This document shows positions 1 to 64,000 of a stretch of 64,000 nucleotides of DNA, in pieces. Source of the DNA: Marivita sp. S6314. Lineage in GTDB: Bacteria; Pseudomonadota; Alphaproteobacteria; Rhodobacterales; Rhodobacteraceae. How positions within the stretch are numbered: the first letter of the stretch is position 1; every line of letters begins with the position of its first letter. Both the position numbers and the translations under genes were made by a program. Location: positions 372,001 to 436,000 of the forward strand of contig NZ_JALKAO010000001.1 in the NCBI RefSeq assembly GCF_023015985.1, written 5' to 3'. Under the pieces are notes generated by a model that saw nothing but the letters and a program-made list of their open reading frames with translations, searched no databases and had not been told where the DNA came from.

Positions 1-377
1 AGATGATCGCCCAGGCTTTCCAACAGGATGCCCGCGACCTTGCCACCGGACAAAAGCACGTCATTGGGCCATTTCAGCGTCAGCCCTTCAACCCGGCCCG
101 ACACCGCCACCAAGGCGTCATAAAGCGCCAAAGCCGCCACAAAGCTCCGCAAAGCCCGCGTCTCAGGCCCTTCGGTCATCGGCAAAACCAGGGTTGCTGC
201 GAAATTACCGGTCGGGTTCACCCATGCCCGCCCACGCCGACCGCGCGCGGCGGTCTGCGACAGGGCGCAAATCCATTTTGGGCCCGCCAACTCGCACGCC
301 TGACGCGCGGCTTCCAGCATGGTGCTGTCCACGTCCGCCAGCACCTGGCGGTCATATCCCGACGGCCAGCCTGTCAC
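1..377 (-). CDS. birA: biotin--[acetyl-CoA-carboxylase] ligase, 3' end outside window
   Basis: Reading leftward from a GTG start at 377, the frame contains the BirA biotinyl-AMP and substrate motifs: DVDSTMLEAAR, then AARGRRGRAWV, then KWPNDVLLSGGKVAGILLE just before the window edge. About 125 codons are visible and the C-terminal half is missing. There is no N-terminal helix-turn-helix, so this is a monofunctional ligase that attaches biotin to carboxylases such as the methylcrotonyl-CoA carboxylase encoded at 23343-26963. It follows the nuo operon on the same strand but lies beyond an intrinsic terminator (448-478), so it is probably transcribed separately or by read-through. The GTG start is inferred from conservation; the nearest purine-rich stretch is weak. 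Confidence 0.88.
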   Translation of the reverse strand, partial: MTGWPSGYDRQVLADVDSTMLEAARQACELAGPKWICALSQTAARGRRGRAWVNPTGNFAATLVLPMTEGPETRALRSFVAALALYDALVAVSGRVEGLTLKWPNDVLLSGGKVAGILLESLGDH

Positions 378-390
378 ACGATACCTGCAC

Positions 391-422
391 TTTCCTCTTG
401 CTCCAAATACCTCCGCCGGAGG
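391..422 (+). repeat. Intergenic repeat copy 1 (AAATACCTC family)
   Basis: A pyrimidine-rich arm is followed by CCAAATACCTC and a short palindrome (CCTCCGCCGGAGG). It sits between the birA start and the nuo terminator. Related copies lie at 25311-25357, 37277-37330, 37342-37391 and, more diverged, at 41851-41880 and 51413-51445, always in intergenic sequence. The function is unknown. Confidence 0.55.
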
Positions 423-447
423 CACCGCGTCCCGCGCAGCGGGGCGC

Positions 448-478
448 AAAAAACAAAGCGACGCGCCAAAGGCGCGTC
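448..478 (-). terminator. Rho-independent terminator of the nuo operon
   Basis: On the minus strand, 25 nt after the nuoN stop codon, a perfect 8-bp stem (GACGCGCC / GGCGCGTC, loop of three bases, 460-478) is followed by GCTTTGTTTTTT. The GC-rich stem with a U-run is a classic intrinsic terminator. It separates the complex I operon from birA. Confidence 0.85.
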
Positions 479-503
479 ACACTGTATCCAGGCTGAAGAC
501 AGC

Positions 504-1946
504 TTACTCGACAAGGGTCGCCGCAGCGGCTGCTGCCACACTCTCGATACCGAAAAGGTTCACGACACCCACCACCATGATAATCGCGCTCGCCATCAGC
601 ATGCCGTAGAGGACAGGAGACTTAACGCCATCCAGCGCATCGTCCCGCTCTTCGCCGAAATACATGTAGAACACGATCCGCAGGTAGTAGAACGCCCCGA
701 TCACCGACGCGATCACACCGGCAATGGCCAGCCACGCCAGCCCTGCCTCATAGGCGGCGCGCAATACGTAGAGCTTGCCAAAGAAGCCCACCAGCGGCGG
801 CACACCGGCAAGGCTGAAGAGCAGCACAAGCATCGCCAGCGCCTTGCCCGGCTCGCGCTTGGAGTACATGTTCAGCGACGCAATGTTCGACACCGGCTGC
901 CCGTCGCGTTCCATCGACAGGATAAAGGCAAAGGTGCCCACGTTCATCGTCACGTAGATCGCCATGTAAATCAGCATCGCCTGCACACCGAACGCCGTGC
1001 CCGCCGCGAGACCCATGAGCGCATACCCCATATGGGCAATGGACGAGAATGCCATCAGGCGCTTGATGTCGGTCTGCCCGATGGCCGCAACCGCACCCAA
1101 GAACATCGACAGCACAGACAGCAGGGCGATGACTTGTGACCAGTCGCTGACTGCGGCTCCAAAGGCGTCATGCATCACGCGGGCAAACAACGCCATCGCG
1201 GCCACTTTGGGGGCCGTGGCAAAGAACGCGGTCACAGGTGTGGGCGAGCCTTCATACACATCCGGCGTCCACATGTGGAACGGCACGGCCGATACCTTGA
1301 ACGCAAGGCCCGAGATAAGGAAGACCAGACCAAAGAGCAGCCCCAGCGACAGATCGCCATGCACCGCCGTCTGGATGATGCCCGAAAAGAGCGTTGTGCC
1401 GGAATAGCCGTAGACCAGCGACGCGCCATACAGCAGCAGACCGGAGGACAGCGCACCCAGGACGAAATACTTGAGACCGGCTTCGGTGGATTTCAGGCTG
1501 TCCCGACGCAATGACGCCACGACATACAAAGCCAGCGATTGCAGTTCCAACCCCATGTAAAGCGCCATCAGGTCGCCGGCGGAGACCATCATCATCATCC
1601 CCACTGTCGCCAGCGCGATCAGAAGCGGGTATTCAAACCGCAACAGACCTTTGCGCGTCATGTACCCTTCGGACATGAGCAGCACGGCAGCGGCGGACAC
1701 GAGGATCACGACCTTGGCAAAGCGGGCAAATCCGTCATCCACGAACATGCCGTTGAAGGCCACGTTGGTCCCGGACCCGTTCAGGCCGATCCACACCGCC
1801 AGCGCAAGCAGCAGCGCCGATGTGACCCAGACCAAAAGCGACGCCGCCCCGTCTTTCACAGTGTAAACCGCGCCCAGAAGCGCCAGCATTGCGTAAACGG
1901 CCAGAACGATCTCTGGCAGGATGACCATCAGATCTGCGGACAGCAT
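504..1946 (-). CDS. nuoN: NADH-quinone oxidoreductase subunit N
   Basis: This 480-aa protein is hydrophobic throughout, with about 14 membrane helices, and is one of the three antiporter-like proton-pumping subunits of the complex I membrane arm. The conserved antiporter core is visible as [20 protein letters not shown] with the key lysine in KVSAVPFH, and as [16 protein letters not shown]. Length is normal for alphaproteobacterial NuoN. It is the last subunit gene of the operon, 12 nt after nuoM, and a strong intrinsic terminator follows it. Confidence 0.97.
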
Positions 1947-1958
1947 ATCTGCGCCCCC

Positions 1959-3506
1959 TTAGTGGTTCACAGCAACTTGCGTGACGGCCGATGGGGCCTC
2001 CGCAAGGGCTGTCTGGTAGTTGGAAACAAGCGCCTCGACCGACGGCCCGATCGTATCAAGGATCGGGGCCGGATAAACGCCAAAGAGGATCGTCGCGATC
2101 ACCAGCGGCGCAAAGATCGCACGCTCGCGGCGGGACATGTCGGTGATGGTCTTCAGGCTTTCCTTGATCAGGTCGCCCATGACCACCCGACGGTAGAGCC
2201 AGAGCGCATAAGCAGCCGACAGAATGACACCGGACGTGGCGAACAGGGCCACCCATGTGTTGACCTGGAAGATACCGACCAGCGTCAGGAATTCACCGAT
2301 GAACCCCGAGGTGCCCGGAAGGCCCACATTCGCCATGGTGAACAGCATGAAGATCAGCGCATAGGCCGGCATCCGGTTCACCAGACCGCCATAGGCGTCG
2401 ATGTCCCGCGTGTGCATCCGGTCGTAGATCACCCCGACGCAGAGGAAGAGCGCACCCGAGATGAAGCCGTGGCTGATCATCTGGAAGATCGCGCCGTCGA
2501 TCCCCTGCTGGTTGCCCGCGAAGATCCCCATAGTGACGTAACCCATATGCGCGACGGATGAATAAGCGATCAGCTTTTTCATGTCTTCCTGCACCAGCGC
2601 CACCAGCGAGGTGTAGACAATCGCAATGACCGACATCCACAGGATCAGCGGCGTGAGAACATCCGCCCCCACCGGGAACATCGGCAGGCTGAAGCGCAGG
2701 AATCCGTAGCCGCCCATCTTCAACAGGATCGCCGCCAGAACCACGGACCCGGCTGTTGGGGCCTGAACGTGGGCATCGGGCAACCAGGTGTGCACCGGCC
2801 ACATCGGCATCTTCACGGCAAAAGACGCAAAGAAGGCGATGAAGAGCAGTGTCTGCAAGCCACCGACAATCTGCACGCCAAGGATGCTGAACGTCTCGGA
2901 CCCGAACTGGTGAGTCATCAACTGTTCGATATCTGTTGTGCCCGCGTCGGCAAACATACCGACCATCGCCACCAGCATCAGCACCGACCCAAGGAAGGTG
3001 TAGAGGAAGAACTTGAACGATGCGTAAATGCGGTTCGCGCCACCCCAGATGCCGATGATCAGGAACATTGGAATAAGGCCCGCTTCGAAGAACAGGTAGA
3101 ACAGCACCAGATCCAGCGCCATGAACACGCCAAGCATCAGCGTTTCCAGAAGCAGGAAGGCAATCATGTATTCCTTCACGCGGTGCTTCACGTCCCAGGA
3201 CGCCGCGATCACCAGAGGCATCATAAACGTGGTGAGCATCACAAACAGCACTGAGATGCCGTCAACACCCATCTTGTACTGCAGGCCCAGCAGCCATTCC
3301 ACTTCTTCCACCATCTGGAAGCCGGTGTTCTGCGGGTCGAACTGGAACAGGATGAAGAGCGAGATCAGGAACGTCGCGCTTGTCGCGATCAGCGACAGCC
3401 ATTTGGCATTCTTGTTCGCCGCCTCGTCGTCGCCCCGAAGGAAGACCAGCAGAATAACGGCTGCCAGCATCGGCAGGAACGTAACAATGGAAAGCAAGTT
3501 ATCCAT
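1959..3506 (-). CDS. nuoM: NADH-quinone oxidoreductase subunit M
   Basis: A 515-aa multi-spanning antiporter-like subunit of complex I. Diagnostic sequence includes [20 protein letters not shown] and [17 protein letters not shown], with the conserved membrane lysines of the proton channel. I start it at the ATG at 3506, which overlaps the nuoL stop by one base (TGATG), rather than ten codons upstream inside nuoL, because NuoM proteins begin close to [12 protein letters not shown] and the one-base overlap implies translational coupling. It lies between nuoL and nuoN in the usual order. Confidence 0.97.
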
Positions 3507-5578
3507 CAGTGGGCTCCTCCGCTCAGCGTCATCCAAGTGATCAGGGCTGCAATGCCGATCACCATGAAGAAGGCGTATGTAAAGATGTAACCGGACTGGG
3601 CCTTGCCAGCGAGGCGCGTGAGCATCGGGATGAAGCCCATGGCGACGCCGTTCAGCGACCCGTCAATGACATTGCCATCCCCGCGTTTCCATAGAAGACG
3701 ACCCACAGCGGACGCTGGCTTGACGAAGATGAAATCGTAGATCTCGTCAAAGTACCACTTGTTCAAAAGGAACTGGTACAGCGGGCGCTGGTTCTCGGCC
3801 AGACGCTTCGGGATCGACGGGTCACGGATGTAGAACACATAGGCGGTGCCCAGACCGATCAGCATCGCAATGAACGGGCTGAGTTTGACCCATGTCGGCA
3901 CGTAATGCGCCTCGTGCAGGATGGTGTTTTCCGGAGCGATATAGATCGCGGCCTCACCCGGTGCGTTTTCCATCACGTAGTGCAGTTCCGACGCCTTCGG
4001 GCTGCGCTCTGCCACTTGTTCGACAAGCTCTGCCGTGGGTTCGCCGTAGGTGCCGCCGAAGAATTTGACGACCTCGTTCACCTTGCCAAAGAAGCTGCCG
4101 TACCAGATCGCGCCAGCAAAGACCGCACCCAGCGCCAGCACACCCAGCGGGATCAGCATGACCTTGGGGCTTTCATGCGCGTGCTCATGCGTATGCTTGT
4201 CGCCGCGCGGTTTGCCGTAGAAGGTCATGAACATCAGCCGCCAGCTGTAGAAGCTGGTGAACAGCGCCGCGATAACCAGCATCCAGAACGCGTAGCCCAT
4301 CGGGCCAGCCGCGTAGGCGCTCTCGATCACCGCATCCTTGGACGCAAACCCGGCAAATCCGATCCAGCCGGTCAGCGGGATACCCACGCCGGTGATCGCC
4401 AGCGTGCCGATCATCATTGCCCAGAAGGTGTAGGGGATTTTCTTCCGCAGACCGCCGTAATTCCGCATGTCCTGCTCGTGGTGCATCGCGTGGATCACGG
4501 ACCCTGCCCCAAGGAACAACATCGCCTTGAAGAACGCGTGTGTGAACAGGTGGAACATCGCGACCGAGTAGACGCCAACGCCCGCGGCGACGAACATGTA
4601 GCCCAGTTGTGAACACGTCGAATAGGCGATCACGCGTTTGATGTCGTTTTGCACAAGGCCAACTGTGGCCGCGAAGAACGCGGTCGATGCGCCGACGAAG
4701 GTGACAAAGGCCATCGCTTCGGGGGCGTATTCCATGATTGGTGACATACGGCACACAAGGAACACACCCGCCGTCACCATTGTGGCCGCGTGGATCAGAG
4801 CCGACACAGGCGTCGGTCCTTCCATCGCGTCGGGCAGCCATGTGTGCAGGAACAATTGCGCAGATTTGCCCATTGCCCCGATGAAGAGCAGGAAGGCAAT
4901 CAGGTTCGCCGCGTTCCAGTCCGTCCAGAGGAAGGTCAACTGCGTTTCCGCCAGCGTGGGCGCGTAGGCGAAGATGTCGTCAAAGCGGACCGAGTCCACG
5001 ATGAAGTAGATCGCGAAGATGCCCAGCAGGAAGCCGAAATCGCCCACACGGTTGACGACAAACGCCTTGATCGCGGCGGCATTGGCGCTTGGCTTGCGGT
5101 AGTAGAACCCGATCAGAAGGTAAGACGCGACGCCCACGCCTTCCCAGCCGAAGAACATCTGAATCAGGTTATCGGACGTCACGAGCATCAGCATCGCGAA
5201 GGTGAAGAACGACAGGTAGGCAAAGAAGCGCGGCTTGTAGCTTTCGCCTTCTTTCCACTGGGGATCGCCCTCCATGTAGCCGAAGCTGTAGAGGTGCACC
5301 AAAGCCGAGACCGTGGTGATCACGATCAGCATGATCGCCGTCAGACGGTCCAGCCGGATCGCCCATTCGGTGCTCAGCGTACCGGATTCGATCCAGCGCA
5401 GGATGTTGATGGTTTCCGTGACGCCGTCATGGGTCAGGAACACGATCCAGGACAAGGCAGCGGCCAGGAACAGGAAGCCCGTCGCGACCCACTGCGCGGC
5501 GGTCTCTCCGATGAATTTCCAGCCGAACCCGCAAAGCAGAGCGCCGACAAGCGGGGAAAACAGAATTAGCGTTTCCAT
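3506..5578 (-). CDS. nuoL: NADH-quinone oxidoreductase subunit L
   Basis: This 690-aa protein is the distal antiporter-like subunit of the complex I membrane arm, including the long C-terminal lateral helix region. Motifs include [38 protein letters not shown] and [20 protein letters not shown] histidine-rich loop ([14 protein letters not shown]) near residue 445 precedes the last third, where related proteins have the amphipathic helix. The start ATG is 4 nt downstream of the nuoK stop. Length is typical for Rhodobacterales. Confidence 0.97.
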
Positions 5579-5582
5579 CGGA

Positions 5583-5888
5583 TCAGCCCTTCATCACGTT
5601 GACATCTTCAACCGCGATGGAGCCACGGTTGCGGAAGAAACAGACAAGGATCGCAAGGCCAATCGCGGCTTCAGCCGCGGCAACCGTCAGGACGAACAGG
5701 GTAAACACCTGCCCCACCAGATCACCCAGAAAGCTGGAGAACGCGACAAGGTTGATGTTCACCGCCAACAGCATCAATTCGATGCTCATCAGCAGGATGA
5801 TCACGTTCTTGCGGTTCAGGAACAGCCCGAAAATCCCGATCACGAACAGCACTGCTGCCACTGTCAGGTAATGCTCTAGTCCTATCAT
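5583..5888 (-). CDS. nuoK: NADH-quinone oxidoreductase subunit K
   Basis: A 101-aa, three-helix membrane subunit of complex I. It begins [15 protein letters not shown] and contains the conserved helix-2 glutamate in [18 protein letters not shown] plus the second carboxylate in [14 protein letters not shown], both part of the E-channel. A GTG lies one codon upstream, but the ATG at 5888 has a GGAGGG ribosome binding site at 5-nt spacing and matches known NuoK N-termini. Between it and nuoJ is a 95-nt spacer with two hairpins. Confidence 0.96.
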
Positions 5889-5898
5889 CACGTCCCTC

Positions 5899-5952
5899 CG
5901 GGGTGTGCCCCGTCGTTATCTTTGTTCGTCATGCGCCCCGGTTTGATCCGGG
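5899..5952. repeat. Two hairpins in the nuoJ-nuoK spacer
   Basis: Two inverted repeats fill most of the 95-nt gap between nuoJ and nuoK: CGGGG-TGTG-CCCCG (5899-5912) and CCCGG-TTTGAT-CCGGG (5937-5952). The second, inside GTCATGCGCCCCGGTTTGAT, resembles palindromic intergenic repeats common in alphaproteobacterial genomes. The first ends just before the nuoK ribosome binding site. They may mark an inserted repeat or an mRNA processing or stability element; neither is followed by a U-run. Confidence 0.5.
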
Positions 5953-5983
5953 ACTTCTTGGATTGGCCGGACGGCCGAGTTGC

Positions 5984-6586
5984 TCAGAGCCCCTGCCCCG
6001 GTTTCACGTCTTTCAGTTCCATCGCCTTGGCCGGATCACGGTACATCTGCGCCAGCACGTTCTGGCGCTTCACATCCGACCGGTGGCGCAGCGTCAGAAC
6101 AATCGCGCCGATCATGGCAACCAACAGGATCAGGCCCGCAAGCTGGAACAGCAGGAAGTACTGGTCATAGAGGATCAGCCCCAGTGCTTCGGTGTTGTGC
6201 CGATCCACCGGCACCACCTGCGCCCGCAGCCCTTCAGCCGCCGCGTTGCTTTCCCATGCGCCAAACGCCAGCGCAAACTGCATCAGGATGACAACGCCGA
6301 TGAGCAAGGCAAGCGGCACATAGCGCGCCATCTCGGCCTTCAGCTCGGCGAAATCCACGTCGAGCATCATCACCACAAACAGGAACAATACAGCGACCGC
6401 GCCGACATAGACGATGACCAGAAGCATCGCCACAAACTCGGCCCCCAGAAGGACGAACAGCCCCGCAGAGGACAGGAATGCCAGGATCAACCACAGCACC
6501 GAATGCACCGGGTTGCGGCTGATCACCGTGAACAGCCCGCCTGCGATTGTCGACAGGGCAAAGAGGTAGAAGGCAAAGACACTCAT
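5984..6586 (-). CDS. nuoJ: NADH-quinone oxidoreductase subunit J
   Basis: A 200-aa membrane subunit of complex I with five predicted helices, beginning [17 protein letters not shown]. It has the family signature [16 protein letters not shown] and the helix-3 segment [20 protein letters not shown], which includes the pi-bulge region. The reading frame is open further upstream, but the ATG at 6586 overlaps the stop of the preceding CMD-like gene by 4 nt (ATGA), which fits translational coupling and the normal NuoJ length. Confidence 0.96.
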
Positions 6587-6993
6587 GTCTCGTCGTCCTT
6601 TTTGTCGTCTTCCATGACCTCGCGGGCCAATTCCATGGCGCGGGTCATGGCGGGGATGCCAGCAAACATCGACATCTGGGCGATGGTTTCGGCAATTTCG
6701 TCTTTCGTGGCGCCGGCGGCCAAGGCATGGCGCACCGTCATGCGCACCTGCGTGTCCGCCTGTGCACCCTGCATCGTCAGCCCGGCAAGCGTCAGCAACA
6801 GGCGTGTCTTGGCGTCCAGCCCGTCTTTGCTGATGCCCTTGCCAAACCACATTTCCATGGCGTCTTTGCCCATGGTTGGCCACATCTTTTCAAACCCCTT
6901 GGGGTCAAACGATGTCAGCGCCGGATTGAAAGCTTTCGCCATCTCCTGCGCCTGCGCCATCATCAGCTCAAAAGGGGTTTTCGCGTCGCTCAT
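6583..6993 (-). CDS. Carboxymuconolactone decarboxylase-family protein inside nuo
   Basis: This 136-aa soluble protein has the CMD/AhpD-like helical fold signature ([16 protein letters not shown], then [37 protein letters not shown], residues about 63-120). It contains no cysteine, so it cannot be an AhpD-type CxxC thiol peroxidase and is closer to the gamma-carboxymuconolactone decarboxylase branch. It overlaps the nuoI stop and the nuoJ start by 4 nt each, so it must be co-translated with complex I. No complex I role is established for it. Assembly factor or metabolic enzyme are both possible. Confidence 0.85.
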
Positions 6994-7484
6994 CGGTAGG
7001 GCGCATCCAGTTCGAGGTTGCGGGCAATCTCGGCTTCCCAGCGTTCACCGTTGTCCAGCAACTTTTGCTTGTCGTAGAACAGCTCTTCGCGGGTCTCGGT
7101 CGCGAATTCGAAATTCGGACCTTCGACAATCGCGTCCACCGGACAAGCTTCCTGGCAGAAGCCACAGTAGATGCACTTCGTCATGTCGATGTCATAGCGC
7201 GTGGTCCGACGGCTGCCGTCGTCGCGCGGTTCGGCATCGATGGTGATCGCCTGCGCCGGGCAGATTGCCTCGCACAGCTTGCAGGCAATGCAACGTTCCT
7301 CGCCGTTCGGATAGCGGCGCAGCGCATGTTCACCGCGGAAACGAGGGCTCAGCGGCCCCTTTTCATGCGGGTAGTTCAGCGTTGCTTTTGGCCCAAAGAA
7401 GTACTTCAGACCAAGCTTCATGCCCTGGTAGAAGTCCTGCAGCAGGAAGTATTTTGCCGCGCGGCCGTAGTCGATCTGCGTCAT
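6990..7484 (-). CDS. nuoI: NADH-quinone oxidoreductase subunit I, 2x[4Fe-4S]
   Basis: A 164-aa ferredoxin-like subunit carrying clusters N6a and N6b. Both ligand sets are present: [12 protein letters not shown] near residue 60 and [12 protein letters not shown] near residue 100. The N-terminal part ([22 protein letters not shown]) is the amphipathic segment that seats NuoI on the membrane arm. The start lies 11 nt downstream of the nuoH stop, and the gene ends in a 4-nt overlap with the CMD-like gene. Confidence 0.97.
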
Positions 7485-7495
7485 CCCTACTCTCC

Positions 7496-8524
7496 TTATA
7501 CCCAGCGCGCGAATGCGCCCCAGAACCAGTCAAACTTGGCCGCGAAGGCCACGAACACGACCCAGACAAGGCTGAATGGCAGGAACACTTTCCAACCCAG
7601 ACGCATCAACTGGTCGTAGCGGTAGCGTGGTGTGATCGCCTTCACCATCGCGAAGATGAAGAAGAAGAAGGCCATTTTGGCCACCATCCAAAGCGCGCCG
7701 TCCGGCAGTCCTGGAATGGGCGACAGCCAGCCACCGAAGAACAGCAGCGATGTCAGCGCACACATCAGGAAGATGGCGATGTATTCCCCGGCCATGAACA
7801 GCAGGAACGGCGTGGACGAGTATTCCACCTGATAACCCGCCACAAGTTCGGATTCCGCTTCGGGAAGGTCAAACGGCGGGCGATTGGTTTCCGCCAAGGC
7901 GCTGATAAAGAACAGGAACACCATCGGGAAATGCGGCAGCCAGTACCAAGAGAAGAACCCGTAAGCGCCGTCCTGCGCACGGACGATATCGCCGAAATTC
8001 AAAGACCCGGTCGAAATGATCACACCAATGATGATCAGACCGATGGAGACTTCGTACGAAATCATCTGCGCGGCAGAGCGCAGCGATCCAAGGAACGGGT
8101 ATTTGGAGTTCGATGCCCAACCGCCCATGATCACGCCGTAAACCTCAAGCGAGGAGACGGCAAAGACGTACAGGATGGCGACGTTGATGTCCGACAATAC
8201 CCAGGTGTCATTGAACGGGATCACCGCCCATGCGATCATCGCCAGAACAAAGGATGTCATCGGCGCCAGCATGAAGACCGGCTTGTCGGCGCCGGCGGGC
8301 ACAACGACTTCCTTGACGACGTATTTCAGCGCATCCGCCACCGTTTGTAGCAGGCCATACGCCCCCACAACGTTCGGACCGCGCCGCATCTGGACCGCGG
8401 CCCAGATTTTGCGGTCGCCATAGACGAGGAAGAGAAGGCTGACCATGACGAAACCCAGTACCGCAAGGCACTGTGCAACGATGATCACGCCGATCCCTAG
8501 GGGGGTGGTAAAGAAGTCAGCCAT
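7496..8524 (-). CDS. nuoH: NADH-quinone oxidoreductase subunit H
   Basis: A 342-aa membrane subunit that forms much of the quinone-binding chamber of complex I. Conserved loops are visible: [20 protein letters not shown] (first cytosolic loop), [20 protein letters not shown] (third loop, with its conserved acidic residues) and [15 protein letters not shown] start one codon earlier is possible, but the ATG at 8524 has GAGG at 5-nt spacing and gives the usual MADFF N-terminus. Confidence 0.96.
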
Positions 8525-8531
8525 CACGTCC

Positions 8532-8933
8532 TCAAACCATCGGTATTCCGTTTTCTACGCAAGAGGCGGAGACGACTTCAGCATCAATCTTCCGCACTCC
8601 ACGGGGTAGCGCCGGCGAGATGGTGTAAACCGCATCTCCTCGCCACAGACCACCCTCTTCGTAAACATTTGTGCGCAAATGCCGCGCAAAGCCGTAGCCC
8701 CGGATCAGGGCATACTGGGCCGCTGCACAGCGCGCATAGTCTTCCACGTCCTCGCTGCTGCGGGCACCGCGCATCGCGACATCGAACTTGACCAGATCGC
8801 CATCCAGAAGCGTCGTGTCGACGCCTTCGTATGCTGGGGCAAATGGCAGATTGGCAGGCGGCGGCACGTCACAGGCCGACAACCCACCCAGCATCATCAA
8901 AGCCACCGGAGATATGCTCGCCATTCGGCGCAT
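8532..8933 (-). CDS. Putative lipoprotein between nuoG and nuoH
   Basis: A 133-aa protein with a short signal peptide and a lipobox (GGLSAC, cysteine at about residue 21), so it is probably a lipid-anchored periplasmic protein. The mature part has two further cysteines (RCAAA and ASCVEN) that could form a disulphide. I do not recognise a family with known function. It starts 5 nt after nuoG and ends 7 nt before nuoH, so it is transcribed and probably translated with complex I. Paracoccus and Rhodobacter nuo clusters are known to carry unidentified reading frames, and this is one of that kind. Confidence 0.8.
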
Positions 8934-8938
8934 CCCGC

Positions 8939-10963
8939 CTACTCCGCCGCGATCTTTGTGTCCTTGCGGGCTTTCACACCCGCCGACAATTCCGCCATCA
9001 GGCTACTGGCCCGGGCAATCGGATTGGTCAGGTAGAAATCGCGGATCGCATTGCGGAAATCCGCATCCCCGAGTGTGCCCACCGGTTCGGCCTGCCAGTG
9101 ATTTTCCGGCACCGTGTCGATCTTGGCCAGATGCGGTGCGTCCGCAACCAGCGCCTGCCGCAGCTGTGCCAGACTGTCGAAGGGCAGTGTGGCCCCCAAT
9201 TCCGCAGACAGCGCCCGCAGGATCGCCCAGTTTTCCTTGGCCTCACCCGGCGCAAAGCTCGCGCGCAAAGCCAGTTGCGGGCGTCCCTCGGTGTTTACGA
9301 ACAGCCCCTGTTCTTCGGTATAAGCAGCGCCCGGAAGAATGATGTCGGCGCGGTGTGCGCCCCGGTCGCCATGCGACCCCTGGTAAATCACAAACGGCCC
9401 GTCCGCGATCTCCACCTCGTCCGCGCCAAGGTTGTAGATCACCTCGGCTCCGTCGATGGCCGCATCCATACCGCCGTCTGTGGTGCACCCTGCATCCATC
9501 GCGCCAACGCGGCCTGCGGCTGTATGCAGGACCATGAATTTCGACCCCGAACGCTCTGCCATCTGTTGCGCAGCCGCCAGAACCGCCGCGCCATCGGCTT
9601 CGCGCAGCGCGCCTTGGCCGACAATCACGATGGTGTTCTTGTCGTCGCGCGTCTCATCCGACACACCTTTGTCGATCATCGCCTGCAACGCGGCGCGGTC
9701 GGTTCCGGCATGATGATACTCATAAGTCAGATCAACCGCTTCGCCGATCAAAGCAACATCTGCCCCCGCCGCCCACGCTTTGCGAATGCGCGCGTTCAAA
9801 ACGGGCGCTTCCTCACGGGGGTTGGTGCCGATCAGCAGAATCATGTCTGCCGTGTCGATGTCTTCGATGGCGGCAGTGCCGACATAGCCAGACCGGTTAC
9901 CCGCAGGCAATTTTGCCCCATCGGTGCGGCATTCGACGTTTCCGCCCTGCCCCTCGATCAACTGCTTGAGCGCAAATGCGGCCTCGGTCGGGACCAGATC
10001 ACCCACGAGACCGGCAAGTTTCTTGCCCTTCATCGCAGCGGCGGCTTTGGTCAGCGCTTCGTCCCATCCGGCCGGGCGCAGTTTGCCATTTTCGCGCACA
10101 TAGGGGCGATCAAGGCGCTGCTTGCGCAGACCGTCCCAGACAAAGCGGGTTTTGTCGGAAATCCACTCTTCGTTCACGCCATCATGGTTGCGCGGCAGGA
10201 ACCGCATCACTTCGCGGCCCTTGGTGTCAACGCGGATGTTCGATCCCAGCGCATCCATCACGTCGATAGATTCGGTTTTGGTCAGCTCCCACGGACGCGC
10301 GGTAAAGGCATACGGTTTGGACACCAAAGCCCCTACCGGGCACAAATCAATGATATTGCCCTGCAGGTTGGAATTGAGTGTCTCGCCCAGATAGCTGGTG
10401 ATTTCACTGTCTTCGCCACGACCGGTCTGCCCCATCTGGGTGATACCGGCCACCTCGGTCGTAAACCGGACGCAGCGGGTGCAGGAAATGCAGCGCGTCA
10501 TGTGGGTCTCAACCAGCGGGCCAAGATCAAGATCGTCCACCGCGCGCTTGGGTTCGCGGAAGCGGCTGAAATCCACCCCGTAGGCCATCGCCTGATCCTG
10601 AAGATCGCATTCGCCACCCTGATCACAGATCGGGCAATCCAGCGGGTGGTTGATGAGCAGAAACTCCATCACGCCTTCACGGGCTTTTTTGACCATCGGC
10701 GAATTGGTTTTCACAACCGGAGGCTGGCCTTCCGGACCGGGGCGCAGATCCCTGACCTGCATCGCGCAGGACGCCGCAGGCTTGGGCGGACCTCCCACCA
10801 CTTCGACCAGACACATCCGGCAATTGCCCGCGATGCTGAGACGTTCATGGTAGCAGAAGCGCGGCACTTCGATCCCGGCCTGTTCACAGGCCTGGATGAG
10901 CGTCATCGCACCATCCACCTCTACCTCGGTCTCATCAATGATGATCTTGCGCAAGTCAGACAT
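8939..10963 (-). CDS. nuoG: NADH-quinone oxidoreductase subunit G
   Basis: A 674-aa peripheral-arm subunit. The N-terminal ferredoxin domain has the [2Fe-2S] ligands C37, C48, C51 and C66. Next come the His/Cys cluster N5 ligands in [17 protein letters not shown] and the N4 ligands in [10 protein letters not shown] and CPVGAL. The C-terminal two thirds is a molybdopterin-oxidoreductase-like domain that lacks the cofactor site, as usual in complex I. The start ATG and the [17 protein letters not shown]-terminus fit alphaproteobacterial NuoG. About 200 nt without a recognised gene separate it from the DUF5333-like gene upstream. Confidence 0.97.
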
Positions 10964-11160
10964 GCCCGAGCCCTTTGTTCCCTTTTGGCTGGCGTAGTCG
11001 ATGCCGCGGCAAATCGGCGATCGGCTGACGTCGCCCGCGTTTTAGCGCGGGTCAAACGAATAGGCCAGACGCTGGACGCAAAAGAAAACAGGAAATATCG
11101 ACGCGGGGGCGGACACTTGGCCAAAGGACCAAATGCCGCAACACCGAATTGTCATGTGGT

Positions 11161-11556
11161 TTACCGCAAAAGGCGGCCAATCTCGGTCTGAGACTGAATC
11201 TGCACCTTTCCGAACCGGCACAGTGCGGCGTCGTCATCCGCGCGCACGCCATTGTCCAACAGGAAACTCTCGGCCTTGGCACGCATGCGCTTTTTCTCGG
11301 ATTTGGAGGTTACGTAATCCTCGACCTCTTCATCCGAATAGCCTTTCTTGCGCGCCAGCGATTTGAGCGCGTTCAGGGCGGAATAGGCCCGGATCAGACG
11401 CGGATTGATGTCATCACAGGTTTTGCGGATCGCGTCGGCAATCGCCACGGCCATCACACCGTTGTCAATCTCCGGAACATCCCGAAGCGGCGGTTTGGCC
11501 AAAGCGGCCGATCCCAGCATCAGCGAGGCAATGAGAGTTACTGAAAAAATGCGCAT
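11161..11556 (-). CDS. DUF5333-like secreted protein in nuo operon
   Basis: A 131-aa protein starting at the ATG at 11556 with a clear Sec signal peptide (MRIFSVTLIASLMLGSAALA). The mature part is mainly helical, with a basic stretch SKSEKKRMRAKAESFLLDNGV and two cysteines. The pattern matches, from memory, the Rhodobacterales-restricted DUF5333 family of unknown function. The open frame extends 21 codons upstream, but that would bury the signal peptide. It lies between a lipoprotein gene and nuoG on the same strand. Confidence 0.75.
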   Translation of the reverse strand: MRIFSVTLIASLMLGSAALAKPPLRDVPEIDNGVMAVAIADAIRKTCDDINPRLIRAYSALNALKSLARKKGYSDEEVEDYVTSKSEKKRMRAKAESFLLDNGVRADDDAALCRFGKVQIQSQTEIGRLLR

Positions 11557-11647
11557 TCTTTGTCCATACGTCGTCTTGCCTTCAATATGGGGAAGACATC
11601 GCTGGTTATTCAATATCAACGATCAAACCACAGGGCTTATCAGCAGT

Positions 11648-11980
11648 TTATGGCTCAATACACCGCCCGGTCAGCACCACTTCATTGTCCGTGATGACCA
11701 GTTCGGTGTCCGCGACATCCGGACCATTGACCCAGACCACGTCCGAACTGCCCAGATACGCGATGCAATGCTGGACCACCTGATAGGCAGCCGCCTGTTT
11801 TGCGCCCTCAAGGCTGACCGAGGCCGGACCACCGGTGGCCACAAAGGCCGCGCGGTCGCTGCGTTCGGATTTAAGATCGCCGCCGAACACCGCCCCGTCA
11901 TAGGTGACGGTGTCAAGCTGACCCCGTCCGCACGCGGCCAATGTCAAAAGAACTGCGCCTGTGACCCATGTTGCTTTCAT
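11648..11980 (-). CDS. Putative lipoprotein between nuoF and nuoG
   Basis: A 110-aa protein beginning MKATWVTGAVLLTLAAC. The LAAC lipobox predicts lipidation at C17. The rest contains YDGAVFGGDLKSERSDRAAFV and ends with a cysteine near the C-terminus. The longer upstream frame was rejected because the signal peptide must be N-terminal. I know no function for the family. Its context in the nuo operon, after a cluster of three hairpins behind nuoF, is the only clue. Confidence 0.75.
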   Translation of the reverse strand: MKATWVTGAVLLTLAACGRGQLDTVTYDGAVFGGDLKSERSDRAAFVATGGPASVSLEGAKQAAAYQVVQHCIAYLGSSDVVWVNGPDVADTELVITDNEVVLTGRCIEP

Positions 11981-12054
11981 GGTGTTGCCCTTTTTGCATC
12001 CGTTGCCGCACCATGCGCGCAGTCCCGTGCCTGATGCAAGCCGTCGAAACAAGA

Positions 12055-12121
12055 AAGGCGCTTTCAAGCGCCTTCCGGGATGGCTGTTCGAACAGCCATC
12101 CAATCTCTTTTCAAAGAGATT
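12055..12121. other. Three tandem inverted repeats downstream of nuoF
   Basis: Immediately after the nuoF stop codon (read leftward) lie three perfect or near-perfect palindromes in 67 nt: 12102-12121 (AATCTCTTT / AAAGAGATT), 12078-12101 (GGATGGCTGTTC / GAACAGCCATCC, a 24-nt perfect palindrome) and 12055-12074 (AAGGCGCT / AGCGCCTT). None has a strong U-run, although AAAGAGATT and CTTTC stretches flank them. They could attenuate, process or stabilise the transcript in the middle of the operon. Confidence 0.75.
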
Positions 12122-12127
12122 GCCGCC

Positions 12128-13426
12128 CTATTCCGCAGCAACCGCGCTGACGCGTCCTGTCTTCTGCGCCTTGATCCGATCCTCGATCTCATCGCGGAAA
12201 TTCTTGATCAGACCCTGAATCGGCCAGGCCGCCGCATCGCCAAGCGCACAGATGGTGTGGCCCTCGACCTGCTTGGTCACGTCGAACAGCATGTCGATCT
12301 CTTCAACCTCGGCCTCGCCGCGCACCAGACGATCCATCACCCGCATCATCCAGCCGGTGCCTTCGCGGCAGGGCGTACACTGGCCACAGCTTTCGTGCTT
12401 GTAGAACGCCGACAACCGCCAGATCGCTTTGATGATGTCGGTGGAATTGTCCATCACGATCACCGCCGCCGTCCCAAGGCCAGAGCCCAGTTCCCCGCGC
12501 AGGTAATCGAAATCCATGATCGCGTCTTTCATGTGCTCTCCGCGCACACAAGGCACCGACGACCCGCCCGGAATCACCGCCTTGAGGTTGTCCCAGCCAC
12601 CGCGAATCCCGCCACAGTGCTTTTCGATCAATTCTTCGAACGAGATGCTCATCTCTTCTTCGACCACGCAGGGGTTGTTCACATGACCCGAGATCGCGAA
12701 CAACTTTGTCCCGGCATTGTTCTGACGGCCAAAGCCCGCAAACCAATCGCCACCCCGACGCAGGATCGTCGGGACAACAGCAATCGATTCCACGTTGTTC
12801 ACCGTGGTCGGGCAGCCATACAGGCCCGCGCCTGCCGGGAAGGGCGGCTTCATGCGCGGCATGCCCTTTTTGCCTTCAAGGCTTTCCAGCAGCGCGGTTT
12901 CCTCACCGCAGATATAAGCACCCGCTCCGTGATGCAGGTAGATGTCAAAATCCCAATCGGACCCGGCGGCGTTCTTGCCCACGAGCCCCGCATCATAGGC
13001 TTCGTCAATCGCGCGCTGCAGAGCTTCTTTTTCGCGGATATATTCGCCGCGAATGTAGATGTAACACGCATGCGCCTGCATCGCGAACGACGCGATCAGG
13101 CATCCTTCGACCAGCGTGTGCGGGTCGTGGCGCATGATTTCCCGGTCTTTGCAAGTGCCCGGCTCGGATTCGTCTGCGTTCACAACAAGATAGCTGGGAC
13201 GCCCGTCGCTTTCCTTGGGCATGAACGACCATTTCAGACCGGTCGGGAATCCCGCACCGCCGCGGCCACGCAGGCCCGAGGCTTTCATCTCGTCGATGAT
13301 CCAGTCACGCCCCTTTTGAAGGATCGCAGCCGTGCCATCCCAATGGCCCCGCGCCTGCGCACCTTTCAACGTGCGGTCATGCATCCCGTAGATGTTGGTA
13401 AAGATCCGGTCCTGATCGCTCAGCAT
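12128..13426 (-). CDS. nuoF: NADH-quinone oxidoreductase subunit F (NADH/FMN site)
   Basis: This 432-aa subunit binds NADH, FMN and cluster N3. The glycine-rich FMN/NADH motif [16 protein letters not shown] and the [4Fe-4S] ligands in [12 protein letters not shown] plus the distal cysteine in [11 protein letters not shown] are all present. I start at the ATG at 13426 ([14 protein letters not shown]), the family N-terminus. The frame stays open 10 codons upstream through the end of the DUF5337-like gene. The gene is followed by three tandem hairpins. Confidence 0.97.
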
Positions 13427-13430
13427 CGCT

Positions 13431-13649
13431 TTAATCCTTGTCAGTCTGGCGCGCACGCCAGAGTTGGTATGTCATCCAGATCCCTGCCCCGAACCCTGCC
13501 AGCGCGGCAAGGTCGAACAAGGCCCGGGTCCGTTGGCTCCAGCCATACTCGGCCCCGATGGCAGTCACCAGGATCCAGAGAAGGCCGACGGCCGCGATGA
13601 ACAACGCGATGCGCCGTCCTTTGCGCGCCTCTTCTGAATCCCGGCTCAT
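13431..13649 (-). CDS. DUF5337-like two-helix membrane protein
   Basis: A 72-aa protein with a charged N-terminus ([13 protein letters not shown]), two hydrophobic helices (about residues 13-32 and 42-62) and a basic C-terminus. It resembles, from memory, the Rhodobacterales family DUF5337, whose members sit in nuo operons. It ends 4 nt before the nuoF start. A role in complex I assembly or as a supernumerary subunit is plausible but unproven. Confidence 0.7.
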
Positions 13650-13668
13650 TTAGTCGTCTCGACCCCTG

Positions 13669-14535
13669 TTAGTACACGTCACCTTTGTCGACGCGCTTTG
13701 AAAACTCGGTGTCGCCTCCGGCGGCCAGGATCTTTGCCTGTTCCACCCAATTGTCCCGGCTCACGCGGCCTTTGAACCCTTCAAGGTTCGCATTGACCCA
13801 CGCAACTTCGTCATCTGTCCAGTTTGCGATCTGGTCAAAATGGTAAAAGCCCATAGAATGCAAAAGCTGTTCAAGCTTCGGACCAACACCTTTGATTTCC
13901 TTCAGGTTATCCGGCCCACCTTCGCGTGCTGCAGTCAGTGTCTGCGGCTTGGCCCCTTCGCCGGTGCCTTCCTTCACGCCGTCACCATCGTAATCCGGCG
14001 TCGCGCTTTCGGGGGCGGCTTCGGGGGCCGCCGCTTTGGCGGCTGGTGCATTCGATGCATCCGCATCGGGTGTCTTGGCGGCCTTGTCGGTGCCACCCTC
14101 GTATTTCCATTCTCCCTTGCGCGCGGCCAGCTCGTCCTGCCCCGGCAAAGACGCAGACGCCGTGACCGTTGGTGCGACCTTACCCGACGACGCGGGAGAG
14201 GTTTCTTCCGATGCAGTTGGCGCAGGGTCAACAGCGGGCGGCGGTGCCGTTGGCGACGGCGCACTTGGTGCCGCGGCTTTGGGGGCAGGTGCGGATGTGG
14301 CCGACGCTGTGCTGTCGTCAATATTTCCCGGACCGCGCGGGGCCGGAAGATCCCGGCAGAATATCCAGTTGAACAACAGCCCAAGGATCACGAAGACCAC
14401 ACCAGCCGCGAACACCGCACCGATAAAGCTCCAGTCTCCAAGAACAAGAAGCAAGACAAACAGCAGAAGTCCCACCCCTGCGGCCAATGCCCAAGAGCCC
14501 AATGGGCAGCTCATACCGGAATTCTGTTGTTGCAT
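13669..14535 (-). CDS. Membrane-anchored protein with NuoE-type C-terminal HhH-like domain
   Basis: The 288-aa protein has two N-terminal membrane helices (about residues 14-34 and 38-58), a long Ala/Pro/Thr-rich low-complexity linker (about 66-200) and a compact C-terminal domain (204-288) with a helix-hairpin-helix-like [12 protein letters not shown] motif. That domain is about 80% identical (68 of 85 positions by eye) to the C-terminal extension of NuoE encoded next door, so the two share a duplicated module. It lies 31 nt downstream of nuoE. It could tether or assemble the NuoE/NuoF module at the membrane; that is inference. Confidence 0.85.
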   Translation of the reverse strand: MQQQNSGMSCPLGSWALAAGVGLLLFVLLLVLGDWSFIGAVFAAGVVFVILGLLFNWIFCRDLPAPRGPGNIDDSTASATSAPAPKAAAPSAPSPTAPPPAVDPAPTASEETSPASSGKVAPTVTASASLPGQDELAARKGEWKYEGGTDKAAKTPDADASNAPAAKAAAPEAAPESATPDYDGDGVKEGTGEGAKPQTLTAAREGGPDNLKEIKGVGPKLEQLLHSMGFYHFDQIANWTDDEVAWVNANLEGFKGRVSRDNWVEQAKILAAGGDTEFSKRVDKGDVY

Positions 14536-14566
14536 TCGTACTCTCCCTGTCCGTGTTCAGACGTCG

Positions 14567-15814
14567 CTATTCGTAGACATCACCTTTTTTCACACGTGAA
14601 GAAAACTCGGTCTCGCCGCCTGAGGCAAGTGTCTTGGCCTGTTCGACCCAATTATCGCGCGAAACCCGGCCCTTGAAGCCTTTGAGGTTCTGGTCCACCC
14701 ACGCCACCTCATCGGCGGTCCAGCTTGCGATCTGGTCGAAATGATAGAACCCAAGGTCGTTGCACAGCTGTTCCAGCTTGGGGCCAACCCCCTTGATCTG
14801 CTTGAGGTCGTCCGCACCGCCCTCGCGCGCCTCGGACAGTGTCGCGGGTTTGACACCCGGGGCTGCATAGTCTGACGACGCGTCGGGGGCTGCGGGAGCT
14901 GTGGCCGTATCGCTTGTGGCTGGCTTTGCCTTGGCTTTCACATCCGGTGCTTCGCCCGGCACCTCAGAATGCTTGTCCGACGCCTCGCCCACGTCGCGCG
15001 GCGCGGGCGTGTCGCCCTTGGCGCGCCCGCCCTGCGATCCGTCCGGGCCATCGGGCGGCATCATCGCGTCCGGACCCGGTTTTGGCGGCGTGGGTGCATT
15101 GGCGGCCTTGCCCTGCCACGGCGTGATCAGCGGCACCTCTGTGCCGTCAATCCGTTTGACCGTGTCACCGATATCCGTCGCAAGCTGCACCGACGCGTTG
15201 TACTGGTGACGACCGGATTCGAAATCCGTCAGCGATGTCAGCCCCGATTTGGGCTCCGACGCGTAGCGCCCGTTTTGCGGACCCGGCACAGGCACCTTAC
15301 CGGCAACCAGTTCGTCCAGAATTTCGCCAAACCGCGCGGCTGTCAGGTCTTCGTAGTAATCCTTGCCGATCTGCGCCATCGGCGCGTTGGCACAAGCCCC
15401 AAGGCATTCCACCTCTTCCCAGCTCAGCTTGCCATCTGCAGACAGCATATGCGGCTTGGGCGCGATTTTTTCCTTGCAAACCGCCACCAGATCCTCGGCC
15501 CCGCAAATCATGCAGGATGTCGTGCCGCAAATCTGGATATTGGCAACGGACCCAACCGGTTGCAGTTGAAACATGAAGTAGAACGACGCCACTTCGAGCA
15601 CGCGCATATAAGCCATGTCCAGCATATCCGCGACCGACTCGATCGCGGGGCGGGTCAGCCAGCCTTCCTGTTCCTGCGCGCGCCACAACAGCGGGATAAC
15701 CGCGCTGGCCTGACGGCCTTCGGGATATTTGGTGATCTGCGCTTCAGCCCAGGCCTGATTGTCAGGTGTAAAGGCAAAGCTGTCGGGTTGCTCAGGATGC
15801 AGGCGTCTTAGCAT
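14567..15814 (-). CDS. nuoE: NADH-quinone oxidoreductase subunit E with long C-terminal extension
   Basis: A 415-aa protein, about twice the length of a minimal NuoE. Residues 1-175 are the thioredoxin-like [2Fe-2S] domain with ligands C96, C101, C137 and C141 ([12 protein letters not shown] and CLGACANAP). A Pro/Asp/Ala-rich linker follows, and then an 86-residue C-terminal domain (330-415) with [11 protein letters not shown], shared with the downstream membrane protein. The ATG at 15814 ([15 protein letters not shown]) is the family start; the frame is open 45 codons upstream. Long NuoE forms are known in Rhodobacterales. Confidence 0.95.
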
Positions 15815-15822
15815 ATCAGGTC

Positions 15823-16134
15823 CTATTGCGTCATTACGCAGACAACGGGAATGTTCGGGATCGCGCGGTCGGACGATCCGCCGCTCAGTTCGGATAACAG
15901 CGCCGTCTGGCGCTTGGTTTGATCGTTGGGGGTATCCAGTAGGAAACACAGGTAGATATCGGTGCCATTTGTCATTCCGAAGACCGTGTTTCCCGCACCA
16001 CCCGTGCCAAAGGTTTCAAACCCTTCAGCGGTCAGGTCGGATACGAACTTGTAGTCGGACATGCCAACGTCGACAGCCATTGCCATGGGTGCCGCGCATG
16101 CCAAAAGGCCAGATATCAGCCCGACACGGATCAT
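15823..16134 (-). CDS. Small secreted protein of unknown function in nuo operon
   Basis: A 103-aa protein starting [20 protein letters not shown], a Sec signal peptide with an AMA cleavage site. The mature part has two cysteines (YLCFLLD and VVCVMTQ). I chose the ATG at 16134 because it overlaps the preceding lipoprotein stop as ATGA; a start four codons upstream is possible. It ends 8 nt before nuoE. I recognise no family. Confidence 0.75.
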
Positions 16135-16418
16135 GCCGGCGCGCACGGCCCCGTCACAAGGCGGATGCCGCCGTTTTCCAGCTGAACCGCGTCTTCCGTC
16201 GCCAGCCGGTATTGCGCCGTCTGAACAACCTGCTCACGGGTCATCCCGGTCTGAAGCTCGACCGGCAGGTAATCGCTTTCGCCAACCAGATCACAGCCAA
16301 TCGACGCGACCGCATCATCAAAGCGGGCCACATCTTCCGGCGACACGCCTTGCGGCGGGATCGCACAGGCCGCAACGCTGCACAGCGCTGCGACCGCTGT
16401 CAGAACTCGGGTCGTCAT
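16131..16418 (-). CDS. Small lipoprotein between nuoD and nuoE
   Basis: A 95-aa protein with a signal peptide and lipobox (SVAAC, cysteine at residue 18). The mature part contains two further cysteines ([18 protein letters not shown] and GPCAPA) and a [21 protein letters not shown] helix, a layout seen in small outer-membrane or periplasmic proteins. It overlaps the nuoD stop by 4 nt and the following gene by 4 nt, so three genes are chained by ATGA junctions. Function unknown. Confidence 0.75.
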
Positions 16419-17647
16419 CTGTCGATCTCTCCGAACACAACATCCATGGTCCCGATGATCGCGGCAACGTCGGCCAACTGGTGGCCGCTCGCGATGTGAT
16501 CCATCGCCTGCAAATGCAGGAAGCCCGGCGCGCGCAGCTTGGCGCGGTAGGGTTTATTGGTGCCATCCGCCACCATGTAGACGCCAAATTCCCCTTTTGG
16601 CGCTTCGACGCAGGCATAGATTTCGCCCGCAGGAACGTGGAAACCCTCGGTATACAGTTTGAAGTGATGGATCAGCGCTTCCATCGAGGTTTTCATCTCG
16701 CTGCGCTTGGGCGGTGTGACCTTGCCACGGGCCAGAATATCGCCCTGCCCTTCGGGTGCGCGCAGCTTCTCAATCGCCTGTTTGATGATCCGCAGCGACT
16801 GGCGCATCTCTTCCATACGCACAAGGTAGCGGTCAAAACAGTCGCCGTTCTTGCCGACAGGAATGTCAAACTCGAACTCATTGTAGCACTCATAGGGCTG
16901 CGCACGGCGCAAATCCCACGCCAGCCCCGATCCGCGCACCATCACACCCGAGAAACCCCAATCAAGGATTTCTTCTTCGGTCACGACACCGATATCGGCG
17001 TTGCGCTGCTTGAAGATGCGGTTTTCAGTCAGAAGCCCGTCGATATCATCAATCACCGCCGGGAATTCATCCGCCCACGTGTCGATATCGTCGATCAGGT
17101 CCTCCGGCAGATCCTGATGCACCCCACCGGGGCGGAAATAGGCCGCGTGCAGGCGCGCACCGCAGGCCCGTTCGTAAAACACCATCAGCTTTTCGCGCTC
17201 TTCAAAGCCCCAAAGCGGCGGCGTCAGCGCGCCCACGTCCATCGCCTGTGTCGTCACGTTCAGGATGTGGTTCAGAATGCGCCCGATCTCGCAATACAGC
17301 ACCCGGATCAGCGACGCGCGACGTGGCACTTCCACGCCGGTCAGCTTTTCAATCGCCAGACACCAGGCATGTTCCTGGTTCATCGGTGCCACGTAATCCA
17401 GCCGGTCCAGATAGGGCAGGTTCTGCAGATACGTGCGACTTTCCATCAGCTTTTCAGTGCCACGGTGCAGCAGACCGATATGCGGATCGCACCGTTCAAC
17501 CAATTCGCCGTCCAGTTCCAGAACCAGACGCAACACCCCGTGCGCCGCAGGGTGCTGCGGGCCGAAATTGATGTTGAAGTTGCGAATTTTCTGTTCGCCC
17601 TGCAGCACATCAATGCTGCCGTCGTCAAACTTGGAGCCGTCCATCAT
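16415..17647 (-). CDS. nuoD: NADH-quinone oxidoreductase subunit D
   Basis: A 410-aa, 49-kDa-type subunit that forms the quinone site with NuoB and NuoH. Diagnostic segments are [20 protein letters not shown] near the N-terminus, [17 protein letters not shown] and the C-terminal [12 protein letters not shown]. Two ATG codons are adjacent at the start. The first (17647) has AGAGGG at good spacing and overlaps the stop of the 41-aa ORF upstream. The gene is separate from nuoC, unlike the fused nuoCD of enterobacteria. Confidence 0.97.
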
Positions 17648-17769
17648 TGTTTGCCCTCTCTATGGGACCGCGCAGGTACACGCGCCGCGCTGAGTTTGCG
17701 CATCAGAAACGGAAGCACCAGCAAGGGCCCGAACATCGCGAGCCACACTCCGTTCACAAGCGCGCTCAT
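17644..17769 (-). CDS. 41-aa single-helix small ORF bracketed by nuoC and nuoD
   Basis: This short frame fits exactly between nuoC and nuoD. Its ATG (17769-17767) overlaps the nuoC stop as ATGA and its TGA (17646-17644) overlaps the first nuoD ATG as ATGA. The product begins [20 protein letters not shown], continues [14 protein letters not shown] and ends in HREGKQ: one membrane helix (about residues 4-22) followed by a basic tail, so N-out/C-in by the positive-inside rule. It is too short for standard gene callers. Perfect stop/start coupling on both sides argues that it is translated. It could be a small complex I accessory subunit, or a leader that couples nuoC and nuoD translation. Confidence 0.7.
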
Positions 17770-18377
17770 CCCTTGGCCTCTTCCTGTTTCTCATCCCCCG
17801 GCAGCACGTATTGCGCGCCTTCCCACGGGGACATGAAATCAAACTGGCGGTATTCCTGAACCAGCTTCACCGGCTCATAGACCACGCGTTTCTTCTCTTC
17901 GTCGTAACGCACTTCGGTATAACCGGTTGTCGGAAAATCCTTGCGCAGCGGATAGCCACGGAACCCGTAATCGGTAAGGATGCGCCGCAGGTCCGGATGG
18001 CCCGAAAACAGGATACCAAACATGTCGAACACTTCACGTTCGAACCAGTTGGCGCTTGGGTGCACATCGGTGATCGACTGCACCATTTCGTCTTCCCGAA
18101 TGCTGATCCGCAGACGGATGCGGTGGTTCTGATACATCGACAGGAAATGGTACACGACATCGAACCGCTTCGGCCGATCCGGATGATCCACCGCCGTGAT
18201 ATCAATCAAGGTCGAGAACTTGCACGACTGGTCCGATTTCAGGAATTCCACAAACCCGGCAAGGTTTGACGGGGCCACGTCAACGGTCAACTCGTCCCGC
18301 GCAACATCCCACGACAGCACGCAATCGGGACGTTTCAACTCGATATGCTGACCAAGTTCATTCAGGGCTTCACTCAT
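17766..18377 (-). CDS. nuoC: NADH-quinone oxidoreductase subunit C
   Basis: A 203-aa, 30-kDa-type subunit of the peripheral arm. The family signature is present as [41 protein letters not shown]. It is a stand-alone gene 21 nt downstream of nuoB. Its stop codon overlaps the start of the 41-aa ORF that separates it from nuoD. Length is normal for alphaproteobacteria. Confidence 0.97.
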
Positions 18378-18398
18378 GTGTCTGTCCTCGTCCGCGCC

Positions 18399-18932
18399 TT
18401 AACGCACAATCGTCCCGGTGCGGCGGATCTTCCGCTGCAACGCCATGATCCCGTACATCAGGGCCTCTGCCGTCGGCGGGCAGCCCGGCACATAGACGTC
18501 AACCGGAACGATCCGGTCACAGCCGCGCACCACGGAATAGCTGTAGTGATAATAGCCGCCACCATTGGCGCAGGATCCCATCGAGATCACGTAGCGCGGC
18601 TCTGGCATCTGGTCGTAAACCTTGCGCAGCGCCGGGGCCATCTTGTTGGTCAGCGTGCCTGCCACGATCATCAGGTCTGACTGCCGCGGGCTTGCACGCG
18701 GCGCTGTACCGAAACGCTCAAGGTCATAGCGCGGCATCGCCGTGTGCATCATTTCAACCGCACAGCACGCCAGACCAAAGGTCATCCAATGCAACGATCC
18801 GGTGCGCGCCCAGTTGATGATGTCCTCGGTCGAGGTCAGCAAGAACCCTTTGTCCGCCAGTTCGGCGTTCAGGGCTTGCGTGGCGACTTCCTTGTCAGCA
18901 CCGGCGGTGTTGACCCCTGTCATCACTCCCAT
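18399..18932 (-). CDS. nuoB: NADH-quinone oxidoreductase subunit B, [4Fe-4S] N2
   Basis: A 177-aa subunit carrying the terminal cluster N2. The tandem cysteines in [14 protein letters not shown], the third in [11 protein letters not shown] and the fourth in [11 protein letters not shown] are all present. I prefer the ATG at 18932 (MGVMTGVN), which has GGAG at about 7-nt spacing and overlaps the nuoA end by 10 nt. A second ATG at 18923 overlaps the nuoA stop by one base and is the main alternative. Confidence 0.96.
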
Positions 18933-19288
18933 TCCAGCGCTCCTTTTTTCCACTCATAGGCAAAGCCGATGGTCAGAACGGCCAGAAAGATCATCATTGA
19001 CCAGAACCCTGCCATGCTGATGTCCTGGAACGCGACCGCCCAGGGAAACAGGAAGGCGATTTCCAGATCGAAAATGATGAACAGGATCGCAACCAGGTAA
19101 AAGCGCACATCGAATTTCATGCGCGCATCGTCAAACGCGTTGAACCCGCATTCATAGGCTGACACCTTTTCAGGGTCCGGATTGCGCACGGCAAGGATCA
19201 CCGCGGCGAGGATCAGAACAAGTCCCAACGCAATCGCAATGCCCAAAAAAACGAGGATCGGCAGGTATTCCCGCAACATGTCTTCCAA
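18923..19288 (-). CDS. nuoA: NADH-quinone oxidoreductase subunit A, TTG start
   Basis: A 121-aa three-helix membrane subunit and first gene of the operon. Conserved sequence includes [43 protein letters not shown]. The best start is a TTG at 19288, which has AAGGAG at 7-nt spacing. The first ATG (19279) would be 16 nt from that site and would lose three residues of the N-terminus. A TTG start on the first gene may tune expression. Confidence 0.95.
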
Positions 19289-19640
19289 GACGAAGCTCCT
19301 TTTCCTTCGCGCACCAATGCGCGCGCCCTTAAGTGGCGAGCTTAAGACGCACCTGACTTACTCCTGCTGCGAGACGGGGTCAACCATCCCCCATATGGCC
19401 GAGCTGCGGAAAAAATCATGTCTTATCAGATGGCTAAGTTAATATTCGGGTGATTTTGAATTTAGATGCGGCAATCCGTCGAACCTTGTTTGGCCGCAAG
19501 TTGGGGATCAGATCAGCGAACCGATCCCTACAGGCCCGTTTTTCGACAACTCTGTCCGGCACCTGCCTGAAGGGAAGTTCGGGAATACCCCTTAGGTTAC
19601 CGCACCTGCCGCGATGATCGCCGCCCGTGCGTGCGGCGGT
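19289..19640. other. Gene-free 352-bp region upstream of nuoA
   Basis: No supported gene lies here. It separates the nuo operon from the upstream cytochrome gene, which is on the same strand. It holds the nuoA leader, a candidate promoter (19355-19383), two CTTAAG palindromes 13 bp apart (19328-19333 and 19341-19346) in the predicted leader, and an AT-richer stretch at 19411-19470. Near 19619-19638 a CGCCGC/GCGGCG inverted repeat lies just behind the cytochrome stop codon without a U-run. Confidence 0.6.
19355..19383 (-). promoter_or_regulatory. Candidate nuo operon promoter
   Basis: On the minus strand, TTGACC (19378-19383, five of six to the sigma-70 -35 box) is followed after 17 bp by TAAGTC (19355-19360, a poor -10). 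Transcription would start about 60 nt before the nuoA TTG. The -10 match is weak, so this is only a candidate; the AT-richer segment further upstream could hold the real promoter. Confidence 0.3.
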
Positions 19641-20081
19641 CTATTCCCGGTAGCGCGCATGGCAGTCCTTACAGGCCGCGCCCAGCTGCGTCATGACAGT
19701 CTGGAGATCGTCTTCGCCCGCCAGAGACTGCGCCGAGACTGTCGCCAGAGACTGCAACGCGTCAGACTTTTCGACGAAATCCTCAAACGCCTCCCAGATC
19801 ACAGGAAGCGCCTCTGACTTCGGATCCATCTCGCGCGCGGTGAAAAGATCCGGCGTTTCGGCCGCGTGTTGCGCAATGTCATGCAACGCCTCTCGTGCGG
19901 CCTCTGCGTCAAAGGCCACCGTGCCCTTGAGCATAGCGCCCAGCATCTTGGTGCTGTCCTGCATGCCTTTCATGGACTCCATCCGCGCCATGACCGCCGG
20001 ATTCGTCACACCGGAATGCGCCATGGCAAGCGTTGCGGTGCCAAGCAGACACACCGTCCCTATCGCGGTCAGTCGGCTCAT
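19641..20081 (-). CDS. Periplasmic cytochrome c prime-like protein
   Basis: A 146-aa protein with a signal peptide (to about AMAHS, residue 22) and a single heme c site, CKDCH (residues 137-141), near the C-terminus. The C-terminal heme and all-helical body (MARMESMKGMQDSTKMLGAML and so on) are typical of the cytochrome c prime / c-556 four-helix bundle. It probably binds heme in the periplasm for electron transfer or small-ligand binding. It begins 24 nt after the DUF411 gene, so the two are likely co-transcribed. Confidence 0.88.
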   Translation of the reverse strand: MSRLTAIGTVCLLGTATLAMAHSGVTNPAVMARMESMKGMQDSTKMLGAMLKGTVAFDAEAAREALHDIAQHAAETPDLFTAREMDPKSEALPVIWEAFEDFVEKSDALQSLATVSAQSLAGEDDLQTVMTQLGAACKDCHARYRE

Positions 20082-20105
20082 CGGCGCCCTACCCTGTCCA
20101 TTCGA

Positions 20106-20579
20106 TCACGCATCGACATAGCTTGAGAACACATCCGCTGTCCCATCCCGACGCATCAGGAAGACGTCATAGGCCTCTCGCTGCGATTCCGGCCCCATGC
20201 CCGGCGATCCGAATGGCATCCCCGGCACCGCCAACCCGATCGCGTCCGGCTGTTCCTCAAGGAGGCGCAAAATATCACGGACAGGCACATGGCCCTCAAT
20301 GGCATACCCGTCGATATCTGCCGTGTGGCAAGACGCCATCTGCGCCGGAATCCCACGTTTGATCTTTTCCTGCACCAACGTGCTGTTCGTGCGCAGTGTC
20401 ACGGTCACGTCGAACTGTGCCTGCTTCAGGATGTCCACCCAAGCACCGCAACACCCGCAATTGGGGTCTTTGAACACCTGAATGCGGCGGGCAGTCTCCG
20501 CACGCGCATGGGTCGCGGTGATCGTGGCCGCAAGGGCCGCGCTTACGAACGCGCGCCGGGACAGCGATTGTTGTGACAT
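20106..20579 (-). CDS. DUF411 metal-binding protein, Tat-type signal
   Basis: The 157-aa protein starts with a twin-arginine-like leader (SLSRRAFVSAALAATITATHARA) and then the DUF411 core: VFKDPNCGCCGAWVDIL with C41, C43 and C44. A distal cysteine lies in AQMASCHTADIDGYAIEGHVP. DUF411 proteins are linked to copper and other soft-metal handling. An AAGGAG site precedes the ATG at about 10 nt. The neighbouring cytochrome gene follows directly, suggesting a small periplasmic metal/redox unit. Confidence 0.85.
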   Translation of the reverse strand: MSQQSLSRRAFVSAALAATITATHARAETARRIQVFKDPNCGCCGAWVDILKQAQFDVTVTLRTNSTLVQEKIKRGIPAQMASCHTADIDGYAIEGHVPVRDILRLLEEQPDAIGLAVPGMPFGSPGMGPESQREAYDVFLMRRDGTADVFSSYVDA

Positions 20580-20676
20580 GTATCAGCGTCTCCTTCGGAT
20601 CTTGTTAAGATCCCGGATAGCGCTTCCAGTTACAAGAAGGTCAAGACGTTTCTGTGATCAAGGACGCGTGAGGCGA

Positions 20677-21048
20677 TCACGCTGTCATCACGACCAATGC
20701 CATCGCAAACAGGACCAGCGTCACCGGTCCCCAGACCGCCCGTTCCGGTTTCGACGGCGTGATCCAGTTCGCCACCGCCGACAACCCCTGCACCCCCAAG
20801 GCGACCCAGCCGGTCCATACAGGCCAGCCTAGCCCGGGGAATCCCGCTTTGGACAAGATCGCCAACCCCATGAACAGCAGGATCGGAATGGACACAGCCG
20901 CGATGATCCGCCCGGAGGTGGGCAACGCCCCCGCGTGCTGCCCGCCCTGCGTGTACCGGCCCAAAGGCGCACCGGCGATCAGGGCCACCTGAAAAAACAT
21001 GATGGCCACACAGCCCGTCGCATAAAGATGTGCAATCTGGACCGTCAC
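20677..21048 (-). CDS. Four-helix membrane protein, GTG start, end of liu operon
   Basis: A 123-aa hydrophobic protein with about four membrane helices (ATGCVAIMFFQVALIAG, IIAAVSIPILLFMGLAIL, VWTGWVALGVQGLSAVANWI, VWGPVTLVLFAMALVVM). I start it at a GTG at 21048, which overlaps the crotonase stop as GTGA; the longer frame upstream is antisense-free but inside crotonase. I recognise no family. It is apparently the last gene of the leucine-degradation operon. Confidence 0.65.
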   Translation of the reverse strand: MTVQIAHLYATGCVAIMFFQVALIAGAPLGRYTQGGQHAGALPTSGRIIAAVSIPILLFMGLAILSKAGFPGLGWPVWTGWVALGVQGLSAVANWITPSKPERAVWGPVTLVLFAMALVVMTA

Positions 21049-21821
21049 TGCCAGCTTGGCGCGCGCTTGTCGAAAAACGCGCCGACCCCTTCCCGGGCCT
21101 CGTCGGATTGCCACCGCGCCGCCAGCGCATCAATCGCCATGTCGACCTGCGCCTCGGTCACCGGGCCGGACAGCGCGCGCATCAACGCCTTGGCCTCGGC
21201 CACCGCCCCTGGCGCACAGGACAGGTACGGCTTGACCTCGGCCTCAACTGCGTCGTCCAACGCCTCTGCCGCAACCGTACGGGACAGCAGGTTCAACCGT
21301 ACAGCTTCGTCCGCCCCGAACACCCGCGCCGACATAAACACCTCGGACGCCCGCGTCCCGCCCATACGGGCCAGCACATACGGCCCGATATTCGCAGGCA
21401 ACAACCCCAACCGCGTTTCGGTCAGCCCAAGGCTGACGGTTTCGACCCCGATGGCCACATCACAGACCGAAATCAACCCAACGCCGCCGCCAAACGCGTT
21501 GCCATGAATGCGGCCAATCAACGGTTGCGGCAAATCATACAGCGCGCCCAACATCGTCGCGATCCGGCGGCTTTCGATGCGCCGCGTGTCGGGGTCCATG
21601 TCGAATTGCTCCCGCATCCACGCAAGATCGCCCCCTGCGCAGAACGAAGCCCCCTCAGCGGCCAGAACAACCACCCGAACCGACCCATCCTGCGCCAGAT
21701 TGCGAGCCACGTCTTCCAGCTCCGCCATCATCGCCGCCGACAAGGCATTGTGTTTGTCCGCCCGCGCCAGCGACAGCACGGCCACGCCGCGCGCATCTGT
21801 CTTTACCGAAATCAGGCTCAT
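21045..21821 (-). CDS. liuC: Enoyl-CoA hydratase family, probable methylglutaconyl-CoA hydratase
   Basis: A 258-aa crotonase-fold protein beginning MSLISVKTDARGVAVLSL. Oxyanion-hole motifs are seen at ASFCAGGDLAWM and IHGNAFGGGVGLISVCDVAIG. Its place after HMG-CoA lyase and the methylcrotonyl-CoA carboxylase subunits points to hydration of 3-methylglutaconyl-CoA to HMG-CoA in leucine catabolism. The start ATG overlaps the HMG-CoA lyase stop as ATGA; the upstream in-frame extension is rejected. Confidence 0.85.
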   Translation of the reverse strand: MSLISVKTDARGVAVLSLARADKHNALSAAMMAELEDVARNLAQDGSVRVVVLAAEGASFCAGGDLAWMREQFDMDPDTRRIESRRIATMLGALYDLPQPLIGRIHGNAFGGGVGLISVCDVAIGVETVSLGLTETRLGLLPANIGPYVLARMGGTRASEVFMSARVFGADEAVRLNLLSRTVAAEALDDAVEAEVKPYLSCAPGAVAEAKALMRALSGPVTEAQVDMAIDALAARWQSDEAREGVGAFFDKRAPSWQ

Positions 21822-22675
21822 ACCCGTTCCTCCCGCATCGCCCGCGCCATCGCTGCGGCCTGTGTCACAACCGTCATATCCAGCCCGTGCCCGTAGCCCA
21901 ATGTCTCCACCCGCGCGGCCACCGCTTCGGTGGCCACATTGCCCGCCGCGCCGGGGGCATAGGGACATCCGCCCAACCCGCCGACCGCCGCATCAAACAC
22001 GCGCAACCCCATCTCAAGCGAGGCTTCGACATTGTCACAGGCCCGCCCGCTGGTGTCATGGTAGTGCCCGGCTAAGCGGTTTGCGGGCATCTCGTCCATC
22101 ACCGCGCGCAACATGGCGGTGATGCCCTCGGGCGTCGCCCGGCCGATCGTGTCGCCCAAAGACACTTCGTAACAGCCCATGTCGCGCAACGCCGCCACAA
22201 CCCGCGCCACCGCATCGGGCGCAATCGCGCCGTCATAGGGGCATTCCACCACACAGGACACATAGCCCCGCACCGGCACACCCCGCGCCTGCGCAGCTTC
22301 GGCCACCGGTTTGAACCGCTCAAGGCTTTCGGCAATCGACGCGTTGATATTGGCCTTGGAAAACCCTTCGGACGCAGACCCGAAGATCGCCACCTCATCG
22401 GCCTGCGCCACCATCGCAGCCTCGAACCCGCGCATATTGGGGGTCAACGCGGCATAGGACACGCCGTCGTCCCGCGTGATCCCGGCCAACACATCCGCGG
22501 AATCCGCCATCTGCGGCACCCATTTCGGCGACACGAAACTCGCGCATTCAATTCGCCGGAACCCGGCCTGCGACAGGCAATCGACCAATGCCACCTTCTC
22601 CGCCAAAGGGATCAGCCGCGCTTCGTTCTGCAGCCCGTCGCGGGGTCCGACTTCAAAGATTTCGACGCGCTCCAT
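21818..22675 (-). CDS. liuE: Hydroxymethylglutaryl-CoA lyase
   Basis: A 285-aa TIM-barrel lyase that splits HMG-CoA into acetyl-CoA and acetoacetate. The N-terminal EIFEVGPRDGLQNEA, the metal-binding histidines in GHYHDTSG, and the catalytic loop GGLGGCPYAPGAAGNVATE with its active-site cysteine are all present. The ATG at 22675 has GGAGG at 7-nt spacing. A GTG at 22681 overlapping the GST stop is less likely because the ribosome binding site would touch it. Confidence 0.93.
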   Translation of the reverse strand: MERVEIFEVGPRDGLQNEARLIPLAEKVALVDCLSQAGFRRIECASFVSPKWVPQMADSADVLAGITRDDGVSYAALTPNMRGFEAAMVAQADEVAIFGSASEGFSKANINASIAESLERFKPVAEAAQARGVPVRGYVSCVVECPYDGAIAPDAVARVVAALRDMGCYEVSLGDTIGRATPEGITAMLRAVMDEMPANRLAGHYHDTSGRACDNVEASLEMGLRVFDAAVGGLGGCPYAPGAAGNVATEAVAARVETLGYGHGLDMTVVTQAAAMARAMREERV

Positions 22676-22677
22676 GG

Positions 22678-23346
22678 TCACGCCTCCGGAACCGGATAAA
22701 AGTCCTGCGCATAGAACCGCTGCCGGCCTTCACGATCAACCGCGCGCCGATGCGCCGGGCGCTCTGCAATCCGCGCCGCATAGGCACGCAGCTTGGGGAA
22801 ATCCTCCATCGGCACGTAATACGGCAGCGCAAAGAGGTTGAACCCCATCATCACATCCGCCGCCGAAAACCCCGACGGCAACAGCCATGGCTGATCGCCC
22901 AACTGCGCCTCCATCCCCCGCATCGTCTGTTTCAACCGCGCCACCGTCAGCTTGACCACCACCGGGGAAGGCTTGGCCGGGGGCCGCAGGAACACCAATT
23001 GCAGGTTCAGGTTCTCCACCAGGCTGGCCTGGGTTTCAGCAAAGCCTATCCATTGCAGATACGCCGCACGATCCGGATGATCCGCCGGGCGATCCAGCTC
23101 GGGCGCATAGCGTTCGGCCAGAAGCTGAACAATGGCCCCGGATTCGCTCATCTCCAGCCCGTCCACTTCAATCGCGGGAATGCGGATCGCAGGTGAAATT
23201 CGCGCCAGATCGCTTTGCGCCATCTCGCGCGTGCCGATCTGATGTTCGACAATCTCAAGCGGGCCGATCTTGTCCAACCCGATCTCTTCCAGCAGCCACA
23301 ACACACGGAACGACCGTCCGTATTGGACGTGATGCAACCGGATCAT
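22678..23346 (-). CDS. Glutathione S-transferase family protein in liu operon
   Basis: A 222-aa protein with an N-terminal thioredoxin-like GST domain (MIRLHHVQYGRSFRVLWLL, then SPAIRIPAIEVDGLEMSESGAI containing the cis-proline and SES glutathione-binding motif) and an all-helical C-terminal domain. It overlaps the mccA stop as ATGA, so it is translated with the leucine pathway enzymes. Its substrate is unknown. A role in removing reactive acyl or enoyl intermediates is only a suggestion. Confidence 0.85.
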   Translation of the reverse strand: MIRLHHVQYGRSFRVLWLLEEIGLDKIGPLEIVEHQIGTREMAQSDLARISPAIRIPAIEVDGLEMSESGAIVQLLAERYAPELDRPADHPDRAAYLQWIGFAETQASLVENLNLQLVFLRPPAKPSPVVVKLTVARLKQTMRGMEAQLGDQPWLLPSGFSAADVMMGFNLFALPYYVPMEDFPKLRAYAARIAERPAHRRAVDREGRQRFYAQDFYPVPEA

Positions 23347-25292
23347 GCCGCCGTCTCCGCGTCGCTTTCCAGCCGGATCAGAGCCGCGCCCGCCTCAACC
23401 TGCGCGCCCGGTGCCGCCAACACTTCGGCCACAACCCCGTCGCGCGCCGCCAGCAAGGCGTGCTCCATCTTCATCGCCTCCAGAATGGCCAGCCGATCCC
23501 CACGCTGCACGCTGTCGCCTTCGGCCACGAAGACCGACCGCACCAGCCCCGGCATGGGCGCTTCGATCACATCACCACCCGCACCGGCCCCGGCCTCCAC
23601 GTCAAGCGCGTCAACACGTGTGATCACAAGGGTCTGCGCCCCAAAAATAGTCGCCACAGAGCCGTCCACAAACACCGCCCGCGCCGCCTGCCCGTCAAAC
23701 CGCCAGCCGTTCACGCCGTGACGCGCATGCACAACCGTGTCGCCCACCGTCACATCAATGGCCCCGCGCCCAAGCGCCCTGAGCCGGACAGACGCCCGCG
23801 TGTCAGCGATGTCGATCTGCACATCCTGTTCCAGCGGTGCCCAAAGCGAAAACCCGTCCAAAGGCGCAGGCGACCGATCAAGCCCGGTCAGCGCCAGCAC
23901 CCCCTGCGCAATCGCCGCAGGCGCAGGATCTGCAACCGCCGTCAGATCATCCAGATCCCGTGCAATCAGCCCGGTATCCACCTCTCCGGCAGAAAACCCG
24001 GCATGATTGGCCAGCGCGCTCAGAAACGCGAGGTTCGTCACCGTACCAGCGACCTGCGTCTCCGCCAAAGCGCGGCGCAGCTTGCGCAATGCGACGTTGC
24101 GCGATGCGCCGTGCACAATGACCTTGGCGATCATCGGGTCATAAAACGGGCTGATCATATCGCCTGTCCGCACCCCGGTATCGGCGCGCGCGTCCTCGGG
24201 GAAGGCCAGATGCGCCAGCCGCCCGGTGGCGGGCAGGAACCCGGCAGGCACATCCTCGGCATAAAGCCGCGCCTCGAACGCGTGACCTGACAGGGACAAG
24301 TCCTCTTGCGCACATGGCAGGGGCGACCCGGCGGCAACCCGCAATTGCCATTCCACCAGATCCACCCCGGTGACCGCTTCGGTCACCGGATGTTCCACCT
24401 GCAGACGGGTGTTCATCTCCATGAACCAGAATCCGTCCGGGCGCAGCCCGTCGGACCCGTCCACGATGAACTCGACCGTGCCTGCCCCTTTGTACCCGAT
24501 GGCTTCGGCAGCCCGTACCGCAGCCGATCCCATCGCCGCGCGCATCTCGTCGGTCATGCCCGGAGCGGGGGCTTCCTCGATCACCTTCTGATGGCGGCGC
24601 TGCAACGAACAATCGCGTTCGAACAGATGCACCGCGCGGTCACCGTCGCCAAAAACCTGCACCTCGATGTGGCGCGGAGAGGTGATGAACTTCTCAATCA
24701 GCACATGCGCATTGCCAAACGCCGCCTGCGCTTCGGATTGCGCCGCCGTCAGCGCATCGGCAAAGGCCTCGGGTGCCTCCACCAGACGCATGCCCTTGCC
24801 GCCGCCGCCTGCGACCGCTTTGATCAGAACCGGATAGCCGATCTTGGCGGCTTCCGCCGCCAGATGATCCACACCCTGTTCGGCCCCCTGGTAGCCCGGC
24901 ACAACTGGCACACCGGCCTTTGACATCAGCGCCTTGGCCGCGTCCTTCAACCCCATCGCGCGGATCGCTTTGGCAGATGGCCCGATAAAGACCAGCCTGG
25001 CCGCCTCCACCGCGTCGACGAACTCCGGGTTTTCGGACAAGAACCCGTATCCCGGATGGATCGCCTGCGCGCCGGTTTCAAGTGCCGCGGCGACGATGGC
25101 GTCCCCGCGCAGATAGCTCTCTGCGGGGGTGGCGCCGCCCAGCGACACCGCCACATCCGCCATCGCGACATGGCGCGCCGAGGCATCCACATCGGAATGC
25201 ATCGCAACCGTGCGCACCCCCAGACGTTTGCATGTGTCGATCACGCGGCACGCGATCTCACCCCGGTTGGCGATCAGGATCGTGTCAAACAT
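23343..25292 (-). CDS. mccA: Methylcrotonyl-CoA carboxylase biotin carboxylase/biotin carrier subunit
   Basis: A 649-aa subunit with biotin carboxylase (N-terminal MFDTILIANRGEIACRVI, ATP-grasp loop VAGGGGKGMRLV, residues about 1-450), a linker/BT-like region and a C-terminal biotinyl domain with the biotinylated lysine in EAMKMEHALL. Paired with mccB, it carboxylates 3-methylcrotonyl-CoA. Operon context favours methylcrotonyl-CoA over propionyl- or acetyl-CoA as substrate. An AAATACCTC-family repeat lies between it and mccB. Confidence 0.92.
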   Translation of the reverse strand: MFDTILIANRGEIACRVIDTCKRLGVRTVAMHSDVDASARHVAMADVAVSLGGATPAESYLRGDAIVAAALETGAQAIHPGYGFLSENPEFVDAVEAARLVFIGPSAKAIRAMGLKDAAKALMSKAGVPVVPGYQGAEQGVDHLAAEAAKIGYPVLIKAVAGGGGKGMRLVEAPEAFADALTAAQSEAQAAFGNAHVLIEKFITSPRHIEVQVFGDGDRAVHLFERDCSLQRRHQKVIEEAPAPGMTDEMRAAMGSAAVRAAEAIGYKGAGTVEFIVDGSDGLRPDGFWFMEMNTRLQVEHPVTEAVTGVDLVEWQLRVAAGSPLPCAQEDLSLSGHAFEARLYAEDVPAGFLPATGRLAHLAFPEDARADTGVRTGDMISPFYDPMIAKVIVHGASRNVALRKLRRALAETQVAGTVTNLAFLSALANHAGFSAGEVDTGLIARDLDDLTAVADPAPAAIAQGVLALTGLDRSPAPLDGFSLWAPLEQDVQIDIADTRASVRLRALGRGAIDVTVGDTVVHARHGVNGWRFDGQAARAVFVDGSVATIFGAQTLVITRVDALDVEAGAGAGGDVIEAPMPGLVRSVFVAEGDSVQRGDRLAILEAMKMEHALLAARDGVVAEVLAAPGAQVEAGAALIRLESDAETAA

Positions 25293-25310
25293 ATCGTTCT
25301 GCCTTTTTCG

Positions 25311-25357
25311 CTTCCTCTTGCCCGAAATACCTCGGGGGTTTGGGGGCTGGCCCCCAA
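25311..25357 (+). repeat. Intergenic repeat copy 2 with strong palindrome, mccB-mccA gap
   Basis: The 66-nt gap between mccB and mccA is almost filled by a repeat: CTTCCTCTTGCCCGAAATACCTCGG in two parts, then a GC palindrome TTGGGGGC-TG-GCCCCCAA (25340-25357) ending at the mccB stop codon. On the mccB transcript the hairpin forms right after the stop but has no U-run. It may modulate the mccB/mccA ratio. Confidence 0.65.
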
Positions 25358-25358
25358 G

Positions 25359-26963
25359 TTACATCCGGAACACACCAAAGCGCGTCTCCTCGATGGGCGC
25401 GTTCATCGCGGCTTGCAGCGACAGCGACAACACGGACCGCGTTTTGCGTGGATCAACGATCCCGTCATCCCAAAGCCGCGCCGACGCGTAAAGCGGGTGG
25501 GCCTGTTCCTCGAACATGTCGATGGTTGGCTGTTTGAACGCGGCTTCTTCCTCGGCGGACCAAGTTCCGCCCTTGGCTTCGATCCCGTCGCGTTTGACCG
25601 TGGCCAGAACCCCCGCCGCCTGTTCGCCGCCCATGACGCTGATCCGGCTGTTGGGCCACGTCCACAGGAACCGGGGCTGGTAGGCCCGCCCGGCCATGCC
25701 GTAATTGCCCGCGCCGAAGGACCCGCCCACCAGCATGGTGATCTTGGGCACGGACGTGCAGGCCACAGCGGTGACCATCTTCGCCCCGTGCCGCGCGATG
25801 CCTTCGTTTTCGTATTTCCGACCCACCATGAACCCGGTGATGTTCTGCAGGAACACCAGCGGGATCTTGCGTTGCGAACACAGCTCGACGAAATGCGCGC
25901 CCTTCTGGGCCGCCTCGGAAAACAACACGCCATTGTTGGCGACAATCCCGACGGGCCAGCCATCGACATGGGCAAACCCGGTGACCAGCGTTTCCCCGAA
26001 ACGCGGTTTGAATTCGTCAAAGCGCGATCCGTCCACCACCCGCGCGATCACCTCGCGGATGTCATAGGGCGTGCGCAGATCCCCCGGCACCACGCCGAAT
26101 ATCTCGTCCGGATCATAAGCCGGATCTTCCGAGGTCTGCCGTAGGCCGGGCTTCAGCCCGGCACCCCCCAACGATCCCACCGCGCGCCGCGCCAAAGCCA
26201 GCGCATGGGCGTCATCTTCGGCCAGATAATCCGCCACACCCGAAAGCCGTGTGTGCACATCGCCACCGCCCAGATCTTCGGCGGTCACAACTTCGCCCGT
26301 TGCCGCCTTGACCAAAGGCGGACCGGCCAGAAAGATCGTGCCTTGCTCTTTCACGATGATCGCCACGTCCGACATGGCCGGCACATAGGCCCCACCGGCG
26401 GTACACGACCCCATGACGACAGCGATCTGCGCGATCCCCTTCGCGCTCATCCGGGCCTGATTGTAGAAAATCCGGCCAAAGTGATCGCGGTCGGGGAAGA
26501 CCTCGTCCTGATTGGGCAGGTTCGCGCCGCCGCTGTCGACCAGATACACGCAGGGCAGATGGTTTTCCTCGGCGATCTCCTGCGCGCGCAAGTGCTTTTT
26601 GACCGTCATCGGATAATAGGTGCCGCCCTTCACCGTGGCGTCGTTACACACCACCATGACCTGCCGCCCATGGACCAGCCCGATCCCGGCAATTGCCCCG
26701 GCACAGGGCGCGGCCCCGTCATACATGCCGTGTGCCGCAACGGCGCCGACCTCCAGAAACGGACTGCCCGGATCCAGCAGGTTGGCCACCCGGTCCCGTG
26801 GCAACATCTTGCCACGCGACACGTGTCGGTCGCGCGACCGTTCACCGCCGCCCGCCGCAGCCAAAGCCGCCGCGTCCTGCACCACCTTCAACGCCTCCAG
26901 ATGCGCCGCTTGGTTGGTTTTGAACTGGTCCGACGATGGGATCGCCTGAGAGTGCAATTTCAT
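25359..26963 (-). CDS. mccB: Methylcrotonyl-CoA carboxylase carboxyltransferase subunit
   Basis: A 534-aa carboxyltransferase with the crotonase-like halves of the family: [60 protein letters not shown] and [18 protein letters not shown] in the N-terminal half, and [30 protein letters not shown] in the C-terminal half. With mccA it converts 3-methylcrotonyl-CoA to 3-methylglutaconyl-CoA. A perfect palindrome (26145-26162) encodes part of an odd linker, [14 protein letters not shown], absent from my memory of homologues. The start is 1 nt after the LprI-like gene. Confidence 0.93.
26145..26162. repeat. REP-like palindrome inside the mccB coding region
   Basis: GCCGGGCTTCAGCCCGGC (7-8 bp stem, 2-4 nt loop) preceded by CCGTAG is of the same form as common intergenic palindromic repeats. 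Here it lies in frame in mccB and encodes residues around GLKPGL in a variable linker between the two carboxyltransferase halves. Confidence 0.6.
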
Positions 26964-26964
26964 C

Positions 26965-27453
26965 TTAAAATCCCCGCATATCCCGCAGTTGAACGGCGCG
27001 TGACGCCGTCATGGTCAAATGGCAATTGGCCCCGACAATGGTGCGGATGGTTCCGTCCTGCCAGATCGCGTAGCGCGCCGCACAATCGGCATCCCGAAAC
27101 GCGATCCATGCCCGCTGCGCGTCCCGCAGGGCCTCGGTCCGGTCAAGGATCGACGACCGCCCCTCGGCATCCTGCGCCGCGTTCATCGCCTGGGTTGCCT
27201 TGTATTCTTCGTTCAGAATGGCATCCCATTCTGCTGTTTCCGCCGCAATGCAATCGGCCATGCCCACCGTCGTCGATCCTCCGGGCTGGTCCTGACACTG
27301 CCCGGCGGCCTGCCCCAGACAGGGTGGGTACAAAGCGCCGACCTCTGTGGCCTCGAAACACGCCCGCACGCGATCCGGATCAACGGTCAGGGTTTGCGCT
27401 CCGGCCATCACCGGACCACAGGCGAAGATCATTGCAAGAAGACCCTGTTTCAC
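26965..27453 (-). CDS. LprI/DUF1311-type secreted protein in liu operon
   Basis: The 162-aa protein starts at a GTG (27453) that overlaps the acyl-CoA synthetase stop as GTGA. It has a signal peptide (to about VMAGA) and the DUF1311/LprI pattern: [42 protein letters not shown] and [19 protein letters not shown], with paired cysteines. Mycobacterial LprI inhibits lysozyme; most family members are uncharacterised. Its presence between leucine-catabolic genes is unexplained. Confidence 0.82.
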
Positions 27454-29012
27454 GACGTCCCATCCTGCGGCGACCGCGCCTTCAACTCCTTGCGGATCAC
27501 CTTGCCCGTCACGGTCATCGGCAGCGTATCAAGAAATTCGATTTCCCTTGGATAGGAATAGCTTGCAAGCCGCTCTTTCACCCAGTTCTGAAGGTCCTCT
27601 TCGGTGACCTCAGCACCGTCCTTGCGCACCACATAGGCTTTCACGATCTCGGTCCGCAGCGGGTCGGGCTTGCCCACCACGCCGCAGGTAGCGACGCCCG
27701 GATGCGTCAGAAGGCAATCCTCGATCTCGGCCGGGCCGATGCGATAACCCGAAGACGTGATGACATCATCCTCGCGCCCGACAAAGCGGATCGTGTCGCC
27801 GTCCATGACCCCACGATCCCCGGTCAGCATCCAATCGCCCCGGAACTTCTCGGCGGTCTGGGCGGGCCTGCGCCAATACTCCAGAAACATCGACGCCGAC
27901 CCGCGCCGCACGGCGATGTCGCCTTCGCCGTCGCGGGGCTGTCCGTCATCGCCGATCACCGCCACCTGATGGCCCGGCACCGCGCGCCCCATCGCGCCGG
28001 GCAACGGGTCAAACGACGCGGCACAGGACGACACGATCATGTTGCATTCGGTCTGGCCGTAAAATTCGTTGATGGTGCAGCCAAACGCGTCCCGCCCCCA
28101 GGCCAGCATCTCGGCCCCCAAAGGCTCTCCTCCGCTGGCGACGGACCGCAATCCGGGGATATGCGCGTCCTCAGCCTTGAGCATGCGCAGCGCGGTGGGC
28201 GGGAAAAACACGTTGCGCACCCCGGCGCGGTCGATCAGCGTCCGGCATTCGGCCACGTTGAACTTTGGCATCCGCGCCGCAACAACCGGCACCCCAAGCG
28301 CGAGCCCCGGCATCAGCACATCGAACAAGCCGCCGATCCAGGCCCAATCCGCAGGCGTCCAGATCACGTCGCCGTCCTGGCCCAGGAAATCATGGCTCAT
28401 CTCGACACCCGGCAAATGCCCGGTCAAAACGCGATGCCCGTGCAGCGCGCCTTTCGGTTTGCCGGTGGTGCCAGAGGTATAGATCAGCGTCGCCGCGTCC
28501 TCTGGCCCGGTTTCGACCATCGCGCGCGTGCCGCCAGAGGCCCCCAGATCGCTGCGAGTGATCGTTGCCACCCCCAGCCCGGCCAGTTGCACGACGCCTT
28601 CCAGATCGGTCACAACCACACCCAGATCCGCATCTTCGATCCGGGTCTTCAGCGCCTCTTCCCGAAACAATTTGAACAGCGGAACCGAGATCGCACCCAG
28701 CCGCCACGCCGCGATATGCGCCGCCGCGCAGAGGGGCGATTGCGACAGCAGCACGCCAACCCGGTCGCCCTTCATCACGCCGCGTTCGATCAGGGCGGTT
28801 TCAACCTGCCGCGACCGGTACCACAGATCGCCATAGGAAATTCGCCGGATGTGATCCGGTGTCACCTCGATGATTGCCAGCCGGTCCGGTTCGGTCACTG
28901 CCCAGCCGTCACAGACCTGTTGCGCCATGTTCAGAACCGGCGGCAGATCCCAGTCAAACCGTTTCCGCAGGGCCTCGTACGCGGCCGGGCGCAGCATGGG
29001 ACGGCCCGTCAT
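27450..29012 (-). CDS. AMP-binding acyl-CoA synthetase of the liu operon
   Basis: A 520-aa ANL-superfamily enzyme. The P-loop ATLIYTSGTTGKPKGALHGH, the A5-like INEFYGQTE, the hinge aspartate region WMLTGDRGVMDGDTIRFVGREDDVITSSGYRIGP and the C-terminal catalytic lysine in TVTGKVIRKEL are all present. The ATG at 29012 overlaps the upstream stop as ATGA. In this operon it probably activates isovalerate, acetoacetate or a related short branched acid. It resembles medium-chain acyl-CoA synthetases in size. Confidence 0.87.
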   Translation of the reverse strand: MTGRPMLRPAAYEALRKRFDWDLPPVLNMAQQVCDGWAVTEPDRLAIIEVTPDHIRRISYGDLWYRSRQVETALIERGVMKGDRVGVLLSQSPLCAAAHIAAWRLGAISVPLFKLFREEALKTRIEDADLGVVVTDLEGVVQLAGLGVATITRSDLGASGGTRAMVETGPEDAATLIYTSGTTGKPKGALHGHRVLTGHLPGVEMSHDFLGQDGDVIWTPADWAWIGGLFDVLMPGLALGVPVVAARMPKFNVAECRTLIDRAGVRNVFFPPTALRMLKAEDAHIPGLRSVASGGEPLGAEMLAWGRDAFGCTINEFYGQTECNMIVSSCAASFDPLPGAMGRAVPGHQVAVIGDDGQPRDGEGDIAVRRGSASMFLEYWRRPAQTAEKFRGDWMLTGDRGVMDGDTIRFVGREDDVITSSGYRIGPAEIEDCLLTHPGVATCGVVGKPDPLRTEIVKAYVVRKDGAEVTEEDLQNWVKERLASYSYPREIEFLDTLPMTVTGKVIRKELKARSPQDGTS

Positions 29013-29308
29013 ATCGACGGCCTCACAACCACCGGGTCGGTCGAGATCACGCTGCCAAACTGGTTCACGTGATACAGCAGCGCCCCGCATTGCACGGTGA
29101 TCCACGCCCCCGCGATCTGCCCCGGCACCCCCACGCAATCACTGGCGCGCGCATCCGCACCCCCGTCTTGCGTGATGTATCGTTGGGCAACAGCGTTGAT
29201 CACATCCGTCTCCGTTAGTGTTACGGCGATCCATCCGTAGCGAAAGGCCATTAACGCACCAACAAGGGTGACAAGGCCCAGCGGAACGAACCACCCCCAG
29301 CGTGGCAC
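29009..29308 (-). CDS. Small membrane-anchored protein of unknown function
   Basis: A 99-aa protein with one N-terminal hydrophobic helix (WFVPLGLVTLVGALMAFRYGWI) and a periplasmic-type remainder with two cysteines (SDCVGVPG and VQCGALLYHVNQ) that could form a disulphide. The start is a GTG at 29308, 4 nt after the ivd stop, with only a weak AAAGG before it. It ends in a 4-nt overlap with the acyl-CoA synthetase. I recognise no family. Confidence 0.68.
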   Translation of the reverse strand: MPRWGWFVPLGLVTLVGALMAFRYGWIAVTLTETDVINAVAQRYITQDGGADARASDCVGVPGQIAGAWITVQCGALLYHVNQFGSVISTDPVVVRPSI

Positions 29309-29312
29309 GCCT

Positions 29313-30476
29313 TTATCCCATCGCCGCCATCATTTCGCGGCCCACCAGCATGCGTCGGATCTCGGACGTGCCCGCGCCGATTTCCATCAGCTTGGCATCG
29401 CGGAAGATACGCGCCACCGGCGCGTCCGACAGGAACCCGGCCCCGCCCATCGCCTGAACCGCCTGATGCGCCTGCACCATCGCCTGTTCGCTGGCATACA
29501 GACAGCACGCCGCCGCATCCTGACGGGTCACGTCGCCCCGGTCACAGGCCTTGGCGACCTCGTACACATAGGCCCGCGCCGAATTCATCGCGGTATACAT
29601 ATCGGCCATCTTGCCTTGCATCAGCTGGAAGCTGCCAATCGGTTGACCGAACTGCTTGCGCTCGGCCATATACGGCATGATTTCGTCCAGACAGGCGGCC
29701 ATGATGCCCAATCCGATCCCGGCCAGCACCACGCGTTCGAAGTCGAGGCCCGACATCAGCACACGCACGCCCTTGCCCTCTTCGCCCAGCACGTTTTCGA
29801 ACGGCACTTCCACATCGTCAAAGATCAGTTCTGCCGTGTTCGATCCGCGCATTCCCAGCTTGTCGAAATGCGGGCTGGTCGAGAACCCGGTCATGGATTT
29901 TTCAATCAGGAACGCCGTGATCCCTTTTGACCCGGCATCCGGATCAGTCTTGGCATAAACGACCAACGTGTCCGCATCCGGCCCGTTGGTGATCCAGTAC
30001 TTGTTCCCGTTCAGGCGGTAATGGTCGTTCCGCTTTTCCGCACGCAGCTTCATGGACACCACGTCCGACCCAGCACCGGGCTCCGACATGGCCAGCGCGC
30101 CGACATGTTCACCGGTGATCAGTTTCGGCAGGTACTTGGCTTTCTGCTCGGCGGTCCCGTTCAGCTTGATCTGGTTCACACATAGGTTCGAATGCGCGCC
30201 ATAGGACAGCGACACAGACGCAGACGCCCGCGCCACCTCTTCCACCGCCACGGTATGCGCCAAGTAGGACATGCCCGCCCCACCGTATTCTTCATCGACC
30301 GTGATGCCGTGCAGGCCCAGTTCACCCATCTCGGTCCAAAGCTGTGGCGGGAAATTGTTTGAGCTGTCGATCTCAGCCGCCATCGGCTTCACGCGCTCCT
30401 GCGCCCAGCGATGCACCATCTCGCGCAGGCTGTTGACGTCTTCCCCAAGATCAAACTGCATGGTGGCGTTGAACAT
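29313..30476 (-). CDS. ivd: Isovaleryl-CoA dehydrogenase
   Basis: A 387-aa acyl-CoA dehydrogenase with the flavin/acyl motifs [21 protein letters not shown] and [19 protein letters not shown], the helical C-terminal domain and [32 protein letters not shown]. Operon context (methylcrotonyl-CoA carboxylase, HMG-CoA lyase) identifies the substrate as isovaleryl-CoA. The ATG at 30476 ([14 protein letters not shown]) follows GGGAGAGG. The first gene of the operon, it is preceded by an inverted-repeat operator 25 nt upstream. Confidence 0.94.
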
Positions 30477-30501
30477 GCGCCTCTCCCCCAAAGCGAATTT
30501 A

Positions 30502-30517
30502 TTGAACACTCGTTCAA
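30502..30517. promoter_or_regulatory. Operator-like inverted repeat upstream of ivd
   Basis: A perfect 6-4-6 inverted repeat, TTGAAC-ACTC-GTTCAA. It directly follows the -10 box of the candidate ivd promoter, so a bound protein would cover the transcription start. The form is that of TetR-family regulators of fatty-acid or branched-chain acyl-CoA catabolism, but no regulator gene is in the window. Confidence 0.7.
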
Positions 30518-30547
30518 ATCTTAATGGCAACCTATCGCTTCGGTCAA
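30518..30547 (-). promoter_or_regulatory. Candidate ivd/liu operon promoter
   Basis: On the minus strand TTGACC (30542-30547) is followed after 18 bp by TAAGAT (30518-30523). That is five of six at -35 and four of six at -10. The -10 box abuts the inverted repeat at 30502-30517. The predicted leader is about 30-40 nt long. Confidence 0.5.
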
Positions 30548-30602
30548 GCGTTGCGATACAGTTGCCCTGTGCAGCCCCGTGTTCACCGATCAGGAGATTC
30601 CC

Positions 30603-31058
30603 ATGCGATCCACACTTTCCGCACTCGCCGCCCTTGTCACGTTTTCGTCTGTTGCTATTGCCGAACAGGTTGGCGAAGTGGGCGTCGATTGGGTTGGCAA
30701 TGACATCATCATCGAAGCCATCGCAGACCCGGATGTCGACGGGGTGACCTGCCACATTGCCTATTTCGAACGCGGGCTGATTGATCGGCTCAGCAAGGGC
30801 AACTGGTTCGAAGACCCGTCAAACGCGTCGATTTCGTGCCGCCAGACCGGCCCCATCACAATCGGTGACATTGACCGCGACGAAAACGGCGAAGACGTGT
30901 TCCGCGCCTCGCGGTCGATTATCCTCAAATCGCTGCGCGTGAAACGCATCTTTGACGAGGCCAACCAGACATTGATCTACATCGCGCACGCGGCAGAACT
31001 GACGGATGGGTCCGCCAAGGTCTCCATGTCGACCGTGCCGTTGTATCAGGCCGACTGA
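30603..31058 (+). CDS. creA: CreA family protein
   Basis: The 151-aa protein has a signal peptide ([20 protein letters not shown]). The CreA pattern follows: [80 protein letters not shown] and STVPL near the end. CreA is a periplasmic protein of unclear function in many proteobacteria. The ATG at 30603 follows AGGAG. It is divergent from ivd, and its 3' end overlaps the convergent gph-like gene by 13 nt. Confidence 0.9.
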
Positions 31059-31717
31059 GGCAGGATCCGGTTCGCAACGCCCGGCAATTCGTCAAAGTGA
31101 TGGATGATCGCGTCCGGCTCCAGCGCCGCCATGTCGCCGCCGGCCGGACCGAATCCCACCAGCACGCACGCCACACCCGCCGCACGGGCCGTATCGCGGT
31201 CGGTGACGGTGTCACCGATCAGGCAACTTTGCGCCACAGCCCCACCTGCCCGCTCAACCGCCGCCACATAGGGCGCGGCATCCGGTTTGCGCGTGGTCAG
31301 GGTATCGGCCCCGATCAACGATCCAAACGCGTCCCGCACGCCCAGACGCGTCATCAGGGATTGCGCCAGACCTTCGGGCTTATTGGTGCAGATGCCAACG
31401 CGAATCCCGTCCAGTTTCAGCGTCTCAACCGCGTCCATCGCGCCGGGATACATCACCGTGTGGACATCCAGCGCGTCGCCATAGGCCGACAAAAGTTCGG
31501 GATACCAGCGCTCCACCAGATCGGCGGAATACTGCTCAGCCCGCTCCAGCCCAAGCGTCAGCATCGCCTTTCCGCCGCGTAACGCCGTGCCCGCATCGGT
31601 CGCCGGGTCAAGGCGCGTGGCGATCCCCATGCGATCAAAACAATGGTTGGCCGCCGCGATCAGGTCGCCGCTTGTGTCGGCCAGCGTGCCGTCCAGATCG
31701 AAAATCACCGTTCGCAC
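31046..31717 (-). CDS. gph: HAD-family phosphatase, probable phosphoglycolate phosphatase
   Basis: A 223-aa HAD hydrolase with the nucleophile motif FDLDGTLADTSGDL, the motif II/III region VGICTNKPEGL and TRKPDAAPY, and motif IV IGDTVTDRDTARAAGV. It probably removes phosphate from 2-phosphoglycolate; HAD substrate assignments from sequence are only moderately safe. The start is a GTG at 31717 with AGGAG at 7 nt. The longer upstream frame is rejected. It is divergent from glmU. Confidence 0.85.
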   Translation of the reverse strand: MRTVIFDLDGTLADTSGDLIAAANHCFDRMGIATRLDPATDAGTALRGGKAMLTLGLERAEQYSADLVERWYPELLSAYGDALDVHTVMYPGAMDAVETLKLDGIRVGICTNKPEGLAQSLMTRLGVRDAFGSLIGADTLTTRKPDAAPYVAAVERAGGAVAQSCLIGDTVTDRDTARAAGVACVLVGFGPAGGDMAALEPDAIIHHFDELPGVANRILPQSA

Positions 31718-31822
31718 TGCATCTCTCCTGTCACAACCCGCAACCTTGTGTGAAATCACGCGGCTTGCGGCACTGGGTCAGACGGATAAAAGGAGCACAA
31801 GAAAAACACAAAGAGAAACCTG

Positions 31823-33172
31823 ATGAGCATAGCACTGGTCCTACTGGCAGCGGGCAAAGGCACTCGCATGGAGTCCGACCGTCCCAAGGTCCTGCACAAG
31901 ATCGGCGGCGCGCCGCTGCTGCACCATGCGATGCTTTCGGCCTCGGCGCTGGAGCCCGAGCGTACGGTCGTCGTGACCGGTCACGGCACGGATCTGGTCG
32001 AGGCCGCCGCCAAGGCGTTTGACGCCGACGCAACCACCGTCTTGCAAGCCGAACAATTGGGCACCGCCCATGCCGTGGCCCAGGCCAAAGACGCGTTGGA
32101 CGGGTTCGACGGAGACGTCATCGTGCTCTATGGCGACACCCCCTTTATTTCGACCGAAACGCTGGACGACATGATCAAGGCGCGTGCCGACCACGATGTT
32201 GTGGTTTTGGGCTTTGACGCGGCCGACCCCGGCCGGTACGGGCGCCTGATCATGGACGATACCGCGCTGTCGAAAATCGTGGAATACAAGGATGCCTCAC
32301 CTGAAGAACGGGCGGTAACACTCTGTAACTCTGGCGTTGTCTGTGCAAAGAGAACCGTGCTGTTTGACCTGATTGATGCGGTCGACAACAACAACGCATC
32401 CGGCGAATACTACCTGACCGACATCGTCGAAATCGCCAACACGCGCGGGCTGAAAGCCACCGCCGTAACGTGTGACGAGGCCGAAACACTGGGCATCAAT
32501 TCCCGCGCGGAACTCGCCGCTGCGGAAGCCGCGTTCCAGCGCACCACCCGCGCCGCGATGATGAAGAGCGGCGTTCAGATGCAAGCCCCCGACACCGTCT
32601 TTTTCTCGTATGACACCGTCATCGGACGTGACGCCGAAATCGAACCCAACGTGGTCTTCGCCCCCGGCGTCACCGTCGAATCCAACGCCCGCATCCGCGC
32701 CTTCAGCCATCTGGAAGGCGCCCATGTCAGCCAGGGCGCCACCGTCGGTCCCTTCGCCCGTCTGCGCCCCGGTGCGGAACTGGCGGAGAACGTGCATATC
32801 GGCAACTTTGTCGAGATCAAGAACGCCACAGTCGATGAGGGCGCAAAGGTGAATCACCTAACCTATATCGGCGACGCAGAGATCGGCGCGCGCAGCAATA
32901 TCGGCGCGGGCACCATCACCTGCAATTATGACGGGGTGATGAAGCACAAAACGACCATCGGTCAGGATGTCTTTATCGGCTCCAACACCATGCTGGTGGC
33001 CCCGGTCACCGTGGGCGATGAGGCCATGACTGCAACCTCCACCACCGTCACCAAAAACGTGCCGCACGGCGCGATGGCAATTGGCCGTGTGGACCAGACG
33101 AACAAAAATGGCATGGCGCGCAAGCTCTTTTCAATGCTGCGCGCGAAAAAAGCCAAACAGGCAAAGGATTGA
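31823..33172 (+). CDS. glmU: Bifunctional UDP-GlcNAc pyrophosphorylase / glucosamine-1-P acetyltransferase
   Basis: A 449-aa enzyme. The N-terminal nucleotidyltransferase domain starts LVLLAAGKGTRMESDRPKVLH. The C-terminal left-handed beta-helix acetyltransferase domain contains NFVEIKNATVDEGAKVNHLTYIGDAEIG and GAGTITCNYDGVMKHKT. It makes UDP-GlcNAc for peptidoglycan and lipopolysaccharide. glmS follows after 3 nt, so the last two activities of the hexosamine pathway are co-transcribed with the first committed enzyme. Confidence 0.97.
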   Translation: MSIALVLLAAGKGTRMESDRPKVLHKIGGAPLLHHAMLSASALEPERTVVVTGHGTDLVEAAAKAFDADATTVLQAEQLGTAHAVAQAKDALDGFDGDVIVLYGDTPFISTETLDDMIKARADHDVVVLGFDAADPGRYGRLIMDDTALSKIVEYKDASPEERAVTLCNSGVVCAKRTVLFDLIDAVDNNNASGEYYLTDIVEIANTRGLKATAVTCDEAETLGINSRAELAAAEAAFQRTTRAAMMKSGVQMQAPDTVFFSYDTVIGRDAEIEPNVVFAPGVTVESNARIRAFSHLEGAHVSQGATVGPFARLRPGAELAENVHIGNFVEIKNATVDEGAKVNHLTYIGDAEIGARSNIGAGTITCNYDGVMKHKTTIGQDVFIGSNTMLVAPVTVGDEAMTATSTTVTKNVPHGAMAIGRVDQTNKNGMARKLFSMLRAKKAKQAKD

Positions 33173-33175
33173 TTT

Positions 33176-34993
33176 ATGTGCGGAATTGTCGGCGTTCTGG
33201 GACAACACGAAGCCGCCCCGCTTTTGGTCGAAGCGCTCAAGCGGCTTGAATATCGCGGATACGACAGCGCCGGGATTGCCACAATCAACAAAGGAACACT
33301 CGACCGCCGCCGCGCCGTGGGCAAGCTGGTCAACCTGTCGGATATGCTGGTGCACAACCCATTGCCCGGCAAATCCGGCATCGGCCACACCCGTTGGGCC
33401 ACCCATGGCGCACCAAACGCCACCAACGCCCACCCGCATCAATCCGGGCCGGTCGCCGTGGTGCACAACGGGATCATCGAAAACTTCAAGGAATTGCGCG
33501 TTGAACTGGCCGATCACCAGATCACCCCGGAAACCGACACCGACACCGAAACCATCGCCCTGCTGACGCATCACTTCATGCAGCAGGGCCTCAGCCATGT
33601 CGAAGCCGCCCGCAAATGCCTGTCCCGTCTGGAAGGCGCGTTTGCTCTGGCCTTCCTGTTTGACGGCGAAGACGACCTGATCGTCGCCGCGCGCAAGGGC
33701 AGCCCGCTGGCCATCGGCCATGGCGACGAGGAAATGTTTGTCGGCTCCGACGCCATTGCGCTGGCCCCGCTGACCGACCGGATCACCTATCTCGAAGAAG
33801 GCGATTGCGCGATCCTCACACGGCATACCCTTGATATCTTTGATGAAAGCGGCGCAAATGTGATCCGCGAATTGCGTCAGATCAGCATGGATGCCGCCCG
33901 CGTCGACAAGGGCGGGTACAAGCATTTCATGGCCAAGGAAATCGCCGAGCAACCCACTGTTCTGGCCGACGCATTGCGCGCCTATCTGGATGGCGACACG
34001 ATCGTTCTGCCCGACACCCTTCCGGATTTCTCCAAGATCGACCGCCTGACCATGGTGGCCTGCGGCACTGCGTTCTACGCCTGTCTGACGGCGAAATACT
34101 GGTTCGAACAACTGGCGCAGCTTCCCGTCGAAGTCGATATCGCTTCTGAGTTCCGCTATCGCGAACCGCCCATCACCAGCGGCACCGTGGCGCTGTTCGT
34201 CTCGCAATCCGGCGAAACAGCCGACACGCTGGCCGCCCTGCGCTATTGCAAAGGCAAGGCTGAAAAAATCCTGTCCGTGGTCAATGTCGACGAAAGCTCC
34301 ATCGCCCGCGAAAGCGATGTTGCCCTGCCGATCCATGCCGGTGTCGAAGTTGGCGTGGCCTCCACCAAAGCCTTCACCTGCCAGTTGAACGCCCTGCTCC
34401 TGCTGGCACTCAAGGCCGCCCACCAGCGCGGCAAGATGAGTGATGAAAAGCTCTCTGAAACACTGACCAACCTGCGCGCATTGCCGGGCCTGTTCAACGC
34501 AACGCTCGACCGCGACCCCACATTGGCCAAAGCCGCGCAAAAGATCGCCGAAGCCCGGGACGTTCTGTTTCTGGGGCGTGGGCTGATGTATCCACTTGCA
34601 CTAGAAGGCGCATTGAAGCTGAAAGAAATCAGCTATATACATGCCGAGGCTTATGCTTCAGGTGAACTTAAGCACGGCCCAATCGCCCTGATCGACAAAG
34701 CCGTGCCAGTGGTCGTCATGGCGCCGCGCGACACGCTCTTCGACAAGACCGTCTCGAACATGCACGAGGTGATGGCCCGGGGCGGCAAGGTCTGCCTCAT
34801 CACCGACGCCTCCGGGGCAGAAGCCGCCGGGTCAGACGTCTGGCGCACCATTGTTCTGCCCGAAGTGGACCCGATCCTGTCGCCGCTGCTTTACGCCCTG
34901 CCCGCGCAATTGCTGGCCTACCATGCCGCCATCGCCAAAGGCACCGATGTCGACCAGCCCCGCAACTTGGCGAAATCGGTGACCGTGGAATGA
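33176..34993 (+). CDS. glmS: Glutamine--fructose-6-phosphate aminotransferase
   Basis: A 605-aa enzyme with the N-terminal glutaminase nucleophile as Cys2 (MCGIVGVLGQ), the GIGHTRWATHG motif, two SIS sugar-isomerase domains (MVACGTAFYACLTAKYWFE and FLGRGLMYPLALEGALKLKE) and the C-terminal AKSVTVE tail. It makes glucosamine-6-phosphate from fructose-6-phosphate and glutamine. It lies directly downstream of glmU. I see no glmS ribozyme, as expected in this group. Confidence 0.97.
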   Translation: MCGIVGVLGQHEAAPLLVEALKRLEYRGYDSAGIATINKGTLDRRRAVGKLVNLSDMLVHNPLPGKSGIGHTRWATHGAPNATNAHPHQSGPVAVVHNGIIENFKELRVELADHQITPETDTDTETIALLTHHFMQQGLSHVEAARKCLSRLEGAFALAFLFDGEDDLIVAARKGSPLAIGHGDEEMFVGSDAIALAPLTDRITYLEEGDCAILTRHTLDIFDESGANVIRELRQISMDAARVDKGGYKHFMAKEIAEQPTVLADALRAYLDGDTIVLPDTLPDFSKIDRLTMVACGTAFYACLTAKYWFEQLAQLPVEVDIASEFRYREPPITSGTVALFVSQSGETADTLAALRYCKGKAEKILSVVNVDESSIARESDVALPIHAGVEVGVASTKAFTCQLNALLLLALKAAHQRGKMSDEKLSETLTNLRALPGLFNATLDRDPTLAKAAQKIAEARDVLFLGRGLMYPLALEGALKLKEISYIHAEAYASGELKHGPIALIDKAVPVVVMAPRDTLFDKTVSNMHEVMARGGKVCLITDASGAEAAGSDVWRTIVLPEVDPILSPLLYALPAQLLAYHAAIAKGTDVDQPRNLAKSVTVE

Positions 34994-35015
34994 CGCAGCA
35001 CGCAGCAGCACCAAC

Positions 35016-35699
35016 ATGACCCTGGACGACGCCCTTGCTGCGCTGAAAGCCAAGGCTCAACCCGGTCGCGCGGAGCAAATGGCGGCCTATCACAAGGCCC
35101 CGCGCACCTATCTGGGCGTCGCCAATCCGGACACCGACATTCTGGTCCGGGCCTGGCGCAAAGACCTCGACCTTCCGACGCGCCTGACGCTGGCAGGCGA
35201 TTTGTGGCAAACGGATATCTTCGAAGCCCGTGTTGCGGCGGCAAAATTGCTGACCCAAGCCCGGATCAAACCAACGGACGACGCGGCGTGGACCTTGATC
35301 CAATCCTGGGTGCCGGAGTTTGACAGTTGGGCCATCGCCGATCACGCCTGCATGGCCGGACAACGCCGACTTACCGCCGACCCCACCCGCCTTGAAACGA
35401 TCGAAACCTGGACCAACAGCGATCACATATGGACGCGCCGCGCCGCTTTGGTGATCACCCTGCCCTGGACCAAGCAAAACCACCCGTCAGAGGCGGAACA
35501 GGCCGCCCGCGACCGGATTCTGGGATGGGCCGCAGGCTATGTCTCCGACCCGGAGTGGTTCATTCAGAAAGCCGTCGCCTGGTGGCTCCGCGATCTGTCC
35601 CGCCACGATCCGGACCGCACCCGCGCCTTTCTTGCCGCGCATGGTGACCGGATGAAACCTTTTGCCCGCAAAGAGGCCGCGCGCCTGTTACCCGCCTGA
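35016..35699 (+). CDS. DNA alkylation repair protein (AlkD-like HEAT repeat family)
   Basis: A 227-aa helical-repeat protein with the alkylation-repair family pattern: AYHKAPRTYLGVANPDTDILVRAW, then WQTDIFEARVAAAKLLTQ, WVPEFDSWAIADHACM, WTRRAALVITLPWTK and DPEWFIQKAVAWWLRDLSRHDPDRTRAFL. AlkD proteins excise alkylated purines. The gene starts 22 nt after glmS and may be co-transcribed. Its last 12 nt overlap the convergent lipoprotein gene. Confidence 0.88.
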   Translation: MTLDDALAALKAKAQPGRAEQMAAYHKAPRTYLGVANPDTDILVRAWRKDLDLPTRLTLAGDLWQTDIFEARVAAAKLLTQARIKPTDDAAWTLIQSWVPEFDSWAIADHACMAGQRRLTADPTRLETIETWTNSDHIWTRRAALVITLPWTKQNHPSEAEQAARDRILGWAAGYVSDPEWFIQKAVAWWLRDLSRHDPDRTRAFLAAHGDRMKPFARKEAARLLPA

Positions 35700-36179
35700 A
35701 AACACCTGCACCTCGACCAACCCGGTCAGTGGCACACCAACAAGACGCATGGCGGGCAAGGACATGCGGCTCCCGGCGGTGGCGGGTCCGTCAATCGGAA
35801 TCAACTCGACCTGCGAGGACTGCCCGGTTGCCGGGTAGAGCACGCGGCCCTGTCCCGGCGCCGAAACCAACGGCGTTTCGATCCAGAACCCCGGACGCGC
35901 CGGATCCCCCAGCGACACGATGGTTGTGCCCAAAGACCGCTCCCCGCCCACATCCACCGATGCCGCTGCCGCACGCTCTTCTTCCGTCGTCGTGTCGAAC
36001 TCTTCCACGGTCCGTGCCGTGGGCGGCGGTGTGCGCACCGTCACATCCAGCGCATCGGGCCGCGCCTGCGGGCGCATCTGGCCGTCTGACAGGCCCTCCG
36101 GCGACGGGCGCTCCAGCGAAAACTGGCCGCACCCGGCCAACAGCGCGAAAACACTCAAAATTCCTGCTTTTCTAATCAC
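35688..36179 (-). CDS. Putative lipoprotein, Pro/Ala-rich N-terminus
   Basis: A 163-aa protein with a lipobox (LLAGC, cysteine at residue 17), a Pro/Thr/Arg-rich stretch (PQARPDALDVTVRTPPPTAR) and a C-terminal half rich in beta-strand residues (SLGTTIVSLGDPARPGFWIETPLV). Relatives in Rhodobacterales are sometimes labelled D-galactarate dehydratase, which nothing in this sequence supports. Function unknown; probably in the outer membrane or periplasm. It is divergent from moaA. Confidence 0.82.
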   Translation of the reverse strand: MIRKAGILSVFALLAGCGQFSLERPSPEGLSDGQMRPQARPDALDVTVRTPPPTARTVEEFDTTTEEERAAAASVDVGGERSLGTTIVSLGDPARPGFWIETPLVSAPGQGRVLYPATGQSSQVELIPIDGPATAGSRMSLPAMRLVGVPLTGLVEVQVFSGG

Positions 36180-36259
36180 TTGCGCCTCCGACCTTTGTCC
36201 TGCCGTGGATTGCTGTCACATACTTGCCCACCTCTTGCTGAAAGGCTAGGGTCATCAGC

Positions 36260-37264
36260 ATGACACCGCTTATTGACCCGTTCCAGCGCGCGATCAATTA
36301 CCTTCGCGTCTCCGTCACGGACCGCTGCGATTTTCGCTGCGTGTACTGCATGTCCGAGAACATGACCTTCCTGCCCAAGAAGGAATTGCTGACGCTCGAA
36401 GAACTGGATCGCATGTGCTCCACCTTCATTGGCATGGGGGTCGAAAAGCTGCGCATCACCGGCGGCGAACCCCTTGTGCGGCGCGACATCATGACCTTCT
36501 TCCGCGCCATGACGCGCCATCTTGAGGCCGGCACGCTCAAGGAACTGACCCTGACGACAAACGGCTCACAACTGGAACGCTTTGCCGACGCGCTTTATGA
36601 CGCCGGTGTGCGCCGGGTGAATATCTCGCTCGACACGCTGGACGAACAGAAATTCGCCGACATCACCCGCTGGGGCCGCCTGCCACAGGTGCTCAAGGGG
36701 ATCGACGCCGCCCAGAACGCCGGGCTGCGGGTCAAGATCAACGCGGTTGCGCTCAAGGGCTTTAACGAAGATGAACTGTTCACCATGACAGACTGGTGCG
36801 CCAGCCGCGATATGGACCTGACCTTCATCGAAGTGATGCCCATGGGCGATATCGGCAACGAAGACCGTCTGGGCCAATACTGGAAACTCAGCGAATTGCG
36901 CGACGAGTTGCGCAAGCAATTCACCCTGACCGATCTGCCCGAACGCACCGGCGGTCCCGCGCGCTACGTCCGGATCGAGGAAACCGGCCAGAAAATCGGC
37001 TTCATCACGCCGCTGACCCACAATTTCTGCGAAAGCTGCAACCGCGTGCGCCTGACCTGCACCGGAGAACTGTTCATGTGCCTTGGACAGGAAGACAACG
37101 CCGATTTACGCAGCGCCTTGCGCAACCACCCCGACAGCAATGCGCCGCTTGAACAGGCCATTCGGGATGCGATCCTGCGCAAACCCAAAGGGCACGACTT
37201 TGACTATTCCCGACAAACCGTCGATGGCCGCGTATCGCGCCACATGAGCCATACCGGCGGCTGA
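36260..37264 (+). CDS. moaA: GTP 3',8-cyclase, molybdopterin biosynthesis
   Basis: The 334-aa radical SAM enzyme makes the first committed precursor of the molybdenum cofactor. The N-terminal [4Fe-4S] motif is C23-C27-C30 (CDFRCVYC). The C-terminal cluster ligands lie in [19 protein letters not shown]. The protein ends in the conserved GG tail (SHTGG). The gene is divergent from the lipoprotein gene and is followed by a cluster of repeats and hairpins. Confidence 0.97.
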
Positions 37265-37276
37265 ACCGTCCGCACA

Positions 37277-37330
37277 GCGAGGGGCCAGCCCCTCGCGCTC
37301 CCCGAGGTATTTCCAAACCGAAGAAGCAGC
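37277..37330 (-). repeat. Intergenic repeat copy 3 with hairpin, behind moaA
   Basis: Read on the minus strand this is CTTCGGTTTGGAAATACCTC followed by GGGGAGC and the hairpin GCGAGGGG-CTGG-CCCCTCGC (37277-37296). It faces copy 4 in the opposite orientation. The hairpin is 12 nt after the moaA stop and could end that transcript, but there is no U-run. Confidence 0.6.
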
Positions 37331-37341
37331 AGGACACGCCC

Positions 37342-37391
37342 TGATCTTCTCTGTTTCACAAATACCTTGGGGTTTGGGGCAACGCCCCAAC
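37342..37391 (+). repeat. Intergenic repeat copy 4 with hairpin, behind anmK
   Basis: Plus-strand copy: ATCTTCTCTGTTTCACAAAT, ACCTTGGGG, then the hairpin TTGGGGC-AAC-GCCCCAA (37374-37390). It lies tail-to-tail with copy 3 between the convergent genes moaA and anmK, and shares the AAATACCT core and GC palindrome with copies 1 and 2. Confidence 0.6.
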
Positions 37392-37449
37392 TCGCGGGAT
37401 GACCCGCAGGGTCAGCGCGCCAGAGCAGCGCGCCGCAGGCGCACATTCT

Positions 37450-38547
37450 TCAGACCCGTGTGATCTGTCCACCGCCCACCGGGGCACGCACCCCGGTTGT
37501 GCCGGGGGCCGAGGTCGGCAGGCCGCGCATCACGCGCACCGCCAGATAGGCAAACGCCTGCGCCTCCAGCATATCGCCATCCAGCCCCACCTCTTCCACC
37601 GGCGCAACCGGGCAATCCAGCGCGGTTTGCAGCATCGCCATCATCACCGGGTTGCGCCGCCCGCCGCCGGTCACCAGCACGCGCTCCGGCGGGCTGGGAC
37701 AATGCTCCATCCCCTGCATCACCGCCGCCGCCGCCATTGCGGTCATGGTGGCTGCGGCATCGGCATCGTCCAATTCGCGCACCAGGTCCAGCATCAGTGA
37801 AAAATCGTTCCGATCCAGAGACTTCGGTGGCATCTTTCGGAAATACCCTTCCTCTAGAAACAGCTCCAGCGCCCCGTCAACCACCTGCCCCTGACCGGCC
37901 AGCGCGCCATCGGCATCAAAATCGAGACCGCGCCGCTGCATCATCAGATCATTGATCGGCGCATTCGCCGGCCCGGTGTCAAAGGCCAGCAAAGCCCCCG
38001 GTGCATCAGGCGCGTCGGAGGTCGGATCAACCCAGGTCAGATTGCCCACCCCGCCAAGGTTCAGAAACGCAACCGACCGCTGCGCGCCGATCCACTTGGC
38101 ACAGGCCCAATGGAAAAACGGTGCAAGCGGCGCGCCCTCGCCCCCAAGCTCCACATCCGACGACCGGAAATCCCACACCACAGAACAGTTCAAAGCTGCG
38201 GCCAAAGCCATGCCGTCGCCAACCTGTAGCGTGCCACGCCCGCGCGGCTCATGCGCCAGCGTCTGGCCGTGAAACCCGATCAGCGCCGCGTCGTCAAATC
38301 CCTGCAAAGCGGCGATATGGGCGTCGGTCACGACCTGCGCCGCCGCTTCTACGGCGTCGCCAGACCACTGGCCCAAACCCGCGCGCAAACACGCCTGCTC
38401 TGCGGTGCTGTAGGCCCGGTACGCCGTGGGTCCAAAGCCGGAAATCGTCACCCCGTCGGTCCGCAACATGGCCGCGTCCACCCCGTCCAAAGACGTGCCC
38501 GACATCGCCCCCAATGCCCAGATTGGTTCTGCCAACTTGCCCTTCAC
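37450..38547 (-). CDS. anmK: Anhydro-N-acetylmuramic acid kinase
   Basis: A 365-aa sugar kinase of the cell-wall recycling pathway, phosphorylating 1,6-anhydro-MurNAc. Family motifs are [16 protein letters not shown] at the N-terminus, [51 protein letters not shown] and [15 protein letters not shown]. The start is a GTG at 38547, 15 codons before the conserved SGTSLDG. It is divergent from tyrS with a 53-nt spacer. Confidence 0.94.
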
Positions 38548-38600
38548 CTTTTGCCCCGCCCTGCGTATAGCTGCCGGACCAAACTTTAAGAGGCATTCCC

Positions 38601-39890
38601 ATGACCTACCATCCCAAATCGGATTTCATGCGCGTCATGATCGAGCGCGGCTTTCTGGCTGATTGCACCGATTATCAGGGCCTTGACGAGGCGCTGACCA
38701 AAGGGGTGGTCCCGGGCTATATCGGCTTTGATGCGACGGCCAAGTCGTTGCATGTGGGCAGCCTGATCCAGATCATGATGCTGCGCTGGTTGCAGAAAAC
38801 CGGGCACAAACCGATCACCCTGATGGGTGGCGGCACCACCAAGGTGGGCGACCCAAGCTTTCGCGCAGACGAACGCCCGTTGCTGACGCCGGAACAGATC
38901 GACGACAACATCAGCGGCATCCAGCAGGTCTTTGCCAAGTACATCTCCTATGATGCTGGTTCGCCTGTGCCCTCAAGCAGCGAAGCGGTCGGGCAAGACA
39001 ATGTCGCGTTGATGCTGAACAACGCCGAATGGCTCGACGGTCTGAACTATCTCGACTTCCTGCGCGATATCGGGCGGCACTTCAGCGTCAACCGCATGCT
39101 GTCGTTTGAATCCGTGAAATCCCGGCTGGACCGCGAACAAAGCCTGAGCTTTCTTGAATTCAACTACATGATCCTGCAAGCCTATGATTTCCTTGAATTG
39201 AACCGCCGCTACGGCTGCCTTGTTCAGTTCGGCGGCTCGGACCAATGGGGCAATATCGTCAACGGGATCGACCTGACCCGCCGCGTGCTGGATCACGAGA
39301 TCTACGGCCTGACCTCGCCGTTGCTGACCACCAGCGACGGCAAGAAAATGGGCAAGACCGCCGATGGCGCGATCTGGCTCAATGCCGATATGCGCAGCCC
39401 CTATGAATTCTGGCAATTCTGGCGCAACACCACCGACGCGGATGTGGGCCGGTTCCTCAAGCTCTACACCGAGCTGCCGCTGGACGAATGCGACCGCCTT
39501 GGCGCGCTGGCCGGGTCCGAGATCAACGACGCCAAGATCGTTCTGGCCAACGCCGTCACCACGCTGTGCCACGGAGCCGAGGCCGCAAAAACCGCCGAAG
39601 CAACCGCACGCGAAGTGTTCGAAAAAGGCGGGGTTGGCGATGATCTGCCCACGGTCTCGCTCAGCGCTCAGGATATCGGAGACGGCATTTCCGTGGTTCA
39701 GCTGATTGTCAAAACCGGCCTTGCGAAATCGGGCAAGGAGGCCAAGCGCCTGATCGCGGAAAACGGTGCGAAACTGGACGACGCGCCCTTGACCGATGCG
39801 GGGTTGATCATCGACAGCGCAACACTTGCCACGCCGATCAAGCTCAGCGCTGGCAAAAAACGCCACGCGCTGGTCAAACTGGCGGGATAA
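38601..39890 (+). CDS. tyrS: Tyrosyl-tRNA synthetase
   Basis: A 429-aa class I synthetase. The HIGH-like motif is H51-V-G-S ([15 protein letters not shown]), the KMSKS-like loop is KKMGKT near residue 249, and the tyrosine-binding pocket shows [16 protein letters not shown]. The C-terminal S4-like RNA-binding domain is [24 protein letters not shown]. It charges tRNA-Tyr. An intrinsic terminator-like hairpin follows the stop codon. Confidence 0.97.
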
Positions 39891-39895
39891 CGCCG

Positions 39896-39932
39896 CGCAT
39901 CCGGTCTTTTGCGAGATCGGATGCGGCTCTTT
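39896..39932 (+). terminator. Probable terminator of tyrS
   Basis: Six bases after the tyrS stop, an 11-bp stem with one G-T pair (CGCATCCGGTC / GATCGGATGCG, 8-nt loop) is followed by GCTCTTTA. The U-run is short, so confidence is moderate. Confidence 0.55.
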
Positions 39933-39967
39933 ACCCGGTGGTAAGGCCCATCTGACACGGTGCGGCA

Positions 39968-40840
39968 ATGCTGCCCTGCCCGCTCCAGCAATCCGACGCC
40001 TTCGCGCGCACCCTGACCGCCCTTGGGACACAGGTGTCGTGGCTGACGACTACACCTGACACGCGGTGTCTTGTGCAAACCCGGCACATCCGCTGGATCG
40101 GCCCTGTCCACCTGATCTCGCGCGGGCCGGTGGCCAGGCCGGGTTTTGACACGGCGGCGGCGCTTGACCGTTTCGACATGCCCGGGCCTCTGGTGGTCAA
40201 TGCCGACCAACCTGCAGACCACCTGCCGGGCTTCCTGCGCCTGGCCAAATCCAAAAGGGTCGCACTTCTGCCCCTTGGAACACCTGCAAAAATGCGGTCC
40301 GCCCTGCATGGAAAATGGCGCAATGCCCTGCGGCGCGCGGAACGGGCCGGCGTGACCACGGACATCCACACATTCGACCCGCAACAACATATGTGGATCA
40401 TCACCGCCGATCTGGAACAGCAGGCCCAACGCGGGTATCGCGGCTGGCCGACGCAGTTTCTCAGCACATTTGCGGATCAAAACCCCGGCGCGGCGCAGGT
40501 GGTCACCGCCCGCTTGGAGGGTCAACCAATCGCGGCAATGATCCTGCTCTGCCACGCGCCCTGGGCCACCTACCATATCGGCACCACCACAACGGCGGGC
40601 CGCGCCACCTCGGCACATGCGCTCACGCTCTGGCGCGCGATGACCTGGCTATCGGCCCAAGGCTACAACACGCTCGATCTTGGCACCTTGAACGGCCCGC
40701 CAGGTCTGACCCGGTTCAAACTGCGCAGCGGGGCACAGCCACAGGCCTTAGGCGGCACATGGCTGCGTCTGCCCGGACCCATGCGAACCCTGTCGCGCTA
40801 CTGGCCCAGCATCCAATCCCCGTCCGGCCAGAACGCGTGA
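39968..40840 (+). CDS. GNAT-fold (FemAB-like) acyltransferase
   Basis: A 290-aa protein with the layout of FemAB/GNAT-type acyltransferases: HGKWRNALRRAERAGVTTDIHTF in the middle, then QVVTARLEGQPIAAMILLCHAPWATYHIGTTTTAGR and LTLWRAMTWLSAQGYNTLDLGTLNGPPGLTRFKLRSGAQP at the C-terminal end. Substrate unknown. No strong ribosome binding site is seen. Its last 43 nt overlap the convergent DUF3179 gene. Confidence 0.8.
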   Translation: MLPCPLQQSDAFARTLTALGTQVSWLTTTPDTRCLVQTRHIRWIGPVHLISRGPVARPGFDTAAALDRFDMPGPLVVNADQPADHLPGFLRLAKSKRVALLPLGTPAKMRSALHGKWRNALRRAERAGVTTDIHTFDPQQHMWIITADLEQQAQRGYRGWPTQFLSTFADQNPGAAQVVTARLEGQPIAAMILLCHAPWATYHIGTTTTAGRATSAHALTLWRAMTWLSAQGYNTLDLGTLNGPPGLTRFKLRSGAQPQALGGTWLRLPGPMRTLSRYWPSIQSPSGQNA

Positions 40841-41763
40841 TAGGCAAAGGCAAACATCACGTCATGCGGCACATCCCGGCCCTGCGCGTCACGCACCCGG
40901 ATCGACCCCACATCGCGCCCCGCACCAATCCGCGCCGTATCCAGCGCAGAGGCCTGACCGGCCCGCCAGGAAATGACCACCCCGGCCTCCGCAATCTCTC
41001 CGGCTGTGCGCAAGCGCTCCATCGGCCACGCCCGGTCACCGACCCGCACCACCCGCGCCAGCGCATCAATCCCATGCGGCGGCATTTCGCCAGAGTACAG
41101 GAACGGCTTGGTTGACGTGTCATAGCCGCGATACGGGTTGCGGCCATAGTCCCGCTTGTACCCCGGTTCGGCCATCACAACGCCCTCCGGATTGCGCGTC
41201 GAAAACTCCGCCCAGCTTTCCATCCAGCTTGGCACACTTACCAATTCCGTGCCCGTATAGGTGCCGACAATGCCGGTCCCCACCGCCTGTTGCCACCAGC
41301 TTTCGGTCTGCCGGTCATACATGACCATATCCGAATGGCGCAGCTTGCCCGACACGCCAAAGCTCAACACCTGCCCCGCTACGCGCCGATCAAAGGTCAG
41401 CGCCGAATTGCACAATGGACAAAAGGTCACCGCAACCGGAACCCCCGCCACCGTATCGTTCACAATTTCATGCCAGGTCAGATACCGGATCGGATAGGCC
41501 CGCGCCTCATCCCCCAATTCCAGCGTGATCACAGGTTCGGTTGGCGCGATCCGGGTCTCGTCCACAACCGGAATAAAATCCGGGCCGTCAATGGCCGGGA
41601 TCCCGTCCTTCGGCGGACCACCCGACAGAATCTCGACCCAGTTCTCCACCGACGTGGTCTCGAAATCCGTGTTGGGCCACTCGTGCTGCCAGAACTCCGG
41701 GCTGGCCACAGCCGCGCCCCCCAGAAACGACGACACCACCGCCGCCCATATCACCTGTCGCAT
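40798..41763 (-). CDS. DUF3179 domain-containing secreted protein
   Basis: A 321-aa protein starting at the ATG at 41763 (GGGAGGG site at 5 nt) with a signal peptide (MRQVIWAAVVSSFLGGAAVA). The DUF3179 core is visible: YPIRYLTWHEIVNDTVAGVPVAVTFCPLCNSALTFDRRV, SGKLRHSDMVMYDRQTESWW, and the metal-site-like CPLCNS pair. The biochemical role of DUF3179 is not established. The frame is open 72 codons upstream, but the signal peptide fixes the start. The 3' end overlaps the GNAT gene. Confidence 0.88.
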   Translation of the reverse strand: MRQVIWAAVVSSFLGGAAVASPEFWQHEWPNTDFETTSVENWVEILSGGPPKDGIPAIDGPDFIPVVDETRIAPTEPVITLELGDEARAYPIRYLTWHEIVNDTVAGVPVAVTFCPLCNSALTFDRRVAGQVLSFGVSGKLRHSDMVMYDRQTESWWQQAVGTGIVGTYTGTELVSVPSWMESWAEFSTRNPEGVVMAEPGYKRDYGRNPYRGYDTSTKPFLYSGEMPPHGIDALARVVRVGDRAWPMERLRTAGEIAEAGVVISWRAGQASALDTARIGAGRDVGSIRVRDAQGRDVPHDVMFAFAYHAFWPDGDWMLGQ

Positions 41764-41850
41764 CAGACCCTCCCGGCATTGCGCCAAGACAGTCTGCGTC
41801 AAAGCGCCCACGGCTGCATAGCCCCGCACACGCAGCTGTGACCGCGTGAC

Positions 41851-41880
41851 AGGGATTTCTTCTTTTTGAAAATATGCCAA
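41851..41880 (+). repeat. Diverged AAATAY repeat copy 5
   Basis: TTTCTTCTTTTTGAAAATAT is close to the head of the repeat behind pdhC (CTTCTTTTTCCAAATATGC) and lies upstream of the DUF3179 start. No palindromic tail is present. It is listed only because of similarity to the other copies. Confidence 0.35.
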
Positions 41881-41957
41881 TCGACCGTGGAAAACCGGGA
41901 CTCGCCGGGGTGACTGCGGACCCGTGCCAGGCTGTGCCAATCGCTGGCATCGCCAGC

Positions 41958-41988
41958 TAAAACAGGGCGTGGCCTGCACAGGCCACGC
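41958..41988 (-). terminator. Terminator of the cyclophilin pair
   Basis: Nine nt after the stop of the periplasmic cyclophilin gene, a 9-bp stem (GCGTGGCCT / AGGCCACGC, loop of four, 41967-41988) is followed on the minus strand by CCTGTTTTAG. This is a good intrinsic terminator. Confidence 0.75.
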
Positions 41989-41997
41989 TCAATTTCG

Positions 41998-42546
41998 TTA
42001 TTCGATGACGGTCACATCCGCCATGACATCGGGCTGGCCGATCACCGCGCCATTGCGGCCTTCACCGCGTTTGATCGCATCCACGACGTCCATGCCTTCG
42101 GTCACCTGCCCCACAACGGTATATTGACCGTTCAGGAAATACCCCTTCTGGAACATGATGAAGAACTGCGAATTGGCCGAATTCGGGTCTTGCGACCGCG
42201 CCATGCCAACCACACCGCGGTCAAACGGCAGGTCCGAAAACTCCGCAGGCAGATCCGGGCGATCCGACGCGCCGCGTCCGGCCATACCCATGTCACCGCC
42301 GTCAAGCTTGCCGAACTCCACATCGCCGGTTTGCGCCATGAAACCGTCAATCACGCGATGAAACACCACACCGTCATAGGCCCCATCTTCGGCCAGCGCG
42401 GTGATCTGGGCCACGTGCTGGGGGGCCACGTCTTCGAACAGGTCGATGGTGACAACACCCGACGCTTCACCGGCAATATCGATCTGCAGCCCGGTCGCCC
42501 AGACCGGCGACGCAAGCAGTGCAAAAGCGGCGGCAAGCTTATGCAT
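41998..42546 (-). CDS. Periplasmic peptidyl-prolyl cis-trans isomerase, cyclophilin type
   Basis: A 182-aa cyclophilin with a Sec signal peptide (MHKLAAAFALLASPVWATG). The fold motifs are VVFHRVIDGFMAQTGDVEFG, SANSQFFIMFQ and FLNGQYTVVGQVTEGMDVVDAI. It speeds proline isomerisation in exported proteins. It overlaps the end of the cytosolic paralogue by 8 nt, so the pair is a tandem duplication with one copy exported. Confidence 0.92.
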   Translation of the reverse strand: MHKLAAAFALLASPVWATGLQIDIAGEASGVVTIDLFEDVAPQHVAQITALAEDGAYDGVVFHRVIDGFMAQTGDVEFGKLDGGDMGMAGRGASDRPDLPAEFSDLPFDRGVVGMARSQDPNSANSQFFIMFQKGYFLNGQYTVVGQVTEGMDVVDAIKRGEGRNGAVIGQPDVMADVTVIE

Positions 42547-43045
42547 CGGCGGCCACCTTGACCGAAATCATCCGGTCCGGCGCCGCAGGCGGCTCGCCCC
42601 GTGTGATCGCATCGACATGTTCCATGCCCGACACAACGCGGCCATAGACCGTGTACTGACCATTCAGGAAATGGTTGTCGGTGAAGTTGATAAAGAACTG
42701 CGAATTGGCCGAATTGGGGTTCTGCGACCGCGCCGCGCCCAGGGTGCCCCGGTCATGCGGCAGCTTTGAAAACTCTGCAGGCAGATCCGGAAGCGCGGAT
42801 CCCCCCGTGCCCGCACGGCGCAGATCGAAGCCGTCTTCCATATCGCCATGCTCGACATCGCCGGTTTGCGCCATAAAGCCGTCAATCACCCGGTGGAAAC
42901 ACACATTGTCATAGGCCCCGGCCCGCGCCAGTTCCTTCATGCGCTCGGCGTGCTTGGGTGCCACATCCGGCAGCAATTCGATTGTGACGGTCCCGTCTTT
43001 CAACTCGACGAGGATGGTGTTTTCGGGGTCTTTGATGTCGGCCAT
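42539..43045 (-). CDS. ppiB: Cytosolic peptidyl-prolyl cis-trans isomerase, cyclophilin type
   Basis: A 168-aa cyclophilin without a signal peptide (MADIKDPENTILVELKDGTV). It shares FHRVIDGFMAQTGDVEHGDM, SANSQFFINFTDNHFLNGQYTVYGRVVSGMEHVDAI with its downstream paralogue. The ATG is preceded by AAGGAG. It is the first gene of a two-gene operon and is divergent from pgk. Confidence 0.93.
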   Translation of the reverse strand: MADIKDPENTILVELKDGTVTIELLPDVAPKHAERMKELARAGAYDNVCFHRVIDGFMAQTGDVEHGDMEDGFDLRRAGTGGSALPDLPAEFSKLPHDRGTLGAARSQNPNSANSQFFINFTDNHFLNGQYTVYGRVVSGMEHVDAITRGEPPAAPDRMISVKVAADA

Positions 43046-43172
43046 GCCGCGCTCCTTTACATGTCTGGTTGCGCCATGACTTAAGGCGACACACGCGGAA
43101 AGCCAAGGACCGCATTGACCTCTGCGCTTTGGCCCGCCATCACAGCGTCACATGCAAGGATTGGAGGGACCG

Positions 43173-44348
<1,176 letters not shown>

Positions 44349-44498
44349 TCCGCGCCTGAGCGACAGAGTCCGGAAAGCCACACCTGGCAACGAACCGGCA
44401 AGAAATGACCGGAATCGGCAAAAGGGGAATTCCATCGCGGATTTCCCTGTGCCACCTTCGCACCATGCGTTCGCAAAGAAACGCGACCGAGGCAATTG

Positions 44499-44801
44499 AT
44501 GACACAAAACCGCACCCGCCCGGCCCTTGGGGGCCTTGTTTTCTTCGCAGGCTCGTTCTGCGTCGGGGCGTATTTTGTGTTTGCCGCGGTGCAGGGCGAT
44601 TACGGCGTGTTCCGCCGCGCCGAGATCGTGGTGGAAACCCGCGCGCTTGAGGCGGAACTCAAGGACCTGCAGATCGAAGTCGCGCGGATGGAAAACCTCA
44701 CCCGGCGGTTGTCTGACACCTATCTTGATCTTGACCTGCTCGACGAACGCACGCGGGACATGCTGGGCATGGTGCGCACCGACGAAATCGTCGTGCGTTA
44801 A
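44499..44801 (+). CDS. FtsB-like septum formation initiator family protein
   Basis: The 100-aa protein has one membrane helix (about residues 11-31, LGGLVFFAGSFCVGAYFVFAA) followed by a coiled coil (about 40-72, VETRALEAELKDLQIEVARMENLTRRL) and a short C-terminal cap (LDLLDERTRDMLGMV). This is the FtsB/DivIC layout; such proteins recruit the divisome through FtsL and FtsQ. The ATG at 44499 follows GAGG at 6 nt. In many alphaproteobacteria it lies near pdhA, as here. Confidence 0.88.
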   Translation: MTQNRTRPALGGLVFFAGSFCVGAYFVFAAVQGDYGVFRRAEIVVETRALEAELKDLQIEVARMENLTRRLSDTYLDLDLLDERTRDMLGMVRTDEIVVR

Positions 44802-44837
44802 TTCTTAACAAGAATTAACGGTTACCCATGGGTAACC
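44798..44837. other. Two adjacent inverted repeats after the ftsB-like gene
   Basis: An AT-rich hairpin (TTAATTCTT-AAC-AAGAATTAA, 44798-44818), starting inside the ftsB-like stop codon, is followed at once by an 18-bp perfect palindrome (GGTTACCCATGGGTAACC, 44820-44837). The first could be a terminator, but no U-run follows. The second looks like a dimeric protein binding site. Confidence 0.6.
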
Positions 44838-45036
44838 CCGCTTTTGACCAACCTTCAGCTGATCCCAATCGTCCGTCCGGCGCGGCGCGACCAGCCCACG
44901 GCCGCACCCGACCCTCACAGGGCGCATGGCAAAGCGACAAAATGACAAACTATTTCAATGATTTGCGCCATAAAGCACCCCTCGGCGCGTTACCTGTTCG
45001 TCAGGAAAAACAGCATTCGTAGCCCGCAGACCGAGT

Positions 45037-46803
45037 CTACATGAACAACGCCATCAGCCCCAGCAGCGGAATCGCAGCCATCAGATCCGCAAGCCCGCCC
45101 ATGCCGTCATCGTCGCTGTCCTCTCCACCCTCCTCCGCCGCCGCGGCCTCTTCTGCCGCCAGATAGGTCGCGTCGGCCTCGCTAAACGGCACGGTTGGGA
45201 ACAGCTGATCAAGATCGGTTGACGCGTCGCTGTCTGCGCCGTCTTCGACAAAGGGATCAATCATCGGCTCTGGCAGCGCGTCTGGCGCTTCTTCGGAAAT
45301 CACCGCCTGAAAGTCGCGGGACGGCACGAAATCAAACATCCGCACCTGCATGATTTCGCCTTCGTTCATGTCGACCGATAGGTTCGTGCCGGCCATCACC
45401 GACGCAGGGTCGATTTCATCGACCATCGCGTCCGAGCTGCTGGACCCTGCCGCATCGCCTTCGGCCACGCCCAGCACCGAGATTTCAACCCGGCCCGCAT
45501 CCGACACGAGCCCAGAGAAATCCACCGTGGTTGTGGCCCCCGTGTCACCGGTGGCGGCGACGTAGAACAGCAATTCGTTTGGTTCCCAGAACCCGTGGAC
45601 CGAGACGCCATCTTCCTCCACCTCGGTGTCGGCGCCGCGTTCCGGTGTCAGATCAATCGCCGTTTTGCCGGGCAACGCGTCCTGCATCATTGCAAACATC
45701 GCGCCGCCGGGGGACAGATCGGCTTGGCCGTCATCGACGCTCAGCGTGTTGGGGGTGTTCTGGATCAGCGGCCAGACATGGGCCTGTTCCACGTCGAAGC
45801 GCAGAAACTCTTCCATGACGTTGATCATTTCCTGCGACTGGTGCAGGCCGTAATCACTGTCACGGTCCAGCGACCCGGTGTTGCCCGCGGTGTTCCATTC
45901 GGTGACCGCGATCCGCGCGTCCGGGATGTCTTCACCCCAGGTTTCATCGGTGCTGTTGAGGAAAAAACTGCGCTGGCCTTCGTTCACCTGACCGCGGGAA
46001 TAGACATGCACCGCCACCTGATCGACCGCGAGTTGTTCGGCCTGCGTGTCAAACTCGGACAGGATCATTTCATTGGCGACATGGGTCCAGTTGACCTGGC
46101 CGGAGCTGAACAGGCTGTCTTCGCCCAGATTGAGGCCATAGCTGTCGTTCAGATCGGCAAGGATCGCAGCGCTCGACATGTCGTCACTGTACTCTTCGGA
46201 CATCCGCGCAAAGTTGAAGTTGGTTCCCGACTGGACAACGATATCGGCATCGGCGTTCTGCAGGTCGAGTTCGTCATTTATGATCACGGCCATTTCGCTG
46301 GCCAGACGACCATATTCGATCGAGGACATCTGGCCGCTGCCCCAGTATTCATTGCCCAGTTCGAACGCCTCAACCTCGGCCGACCCGTATACGCCATTGA
46401 CCGTGTCACGCACGAACCCGCGCAGCGCGTCTTCGTCGATGTTGGCGAAGCGGTCGCCATTGGCGTCGACCGAGTCTGTCAGAAGGTTGTGCGTCGGGAT
46501 TACGATGGTGACGGACAGGCCCTCCTCTGCCGCGTAGGCCATCGCTTCGTTCAGCGGGATGAAATCCCGCATGTCGCCGGTGTCGCGATCCGACACCACG
46601 GTTGCATTGGGATTGGTGATGTCAAAGTAGCGTTCGGTCAGCGATCCACCGGGATAGCGGAACGACCCGACACCCAGATCTTCGATCACGCGGTCGTAAT
46701 CGCCGCCCTGCGCAAGCGTTGACCGCGTGGCCAGCACATTGGCCCCGAACAGCCCCTGAGTGGCTTGTGATCCCATAAATCCATAGGCGGCGATTTCTGG
46801 CAT
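45037..46803 (-). CDS. Predicted clan GH-A glycoside hydrolase with acidic linker and C-terminal hydrophobic tail
   Basis: The 588-aa protein lacks an N-terminal signal peptide. Residues about 10-400 look like a TIM-barrel hydrolase: GVGSFRYPGGSLTERYFD, acid/base N151-E152 in AFELGNEYWGSG, H266-Y268 in HVYSR, and candidate nucleophile E302 in IAVTEWNTAGN. A beta-sandwich-like region follows, then an Asp/Glu-rich linker (about 515-570) and a terminal hydrophobic stretch (LADLMAAIPLLGLMALFM). Similar proteins occur in roseobacters. The absence of a signal peptide suggests type I secretion or C-terminal membrane anchoring. The substrate is unknown. It is divergent from pdhA. Confidence 0.78.
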   Translation of the reverse strand: MPEIAAYGFMGSQATQGLFGANVLATRSTLAQGGDYDRVIEDLGVGSFRYPGGSLTERYFDITNPNATVVSDRDTGDMRDFIPLNEAMAYAAEEGLSVTIVIPTHNLLTDSVDANGDRFANIDEDALRGFVRDTVNGVYGSAEVEAFELGNEYWGSGQMSSIEYGRLASEMAVIINDELDLQNADADIVVQSGTNFNFARMSEEYSDDMSSAAILADLNDSYGLNLGEDSLFSSGQVNWTHVANEMILSEFDTQAEQLAVDQVAVHVYSRGQVNEGQRSFFLNSTDETWGEDIPDARIAVTEWNTAGNTGSLDRDSDYGLHQSQEMINVMEEFLRFDVEQAHVWPLIQNTPNTLSVDDGQADLSPGGAMFAMMQDALPGKTAIDLTPERGADTEVEEDGVSVHGFWEPNELLFYVAATGDTGATTTVDFSGLVSDAGRVEISVLGVAEGDAAGSSSSDAMVDEIDPASVMAGTNLSVDMNEGEIMQVRMFDFVPSRDFQAVISEEAPDALPEPMIDPFVEDGADSDASTDLDQLFPTVPFSEADATYLAAEEAAAAEEGGEDSDDDGMGGLADLMAAIPLLGLMALFM

Positions 46804-47049
46804 AAATGTGGTCCCGTGCAGCGAACGAGCCTTAATCTCTCCTTATTTGCGCCATGAAGTCTGTAGATTTGCTTAATTACGCCCAAATTAGGCCATAATT
46901 GTCCGCGGGCGAAAAACAGTCCCGGTACGGGGGCTGCCATTGTTTTGCCACAACTGCCCCGGCGTCATTCGACCGGCGCGAATCAGCCGATGGCCAAGTG
47001 CGATCCGGTCTTGCTTTTCGTCGGAGGATGATCGTAGGCTTTGAAAAAA

Positions 47050-47065
47050 GGTTTAACACTAAACC
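47050..47065. promoter_or_regulatory. Inverted repeat in the pdhA leader
   Basis: A perfect 6-4-6 inverted repeat GGTTTA-ACAC-TAAACC lies 22 nt before the pdhA ATG. On the minus strand it is followed by TTTTTTC, so it could also terminate antisense transcription. Its position suits an operator or leader hairpin controlling the PDH operon. Confidence 0.4.
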
Positions 47066-47087
47066 AGTTTCCAGGGGGGAGGCACGC

Positions 47088-48101
47088 ATGGCGGCACGCA
47101 AAACGACGTCCAAGGCGGCAAAGCAACCAAACGTATCTGCCGAAGAGCTGACGGCCTATTACAAGGACATGTTGTTGATCCGCCGGTTCGAGGAAAAGGC
47201 AGGGCAGCTTTACGGAATGGGCCTCATTGGCGGGTTTTGCCACCTCTATATAGGACAAGAGGCCGTTGTTGTCGGATTGGAGGCGGCCGCCCGCGACGGT
47301 GACAAGCGCATCACCTCGTATCGCGATCACGGGCATATGCTGGCCTGTGGCATGGACCCGAATGGCGTCATGGCCGAACTGACGGGCCGCGAAGGCGGGT
47401 ATTCCAAGGGCAAGGGCGGCTCCATGCACATGTTCTCGAAAGAGAAGGACTTTTATGGCGGGCACGGCATCGTGGCCGCGCAGGTGCCGCTGGGGGCCGG
47501 GCTGGCCTTTGCCGACAAGTACAGGGGCAACGACAACGTCACCTTTACCTATTTTGGCGATGGCGCGGCCAACCAGGGTCAGGTCTACGAGACCTTCAAC
47601 ATGGCCGCCCTGTGGCAATTGCCGGTGATATTTGTCATTGAAAACAACCAGTACGCCATGGGCACCGCGATGCAGCGGTCCACATCGACGCCGGATCTGC
47701 ACACCCGCGGGGCGGCCTTTGGCATTCCCGGTGAGGCCGTGGACGGCATGGATGTGCTTGCGGTCAAGGCCGCAGGCGACAAGGCGGTAGCGCATTGCCG
47801 CTCTGGCAAGGGGCCGTACATCCTTGAGGTCAAGACCTACCGCTACCGGGGCCATTCCATGTCGGACCCGGCCAAGTACCGCACCCGCGAAGAGGTCCAG
47901 AAGATGCGCGAAGAACGCGATGCCATCGACCACGTGCGCGACATGCTTTTGCAGGGCAATCATGCCAGCGAAGACGACCTCAAGGCGATCGACAAGGAGA
48001 TCAAGTCGGTGGTGAACGCGAGCGCCGATTTCGCCCGCGAAAGCCCGGAACCCGCGCTGGACGAATTGTGGACGGATATCTACGCAGAGGAGGCCGTGTG
48101 A
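47088..48101 (+). CDS. pdhA: Pyruvate dehydrogenase E1 component, alpha subunit
   Basis: A 337-aa E1 alpha subunit with the thiamine diphosphate motif GDGAANQGQVYETFNMAALW ending in IENNQYAMGTAMQRS, and the phosphorylation-loop-like YRYRGHSMSDPAKYRTREEV. The ATG at 47088 (MAARKTTSKAAKQPN) follows GGGGGAGG. It decarboxylates pyruvate together with pdhB. The stop overlaps the next start as TGATG. Confidence 0.97.
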   Translation: MAARKTTSKAAKQPNVSAEELTAYYKDMLLIRRFEEKAGQLYGMGLIGGFCHLYIGQEAVVVGLEAAARDGDKRITSYRDHGHMLACGMDPNGVMAELTGREGGYSKGKGGSMHMFSKEKDFYGGHGIVAAQVPLGAGLAFADKYRGNDNVTFTYFGDGAANQGQVYETFNMAALWQLPVIFVIENNQYAMGTAMQRSTSTPDLHTRGAAFGIPGEAVDGMDVLAVKAAGDKAVAHCRSGKGPYILEVKTYRYRGHSMSDPAKYRTREEVQKMREERDAIDHVRDMLLQGNHASEDDLKAIDKEIKSVVNASADFARESPEPALDELWTDIYAEEAV

Positions 48102-48490
48102 TGCCGCATTTCGAAATTCATGCCAGCGACGTGTCCGCTGCCAAAGCCTTCTATAACGGCCTGTTCGGATGGGGTTTCATACCGATGGAAGGCGCGGAGG
48201 ACGTGGAGTATCATCTGATCGAGGGCGATCAGATCGGGACAGACAAACCGCTGAGCGGTGGGATTATGGCGCGCATCGGGGACGCACCCCAGCCCGGATC
48301 CCCCATCCGGGGCGGAACCATGACATTCGATGTTGCCGATTGCGACGAACTCTACGCCTGGGCGCTTGCCAATGGCGGCAGTGAAGCGTTGCCGCCCATG
48401 GATTACGATGGGGTGGGCCGCAGTGCCTGTGTGGAAGACGGACAAGGCAACGTGGTGTGCTTCCTGACACCTGCCGTAGGAGGGATCTGA
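48101..48490 (+). CDS. VOC (glyoxalase-like) protein inserted in the PDH operon
   Basis: A 129-aa protein of the vicinal-oxygen-chelate fold: [62 protein letters not shown], and [19 protein letters not shown]. The ATG at 48101 overlaps the pdhA stop by 1 nt and has GAGGAGG at 7 nt; pdhB starts 2 nt after its stop. It is therefore coupled to PDH. Substrate unknown. A detoxification role near pyruvate metabolism is speculation. Confidence 0.88.
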
Positions 48491-48492
48491 CC

Positions 48493-49875
48493 ATGGCGAC
48501 AGAAGTTCTCATGCCCGCGCTTTCGCCCACGATGGAAGAAGGCACACTGTCCAAGTGGCTGGTCAAGGAAGGCGACACCGTCACTGCCGGTGACATCATG
48601 GCCGAGATCGAAACCGACAAGGCGACGATGGAGTTCGAGGCAGTGGATGAAGGGATTGTCGGCAAGATCCTTGTGGCCGAAGGCACCGAGGGTGTCCGGG
48701 TGAACACGCCCATCGCGGTTCTGGTCGAAGACGGCGAAAGCGTGGAGGATGCCGCCCCCACCGCCCCGGCGCAACAGCTGGCCCCGGCGGACAAGGCGCA
48801 AAGTTCCGAAGATCAGCCCGCCGCTGGTATGGCGCATCCCGACCCGGTCGAGATCGTGTCCAAGGCCGAAGCGCCGTGGCCCGAGGGCACCAAGACAAAA
48901 CAGCAAACCGTGCGCGAAGCGCTGCGCGATGCCATGGCCGAGGAAATGCGCCGCGATGAGGACGTGTTCCTGATGGGCGAGGAGGTCGGCGAATACCAGG
49001 GCGCCTACAAGATCAGCCAGGGATTGCTGGACGAATTCGGCGCGCGCCGGGTGATGGACACACCGATCACCGAACACGGGTTCACGGGTATCGCGGTTGG
49101 TGCGGCCTTTGGTGGATTGCGCCCCATTGTGGAGTTCATGACGTTCAACTTCGCCATGCAAGCCATTGATCAGATTATCAACTCTGCCGCCAAGACGCTT
49201 TATATGTCGGGCGGACAGATGGGTGCACCGATGGTATTCCGAGGCCCGAACGGCGCGGCCGCGCGGGTTGCCGCGCAGCACTCTCAGGATTACGCAGCGT
49301 GGTATGCGCATATTCCCGGCCTCAAGGTGGTGATGCCTTATTCCGCGTCAGATGCCAAAGGCCTGCTGAAAACCGCGATCCGGGATCCCAACCCGATCAT
49401 CTTTCTTGAGAACGAGATCCTCTACGGCAAAACCTTCGAGGTGCCCGAGATCGAGGATTATACTGTGCCGTTCGGCAAGGCGCGCATCTGGCGCGAAGGG
49501 TCGGATGTCACAATCGTCAGCTTTGGCATCGGCATGACCTATGCGCTGGACGCCGCCGAAAAGCTGGCCGCAGAGGGGATCGAGGCCGAGGTGATTGACC
49601 TGCGCACCCTGCGCCCGCTGGATTATGACACGGTTCTGGCCTCTGTGCAGAAAACCAACCGCTGCATCACGGTCGAGGAAGGCTGGCCCGTGGGGGCCAT
49701 TGGCAACCACCTGTCTTCGGTCATCATGGAGCGTGCGTTCGACTATCTGGATGCGCCGGTGCTGAACCTGACGGGCAAGGATGTACCGATGCCCTATGCC
49801 GCGAACCTTGAGAAACACGCGCTGGTCACCACGGCCGAGGTTGTCGAGGCGGCAAAGAAGGTTTGCTACCGATGA
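48493..49875 (+). CDS. pdhB: Pyruvate dehydrogenase E1 component, beta subunit with N-terminal lipoyl domain
   Basis: A 460-aa protein. Residues 1-80 are a lipoyl domain (lipoylated lysine in [10 protein letters not shown]). After an Ala/Pro linker, the E1 beta transketolase-like domain starts [29 protein letters not shown] and contains [31 protein letters not shown]. The E1 beta lipoyl fusion is known from several alphaproteobacteria. The lipoyl domain is about 78% identical to that of pdhC, with 40 consecutive identical bases. Confidence 0.96.
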
Positions 49876-50129
49876 CCGAGAAACTGATCGTGAAATCCCG
49901 CAACGTCGCGCTTGAGGCCTACCGGGTCGAGAGCGCCAAAGGGGCAGCCTACGTGCCGGAATGCCTGATGGACCGTCTGCGCACAGAGGCGCGCCCGTCC
50001 CATCAAAGCGCCTATGAATGGATCGGTGCGCATCAGCGCGATATTTCCAGGGCCATCGCGGCGCTGGCGGACGGACGCACCCCGCGCGCGCCCTATGATC
50101 TCGTCACATTGATTGAAGAGGCGACCTGA
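49872..50129 (+). CDS. 85-aa orphan protein between pdhB and pdhC
   Basis: This small soluble protein starts at the ATG at 49872, overlapping the pdhB stop as ATGA, and stops 1 nt before the pdhC ATG. It reads [20 protein letters not shown], then [20 protein letters not shown] and [21 protein letters not shown] recognise no family. Coupling on both sides makes translation certain in practice and suggests a PDH-linked role, perhaps regulatory or in assembly. Confidence 0.78.
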
Positions 50130-50130
50130 C

Positions 50131-51411
50131 ATGCCCATCAACATTCTGATGCCCGCCCTGAGCCCGACCATGGAAGACGGCACATTGGCGAAATGGATGG
50201 TCAATGAGGGCGACACCGTGTCCTCGGGCGACATCCTGGCCGAGATCGAAACCGACAAGGCGACGATGGAGTTCGAAGCGGTCGACGAAGGTGTGATCGG
50301 CAAGATCCTCGTGGCCGAAGGCACCGAAGCTGTGAAGGTCAACGATCCCATTGCGATTTTGCTGGAAGACGGCGAAAGCACCGATGATATCGGCAGCGCC
50401 CCTGAGGCCACCCCGGAGGCGGTGGCCGAACCCGAAGCCGCATCCCCTGCCCCGGAACCTGCCGCCCCTGCCCCGGTCGCCAAATCCGGGGATCGTATCT
50501 TTGCCTCCCCTCTGGCCCGACGGATCGCAGCGGAGAAAGGGCTTGACCTGTCACAGATCACCGGCTCGGGCCCGCGTGGCCGCATTGTCAAAGCCGATGT
50601 GGAAAATGCCTCGCCACAGGCCGCCGCCCCGACCGAGGCAGCCCGCCCGGCGGTTCCTGCGGCAGCCCCCGCCCCGGCGCAGACCGATCCGAATGTGATC
50701 GCCCGTATGTACGAGGGCCGCGCCTATACCGAGGTGCCGCTGGACGGCATGCGCAAGACGATTGCCGCGCGGCTGACAGAGGCCAAACAGACCATCCCGC
50801 ATTTCTACCTGCGCCGATCCGTGCAGATCGACGATCTGCTCGCCTTCCGGTCGCAGCTTAACAAACAGCTTGAAGCGCGCGGTGTGAAGCTCAGCGTCAA
50901 TGATTTCATCATCAAGGCCTGTGCCAACGCGCTGCAACAGGTGCCCACCGCAAACGCCGTCTGGGCCGGCGACCGCATCCTGCAACTCGAACCCTCGGAT
51001 GTGGCGGTGGCCGTGGCCATCGAAGGCGGGCTCTTTACGCCGGTTCTGAAGGATGCCCACCAGAAGTCGCTGTCAACGCTGTCCGCCGAAATGAAAGACC
51101 TTGCGGCGCGCGCGCGTGACCGCAAACTCGCCCCGCATGAATACCAGGGCGGCAGCTTTGCGATCTCCAATCTTGGCATGTTCGGGATCGAAAACTTCGA
51201 CGCGGTGATCAACCCACCCCATGGCGCAATCCTGGCCGTCGGCGCAGGCGCGAAAAAACCGGTGGTCGGACCGGACGGAGACATCACCGTGGCCACGATG
51301 ATGTCGATGACCTTGTCCGTGGACCACCGCGTCATAGACGGAGCGCTGGGGGCCGAGGTGTTGCAGGCCATCGTCGACGGGTTGGAAAACCCGATGGCCT
51401 TACTGGCCTGA
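50131..51411 (+). CDS. pdhC: Dihydrolipoamide acetyltransferase, PDH E2
   Basis: A 426-aa E2 subunit with one lipoyl domain (residues 1-80, [10 protein letters not shown]), Ala/Pro linkers, a peripheral subunit-binding domain ([34 protein letters not shown]) and the acetyltransferase core ending in the catalytic [19 protein letters not shown]. It forms the core of the complex. The ATG at 50131 has GAGG at 9 nt. Two hairpins with U-runs follow the gene. The E3 gene is not in the window. Confidence 0.96.
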
Positions 51412-51412
51412 G

Positions 51413-51445
51413 CATCTTCTTTTTCCAAATATGCAAAAAGGGCGG
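51413..51445 (+). repeat. Diverged AAATAY repeat copy 6, behind pdhC
   Basis: Two bases after the pdhC stop, CATCTTCTTTTTCCAAATAT starts a segment resembling the heads of the AAATACCTC-family repeats, followed by a GC-rich imperfect palindrome (GGGCGGTGCATCGCATCGCCCC). Confidence 0.45.
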
Positions 51446-51469
51446 TGCATCGCATCGCCCCAACCGCAT

Positions 51470-51525
51470 CGCCGCCAAAGGCGGCGACTGCTTTTAGAGC
51501 GCGGCACATCTGTGCCGCACCTTTT
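51470..51525 (+). terminator. Two tandem terminator hairpins after the PDH operon
   Basis: First stem CGCCGCC-AAA-GGCGGCG (51470-51486), then ACTGCTTTTA; second stem GCGGCAC-ATCT-GTGCCGC (51501-51518), then ACCTTTT. Both have short U-runs on the plus strand and lie between the convergent pdhC and cysE genes. Confidence 0.7.
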
Positions 51526-51532
51526 AAAAACC

Positions 51533-52342
51533 TCAGTCGCCAGAATGCAGAATCTGGTCCATGCTGATCGACGGCTGCTCACAGCCTGCCTCTCCGACAA
51601 TGCGCGCAGGCACACCTGCCACGGTCTTGCAGGGCGGCACCTCTGACAGAACCACCGACCCCGCCGCGACGCGCGAACAGTTGCCAACCCGGATATTGCC
51701 CAGCACCTTGGCGCCTGCCCCGATCAGAACACCATCGCCGATCTTGGGATGCCGGTCCTCTTCTTCCTTGCCGGTCCCACCCAGCGTCACCGAATGCAGC
51801 ATCGACACGTTGTCACCGACAACCGCGGTTTCCCCGATCACGATGGAATGCGCATGGTCGATCATGATGCCTTTGCCAATCTTCGCCGCCGGGTGAATAT
51901 CGACCCCAAACGCTTCCGAACAGCGCATCTGCACGAAATAGGACAGGTCGTGCCGCCCCTGTCGCCACAGCCAGTTGCCCAACCGGTAACACTGGATGGC
52001 CTGAAATCCCTTGAAGAACAGCAAGGGTTGCAGGAACCGGTGACAGGCCGGATCGCGTTCATAGACGGCCATGATGTCAGCCCGCGCGGCCATCGCAAGG
52101 TTGGGATCGGCGTCAAACGCCTCGTCGCAAATCTCGCGCAGGATCTGCTCTGTCATTTCGCCATTCGCCAGCTTGAGCGAAATGCGATAGCTCAGCGCGC
52201 GTTCAAGACTGGCGTGATGCAGGATTGAATAATGCACCATGCCGCCCAGAAGCGGCTCTTTGGCCACCGCCTCGTCGGCTTCTTTCACAATCCGCGCCCA
52301 AACCGGGTCTACCGACGCAAGCTTTGCTCGGGTTTCTGCCAT
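51533..52342 (-). CDS. cysE: Serine O-acetyltransferase
   Basis: A 269-aa enzyme that acetylates serine for cysteine synthesis. The helical N-terminal half is followed by the left-handed beta-helix with SEAFGVDIHPAAKIGKGIMIDHAHSIVIGETAVVGDNVSMLHSVTLGGTGK and the active-site histidines. The ATG at 52342 (MAETRAKLASVDPVW) has AAAGGAGAG before it. It is divergent from the DksA-like gene. Confidence 0.96.
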   Translation of the reverse strand: MAETRAKLASVDPVWARIVKEADEAVAKEPLLGGMVHYSILHHASLERALSYRISLKLANGEMTEQILREICDEAFDADPNLAMAARADIMAVYERDPACHRFLQPLLFFKGFQAIQCYRLGNWLWRQGRHDLSYFVQMRCSEAFGVDIHPAAKIGKGIMIDHAHSIVIGETAVVGDNVSMLHSVTLGGTGKEEEDRHPKIGDGVLIGAGAKVLGNIRVGNCSRVAAGSVVLSEVPPCKTVAGVPARIVGEAGCEQPSISMDQILHSGD

Positions 52343-52425
52343 GCCGTCTCTCCTTTGACGCATTGGTTATACCAAATAGGGTACAAAGGGAAAAACGCAA
52401 AGATGTGATGCCGGGGATCAACACC

Positions 52426-52764
52426 ATGGATGAAACGCAACGGGCGCTGTTTCTTGACGTGATTGGGCGGAAACTTGCAGAGCTGGATCAAGACGACATG
52501 CTGGGCAAAGACAGTCAGGCGGTTGTGTCACTGGATCAGCAGGCGGTCGGGCGTTTGTCCCGGCAAGATGCCTTGCTCAGTCAATCCATGGCCAAGGCGA
52601 CGCAGGCCAGTCGCGACGCGATGCGCGTGTCACTCAAGCGCGCATTGCAGCGCCTTGACGACGGCGAGTTTGGCTATTGTGACGATTGCGGAGACGAGAT
52701 CGCCCAAAAGCGGCTTGAGCTGGATCCCACCGCGTCCCGCTGTATCAGCTGTGCGTCGGGCTGA
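52426..52764 (+). CDS. Short DksA/TraR-type C4 zinc-finger protein
   Basis: A 112-aa protein with a helical N-terminal part (MDETQRALFLDVIGRKLAEL, then VSLDQQAVGRLSRQDALLSQSMAKA) and the C-terminal four-cysteine finger CDDCGDEIAQKRLELDPTASRCISC. Members may bind RNA polymerase like DksA. The coiled-coil tip differs from true DksA, so function is unsure. An ATG 6 codons upstream (52408) is an alternative start. Its last 91 nt overlap the terminal GTA-cluster gene on the other strand. Confidence 0.85.
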   Translation: MDETQRALFLDVIGRKLAELDQDDMLGKDSQAVVSLDQQAVGRLSRQDALLSQSMAKATQASRDAMRVSLKRALQRLDDGEFGYCDDCGDEIAQKRLELDPTASRCISCASG

Positions 52765-53042
52765 CACATCCACCCTTTCAGCGCCTTCAACATTGTAAGC
52801 CACGCATCGAGTTCTTCGACCGACTGAAACCCGGCAGCGCTGCGCCGGTCGCGCTGCAATGCGACCGCCAAGAGGCTCCCGTCACCCAGTGTTGGATGCG
52901 CGTGACCATGGGTGGTCTGGTACCGCGCCGCGCAGGTCGCCGCGCGCAACAGGTCGCGCGCGACACGCGGTTGATCCGCCACTGGCGTTGCCGCCACAAC
53001 AGCCACGGACGCCAACATATCGTTGTAAATCACCGGCTTCAC
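52674..53042 (-). CDS. GTA-cluster terminal gene, DUF7742-like
   Basis: A 122-aa protein starting at a GTG (53042) that overlaps the g15 stop as GTGA. The first 90 residues (KPVIYNDMLASVAVVAATPV, RVARDLLRAATCAARYQTTHG, HPTLGDGSLLAVAL, ELDAWLTMLKALKGWM) resemble the small DUF7742 proteins that follow g15 in many Rhodobacterales GTA clusters. The last 30 residues are encoded antisense to the DksA-like gene and look unrelated. Function unknown. Confidence 0.65.
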   Translation of the reverse strand: MKPVIYNDMLASVAVVAATPVADQPRVARDLLRAATCAARYQTTHGHAHPTLGDGSLLAVALQRDRRSAAGFQSVEELDAWLTMLKALKGWMCQPDAQLIQRDAVGSSSSRFWAISSPQSSQ

Positions 53043-56000
53043 GGCACAACACTCACCGCCGCAAACGGTCCCGGACCAAACCGGGCAGAGCGTTGTGCAA
53101 CCTCGCACGTCCCACCCCCGGAAAACCCGTCTTCGACCTGCATCGCGGCGGTGTAGGTCCAGCCGGATGTGCCCACGTCCAGCGTGCGCAAAAGGGTTCC
53201 GCCGCTGTCCCTGACCCGAATGACATAGGCCTCGCTGTCCTCTGCCAACGGGATATCGGCCAGGTCCCACGCATCCGCGTCCCGCCGCGACCGCCGGATC
53301 CATGTCAGGTTCAGATCAGGCCCGCTCCATACAGCGCGCAGATGCACCGGGCTGTAGGGGCGCAGGCCATTGCCCGCGAACGCATGCACTTGATGCACAT
53401 AGGACGCGTGATCGTAAGCCTTGCTTGCAGGACCAATCCGGTAATGGCGGTTTTGCCCGCGCAGCGCCGACGCAAGGGTCAATTGCTGAGGCCCGGCATC
53501 AAGCAAGACAAAATACGCCCCGGCCGGCAAAACCATTGGTGCAATCGCATCCGTGCCGAGTTGCCCACGCAGCAGATACGACAACCGCCACGTATCGGGA
53601 TCAATAAGTGTAGCATCCCGAAACTGGATCACCTCCCAACCATCAACCGACCCGCCCCCGATTGCCGCAAGGTTGCCACCGGCAAGAAACGCAACGTCTC
53701 CAATCGATGACAGCGCGCCGCTTGTCAGCTTGACATCCAGCACCGATCCACGATCCGGCACCCCCGAAGGCGCACTTCGGATATCAGACACAGTGACACC
53801 AATGGTCGACGCGGTCGGCACGAGCCCGTTCAACCCGTATCCCGCATCTTCTGCCGCGTCATAAACGGCGACTTCTCCGGGCCACGGGTCCGCCGTGAGT
53901 GCCAGATACGGCGCATGTGGCACCTCATCCCCGGTGATCAACGGCAGGTCGAGAAACAGGGGAAGCACAGGGCCAGTGGCCTGAAACCGGCTGGACGGCG
54001 TTGGATCGTCAGGAAAATCCGACGGACGATAGACATCAGGCTCAATGCGCACAGCCTCCACCAGTTGATGCGTCGTCAACTCGACCCGATCAATGCGCGC
54101 GGTTACTGCCCCCTGCGGATCGGGCAGCTTCACCACATCCCCGGCCCCCAGCGTATCCTTCGACAAAGGCAGTGCAAAGCGCACCGCATCCCGCGACACA
54201 CGCGCTTCGGCCAGCCACCGTTCGACCGATTGTCGCCCCTCCGGACGCGTCAGCAACAACGGCACTTCGCTTTCGGCCACGGCATGGGTTTGCTCGTCCG
54301 GCAAAACGGCTTCTTCGGCAATGTTCCGGTAATCACCGTCGGCCTCGACAAAGTTCAGACGCACCCGGCCCGACATCTCGGCTTCGGAACTCCGGGACTG
54401 AACCGCCTCGGACCCAAGGTCGTCATGCAAGGCCAGGTCTTCCGGTATCAGCGTCGTCACCTGCGCCGCGGTTCTGTTTCGAAACAGCAGCACGCCGTCG
54501 CGTTCGATCGCGTCAAACCCGTAGGCCATCATCAAGGGCTGCAACGCACGCCGCGCATCCGAAACATCGGGCGCAAGGTAGCCCCGCACAAACCCGTAAA
54601 GCGCACTGACATCGAAGGCTGACAGGCCAGAGCGTTCGCAAATCTCGGTCACAACCGACGCTAGTGTGCGCCCCGACACGCGCCCGTTGATCCAGTGACC
54701 GCGCCTGAAATTCGGCCCGTCCGACCACATCTCGTCTACATTCGGAAACCACGGATACGGCCGCGCGTCCCAGGCCCAGACAAACACCCGCCCCATGTCG
54801 ATCATCGGGGCATTGTACACCGTCGACACCGGGTTGTGCGCGGGATTGCTCCAGTACCGCGTCAGGGCACGGAGGTATTGCCGTTGGATCAGCTCATCGC
54901 GCATGCCGTTCGAATGCACAGGCAACGTGCTTTCCGAGCTCTTGGGATCAATGAACTTGTTGGGCTCATTCGTGCCTTTATCGACGGCGGCACACCCGAT
55001 TTCGGTAAACCAGATCGGTTTGGATTGCGGCACCCAGTCCGTCGCCACGGCGTCGCGTTGACCGTTGATACGATTGTGGTGCGGCTGGGACCACCAGTTC
55101 AGGATATCCTTGTAGCGATAGACCCACGGCTCATTGTGCGCCCCATCGGTGATCGCAACGCGGTTCTGCGCGTCCCGGTCTTCGCGCGACGGATAATACC
55201 AATCATACCCCTCGCCGCCCGCAACATTGGCTTCCAGATAATCCAGGTTATAGATCGACCCCCAATCGGCATCCGCGTGATCATCCCCGTCGCGCCAATC
55301 CGACAATCGCATGTAATTGTCGATCCCGATGAAATCGATATTCGGGTCGGCCCAGAGCGGATCAAGATGGAAATACACATCCCCGCTGCCATCAGTTGGC
55401 TGATAGCCGAAATATTCCGACCAATCGGCAGCATACCCAATCTGAACATCCGAGCCGAGGATCGCCCGGCACTCCGCCGCCAGCGTCCGCAACGCGTCGA
55501 CTGCCGGGAACCCCGCGGCGCCGCGCAACTGCGTCAGGCTGCGCATTTCCGACCCGATGCAAAACGCCGTCACCCCGCCGGCCAGCGCGCACAGATGGGC
55601 CTGATGCAGAATGAACCGGCGATAGCTCCATTCAGTCGGGCCGGAATAGACAATCTCGTCCTCTTCGATGGCGAAGTCCTCCACCGACACCGATCCGAAA
55701 AACGCGGCAACCTGATCATCTATGTCGGAGGTTCCAGTCACGTCGCCCGGTTGCCCCGGCGCGACCGACGCCGTAATCCGTCCCCGCCACGGCAGTTTCG
55801 GTTGATCGCTGTTCCCTGACCACGGATCCGGCAATCCGTTATCCGGCATCTGCTCCATCAGGATGAACGGATAGTAAACCACGTCCAGCCCCTTGGCCTG
55901 CATGTCGCGGATCGATTGGACCACCGACGCGTCACAAGGCGTGCCACCATAGACCGGACGTCCCTCTTCAACCGGAACCAGACCGGCATCCGACCGCACC

Positions 56001-56947
56001 AGACCGTTGACCACCCACGGCATGTCCGTGCTGTCGACTTCGGTCTGCTCGACCTTGGGCTGGATCTCACAGGAGCCACACCGCAGATCAGAGCCAAACC
56101 AGCTCACAACCAAAGACACTGCACCGCAATCGGGCACTTCATCCTGCAAATGCTTGAGCGATGTGACAAAATCCGGCCGATCAGACGGGCTGTTCACGTT
56201 CACAACCTGCGACCGCCCCGCCCCGGCATCAAGGCTCACGGGCTCCGTGGCCAGCGAATACTCCCCGGTTCCCGGGATCAGGGCCACCGCTCGAAGATTG
56301 AACGGCACATCTTCGGGGTCCTCCTGAACCGGTCGGGTGACTTCGAAACTGAATTGCGGCACGCGGTTTCCGAACCGCGCCAGATCCAGATCTTCAAAGA
56401 CAACATAGGCCGTTCCGCGATAGGCCGGGACCAATCCGATCCCTTCAACCGCTTCCATCTTTGGATCCGGTAATTGATCGCGCGAGCCCGGATAGACCCG
56501 CATATTCAGATCAAAGATCGAAATCTCGGCACCGTCAGCCCAAAGACGATTCACCGATGTGATTTCGCCCTCGCACAACGCAACCGCCAAGCTGACCGAA
56601 TAGGTATATTCCTTGATCGTCGGCTGCCGTGACGCGCCTTTGCCGCCACCACCAGACTTGGACACGTTCTCTTTGAACTGCGTCGCCCAGATAATGTGCC
56701 CGCCAACCCGCATCCGACCATAGGCCTGCGGCACGGGCTGTCCTTCGCCGGCCGTGCTCAACCGCAACCGATCCAACCGCCCGGTCTCAATCGTCTGCGC
56801 GCCGGCACCAAGAATGCGCTGATCAATCGCCCGACCAAGCGTTGCACCCGCAAACCGCCCAACCGCACTCATCGACAGCCCAAGCACCGACCCGCCAATG
56901 CTGCTGCCCAGCGCAGCTCCGGCGGCTGAAAGAACCAAAGTCGCCAT
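53039..56947 (-). CDS. GTA tail fibre/host-interaction protein g15 (megatron)
   Basis: The 1302-aa protein is the largest of the cluster. The N-terminal glycine/alanine-rich segment and SIGGSVLGLSMSAVGRFAGATLG precede baseplate-like domains. A TIM-barrel glycoside-hydrolase-like domain spans roughly residues 410-720 (VTAFCIGSEMRSLTQLRG, IDFIGIDNYMRLSDWRDG, PIWFTEIGCAAVDKGTNEPN). A phage-tail module and receptor-binding-like C-terminus follow. It is homologous to R. capsulatus GTA g15, which forms the tail tip and may cut cell-surface glycans. It overlaps the next gene as GTGA. Confidence 0.92.
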   Translation of the reverse strand: MATLVLSAAGAALGSSIGGSVLGLSMSAVGRFAGATLGRAIDQRILGAGAQTIETGRLDRLRLSTAGEGQPVPQAYGRMRVGGHIIWATQFKENVSKSGGGGKGASRQPTIKEYTYSVSLAVALCEGEITSVNRLWADGAEISIFDLNMRVYPGSRDQLPDPKMEAVEGIGLVPAYRGTAYVVFEDLDLARFGNRVPQFSFEVTRPVQEDPEDVPFNLRAVALIPGTGEYSLATEPVSLDAGAGRSQVVNVNSPSDRPDFVTSLKHLQDEVPDCGAVSLVVSWFGSDLRCGSCEIQPKVEQTEVDSTDMPWVVNGLVRSDAGLVPVEEGRPVYGGTPCDASVVQSIRDMQAKGLDVVYYPFILMEQMPDNGLPDPWSGNSDQPKLPWRGRITASVAPGQPGDVTGTSDIDDQVAAFFGSVSVEDFAIEEDEIVYSGPTEWSYRRFILHQAHLCALAGGVTAFCIGSEMRSLTQLRGAAGFPAVDALRTLAAECRAILGSDVQIGYAADWSEYFGYQPTDGSGDVYFHLDPLWADPNIDFIGIDNYMRLSDWRDGDDHADADWGSIYNLDYLEANVAGGEGYDWYYPSREDRDAQNRVAITDGAHNEPWVYRYKDILNWWSQPHHNRINGQRDAVATDWVPQSKPIWFTEIGCAAVDKGTNEPNKFIDPKSSESTLPVHSNGMRDELIQRQYLRALTRYWSNPAHNPVSTVYNAPMIDMGRVFVWAWDARPYPWFPNVDEMWSDGPNFRRGHWINGRVSGRTLASVVTEICERSGLSAFDVSALYGFVRGYLAPDVSDARRALQPLMMAYGFDAIERDGVLLFRNRTAAQVTTLIPEDLALHDDLGSEAVQSRSSEAEMSGRVRLNFVEADGDYRNIAEEAVLPDEQTHAVAESEVPLLLTRPEGRQSVERWLAEARVSRDAVRFALPLSKDTLGAGDVVKLPDPQGAVTARIDRVELTTHQLVEAVRIEPDVYRPSDFPDDPTPSSRFQATGPVLPLFLDLPLITGDEVPHAPYLALTADPWPGEVAVYDAAEDAGYGLNGLVPTASTIGVTVSDIRSAPSGVPDRGSVLDVKLTSGALSSIGDVAFLAGGNLAAIGGGSVDGWEVIQFRDATLIDPDTWRLSYLLRGQLGTDAIAPMVLPAGAYFVLLDAGPQQLTLASALRGQNRHYRIGPASKAYDHASYVHQVHAFAGNGLRPYSPVHLRAVWSGPDLNLTWIRRSRRDADAWDLADIPLAEDSEAYVIRVRDSGGTLLRTLDVGTSGWTYTAAMQVEDGFSGGGTCEVAQRSARFGPGPFAAVSVVP

Positions 56948-56952
56948 ATGCG

Positions 56953-57396
56953 CTATTCCTTATGTTCAACTGGAAAGGCAAACCGCGCCACACAGCGCCG
57001 TTGCCAGGGAAGGCTCATGGAGGTTTCCACAACCCCATGTCCCGAATACGCATGAACAAATCTGGCCTGCGGACCGATCACGGTCTGGATGCCCAGATGC
57101 TTGGCCACCGACGCGTCCCGCATGCGAAACAGCACAACGTCTCCAACGGCCTCGTCGTAAAGATCCTTGCCCGGCATGTGCCGCGACACCGCCGTTAACA
57201 GGATTTCCTGTCCCTGCGGTTCCGCCCAATCCTCGGTATAGACCGGCACATCCGACGGCTCACAGCCGAACAGATCGCGCCACACGCCCCGCAAAACCCC
57301 AAGACAATCCGCACCGGCCCCCTTCACGCTGGCCTGGTGCACATACGGCGTCCCAACCCAGCTGCGCGCGCAGTCCGCGACATCCACTCCGGTCAT
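56953..57396 (-). CDS. GTA peptidase g14, NlpC/P60 family
   Basis: A 147-aa cysteine peptidase of the tail, predicted to cut peptidoglycan during DNA delivery. C31 in GAGADCLGVLRGVW and H100 in VAKHLGIQT fit the catalytic pair. The ATG at 57396 overlaps the g13 stop as ATGA; the frame open further upstream is rejected. It lies 5 nt before g15. Confidence 0.9.
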   Translation of the reverse strand: MTGVDVADCARSWVGTPYVHQASVKGAGADCLGVLRGVWRDLFGCEPSDVPVYTEDWAEPQGQEILLTAVSRHMPGKDLYDEAVGDVVLFRMRDASVAKHLGIQTVIGPQARFVHAYSGHGVVETSMSLPWQRRCVARFAFPVEHKE

Positions 57397-58280
57397 CTCA
57401 GGCTGCCTCCGGTCCGGGATCGCGCCATGGTCGGGTGAATAAGGATCCATTCTTCCTGCGGGATGTCAGGAAACCCTTGAAAATTCAGCGCATTGTCGAA
57501 CTTTTCCCGGCAGGTCTGAAACCGCTTGTCGCACCCGGCGATCAACGTCACTGCGTCTCCGGCAGCGATGGCCGCGCGCAACGGCTCCCACAGATCAATT
57601 TGCCGCGTTCCGTTCTCAAACAGAATGTCGCGCTTGATCGTCCCCCAAAGCCCTGCCGCCTGCCCGGTCGTGACCGACACCCGCCCGCGTTGAAACCATC
57701 CGGCGTCAAACCCATCCGTGCCAGACAGGATCAGCGATCCGCCGTCGGTGACATCATCAACACGCACATCAACGGAATAGCGCGGGTCACTGGTGTCAAC
57801 GCCACAGGCCGCATCCCCAAGCACGGACAGACACGGCGCTTGAAACACACGGCCCACGGGCCGGTTCAGCCACTCCGTCAAACCGCGCAATTCTGCGGTA
57901 AATGCCCCACCCGTTCGGGTGATCTCTCCCAAGGTTCCACGAAACAGGATCTTGCGCGCGTCCTCATCAGCCCAGTTGACCAACCACGCCGTGACCTCCG
58001 CCCCGTCGAACCGACCGGCCGCGATATCCGCGTCCGATACCGCGCTGTCGCGCAACGCACCAATGGCTTCCGAATTGTCGACCGCCAACCCGGTGCCCTG
58101 CTGCAACGCAGCTGCGGACAGCCCCGTATCAGCCCGAAACACCAGATCGTCGAAACTCAGGTCCAGATCGTGATCCGTGAATCCAAAGCGCCGCCCATCC
58201 TTGCGCCGCACCTCCCAGCACCGCGCAACCGTGGTCAAACCCGTCGCCAAATGCGCGCCCAGCGCCTCCGCGCCCGGCAT
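57393..58280 (-). CDS. GTA tail hub protein g13 (DUF2163), four-cysteine site
   Basis: A 295-aa protein of the DUF2163/phage BR0599 type: TTVARCWEVRRKDGRRFGFTDHD, GTLGEITRTGGAFTAELRGLTEWLNRP and the C-terminal FDNALNFQGFPDIP. Four cysteines at C150, C159, C250 and C257 match the arrangement of iron-sulphur-binding tail hub proteins (lambda gpL and the R. capsulatus GTA hub). The start overlaps the g12 stop by 1 nt. Confidence 0.9.
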   Translation of the reverse strand: MPGAEALGAHLATGLTTVARCWEVRRKDGRRFGFTDHDLDLSFDDLVFRADTGLSAAALQQGTGLAVDNSEAIGALRDSAVSDADIAAGRFDGAEVTAWLVNWADEDARKILFRGTLGEITRTGGAFTAELRGLTEWLNRPVGRVFQAPCLSVLGDAACGVDTSDPRYSVDVRVDDVTDGGSLILSGTDGFDAGWFQRGRVSVTTGQAAGLWGTIKRDILFENGTRQIDLWEPLRAAIAAGDAVTLIAGCDKRFQTCREKFDNALNFQGFPDIPQEEWILIHPTMARSRTGGSLR

Positions 58281-58900
58281 CAGACCCGCACCTCGATCAC
58301 AGGCACATCCGGGACGTCCCCCGCCTGGAACGTCGCCGCAGAGGTGTGAATGTGATCCGTGTCGAACCGCACAGGCACATCAAATTCGAACCCGGCAGTC
58401 ACCGACACACCCGCAAAGGGTTCGGCAAAAAACGTCACCTCACCCGTCGCAGCATCCACAACAAAGTCATCCCCCGCGACCTGCTCAACCCCATCCAGCG
58501 CAATCCGCACCGTTCCCTCGACCGGCTTTGCAACAGGCCGCGCATAATCGGCATAGGCTTTCACCAACGCAAACGTCGCCTGCACCCCATCCCCCGTGCC
58601 GATCACCTGATCCGTAGCCGAAACCGCTTCGGACGGCTTGCAAGACTTGAAATCTGACCAGTCCTTCCACCGAAACCCGTACATCTGCCCTCGCCGCGCC
58701 TCGAAAAACGCGATGAGCGCGTCGATGTCGTCCATCGACCGCAACCCGATCCCCGCATCATACCGCCTGCGCGAATGCGCCCACGGCGTATTCCGCTCTT
58801 CAAAGCCGCTCGCCAGCGTCACCACGTCCGTGCGCCGCTCTGGCCCGCCAATGGACCCAAAGCTCAACGCCGTCGGAAACCTCACTTCATGGAACTGCAT
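58280..58900 (-). CDS. GTA distal tail protein g12 (DUF2460)
   Basis: A 206-aa DUF2460 protein: FHEVRFPTALSFGSIGGPER at the N-terminus, RRRYDAGIGLRSMDDIDALIAFFEARRGQMYGFRWKDW in the middle and AGVSVTAGFEFDVPVRFDTD near the end. It forms the ring at the end of the tail tube in the R. capsulatus particle. It sits 12 nt downstream of g11. Confidence 0.92.
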   Translation of the reverse strand: MQFHEVRFPTALSFGSIGGPERRTDVVTLASGFEERNTPWAHSRRRYDAGIGLRSMDDIDALIAFFEARRGQMYGFRWKDWSDFKSCKPSEAVSATDQVIGTGDGVQATFALVKAYADYARPVAKPVEGTVRIALDGVEQVAGDDFVVDAATGEVTFFAEPFAGVSVTAGFEFDVPVRFDTDHIHTSAATFQAGDVPDVPVIEVRV

Positions 58901-58912
58901 GATAAAAACTCC

Positions 58913-59563
58913 TCAAAGGTTCCGCTGACCCGATCCCAGAACACGCCCCATGTGCGCCGCGATCTGGCTTTGCGACCGCCGGAAACTCTGCGCATCCGGG
59001 GTCGAGATGTTCATCACCACGTTCACCGGACGCCCCCCGCCACCAGAGCGCACACCCAGCTTGCCATCCGGCCCGCGTGCCAGCGGCATGATCGCCTCTG
59101 GACCAGCCTCTCCCATCAACCCCATACCGCCACGCATCGGGAACGTCGTCGGCCCGTTCACCACGCCGCCATCCGCAAACGGCATCACCCGGCCCTGGCT
59201 AAAGCTTCCCCCGTTCGCAAACGGCAACAGATTCCCGATCCCCTGCATCACCATCCCGCTCAGATGCTCTTTCACCGGATTGACCGCCGCCTTGTAGGAC
59301 GCCCCGATCATTGACTTCGCGATCCCGCCCAGCGCATCCGACAGCTTCATCCCGTCGAACACCACACCATCAATCGCCCGGCTCAACCCCCGGTTCAAAG
59401 CGCCTTCCAGCTTGGCCGCCCCCTTGCCCGTGTCCGACAAGGAGTCCCTGACCTTCGCCATCTCGGTCTGAAATCCGCCCGCCATGCTGGTCGCGCCGAC
59501 CAATGCGTCGCTCAAGGCATCCACCTGCGCCTCGAACCCGTCCAATGCGTCAATCTCGATCAT
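58913..59563 (-). CDS. GTA tape measure protein g11
   Basis: A 216-aa protein, far shorter than phage tape measures but the normal size for GTAs, which have short tails. Helical N-terminal half (DALDGFEAQVDALSDALVGA, MAKVRDSLSDTGKGAAKLEGAL), then a hydrophobic/glycine-rich part (GAAKLE, GMGLMGEAGPEAIMPLARG). The ATG at 59563 is preferred over the GTG one codon upstream. Its 5' end overlaps the end of the chaperone-like g10.1. Confidence 0.87.
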   Translation of the reverse strand: MIEIDALDGFEAQVDALSDALVGATSMAGGFQTEMAKVRDSLSDTGKGAAKLEGALNRGLSRAIDGVVFDGMKLSDALGGIAKSMIGASYKAAVNPVKEHLSGMVMQGIGNLLPFANGGSFSQGRVMPFADGGVVNGPTTFPMRGGMGLMGEAGPEAIMPLARGPDGKLGVRSGGGGRPVNVVMNISTPDAQSFRRSQSQIAAHMGRVLGSGQRNL

Positions 59564-59759
59564 CACCCGTCCCTTTCGTCCTGTCCGGATACGCCGCCAT
59601 CAGCGCGTCCAACCCGTCCCGCCGCAGCGGGGATGCGCCGCTTTCCGTGCCGATCAGCAACAAAAGCTCCGCCGGGGTCAGCGCCCAAAATTCATCGGGC
59701 TTCAACCCAACCCCACGCATCCCCGCGCGCATAAGCGAGGGCCAGTCAAACCGGCTCAT
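59550..59759 (-). CDS. GTA tail assembly chaperone-like protein (g10.1)
   Basis: A 69-aa protein starting MSRFDWPSLMRAGMRGVGLK and including PDEFWALTPAELLLLIG, the pattern of the phage tail assembly chaperone family that lies between g10 and g11. The ATG at 59759 overlaps the g10 stop as ATGA and the end overlaps g11 by 14 nt. In dsDNA tails, such small proteins help load the tape measure. Confidence 0.85.
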   Translation of the reverse strand: MSRFDWPSLMRAGMRGVGLKPDEFWALTPAELLLLIGTESGASPLRRDGLDALMAAYPDRTKGTGDDRD

Positions 59760-60076
59760 GTCTCTGCAATCGGCGTGAACGCCCGCGCCAGCAACTCCGC
59801 CGCCACCCGCGCCGCCATCAAAGGCCCGCCTTCGATCTCGACCGCCAGCAAATCCCGCGCCGAACCCTGCCAGCCACCGCCGCGCAAACCCGCCACGATC
59901 AACGCCAGCACATCCCGGCTGGAACACGCGCTGCTCTCGAACCGCGCCACCAGATCGACAAGCGACCCCTCACCAAGCCCCGCCTCAAGCTCCGCCAGCG
60001 CCCCCAGCGTCAGCCGAAGCACCCGTGGCTCCCCGTCCAACACCAACGTCACCTCTCCACGCCAGGGGTTCGTCAT
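59756..60076 (-). CDS. GTA gene g10 family protein
   Basis: A 106-aa protein: MTNPWRGEVTLVLDGEPRVL, LTLGALAELEAGLGEGSLVD and DVLALIVAGLRGGGW. This is the GTA g10 family, related to tail assembly chaperones. It starts 3 nt after the tail tube gene g9 and is coupled to g10.1. Confidence 0.87.
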   Translation of the reverse strand: MTNPWRGEVTLVLDGEPRVLRLTLGALAELEAGLGEGSLVDLVARFESSACSSRDVLALIVAGLRGGGWQGSARDLLAVEIEGGPLMAARVAAELLARAFTPIAET

Positions 60077-60079
60077 CGC

Positions 60080-60496
60080 CTACACCGCCGCCGTAAAGGT
60101 CACGGCCCCGGCCGACGCCAGCGACAACTCATACGTCGCCTCGCCATTATGCGACCCGGCATATTCCAGCCCCGTCACCTGAAACGGCGCTTCCACGACC
60201 CCAAAGTCGGGAATAATCACCTGAAACCCCGGCGTTTCACTGTCGAAGAAAATCTGCCGCGCCCGCGCATCGGTGCCTGCGTCCTTGAACACGCCCGCCC
60301 CCGAAATCCCGACACTGCGCACCCCCGCGCCCGCCAGCAATTCACGCCACCCGCCTTCGCTTTCCAACGATGTCACATCCACCGTTTCCGCGTTGAAACT
60401 CACCCGCGTCGCCCGCAACCCCGCAAGGGTTTCAAACGTACCGCTGCCATCCACATCGACCTTGATCAAAAGGTCTTTCCCGTTCTGAGCACCCAT
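60080..60496 (-). CDS. GTA major tail protein g9
   Basis: The 138-aa tail-tube protein of the TP901-1 type. It begins MGAQNGKDLLIKVDVDGSGT, contains VDVTSLESEGGWRELLAGAGVRSVGISGAGVF and ends in GEATYELSLASAGAVTFTAAV. The ATG at 60496 has AGGAG at 8 nt; the in-frame GTG upstream is too close to that site. Length matches R. capsulatus g9. Confidence 0.92.
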   Translation of the reverse strand: MGAQNGKDLLIKVDVDGSGTFETLAGLRATRVSFNAETVDVTSLESEGGWRELLAGAGVRSVGISGAGVFKDAGTDARARQIFFDSETPGFQVIIPDFGVVEAPFQVTGLEYAGSHNGEATYELSLASAGAVTFTAAV

Positions 60497-60532
60497 CGCC
60501 CACACTCCTGTCTAAGAAACCCGCGACGCGCC

Positions 60533-60943
60533 TCAGCCGTCGTCTTCCACCCGCGCCCGAAAGATCAGATCGACCCGCCGCCGCCCGGCCTTTTCCCGTT
60601 GCGCCTGCGCCCGCTTGAAGTTCAGCGCCACAAGCCGCCCCCGCTCCAAAACCATGTCCGCATCGATCAACGCATCACACACCGCCGCCGACACCTCTTT
60701 CGCGCCCTGAAACCCCGCATCGTCCGAGATCACGGACACCGCGAATTCATGCCACGCTCCACGCCCGGTCTTGTCACTCGCGTCCAAAGCCTTCTCCGGC
60801 CCCAGCGCGATATACAAATCCGGCAACCGCCCCTTGGGCACCGCGTCGTAAATCTTGTTGCCCACCAGATCACCGACACCCGGATCATCGCGCAAAACCT
60901 GGTACACCCCGGCCTGCAGCGCCGCCGCCACCGCGTAACTCAT
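60533..60943 (-). CDS. GTA tail terminator g8 (DUF3168)
   Basis: A 136-aa DUF3168 protein: MSYAVAAALQAGVYQVLRDD, LVGNKIYDAVPKGRLPDLYI, GAWHEFAVSVISDDAG and RAQAQREKAGRRRVDLIFRAR. By homology it caps the tail at the head side. The ATG overlaps the g7 stop as ATGA. Confidence 0.9.
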   Translation of the reverse strand: MSYAVAAALQAGVYQVLRDDPGVGDLVGNKIYDAVPKGRLPDLYIALGPEKALDASDKTGRGAWHEFAVSVISDDAGFQGAKEVSAAVCDALIDADMVLERGRLVALNFKRAQAQREKAGRRRVDLIFRARVEDDG

Positions 60944-61275
60944 GTCGCCACCTCCTCGTCACACAGACACATCAGAAACCGCGCCTCCGGGTCCGCCTCC
61001 GTGACCGAATTGATCCGGAACACCCGTGTGCCATCCCGAAACCTCTGCTCCGGCAAAGGCCGCGCCGAATGGCCCTGCGCCGCGGCCCGCACCATGATCC
61101 GAAACCCCGTGACAGACACCTGACCCGCCTCGCCAAGGCTCTCTCGCCCGGACCGGGGCTTCACCTCACCCCAAACAGTCCCAAGCGCCTCCCAGCTTTC
61201 ATGCTGGCCGCCCGCCCCATCCGGCACAGCGACCAACCGCTCCAGCACCAGCTGCGATGTCAAACGACGGCTCAT
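60940..61275 (-). CDS. GTA head-tail stopper g7
   Basis: The 111-aa protein of the SPP1 gp16/head-closure family: LVLERLVAVPDGAGGQHESW, LGTVWGEVKPRSGRESLGEA, FRIMVRAA and RVFRINSVTEADPEARFLMCLCDEE. It closes the portal channel after packaging. It overlaps g6 and g8 by 4 nt each. Confidence 0.9.
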   Translation of the reverse strand: MSRRLTSQLVLERLVAVPDGAGGQHESWEALGTVWGEVKPRSGRESLGEAGQVSVTGFRIMVRAAAQGHSARPLPEQRFRDGTRVFRINSVTEADPEARFLMCLCDEEVAT

Positions 61276-61865
61276 GCGCCAAACCCCAGCCGCATGGGAC
61301 GATACCGCGCAATCAGACTGGTCACGCCAAATGGCATGCAGCCCGCGCTCAACGCCGTTTCATCCCGGTATTCATGGTAATGCGCCGCCAGCAGCATCAC
61401 CGCCTGCGCCAGATCAGCCGGCAAATCCCCAAACGCTGCCGCCATCCCGGCCTGAAACCGCACCTCGACGCTCCCATATTCCGGCACCGGCGGCAGAACT
61501 GTGCCAACCGGGCGCAAGCAGGGCGCATCCGCGTCCGCCGCCAAAACATAGCGATCCGCGTCCACAACCGTCCCTGCGCCGACCCGGTCCACCAGCGTCA
61601 CCTGCGTGACCGCACCCACCGGCGCAATCGGCAGCACCTGCCCGGTCACATCCCGCCACCGCTGCAAACTGCACAGAAAGTCCCGCACGATCAGCGCCTT
61701 GCCCGTCCGCGCCTCAACCGCCGCAATCGCCGCCCGCAGAAATCCCAGCAGCAGATCGTCCTGCAAACTGTCCTCTGCAAACCCGCTCCCCAGCCGCAAA
61801 TGCTCCCGCAACCGCGCCACCGGCAATGCCGCATCAGGTATCTGGCTTTCTTCAATCAAATACAT
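61272..61865 (-). CDS. GTA head-tail adaptor g6
   Basis: A 197-aa gp6-like connector: MYLIEESQIPDAALPVARLR, LQDDLLLGFLRAAIAAVEARTGKALI and DLPADLAQAVMLLAAHYHEYRDE. The ATG at 61865 follows GGAGAAGAAG; the frame open further upstream lies in the 168-nt gap after the capsid gene. The last 4 nt overlap g7. Confidence 0.88.
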   Translation of the reverse strand: MYLIEESQIPDAALPVARLREHLRLGSGFAEDSLQDDLLLGFLRAAIAAVEARTGKALIVRDFLCSLQRWRDVTGQVLPIAPVGAVTQVTLVDRVGAGTVVDADRYVLAADADAPCLRPVGTVLPPVPEYGSVEVRFQAGMAAAFGDLPADLAQAVMLLAAHYHEYRDETALSAGCMPFGVTSLIARYRPMRLGFGA

Positions 61866-62033
61866 CTTCTTCTCCGCAAACCTGTCCCTGCATCCTCGGC
61901 CCGAGGAAGGGTCGGACGCGCACCACCGCCGTTGCTCGGACGGAGGAGAGCGGCTAGACAACGCCAGTCACCGGCGCGCGCCCCATGGGAAGGACAGCCC
62001 GCAAACTGCCCCGCCCATGTCCACCAATGGCCC

Positions 62034-63215
62034 TTAGGCCGTGGCGAAGCGCAGCAGCTTGATCGCCGCAAAATCGCTCACATCACCGCCCACACGCTTG
62101 GTCGCGTAGAACAGGACATGCGGCTTGGCGCTGAACGGATCGCGCAGCACGCGCAGGTCCGGGCGTTCGGCAATGGTGTAGCCCGCGCCGAAGTCGCCGA
62201 ACGCAATCGCGTCCTCGGCCGTCCCGATGTCCGGCATGTCCTCGGCAATCAGCACCGGATAGCCCAGCAGTCGCGCAGGCTCACCGCTGGTAAACCCGTC
62301 CGACCACAGATGACGCCCATCCGCGTCCTTCAGCTTGCGCAGCGCACCAGCGGTCTTGGAGTTCATCACAAACGTCGCATTGGCCCGGTATTCAGCCCCC
62401 AGCGCATAGACCAGTTCGATCAGCGCATCACCGTTGCCGATGTCCCCGTCCACACCTGTGGGCACGTAACCAAGGTTGCCCCAGACCCAGACGTCATTGT
62501 CCACCGCCGGATGGTTCAGAATACCGCGCGGCTTGTCCGCACCGTCGCCCGTGATGAACGCACCCGCCTCGGCCCGTGCAAACGTGTCCGCAATACGCCC
62601 CGCCAGCCAGGTCTCGATGTCAAACGCGGTGTCATCCAGAAGACGCTGTGACGCCTTCGGCATCGCGCTCAACTCGTGCAGCTTGATGGAGATACGATCA
62701 ATCGTCGGCGTGCCCGTCTCGGTCCGCGCCGAAACCTCGTCCGCCCAACCGGCGCCGCCATTGCCCTGGTCGATCAGCACGTCATAACTCGACGCCTCGA
62801 CATTCACGACAGATGCCACGGCCCGCAAGGACGCACTCGACGAGAGCACACCCTGAATGGTCTCCGATGTCACCGGATCCACCAAGAACCCACCATCGCC
62901 ATTCACCGTGGTCGACATGGATTTCACATCCAGTTCCAGCCCACGCAGGCCATCATCATCCCCGGTGCGCAGATAGGCATCAAACGCCTCAAAATGCACA
63001 TCCGTCTGGGCCACACCGCCCGCCAATACGGGGCGCGCCGCCCCAGCCGTTTTTCGATCAAGCATGCTCATCCGCTCTTCCTGTTCCTGTAGCTTTCGAT
63101 TGAAGTCGTCCCGCTGGCGGCGCACATCGCCCACCAACCCTGCCAGCGCGGCCCCCACTTGGGTGAACGGAGACACATCTTCCCCGATCCGCGACTCTGT
63201 CCCGGTCTCACTCAT
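62034..63215 (-). CDS. GTA major capsid protein g5 (HK97 fold)
   Basis: A 393-aa HK97-type capsid protein. The N-terminal delta-domain-like coiled coil (VRRQRDDFNRKLQEQEERM, residues about 30-50) precedes the mature shell region: GGFLVDPVTSETIQGVLSSS, DEVSARTETGTPTIDRISIKLHELSAMPKASQRLLDDTAFDIE, ITGDGADKPRGILNHP, FVMNSKTAGALRKLKDADG. The ATG at 63215 is used because the upstream extension overlaps the protease gene. A 168-nt gap without a visible gene follows. Confidence 0.94.
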   Translation of the reverse strand: MSETGTESRIGEDVSPFTQVGAALAGLVGDVRRQRDDFNRKLQEQEERMSMLDRKTAGAARPVLAGGVAQTDVHFEAFDAYLRTGDDDGLRGLELDVKSMSTTVNGDGGFLVDPVTSETIQGVLSSSASLRAVASVVNVEASSYDVLIDQGNGGAGWADEVSARTETGTPTIDRISIKLHELSAMPKASQRLLDDTAFDIETWLAGRIADTFARAEAGAFITGDGADKPRGILNHPAVDNDVWVWGNLGYVPTGVDGDIGNGDALIELVYALGAEYRANATFVMNSKTAGALRKLKDADGRHLWSDGFTSGEPARLLGYPVLIAEDMPDIGTAEDAIAFGDFGAGYTIAERPDLRVLRDPFSAKPHVLFYATKRVGGDVSDFAAIKLLRFATA

Positions 63216-63243
63216 CCCGATTTTCCCGTCTTGAAAGTGGCCC

Positions 63244-63786
63244 TTAGCCGTCCACCATTGCCTGTCGCGCATCCTCAATGAGACGCGCCACCTCTCGCAG
63301 CCCAGCCACCTCGGGGTCGTCCCCCTTGGCCGCCACCCGCGCACTGGGCAGCATCGGGAACGTCACCAAAGACACCTCCCAAAGCTCCAGTTCCGTCAGA
63401 ACCCTGCGGCCCTGCTTGTCCTTTGTCGCGGCCTTCGTGCGATAGCCGATCGACAACCCGTCAATCGCGCCCGCCGCCACCAGCGCCGCCGCCTCGCGGC
63501 CCTTCTCGACACTCTCCAGAATGCGACCCTTCACATAAAGCCCGGTCGCATCCTCGCGCACCTCGTCCCAGACCCCGATAGGCTGCGCCGGATCATGCTG
63601 CCACAGCATCTTCACCGCGCGCCCGCTGTCAAACAATCGCTTCAACGACGCCGCGTAAGCCCCTGATGCTACGACGTCATTACCTTGATCACACTGTCCG
63701 AACCGCGATGCATAACCTTCGATCACACAGCCATCCGCAACCGTCACATCCGCCTCGAACGAACAAAACTTTCGTTCCAAATCCAT
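63244..63786 (-). CDS. GTA prohead protease g4
   Basis: A 180-aa HK97-type prohead protease: VIEGYASRFGQCDQGNDVVASGAY, catalytic His in KMLWQHDPAQPIGVW, catalytic Ser in AAGAIDGLSIGYRT and ELELWEVSLVTFPMLP. It matures the capsid by removing the scaffold domain. The ATG at 63786 follows GGGGAG. It ends 28 nt before the capsid gene. Confidence 0.93.
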   Translation of the reverse strand: MDLERKFCSFEADVTVADGCVIEGYASRFGQCDQGNDVVASGAYAASLKRLFDSGRAVKMLWQHDPAQPIGVWDEVREDATGLYVKGRILESVEKGREAAALVAAGAIDGLSIGYRTKAATKDKQGRRVLTELELWEVSLVTFPMLPSARVAAKGDDPEVAGLREVARLIEDARQAMVDG

Positions 63787-63800
63787 CCCCAAACTCCCCT

Positions 63801-64000
63801 TCACGGCGTCACCTGAACAAACTTCAGAAAGACATCCGCCAGCACCGCAGCCGCGACGCCATAGACCGCCAGCCACACCCGCTTCTCCAACCGCTCGATC
63901 AATCCCTCGATCCGGTCCAGCCGCGCCGAGATCCCCTCGAACCGCAACTGCGTCATCCGCTCATGCGCCTCCAGCCGCAACGCTGGCGCACAATCAAACG
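63801..64000 (-). CDS. GTA g3.5 (rcc01685-like) protein, 5' end outside window
   Basis: The visible C-terminal 65 or so residues read LRLEAHERMTQLRFEGISAR, LDRIEGLIERLEKRVWLAVY, GVAAAVLADVFLKFVQVTP: a short coiled coil followed by one hydrophobic helix. This is the layout of the small GTA head-formation protein encoded between the portal (g3) and protease (g4) genes. The frame is open to the edge, so the start lies beyond it. The stop is 14 nt before g4. Confidence 0.78.
   Translation of the reverse strand, partial: FDCAPALRLEAHERMTQLRFEGISARLDRIEGLIERLEKRVWLAVYGVAAAVLADVFLKFVQVTP

Follow-up and report, generated by a model that had tools for sequence, protein, structure and literature searches.

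A putative single-helix peptide gene, very probably under selection, between nuoC and nuoD in Rhodobacteraceae

The window, that is, the whole 64,000-nucleotide stretch of Marivita sp. S6314 DNA analysed here, carries on its minus strand a 41-codon ORF that runs from ATG to TGA (17769 to 17644) between nuoC and nuoD (Table 1). The identities of the two neighbours are as follows. The nuoC product matches the NCBIfam model for NADH-quinone oxidoreductase subunit C with 343.8 bits against a cut-off of 225, and all 17 genomes of the genus, the window's own included, have the gene. The nuoD product matches the subunit D model with 620.3 bits against a cut-off of 360, and is 82–92% identical to the NuoD of relatives. 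At both ends of the ORF the stop and start codons overlap as ATGA, the mark of translationally coupled gene pairs. The best 19-residue hydropathy window of the product is residues 4–22, with a Kyte-Doolittle mean of 1.91, and the segment C-terminal to residue 22 has a net charge of +5. An AlphaFold2 model built from an alignment of 10 sequences predicts, with moderate confidence, one helix from residue 3 to residue 38 (mean pLDDT 71, pTM 0.29). An initial annotation, made from the sequence alone, had described a one-helix, basic-tailed ORF of 41 residues between nuoC and nuoD with an ATGA overlap at each end; that description holds, on the minus strand.

Table 1. Features of the nuoC–nuoD junction and other small ORFs of the window.
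Feature	Position	Strand	Description
41-aa ORF	17644..17769	-	hydrophobic stretch at about residues 4-22 with conserved core; basic tail 24-41
nuoC (203 aa)	17766..18377	-	TGA overlaps ATG of the 41-aa ORF as ATGA (4 nt)
nuoD (410 aa)	16415..17647	-	first ATG overlaps TGA of the 41-aa ORF as ATGA (4 nt)
Purine-rich AGGAAGAGGCCAAGGG, end of nuoC	17770..17785	-	candidate ribosome-binding stretch for the 41-aa ORF, read from sequence
AGAGAGGGCAAACA, within 3' end of the 41-aa ORF	17648..17661	-	candidate ribosome-binding stretch for nuoD, read from sequence
95-aa ORF, nuoD-nuoE	16131-16418	-	ATG overlaps nuoD stop; lipoprotein-like start by eye
107-codon frame, nuoD-nuoE	15823-16146	-	signal-like stretch
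288-aa ORF, nuoE-nuoF	13669-14535	-	residues 121-286 match NuoE C-terminal extension
Small ORF downstream of nuoF	11161-11619	-	DUF5333 (2e-37)
Small ORF downstream of nuoF	11648-12103	-	lipoprotein-like stretch by eye; no Pfam match
Small ORF downstream of nuoF	8532-8933	-	lipoprotein-like stretch by eye; no Pfam match

The initial annotation held that two such precise overlaps would be improbable in a non-coding spacer, and this does not survive a look at the junctions of relatives. Among 203 distinct junctions, that of the window counted in, 56 show a direct 4-nt overlap of nuoC and nuoD, and nuoD, as aligned, starts with ATGA in 131. Since nuoC and nuoD already overlap as ATGA, an insert between them inherits a start codon at one end and a stop codon at the other. 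The interior is hardly more telling. When it is shuffled with dinucleotides preserved, 947 of 3000 sequences stay open at the given length, a proportion that simple arithmetic lowers to about 1 in 10 once the frame too is left to chance. Taken alone, the double overlap is therefore weak evidence for a gene, hardly more than chance would give. Were the ORF no more than an open frame arisen by chance in a short stretch of spacer, it would thus receive both ATGA ends from the site itself and would stay open in about a third of cases, and its absence from the congeneric junctions that were read would be no surprise. Chance does not account for the way in which other genera preserve both frame and residues at the nuoC–nuoD junction.

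The first homologue, in L045, was found by eye when the junctions of relatives were read. Profile searches were then made over whole genomes in six frames, and their carrier counts are lower bounds, since only a limited number of candidates is scored in each genome: the member in L136 was missed, and that in G266 escaped the two-sequence profile. In 394 genomes, the two-sequence profile (window and L045) has as its best non-self matches G398 (7.8e-14) and G080 (3.3e-6), both at nuoC–nuoD, and G280, with an E of 0.011, lies there also. A five-sequence profile run on 390 genomes of the order adds five more genomes, all five at nuoC–nuoD: G595 (1.1e-10), G742 (1.8e-9), G600 (1.5e-8), G589 (2.2e-5), and G266 (1.5e-4). 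In 389 relatives the same profile returned G080 besides the window, with two weak matches elsewhere. With a ten-sequence profile, one genus shows 2 carriers among 20 genomes, both known already, and another shows 4 among 60, all at nuoC–nuoD, of which G843 and G823 are new; in 300 genomes of the family the four strong matches are to carriers already known, and six further matches are weak and lie elsewhere. The member in L136 (genome G114) is short, 28 residues, and was recognised only by reading the junction. All matches with E ≤ 1.5e-4 lie at the nuoC–nuoD junction, in other genera.

Off the junction, matches are weak. For the two-sequence profile they make up 41 of 45 rows: G204 (5.1e-4), G209 (0.0046), and 39 rows from 0.008 to 0.1; the 26 of these 41 loci that were inspected, about 1.5 kb on each side, show no nuoC or nuoD. 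The five-sequence profile gives G143 (8.4e-4), G559 (0.0058), and G715, G349, G570, G612, and G766 (0.0029–0.0075). The ten-sequence profile gives G813 (0.045) and G834, G833, and G841 (0.018–0.093) and, in the genomes of the family, G021, G210, G237, G143, G068, and G108 (0.0014–0.009). None of the loci of these five- and ten-sequence matches has nuoC or nuoD. Re-examination of 49 weaker-match loci found nuoC and nuoD only at L109, which is a member of the family; the other 48 matches are weak and not near these genes. Within the genus, the window protein searched alone found, besides itself, only weak matches (0.02–0.96). The profile has one further match in the window's own genome, at an E of 0.72, and none at E ≤ 0.01 anywhere in 16 congeneric genomes. 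That is, no clear homologue away from nuoC–nuoD was found in the genomes searched, among which carriers may be missed. A 40-aa ORF with a LLALLGPFYLFIPPAR core, on the plus strand of L260 (1495–1617), is weakly family-like (E 0.007) and is ATGA-coupled to a downstream gene that we take to encode a glutaredoxin; it is perhaps a family member at another address.

The members share a helix core of the form (F/L/I)GP. In ten-row alignments G14 and P15 never vary, L16 varies little or not at all, and L10, P20, and R24 are nearly invariant. The L136 peptide, which lies outside these alignments, keeps FGP and has no P20. Comparing the window with L103 over 41 ungapped codons, 59% of residues agree, with a dS of 0.98 and a dN of 0.32, and 5 of 2000 shuffles give a ratio as low. 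Some pairs are unconvincing in the same pairwise test, with 276 of 2000 shuffles as low for the window and L104, 151 for L103 and L109, and 77 for L103 and L104. Where the alignment is gapped, pairwise ratio tests may come out too favourably, and therefore a six-pair test was run ungapped from the start codon, with each sequence used once, although the paths may share tree branches. The six pairs together give a pN/pS of 0.47 (single pairs, 0.22–0.65). Under a null in which substitutions are shuffled the mean is 0.93 and the minimum 0.57, so that none of 2000 shuffles is as low; in the other two frames the same test gives 0.85 and 1.67. Purifying selection within the frame is what this comparison of nuoC–nuoD junctions, a check that the initial annotation had named, brings out.

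Given the conservation of residues and of frame among homologues at nuoC–nuoD, we consider the 41-aa ORF to be very probably a selected protein-coding gene, with a probability of about 0.9, and the earlier suggestion of an overlooked gene is upheld to that extent. The same evidence, that is, homologues at one address, conserved residues, and in-frame purifying selection, makes a chance open frame very unlikely. The gene would found a new small-protein family, for which Pfam, NCBIfam, and PHROG appear to hold no model and the PDB no solved relative. Searched up to an E of 1, the window protein has no family in any of the three libraries, the L103 protein has none in NCBIfam, and 10 of 10 members used as queries have none in Pfam. 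Against PDB chains, the family profile reaches at best an E of 0.34, to a viral protease chain. Among the openly licensed PMC papers listed in literature searches, none on a small nuoC–nuoD ORF was found.

The distribution of the family is patchy. We compared 224 junctions, 205 of them distinct, in a set that is enriched because it includes loci fetched as family carriers, and even so the family is found, alone or with other genes, in 13 of the 205. Rows L021 and L160, without nuoD, and rows L052, L081, L095, and L100, which failed filters, were dropped. The other distinct junctions comprise 61 that are direct (gap ≤ 10 nt), 43 with a two-helix ORF alone, 30 with a sulfotransferase-like gene alone, 36 with NTF2-like or GFA genes or combinations, and 22 unclassified. 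Single examples match Pfam Sulfotransfer_3, Lumazine_bd_2 (which we take to be the NTF2-like gene), and GFA. Two two-helix examples have no Pfam or NCBIfam model above cut-off, and one has a weak match (0.0022) to phrog_16232, a family of unknown function. The nuoC–nuoD junctions of L032 and L216 contain palindromic repeats (AAGATTTTTCGGACGAAAAATCTT-like); the frame at the L191 junction resembles that of L032, both being open and coupled at both ends.

Within the genus, 15 of the 16 congeneric junctions are readable (the stretch of L021 lacks nuoD), and the 41-aa ORF is in none of the 15. The two-helix ORF is found in twelve; an NTF2-like gene accompanies it in four of them, and GFA and NTF2-like genes together in one more. 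The remaining three are direct. The initial annotation had looked to frameshifts or stops in close relatives as a sign against the frame; there are none to count, the insert there being different or missing. Presence differs even between close congeners. L103 carries the 41-aa family, and L241, a close congener whose flanks are 93% and 92% identical, carries an unrelated insert; the two inserts are wholly different, with boundaries that fall precisely on the stop codon of nuoC and the start codon of nuoD, and no remnant of the 41-aa gene is seen in L241. On a NuoC–NuoD tree (FastTree) the family requires 11 changes. Shuffled labels require 12.8, with 14 of 500 shuffles reaching as low a number. 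On that tree 29 of 202 inner branches are starred, and the starred branches force only 2 changes. In 80 named relatives and the window, gaps of ≤ 100 nt are found at nuoA–nuoB in 69 of 76, nuoB–nuoC in 72 of 77, nuoC–nuoD in 33 of 81, nuoD–nuoE in 36 of 79, and nuoE–nuoF in 0 of 70. Since nuoD–nuoE and nuoE–nuoF are also gapped, variability is a feature of the central part of the operon and not of nuoC–nuoD alone.

The abundance of the two-helix ORF, present in those 12 of 15 congeneric junctions, raises the question of whether the 41-aa ORF might be its decayed remnant, particularly as both begin with a hydrophobic helix that is followed by a proline and basic residues. A profile comparison with hhalign gives a probability of only 4.8%, over 10 columns, and L109, L136, and L144 each carry the two ORFs next to one another, which together leave descent by decay hardly credible.

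Readings at the level of RNA and of mobile elements were also considered and set aside. A structured RNA or attenuator is rejected, as the native sequence folds no better than 178 of 200 shuffles (z +1.2), and Rfam has no match at the gathering score, the one match, mir-492, being chance-like and far below it. Between 17300 and 18100 there is no promoter-like site and one terminator-like site, inside nuoC, for a shuffle mean of 0.6. Mobile cargo is rejected since tblastn with the window protein only, against plasmid and phage collections, gave no match at E up to 1. Recent import together with the flanks is rejected as well, there being no local peak of identity between the window and L103.

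If only openness mattered, the ORF could be a coupling leader, taking ribosomes over the insert that separates nuoC from nuoD, and the lengths of the inserts fit such a role. Among inserts of 21–260 nt, 42 of 52, which are related and not independent sequences, are 1 modulo 3, a length compatible with a 4-nt overlap at each end of the insert, and the odd inserts of L032 and L191 are likewise open and coupled to both neighbours. The residues, however, show more conservation than openness would require, with GP invariant in 10 of 10 and a pN/pS of 0.47, and 61 of 205 junctions manage without an insert of > 10 nt. The pure coupling leader offered by the initial annotation leaves the conserved GP core unexplained, and we regard it as improbable.

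According to the positive-inside rule, basic residues lie on the cytoplasmic side of a membrane; the helix would thus insert in the inner membrane with its basic tail in the cytoplasm. Ribosomes finishing nuoC would restart on the 41-aa ORF and then on nuoD by termination-reinitiation, and the peptide would thereby be made together with complex I. The accessible part of a study of Haloferax volcanii (H. volcanii) and E. coli reports that overlapping gene pairs were strictly coupled in 13 of the 14 tested (PMC6728339). The family of rare, presumably single-pass inner-membrane peptides of 28–41 residues would then be an exchangeable nuoC–nuoD insert of the Rhodobacteraceae. We propose, at somewhat less than even odds, that more than co-expression links the peptide to complex I: as an optional helix with an accessory or assembly role, the peptide would tune the complex or its membrane surroundings and would be dispensable on evolutionary time. 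The fixed nuoC–nuoD address speaks for a complex I role; the patchy presence and the mixed company of inserts at the junction speak against it. An obligatory complex I subunit is unlikely, because of this same patchiness and the unrelated inserts. A subunit should be present wherever the complex of the lineage is, and the ORF is absent from 15 of 15 readable congeneric junctions, so that the complex I subunit of the initial annotation is weakened in the sense of a general one. The accessible part of a paper on the structure of complex I of P. denitrificans, a species that may itself lack the gene, names no comparable one-helix peptide (PMC11522691).

Much of the distribution would also suit a real small membrane peptide unrelated to complex I, namely a cargo gene at a permissive spot in the nuo operon, where it would benefit from expression that is both strong and coupled. 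Many unrelated inserts occupy the junction (in 109 of 205, two-helix ORFs or sulfotransferase-like, NTF2-like, or GFA genes, whether alone or together), nuoD–nuoE and nuoE–nuoF are permissive too, with nuoA–nuoB and nuoB–nuoC far less so, and presence in 13 of 205 is patchy. Homologous recombination in nuoC and nuoD could even fix the address without a functional link, although the lack of an identity peak between the window and L103 counts against spread through the flanks. Free cargo would be expected elsewhere too, and the clear homologues are all at nuoC–nuoD. A cargo gene is thus a possibility to be taken seriously, which we nonetheless rate below an even chance.

The optional accessory helix proposed above can be set beside known systems. 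Unidentified reading frames (URFs) are known between nuo/nqo genes of alphaproteobacteria, namely P. denitrificans and R. capsulatus. They too are small uncharacterised ORFs inside a complex I operon, and the 41-aa family is presumably of this kind, that is, one of the small ORFs of alphaproteobacterial nuo operons. The window ORF, which we compare with the historical URFs by description, differs in lying at nuoC–nuoD, in its 41 residues and one helix, and in matching no library family. CydX and CcoM are single-helix accessory peptides of bacterial respiratory oxidases. They resemble the present peptide as short, single-pass membrane peptides tied to the genes of a respiratory enzyme, and no sequence relation is claimed; they belong to oxidases, and the window family is patchy. 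As extra complex I subunits of P. denitrificans, the accessible part of the paper cited above lists NDUFS4, NDUFS6, NDUFA12, and PIMT (PMC11522691). These are likewise proteins beyond the 14 core subunits; the best match of the 41-aa family among solved chains is at E 0.34.

The window holds other small ORFs between nuoD, nuoE, and nuoF and further down (Table 1). The two between nuoD and nuoE have no Pfam match above cut-off. The match of the 288-aa ORF is to positions 239–399 of NCBIfam PRK12373 and is below cut-off; it looks as if a second copy of the NuoE extension had come to lie after a hydrophobic stretch.

The complex I of alphaproteobacteria is a closely studied bacterial model of the mitochondrial enzyme, and a selected, apparently coupled membrane peptide in the nuo operon is a concrete candidate for the accessory factors that may have been overlooked. 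It is also a clear case in which conservation, rather than neat overlaps, argues for a tiny gene. One may go further and suppose that the nuoC–nuoD junction is a standing exchange site, at which lineages swap small, exactly coupled membrane peptides. These, drawn from the 28–41-residue GP family and from the two-helix families, would tune complex I or help in its assembly and could stand in for one another. We think this unlikely, but if it were true, the complex I of Rhodobacteraceae would have a variable set of accessory subunits that was missed for being short.
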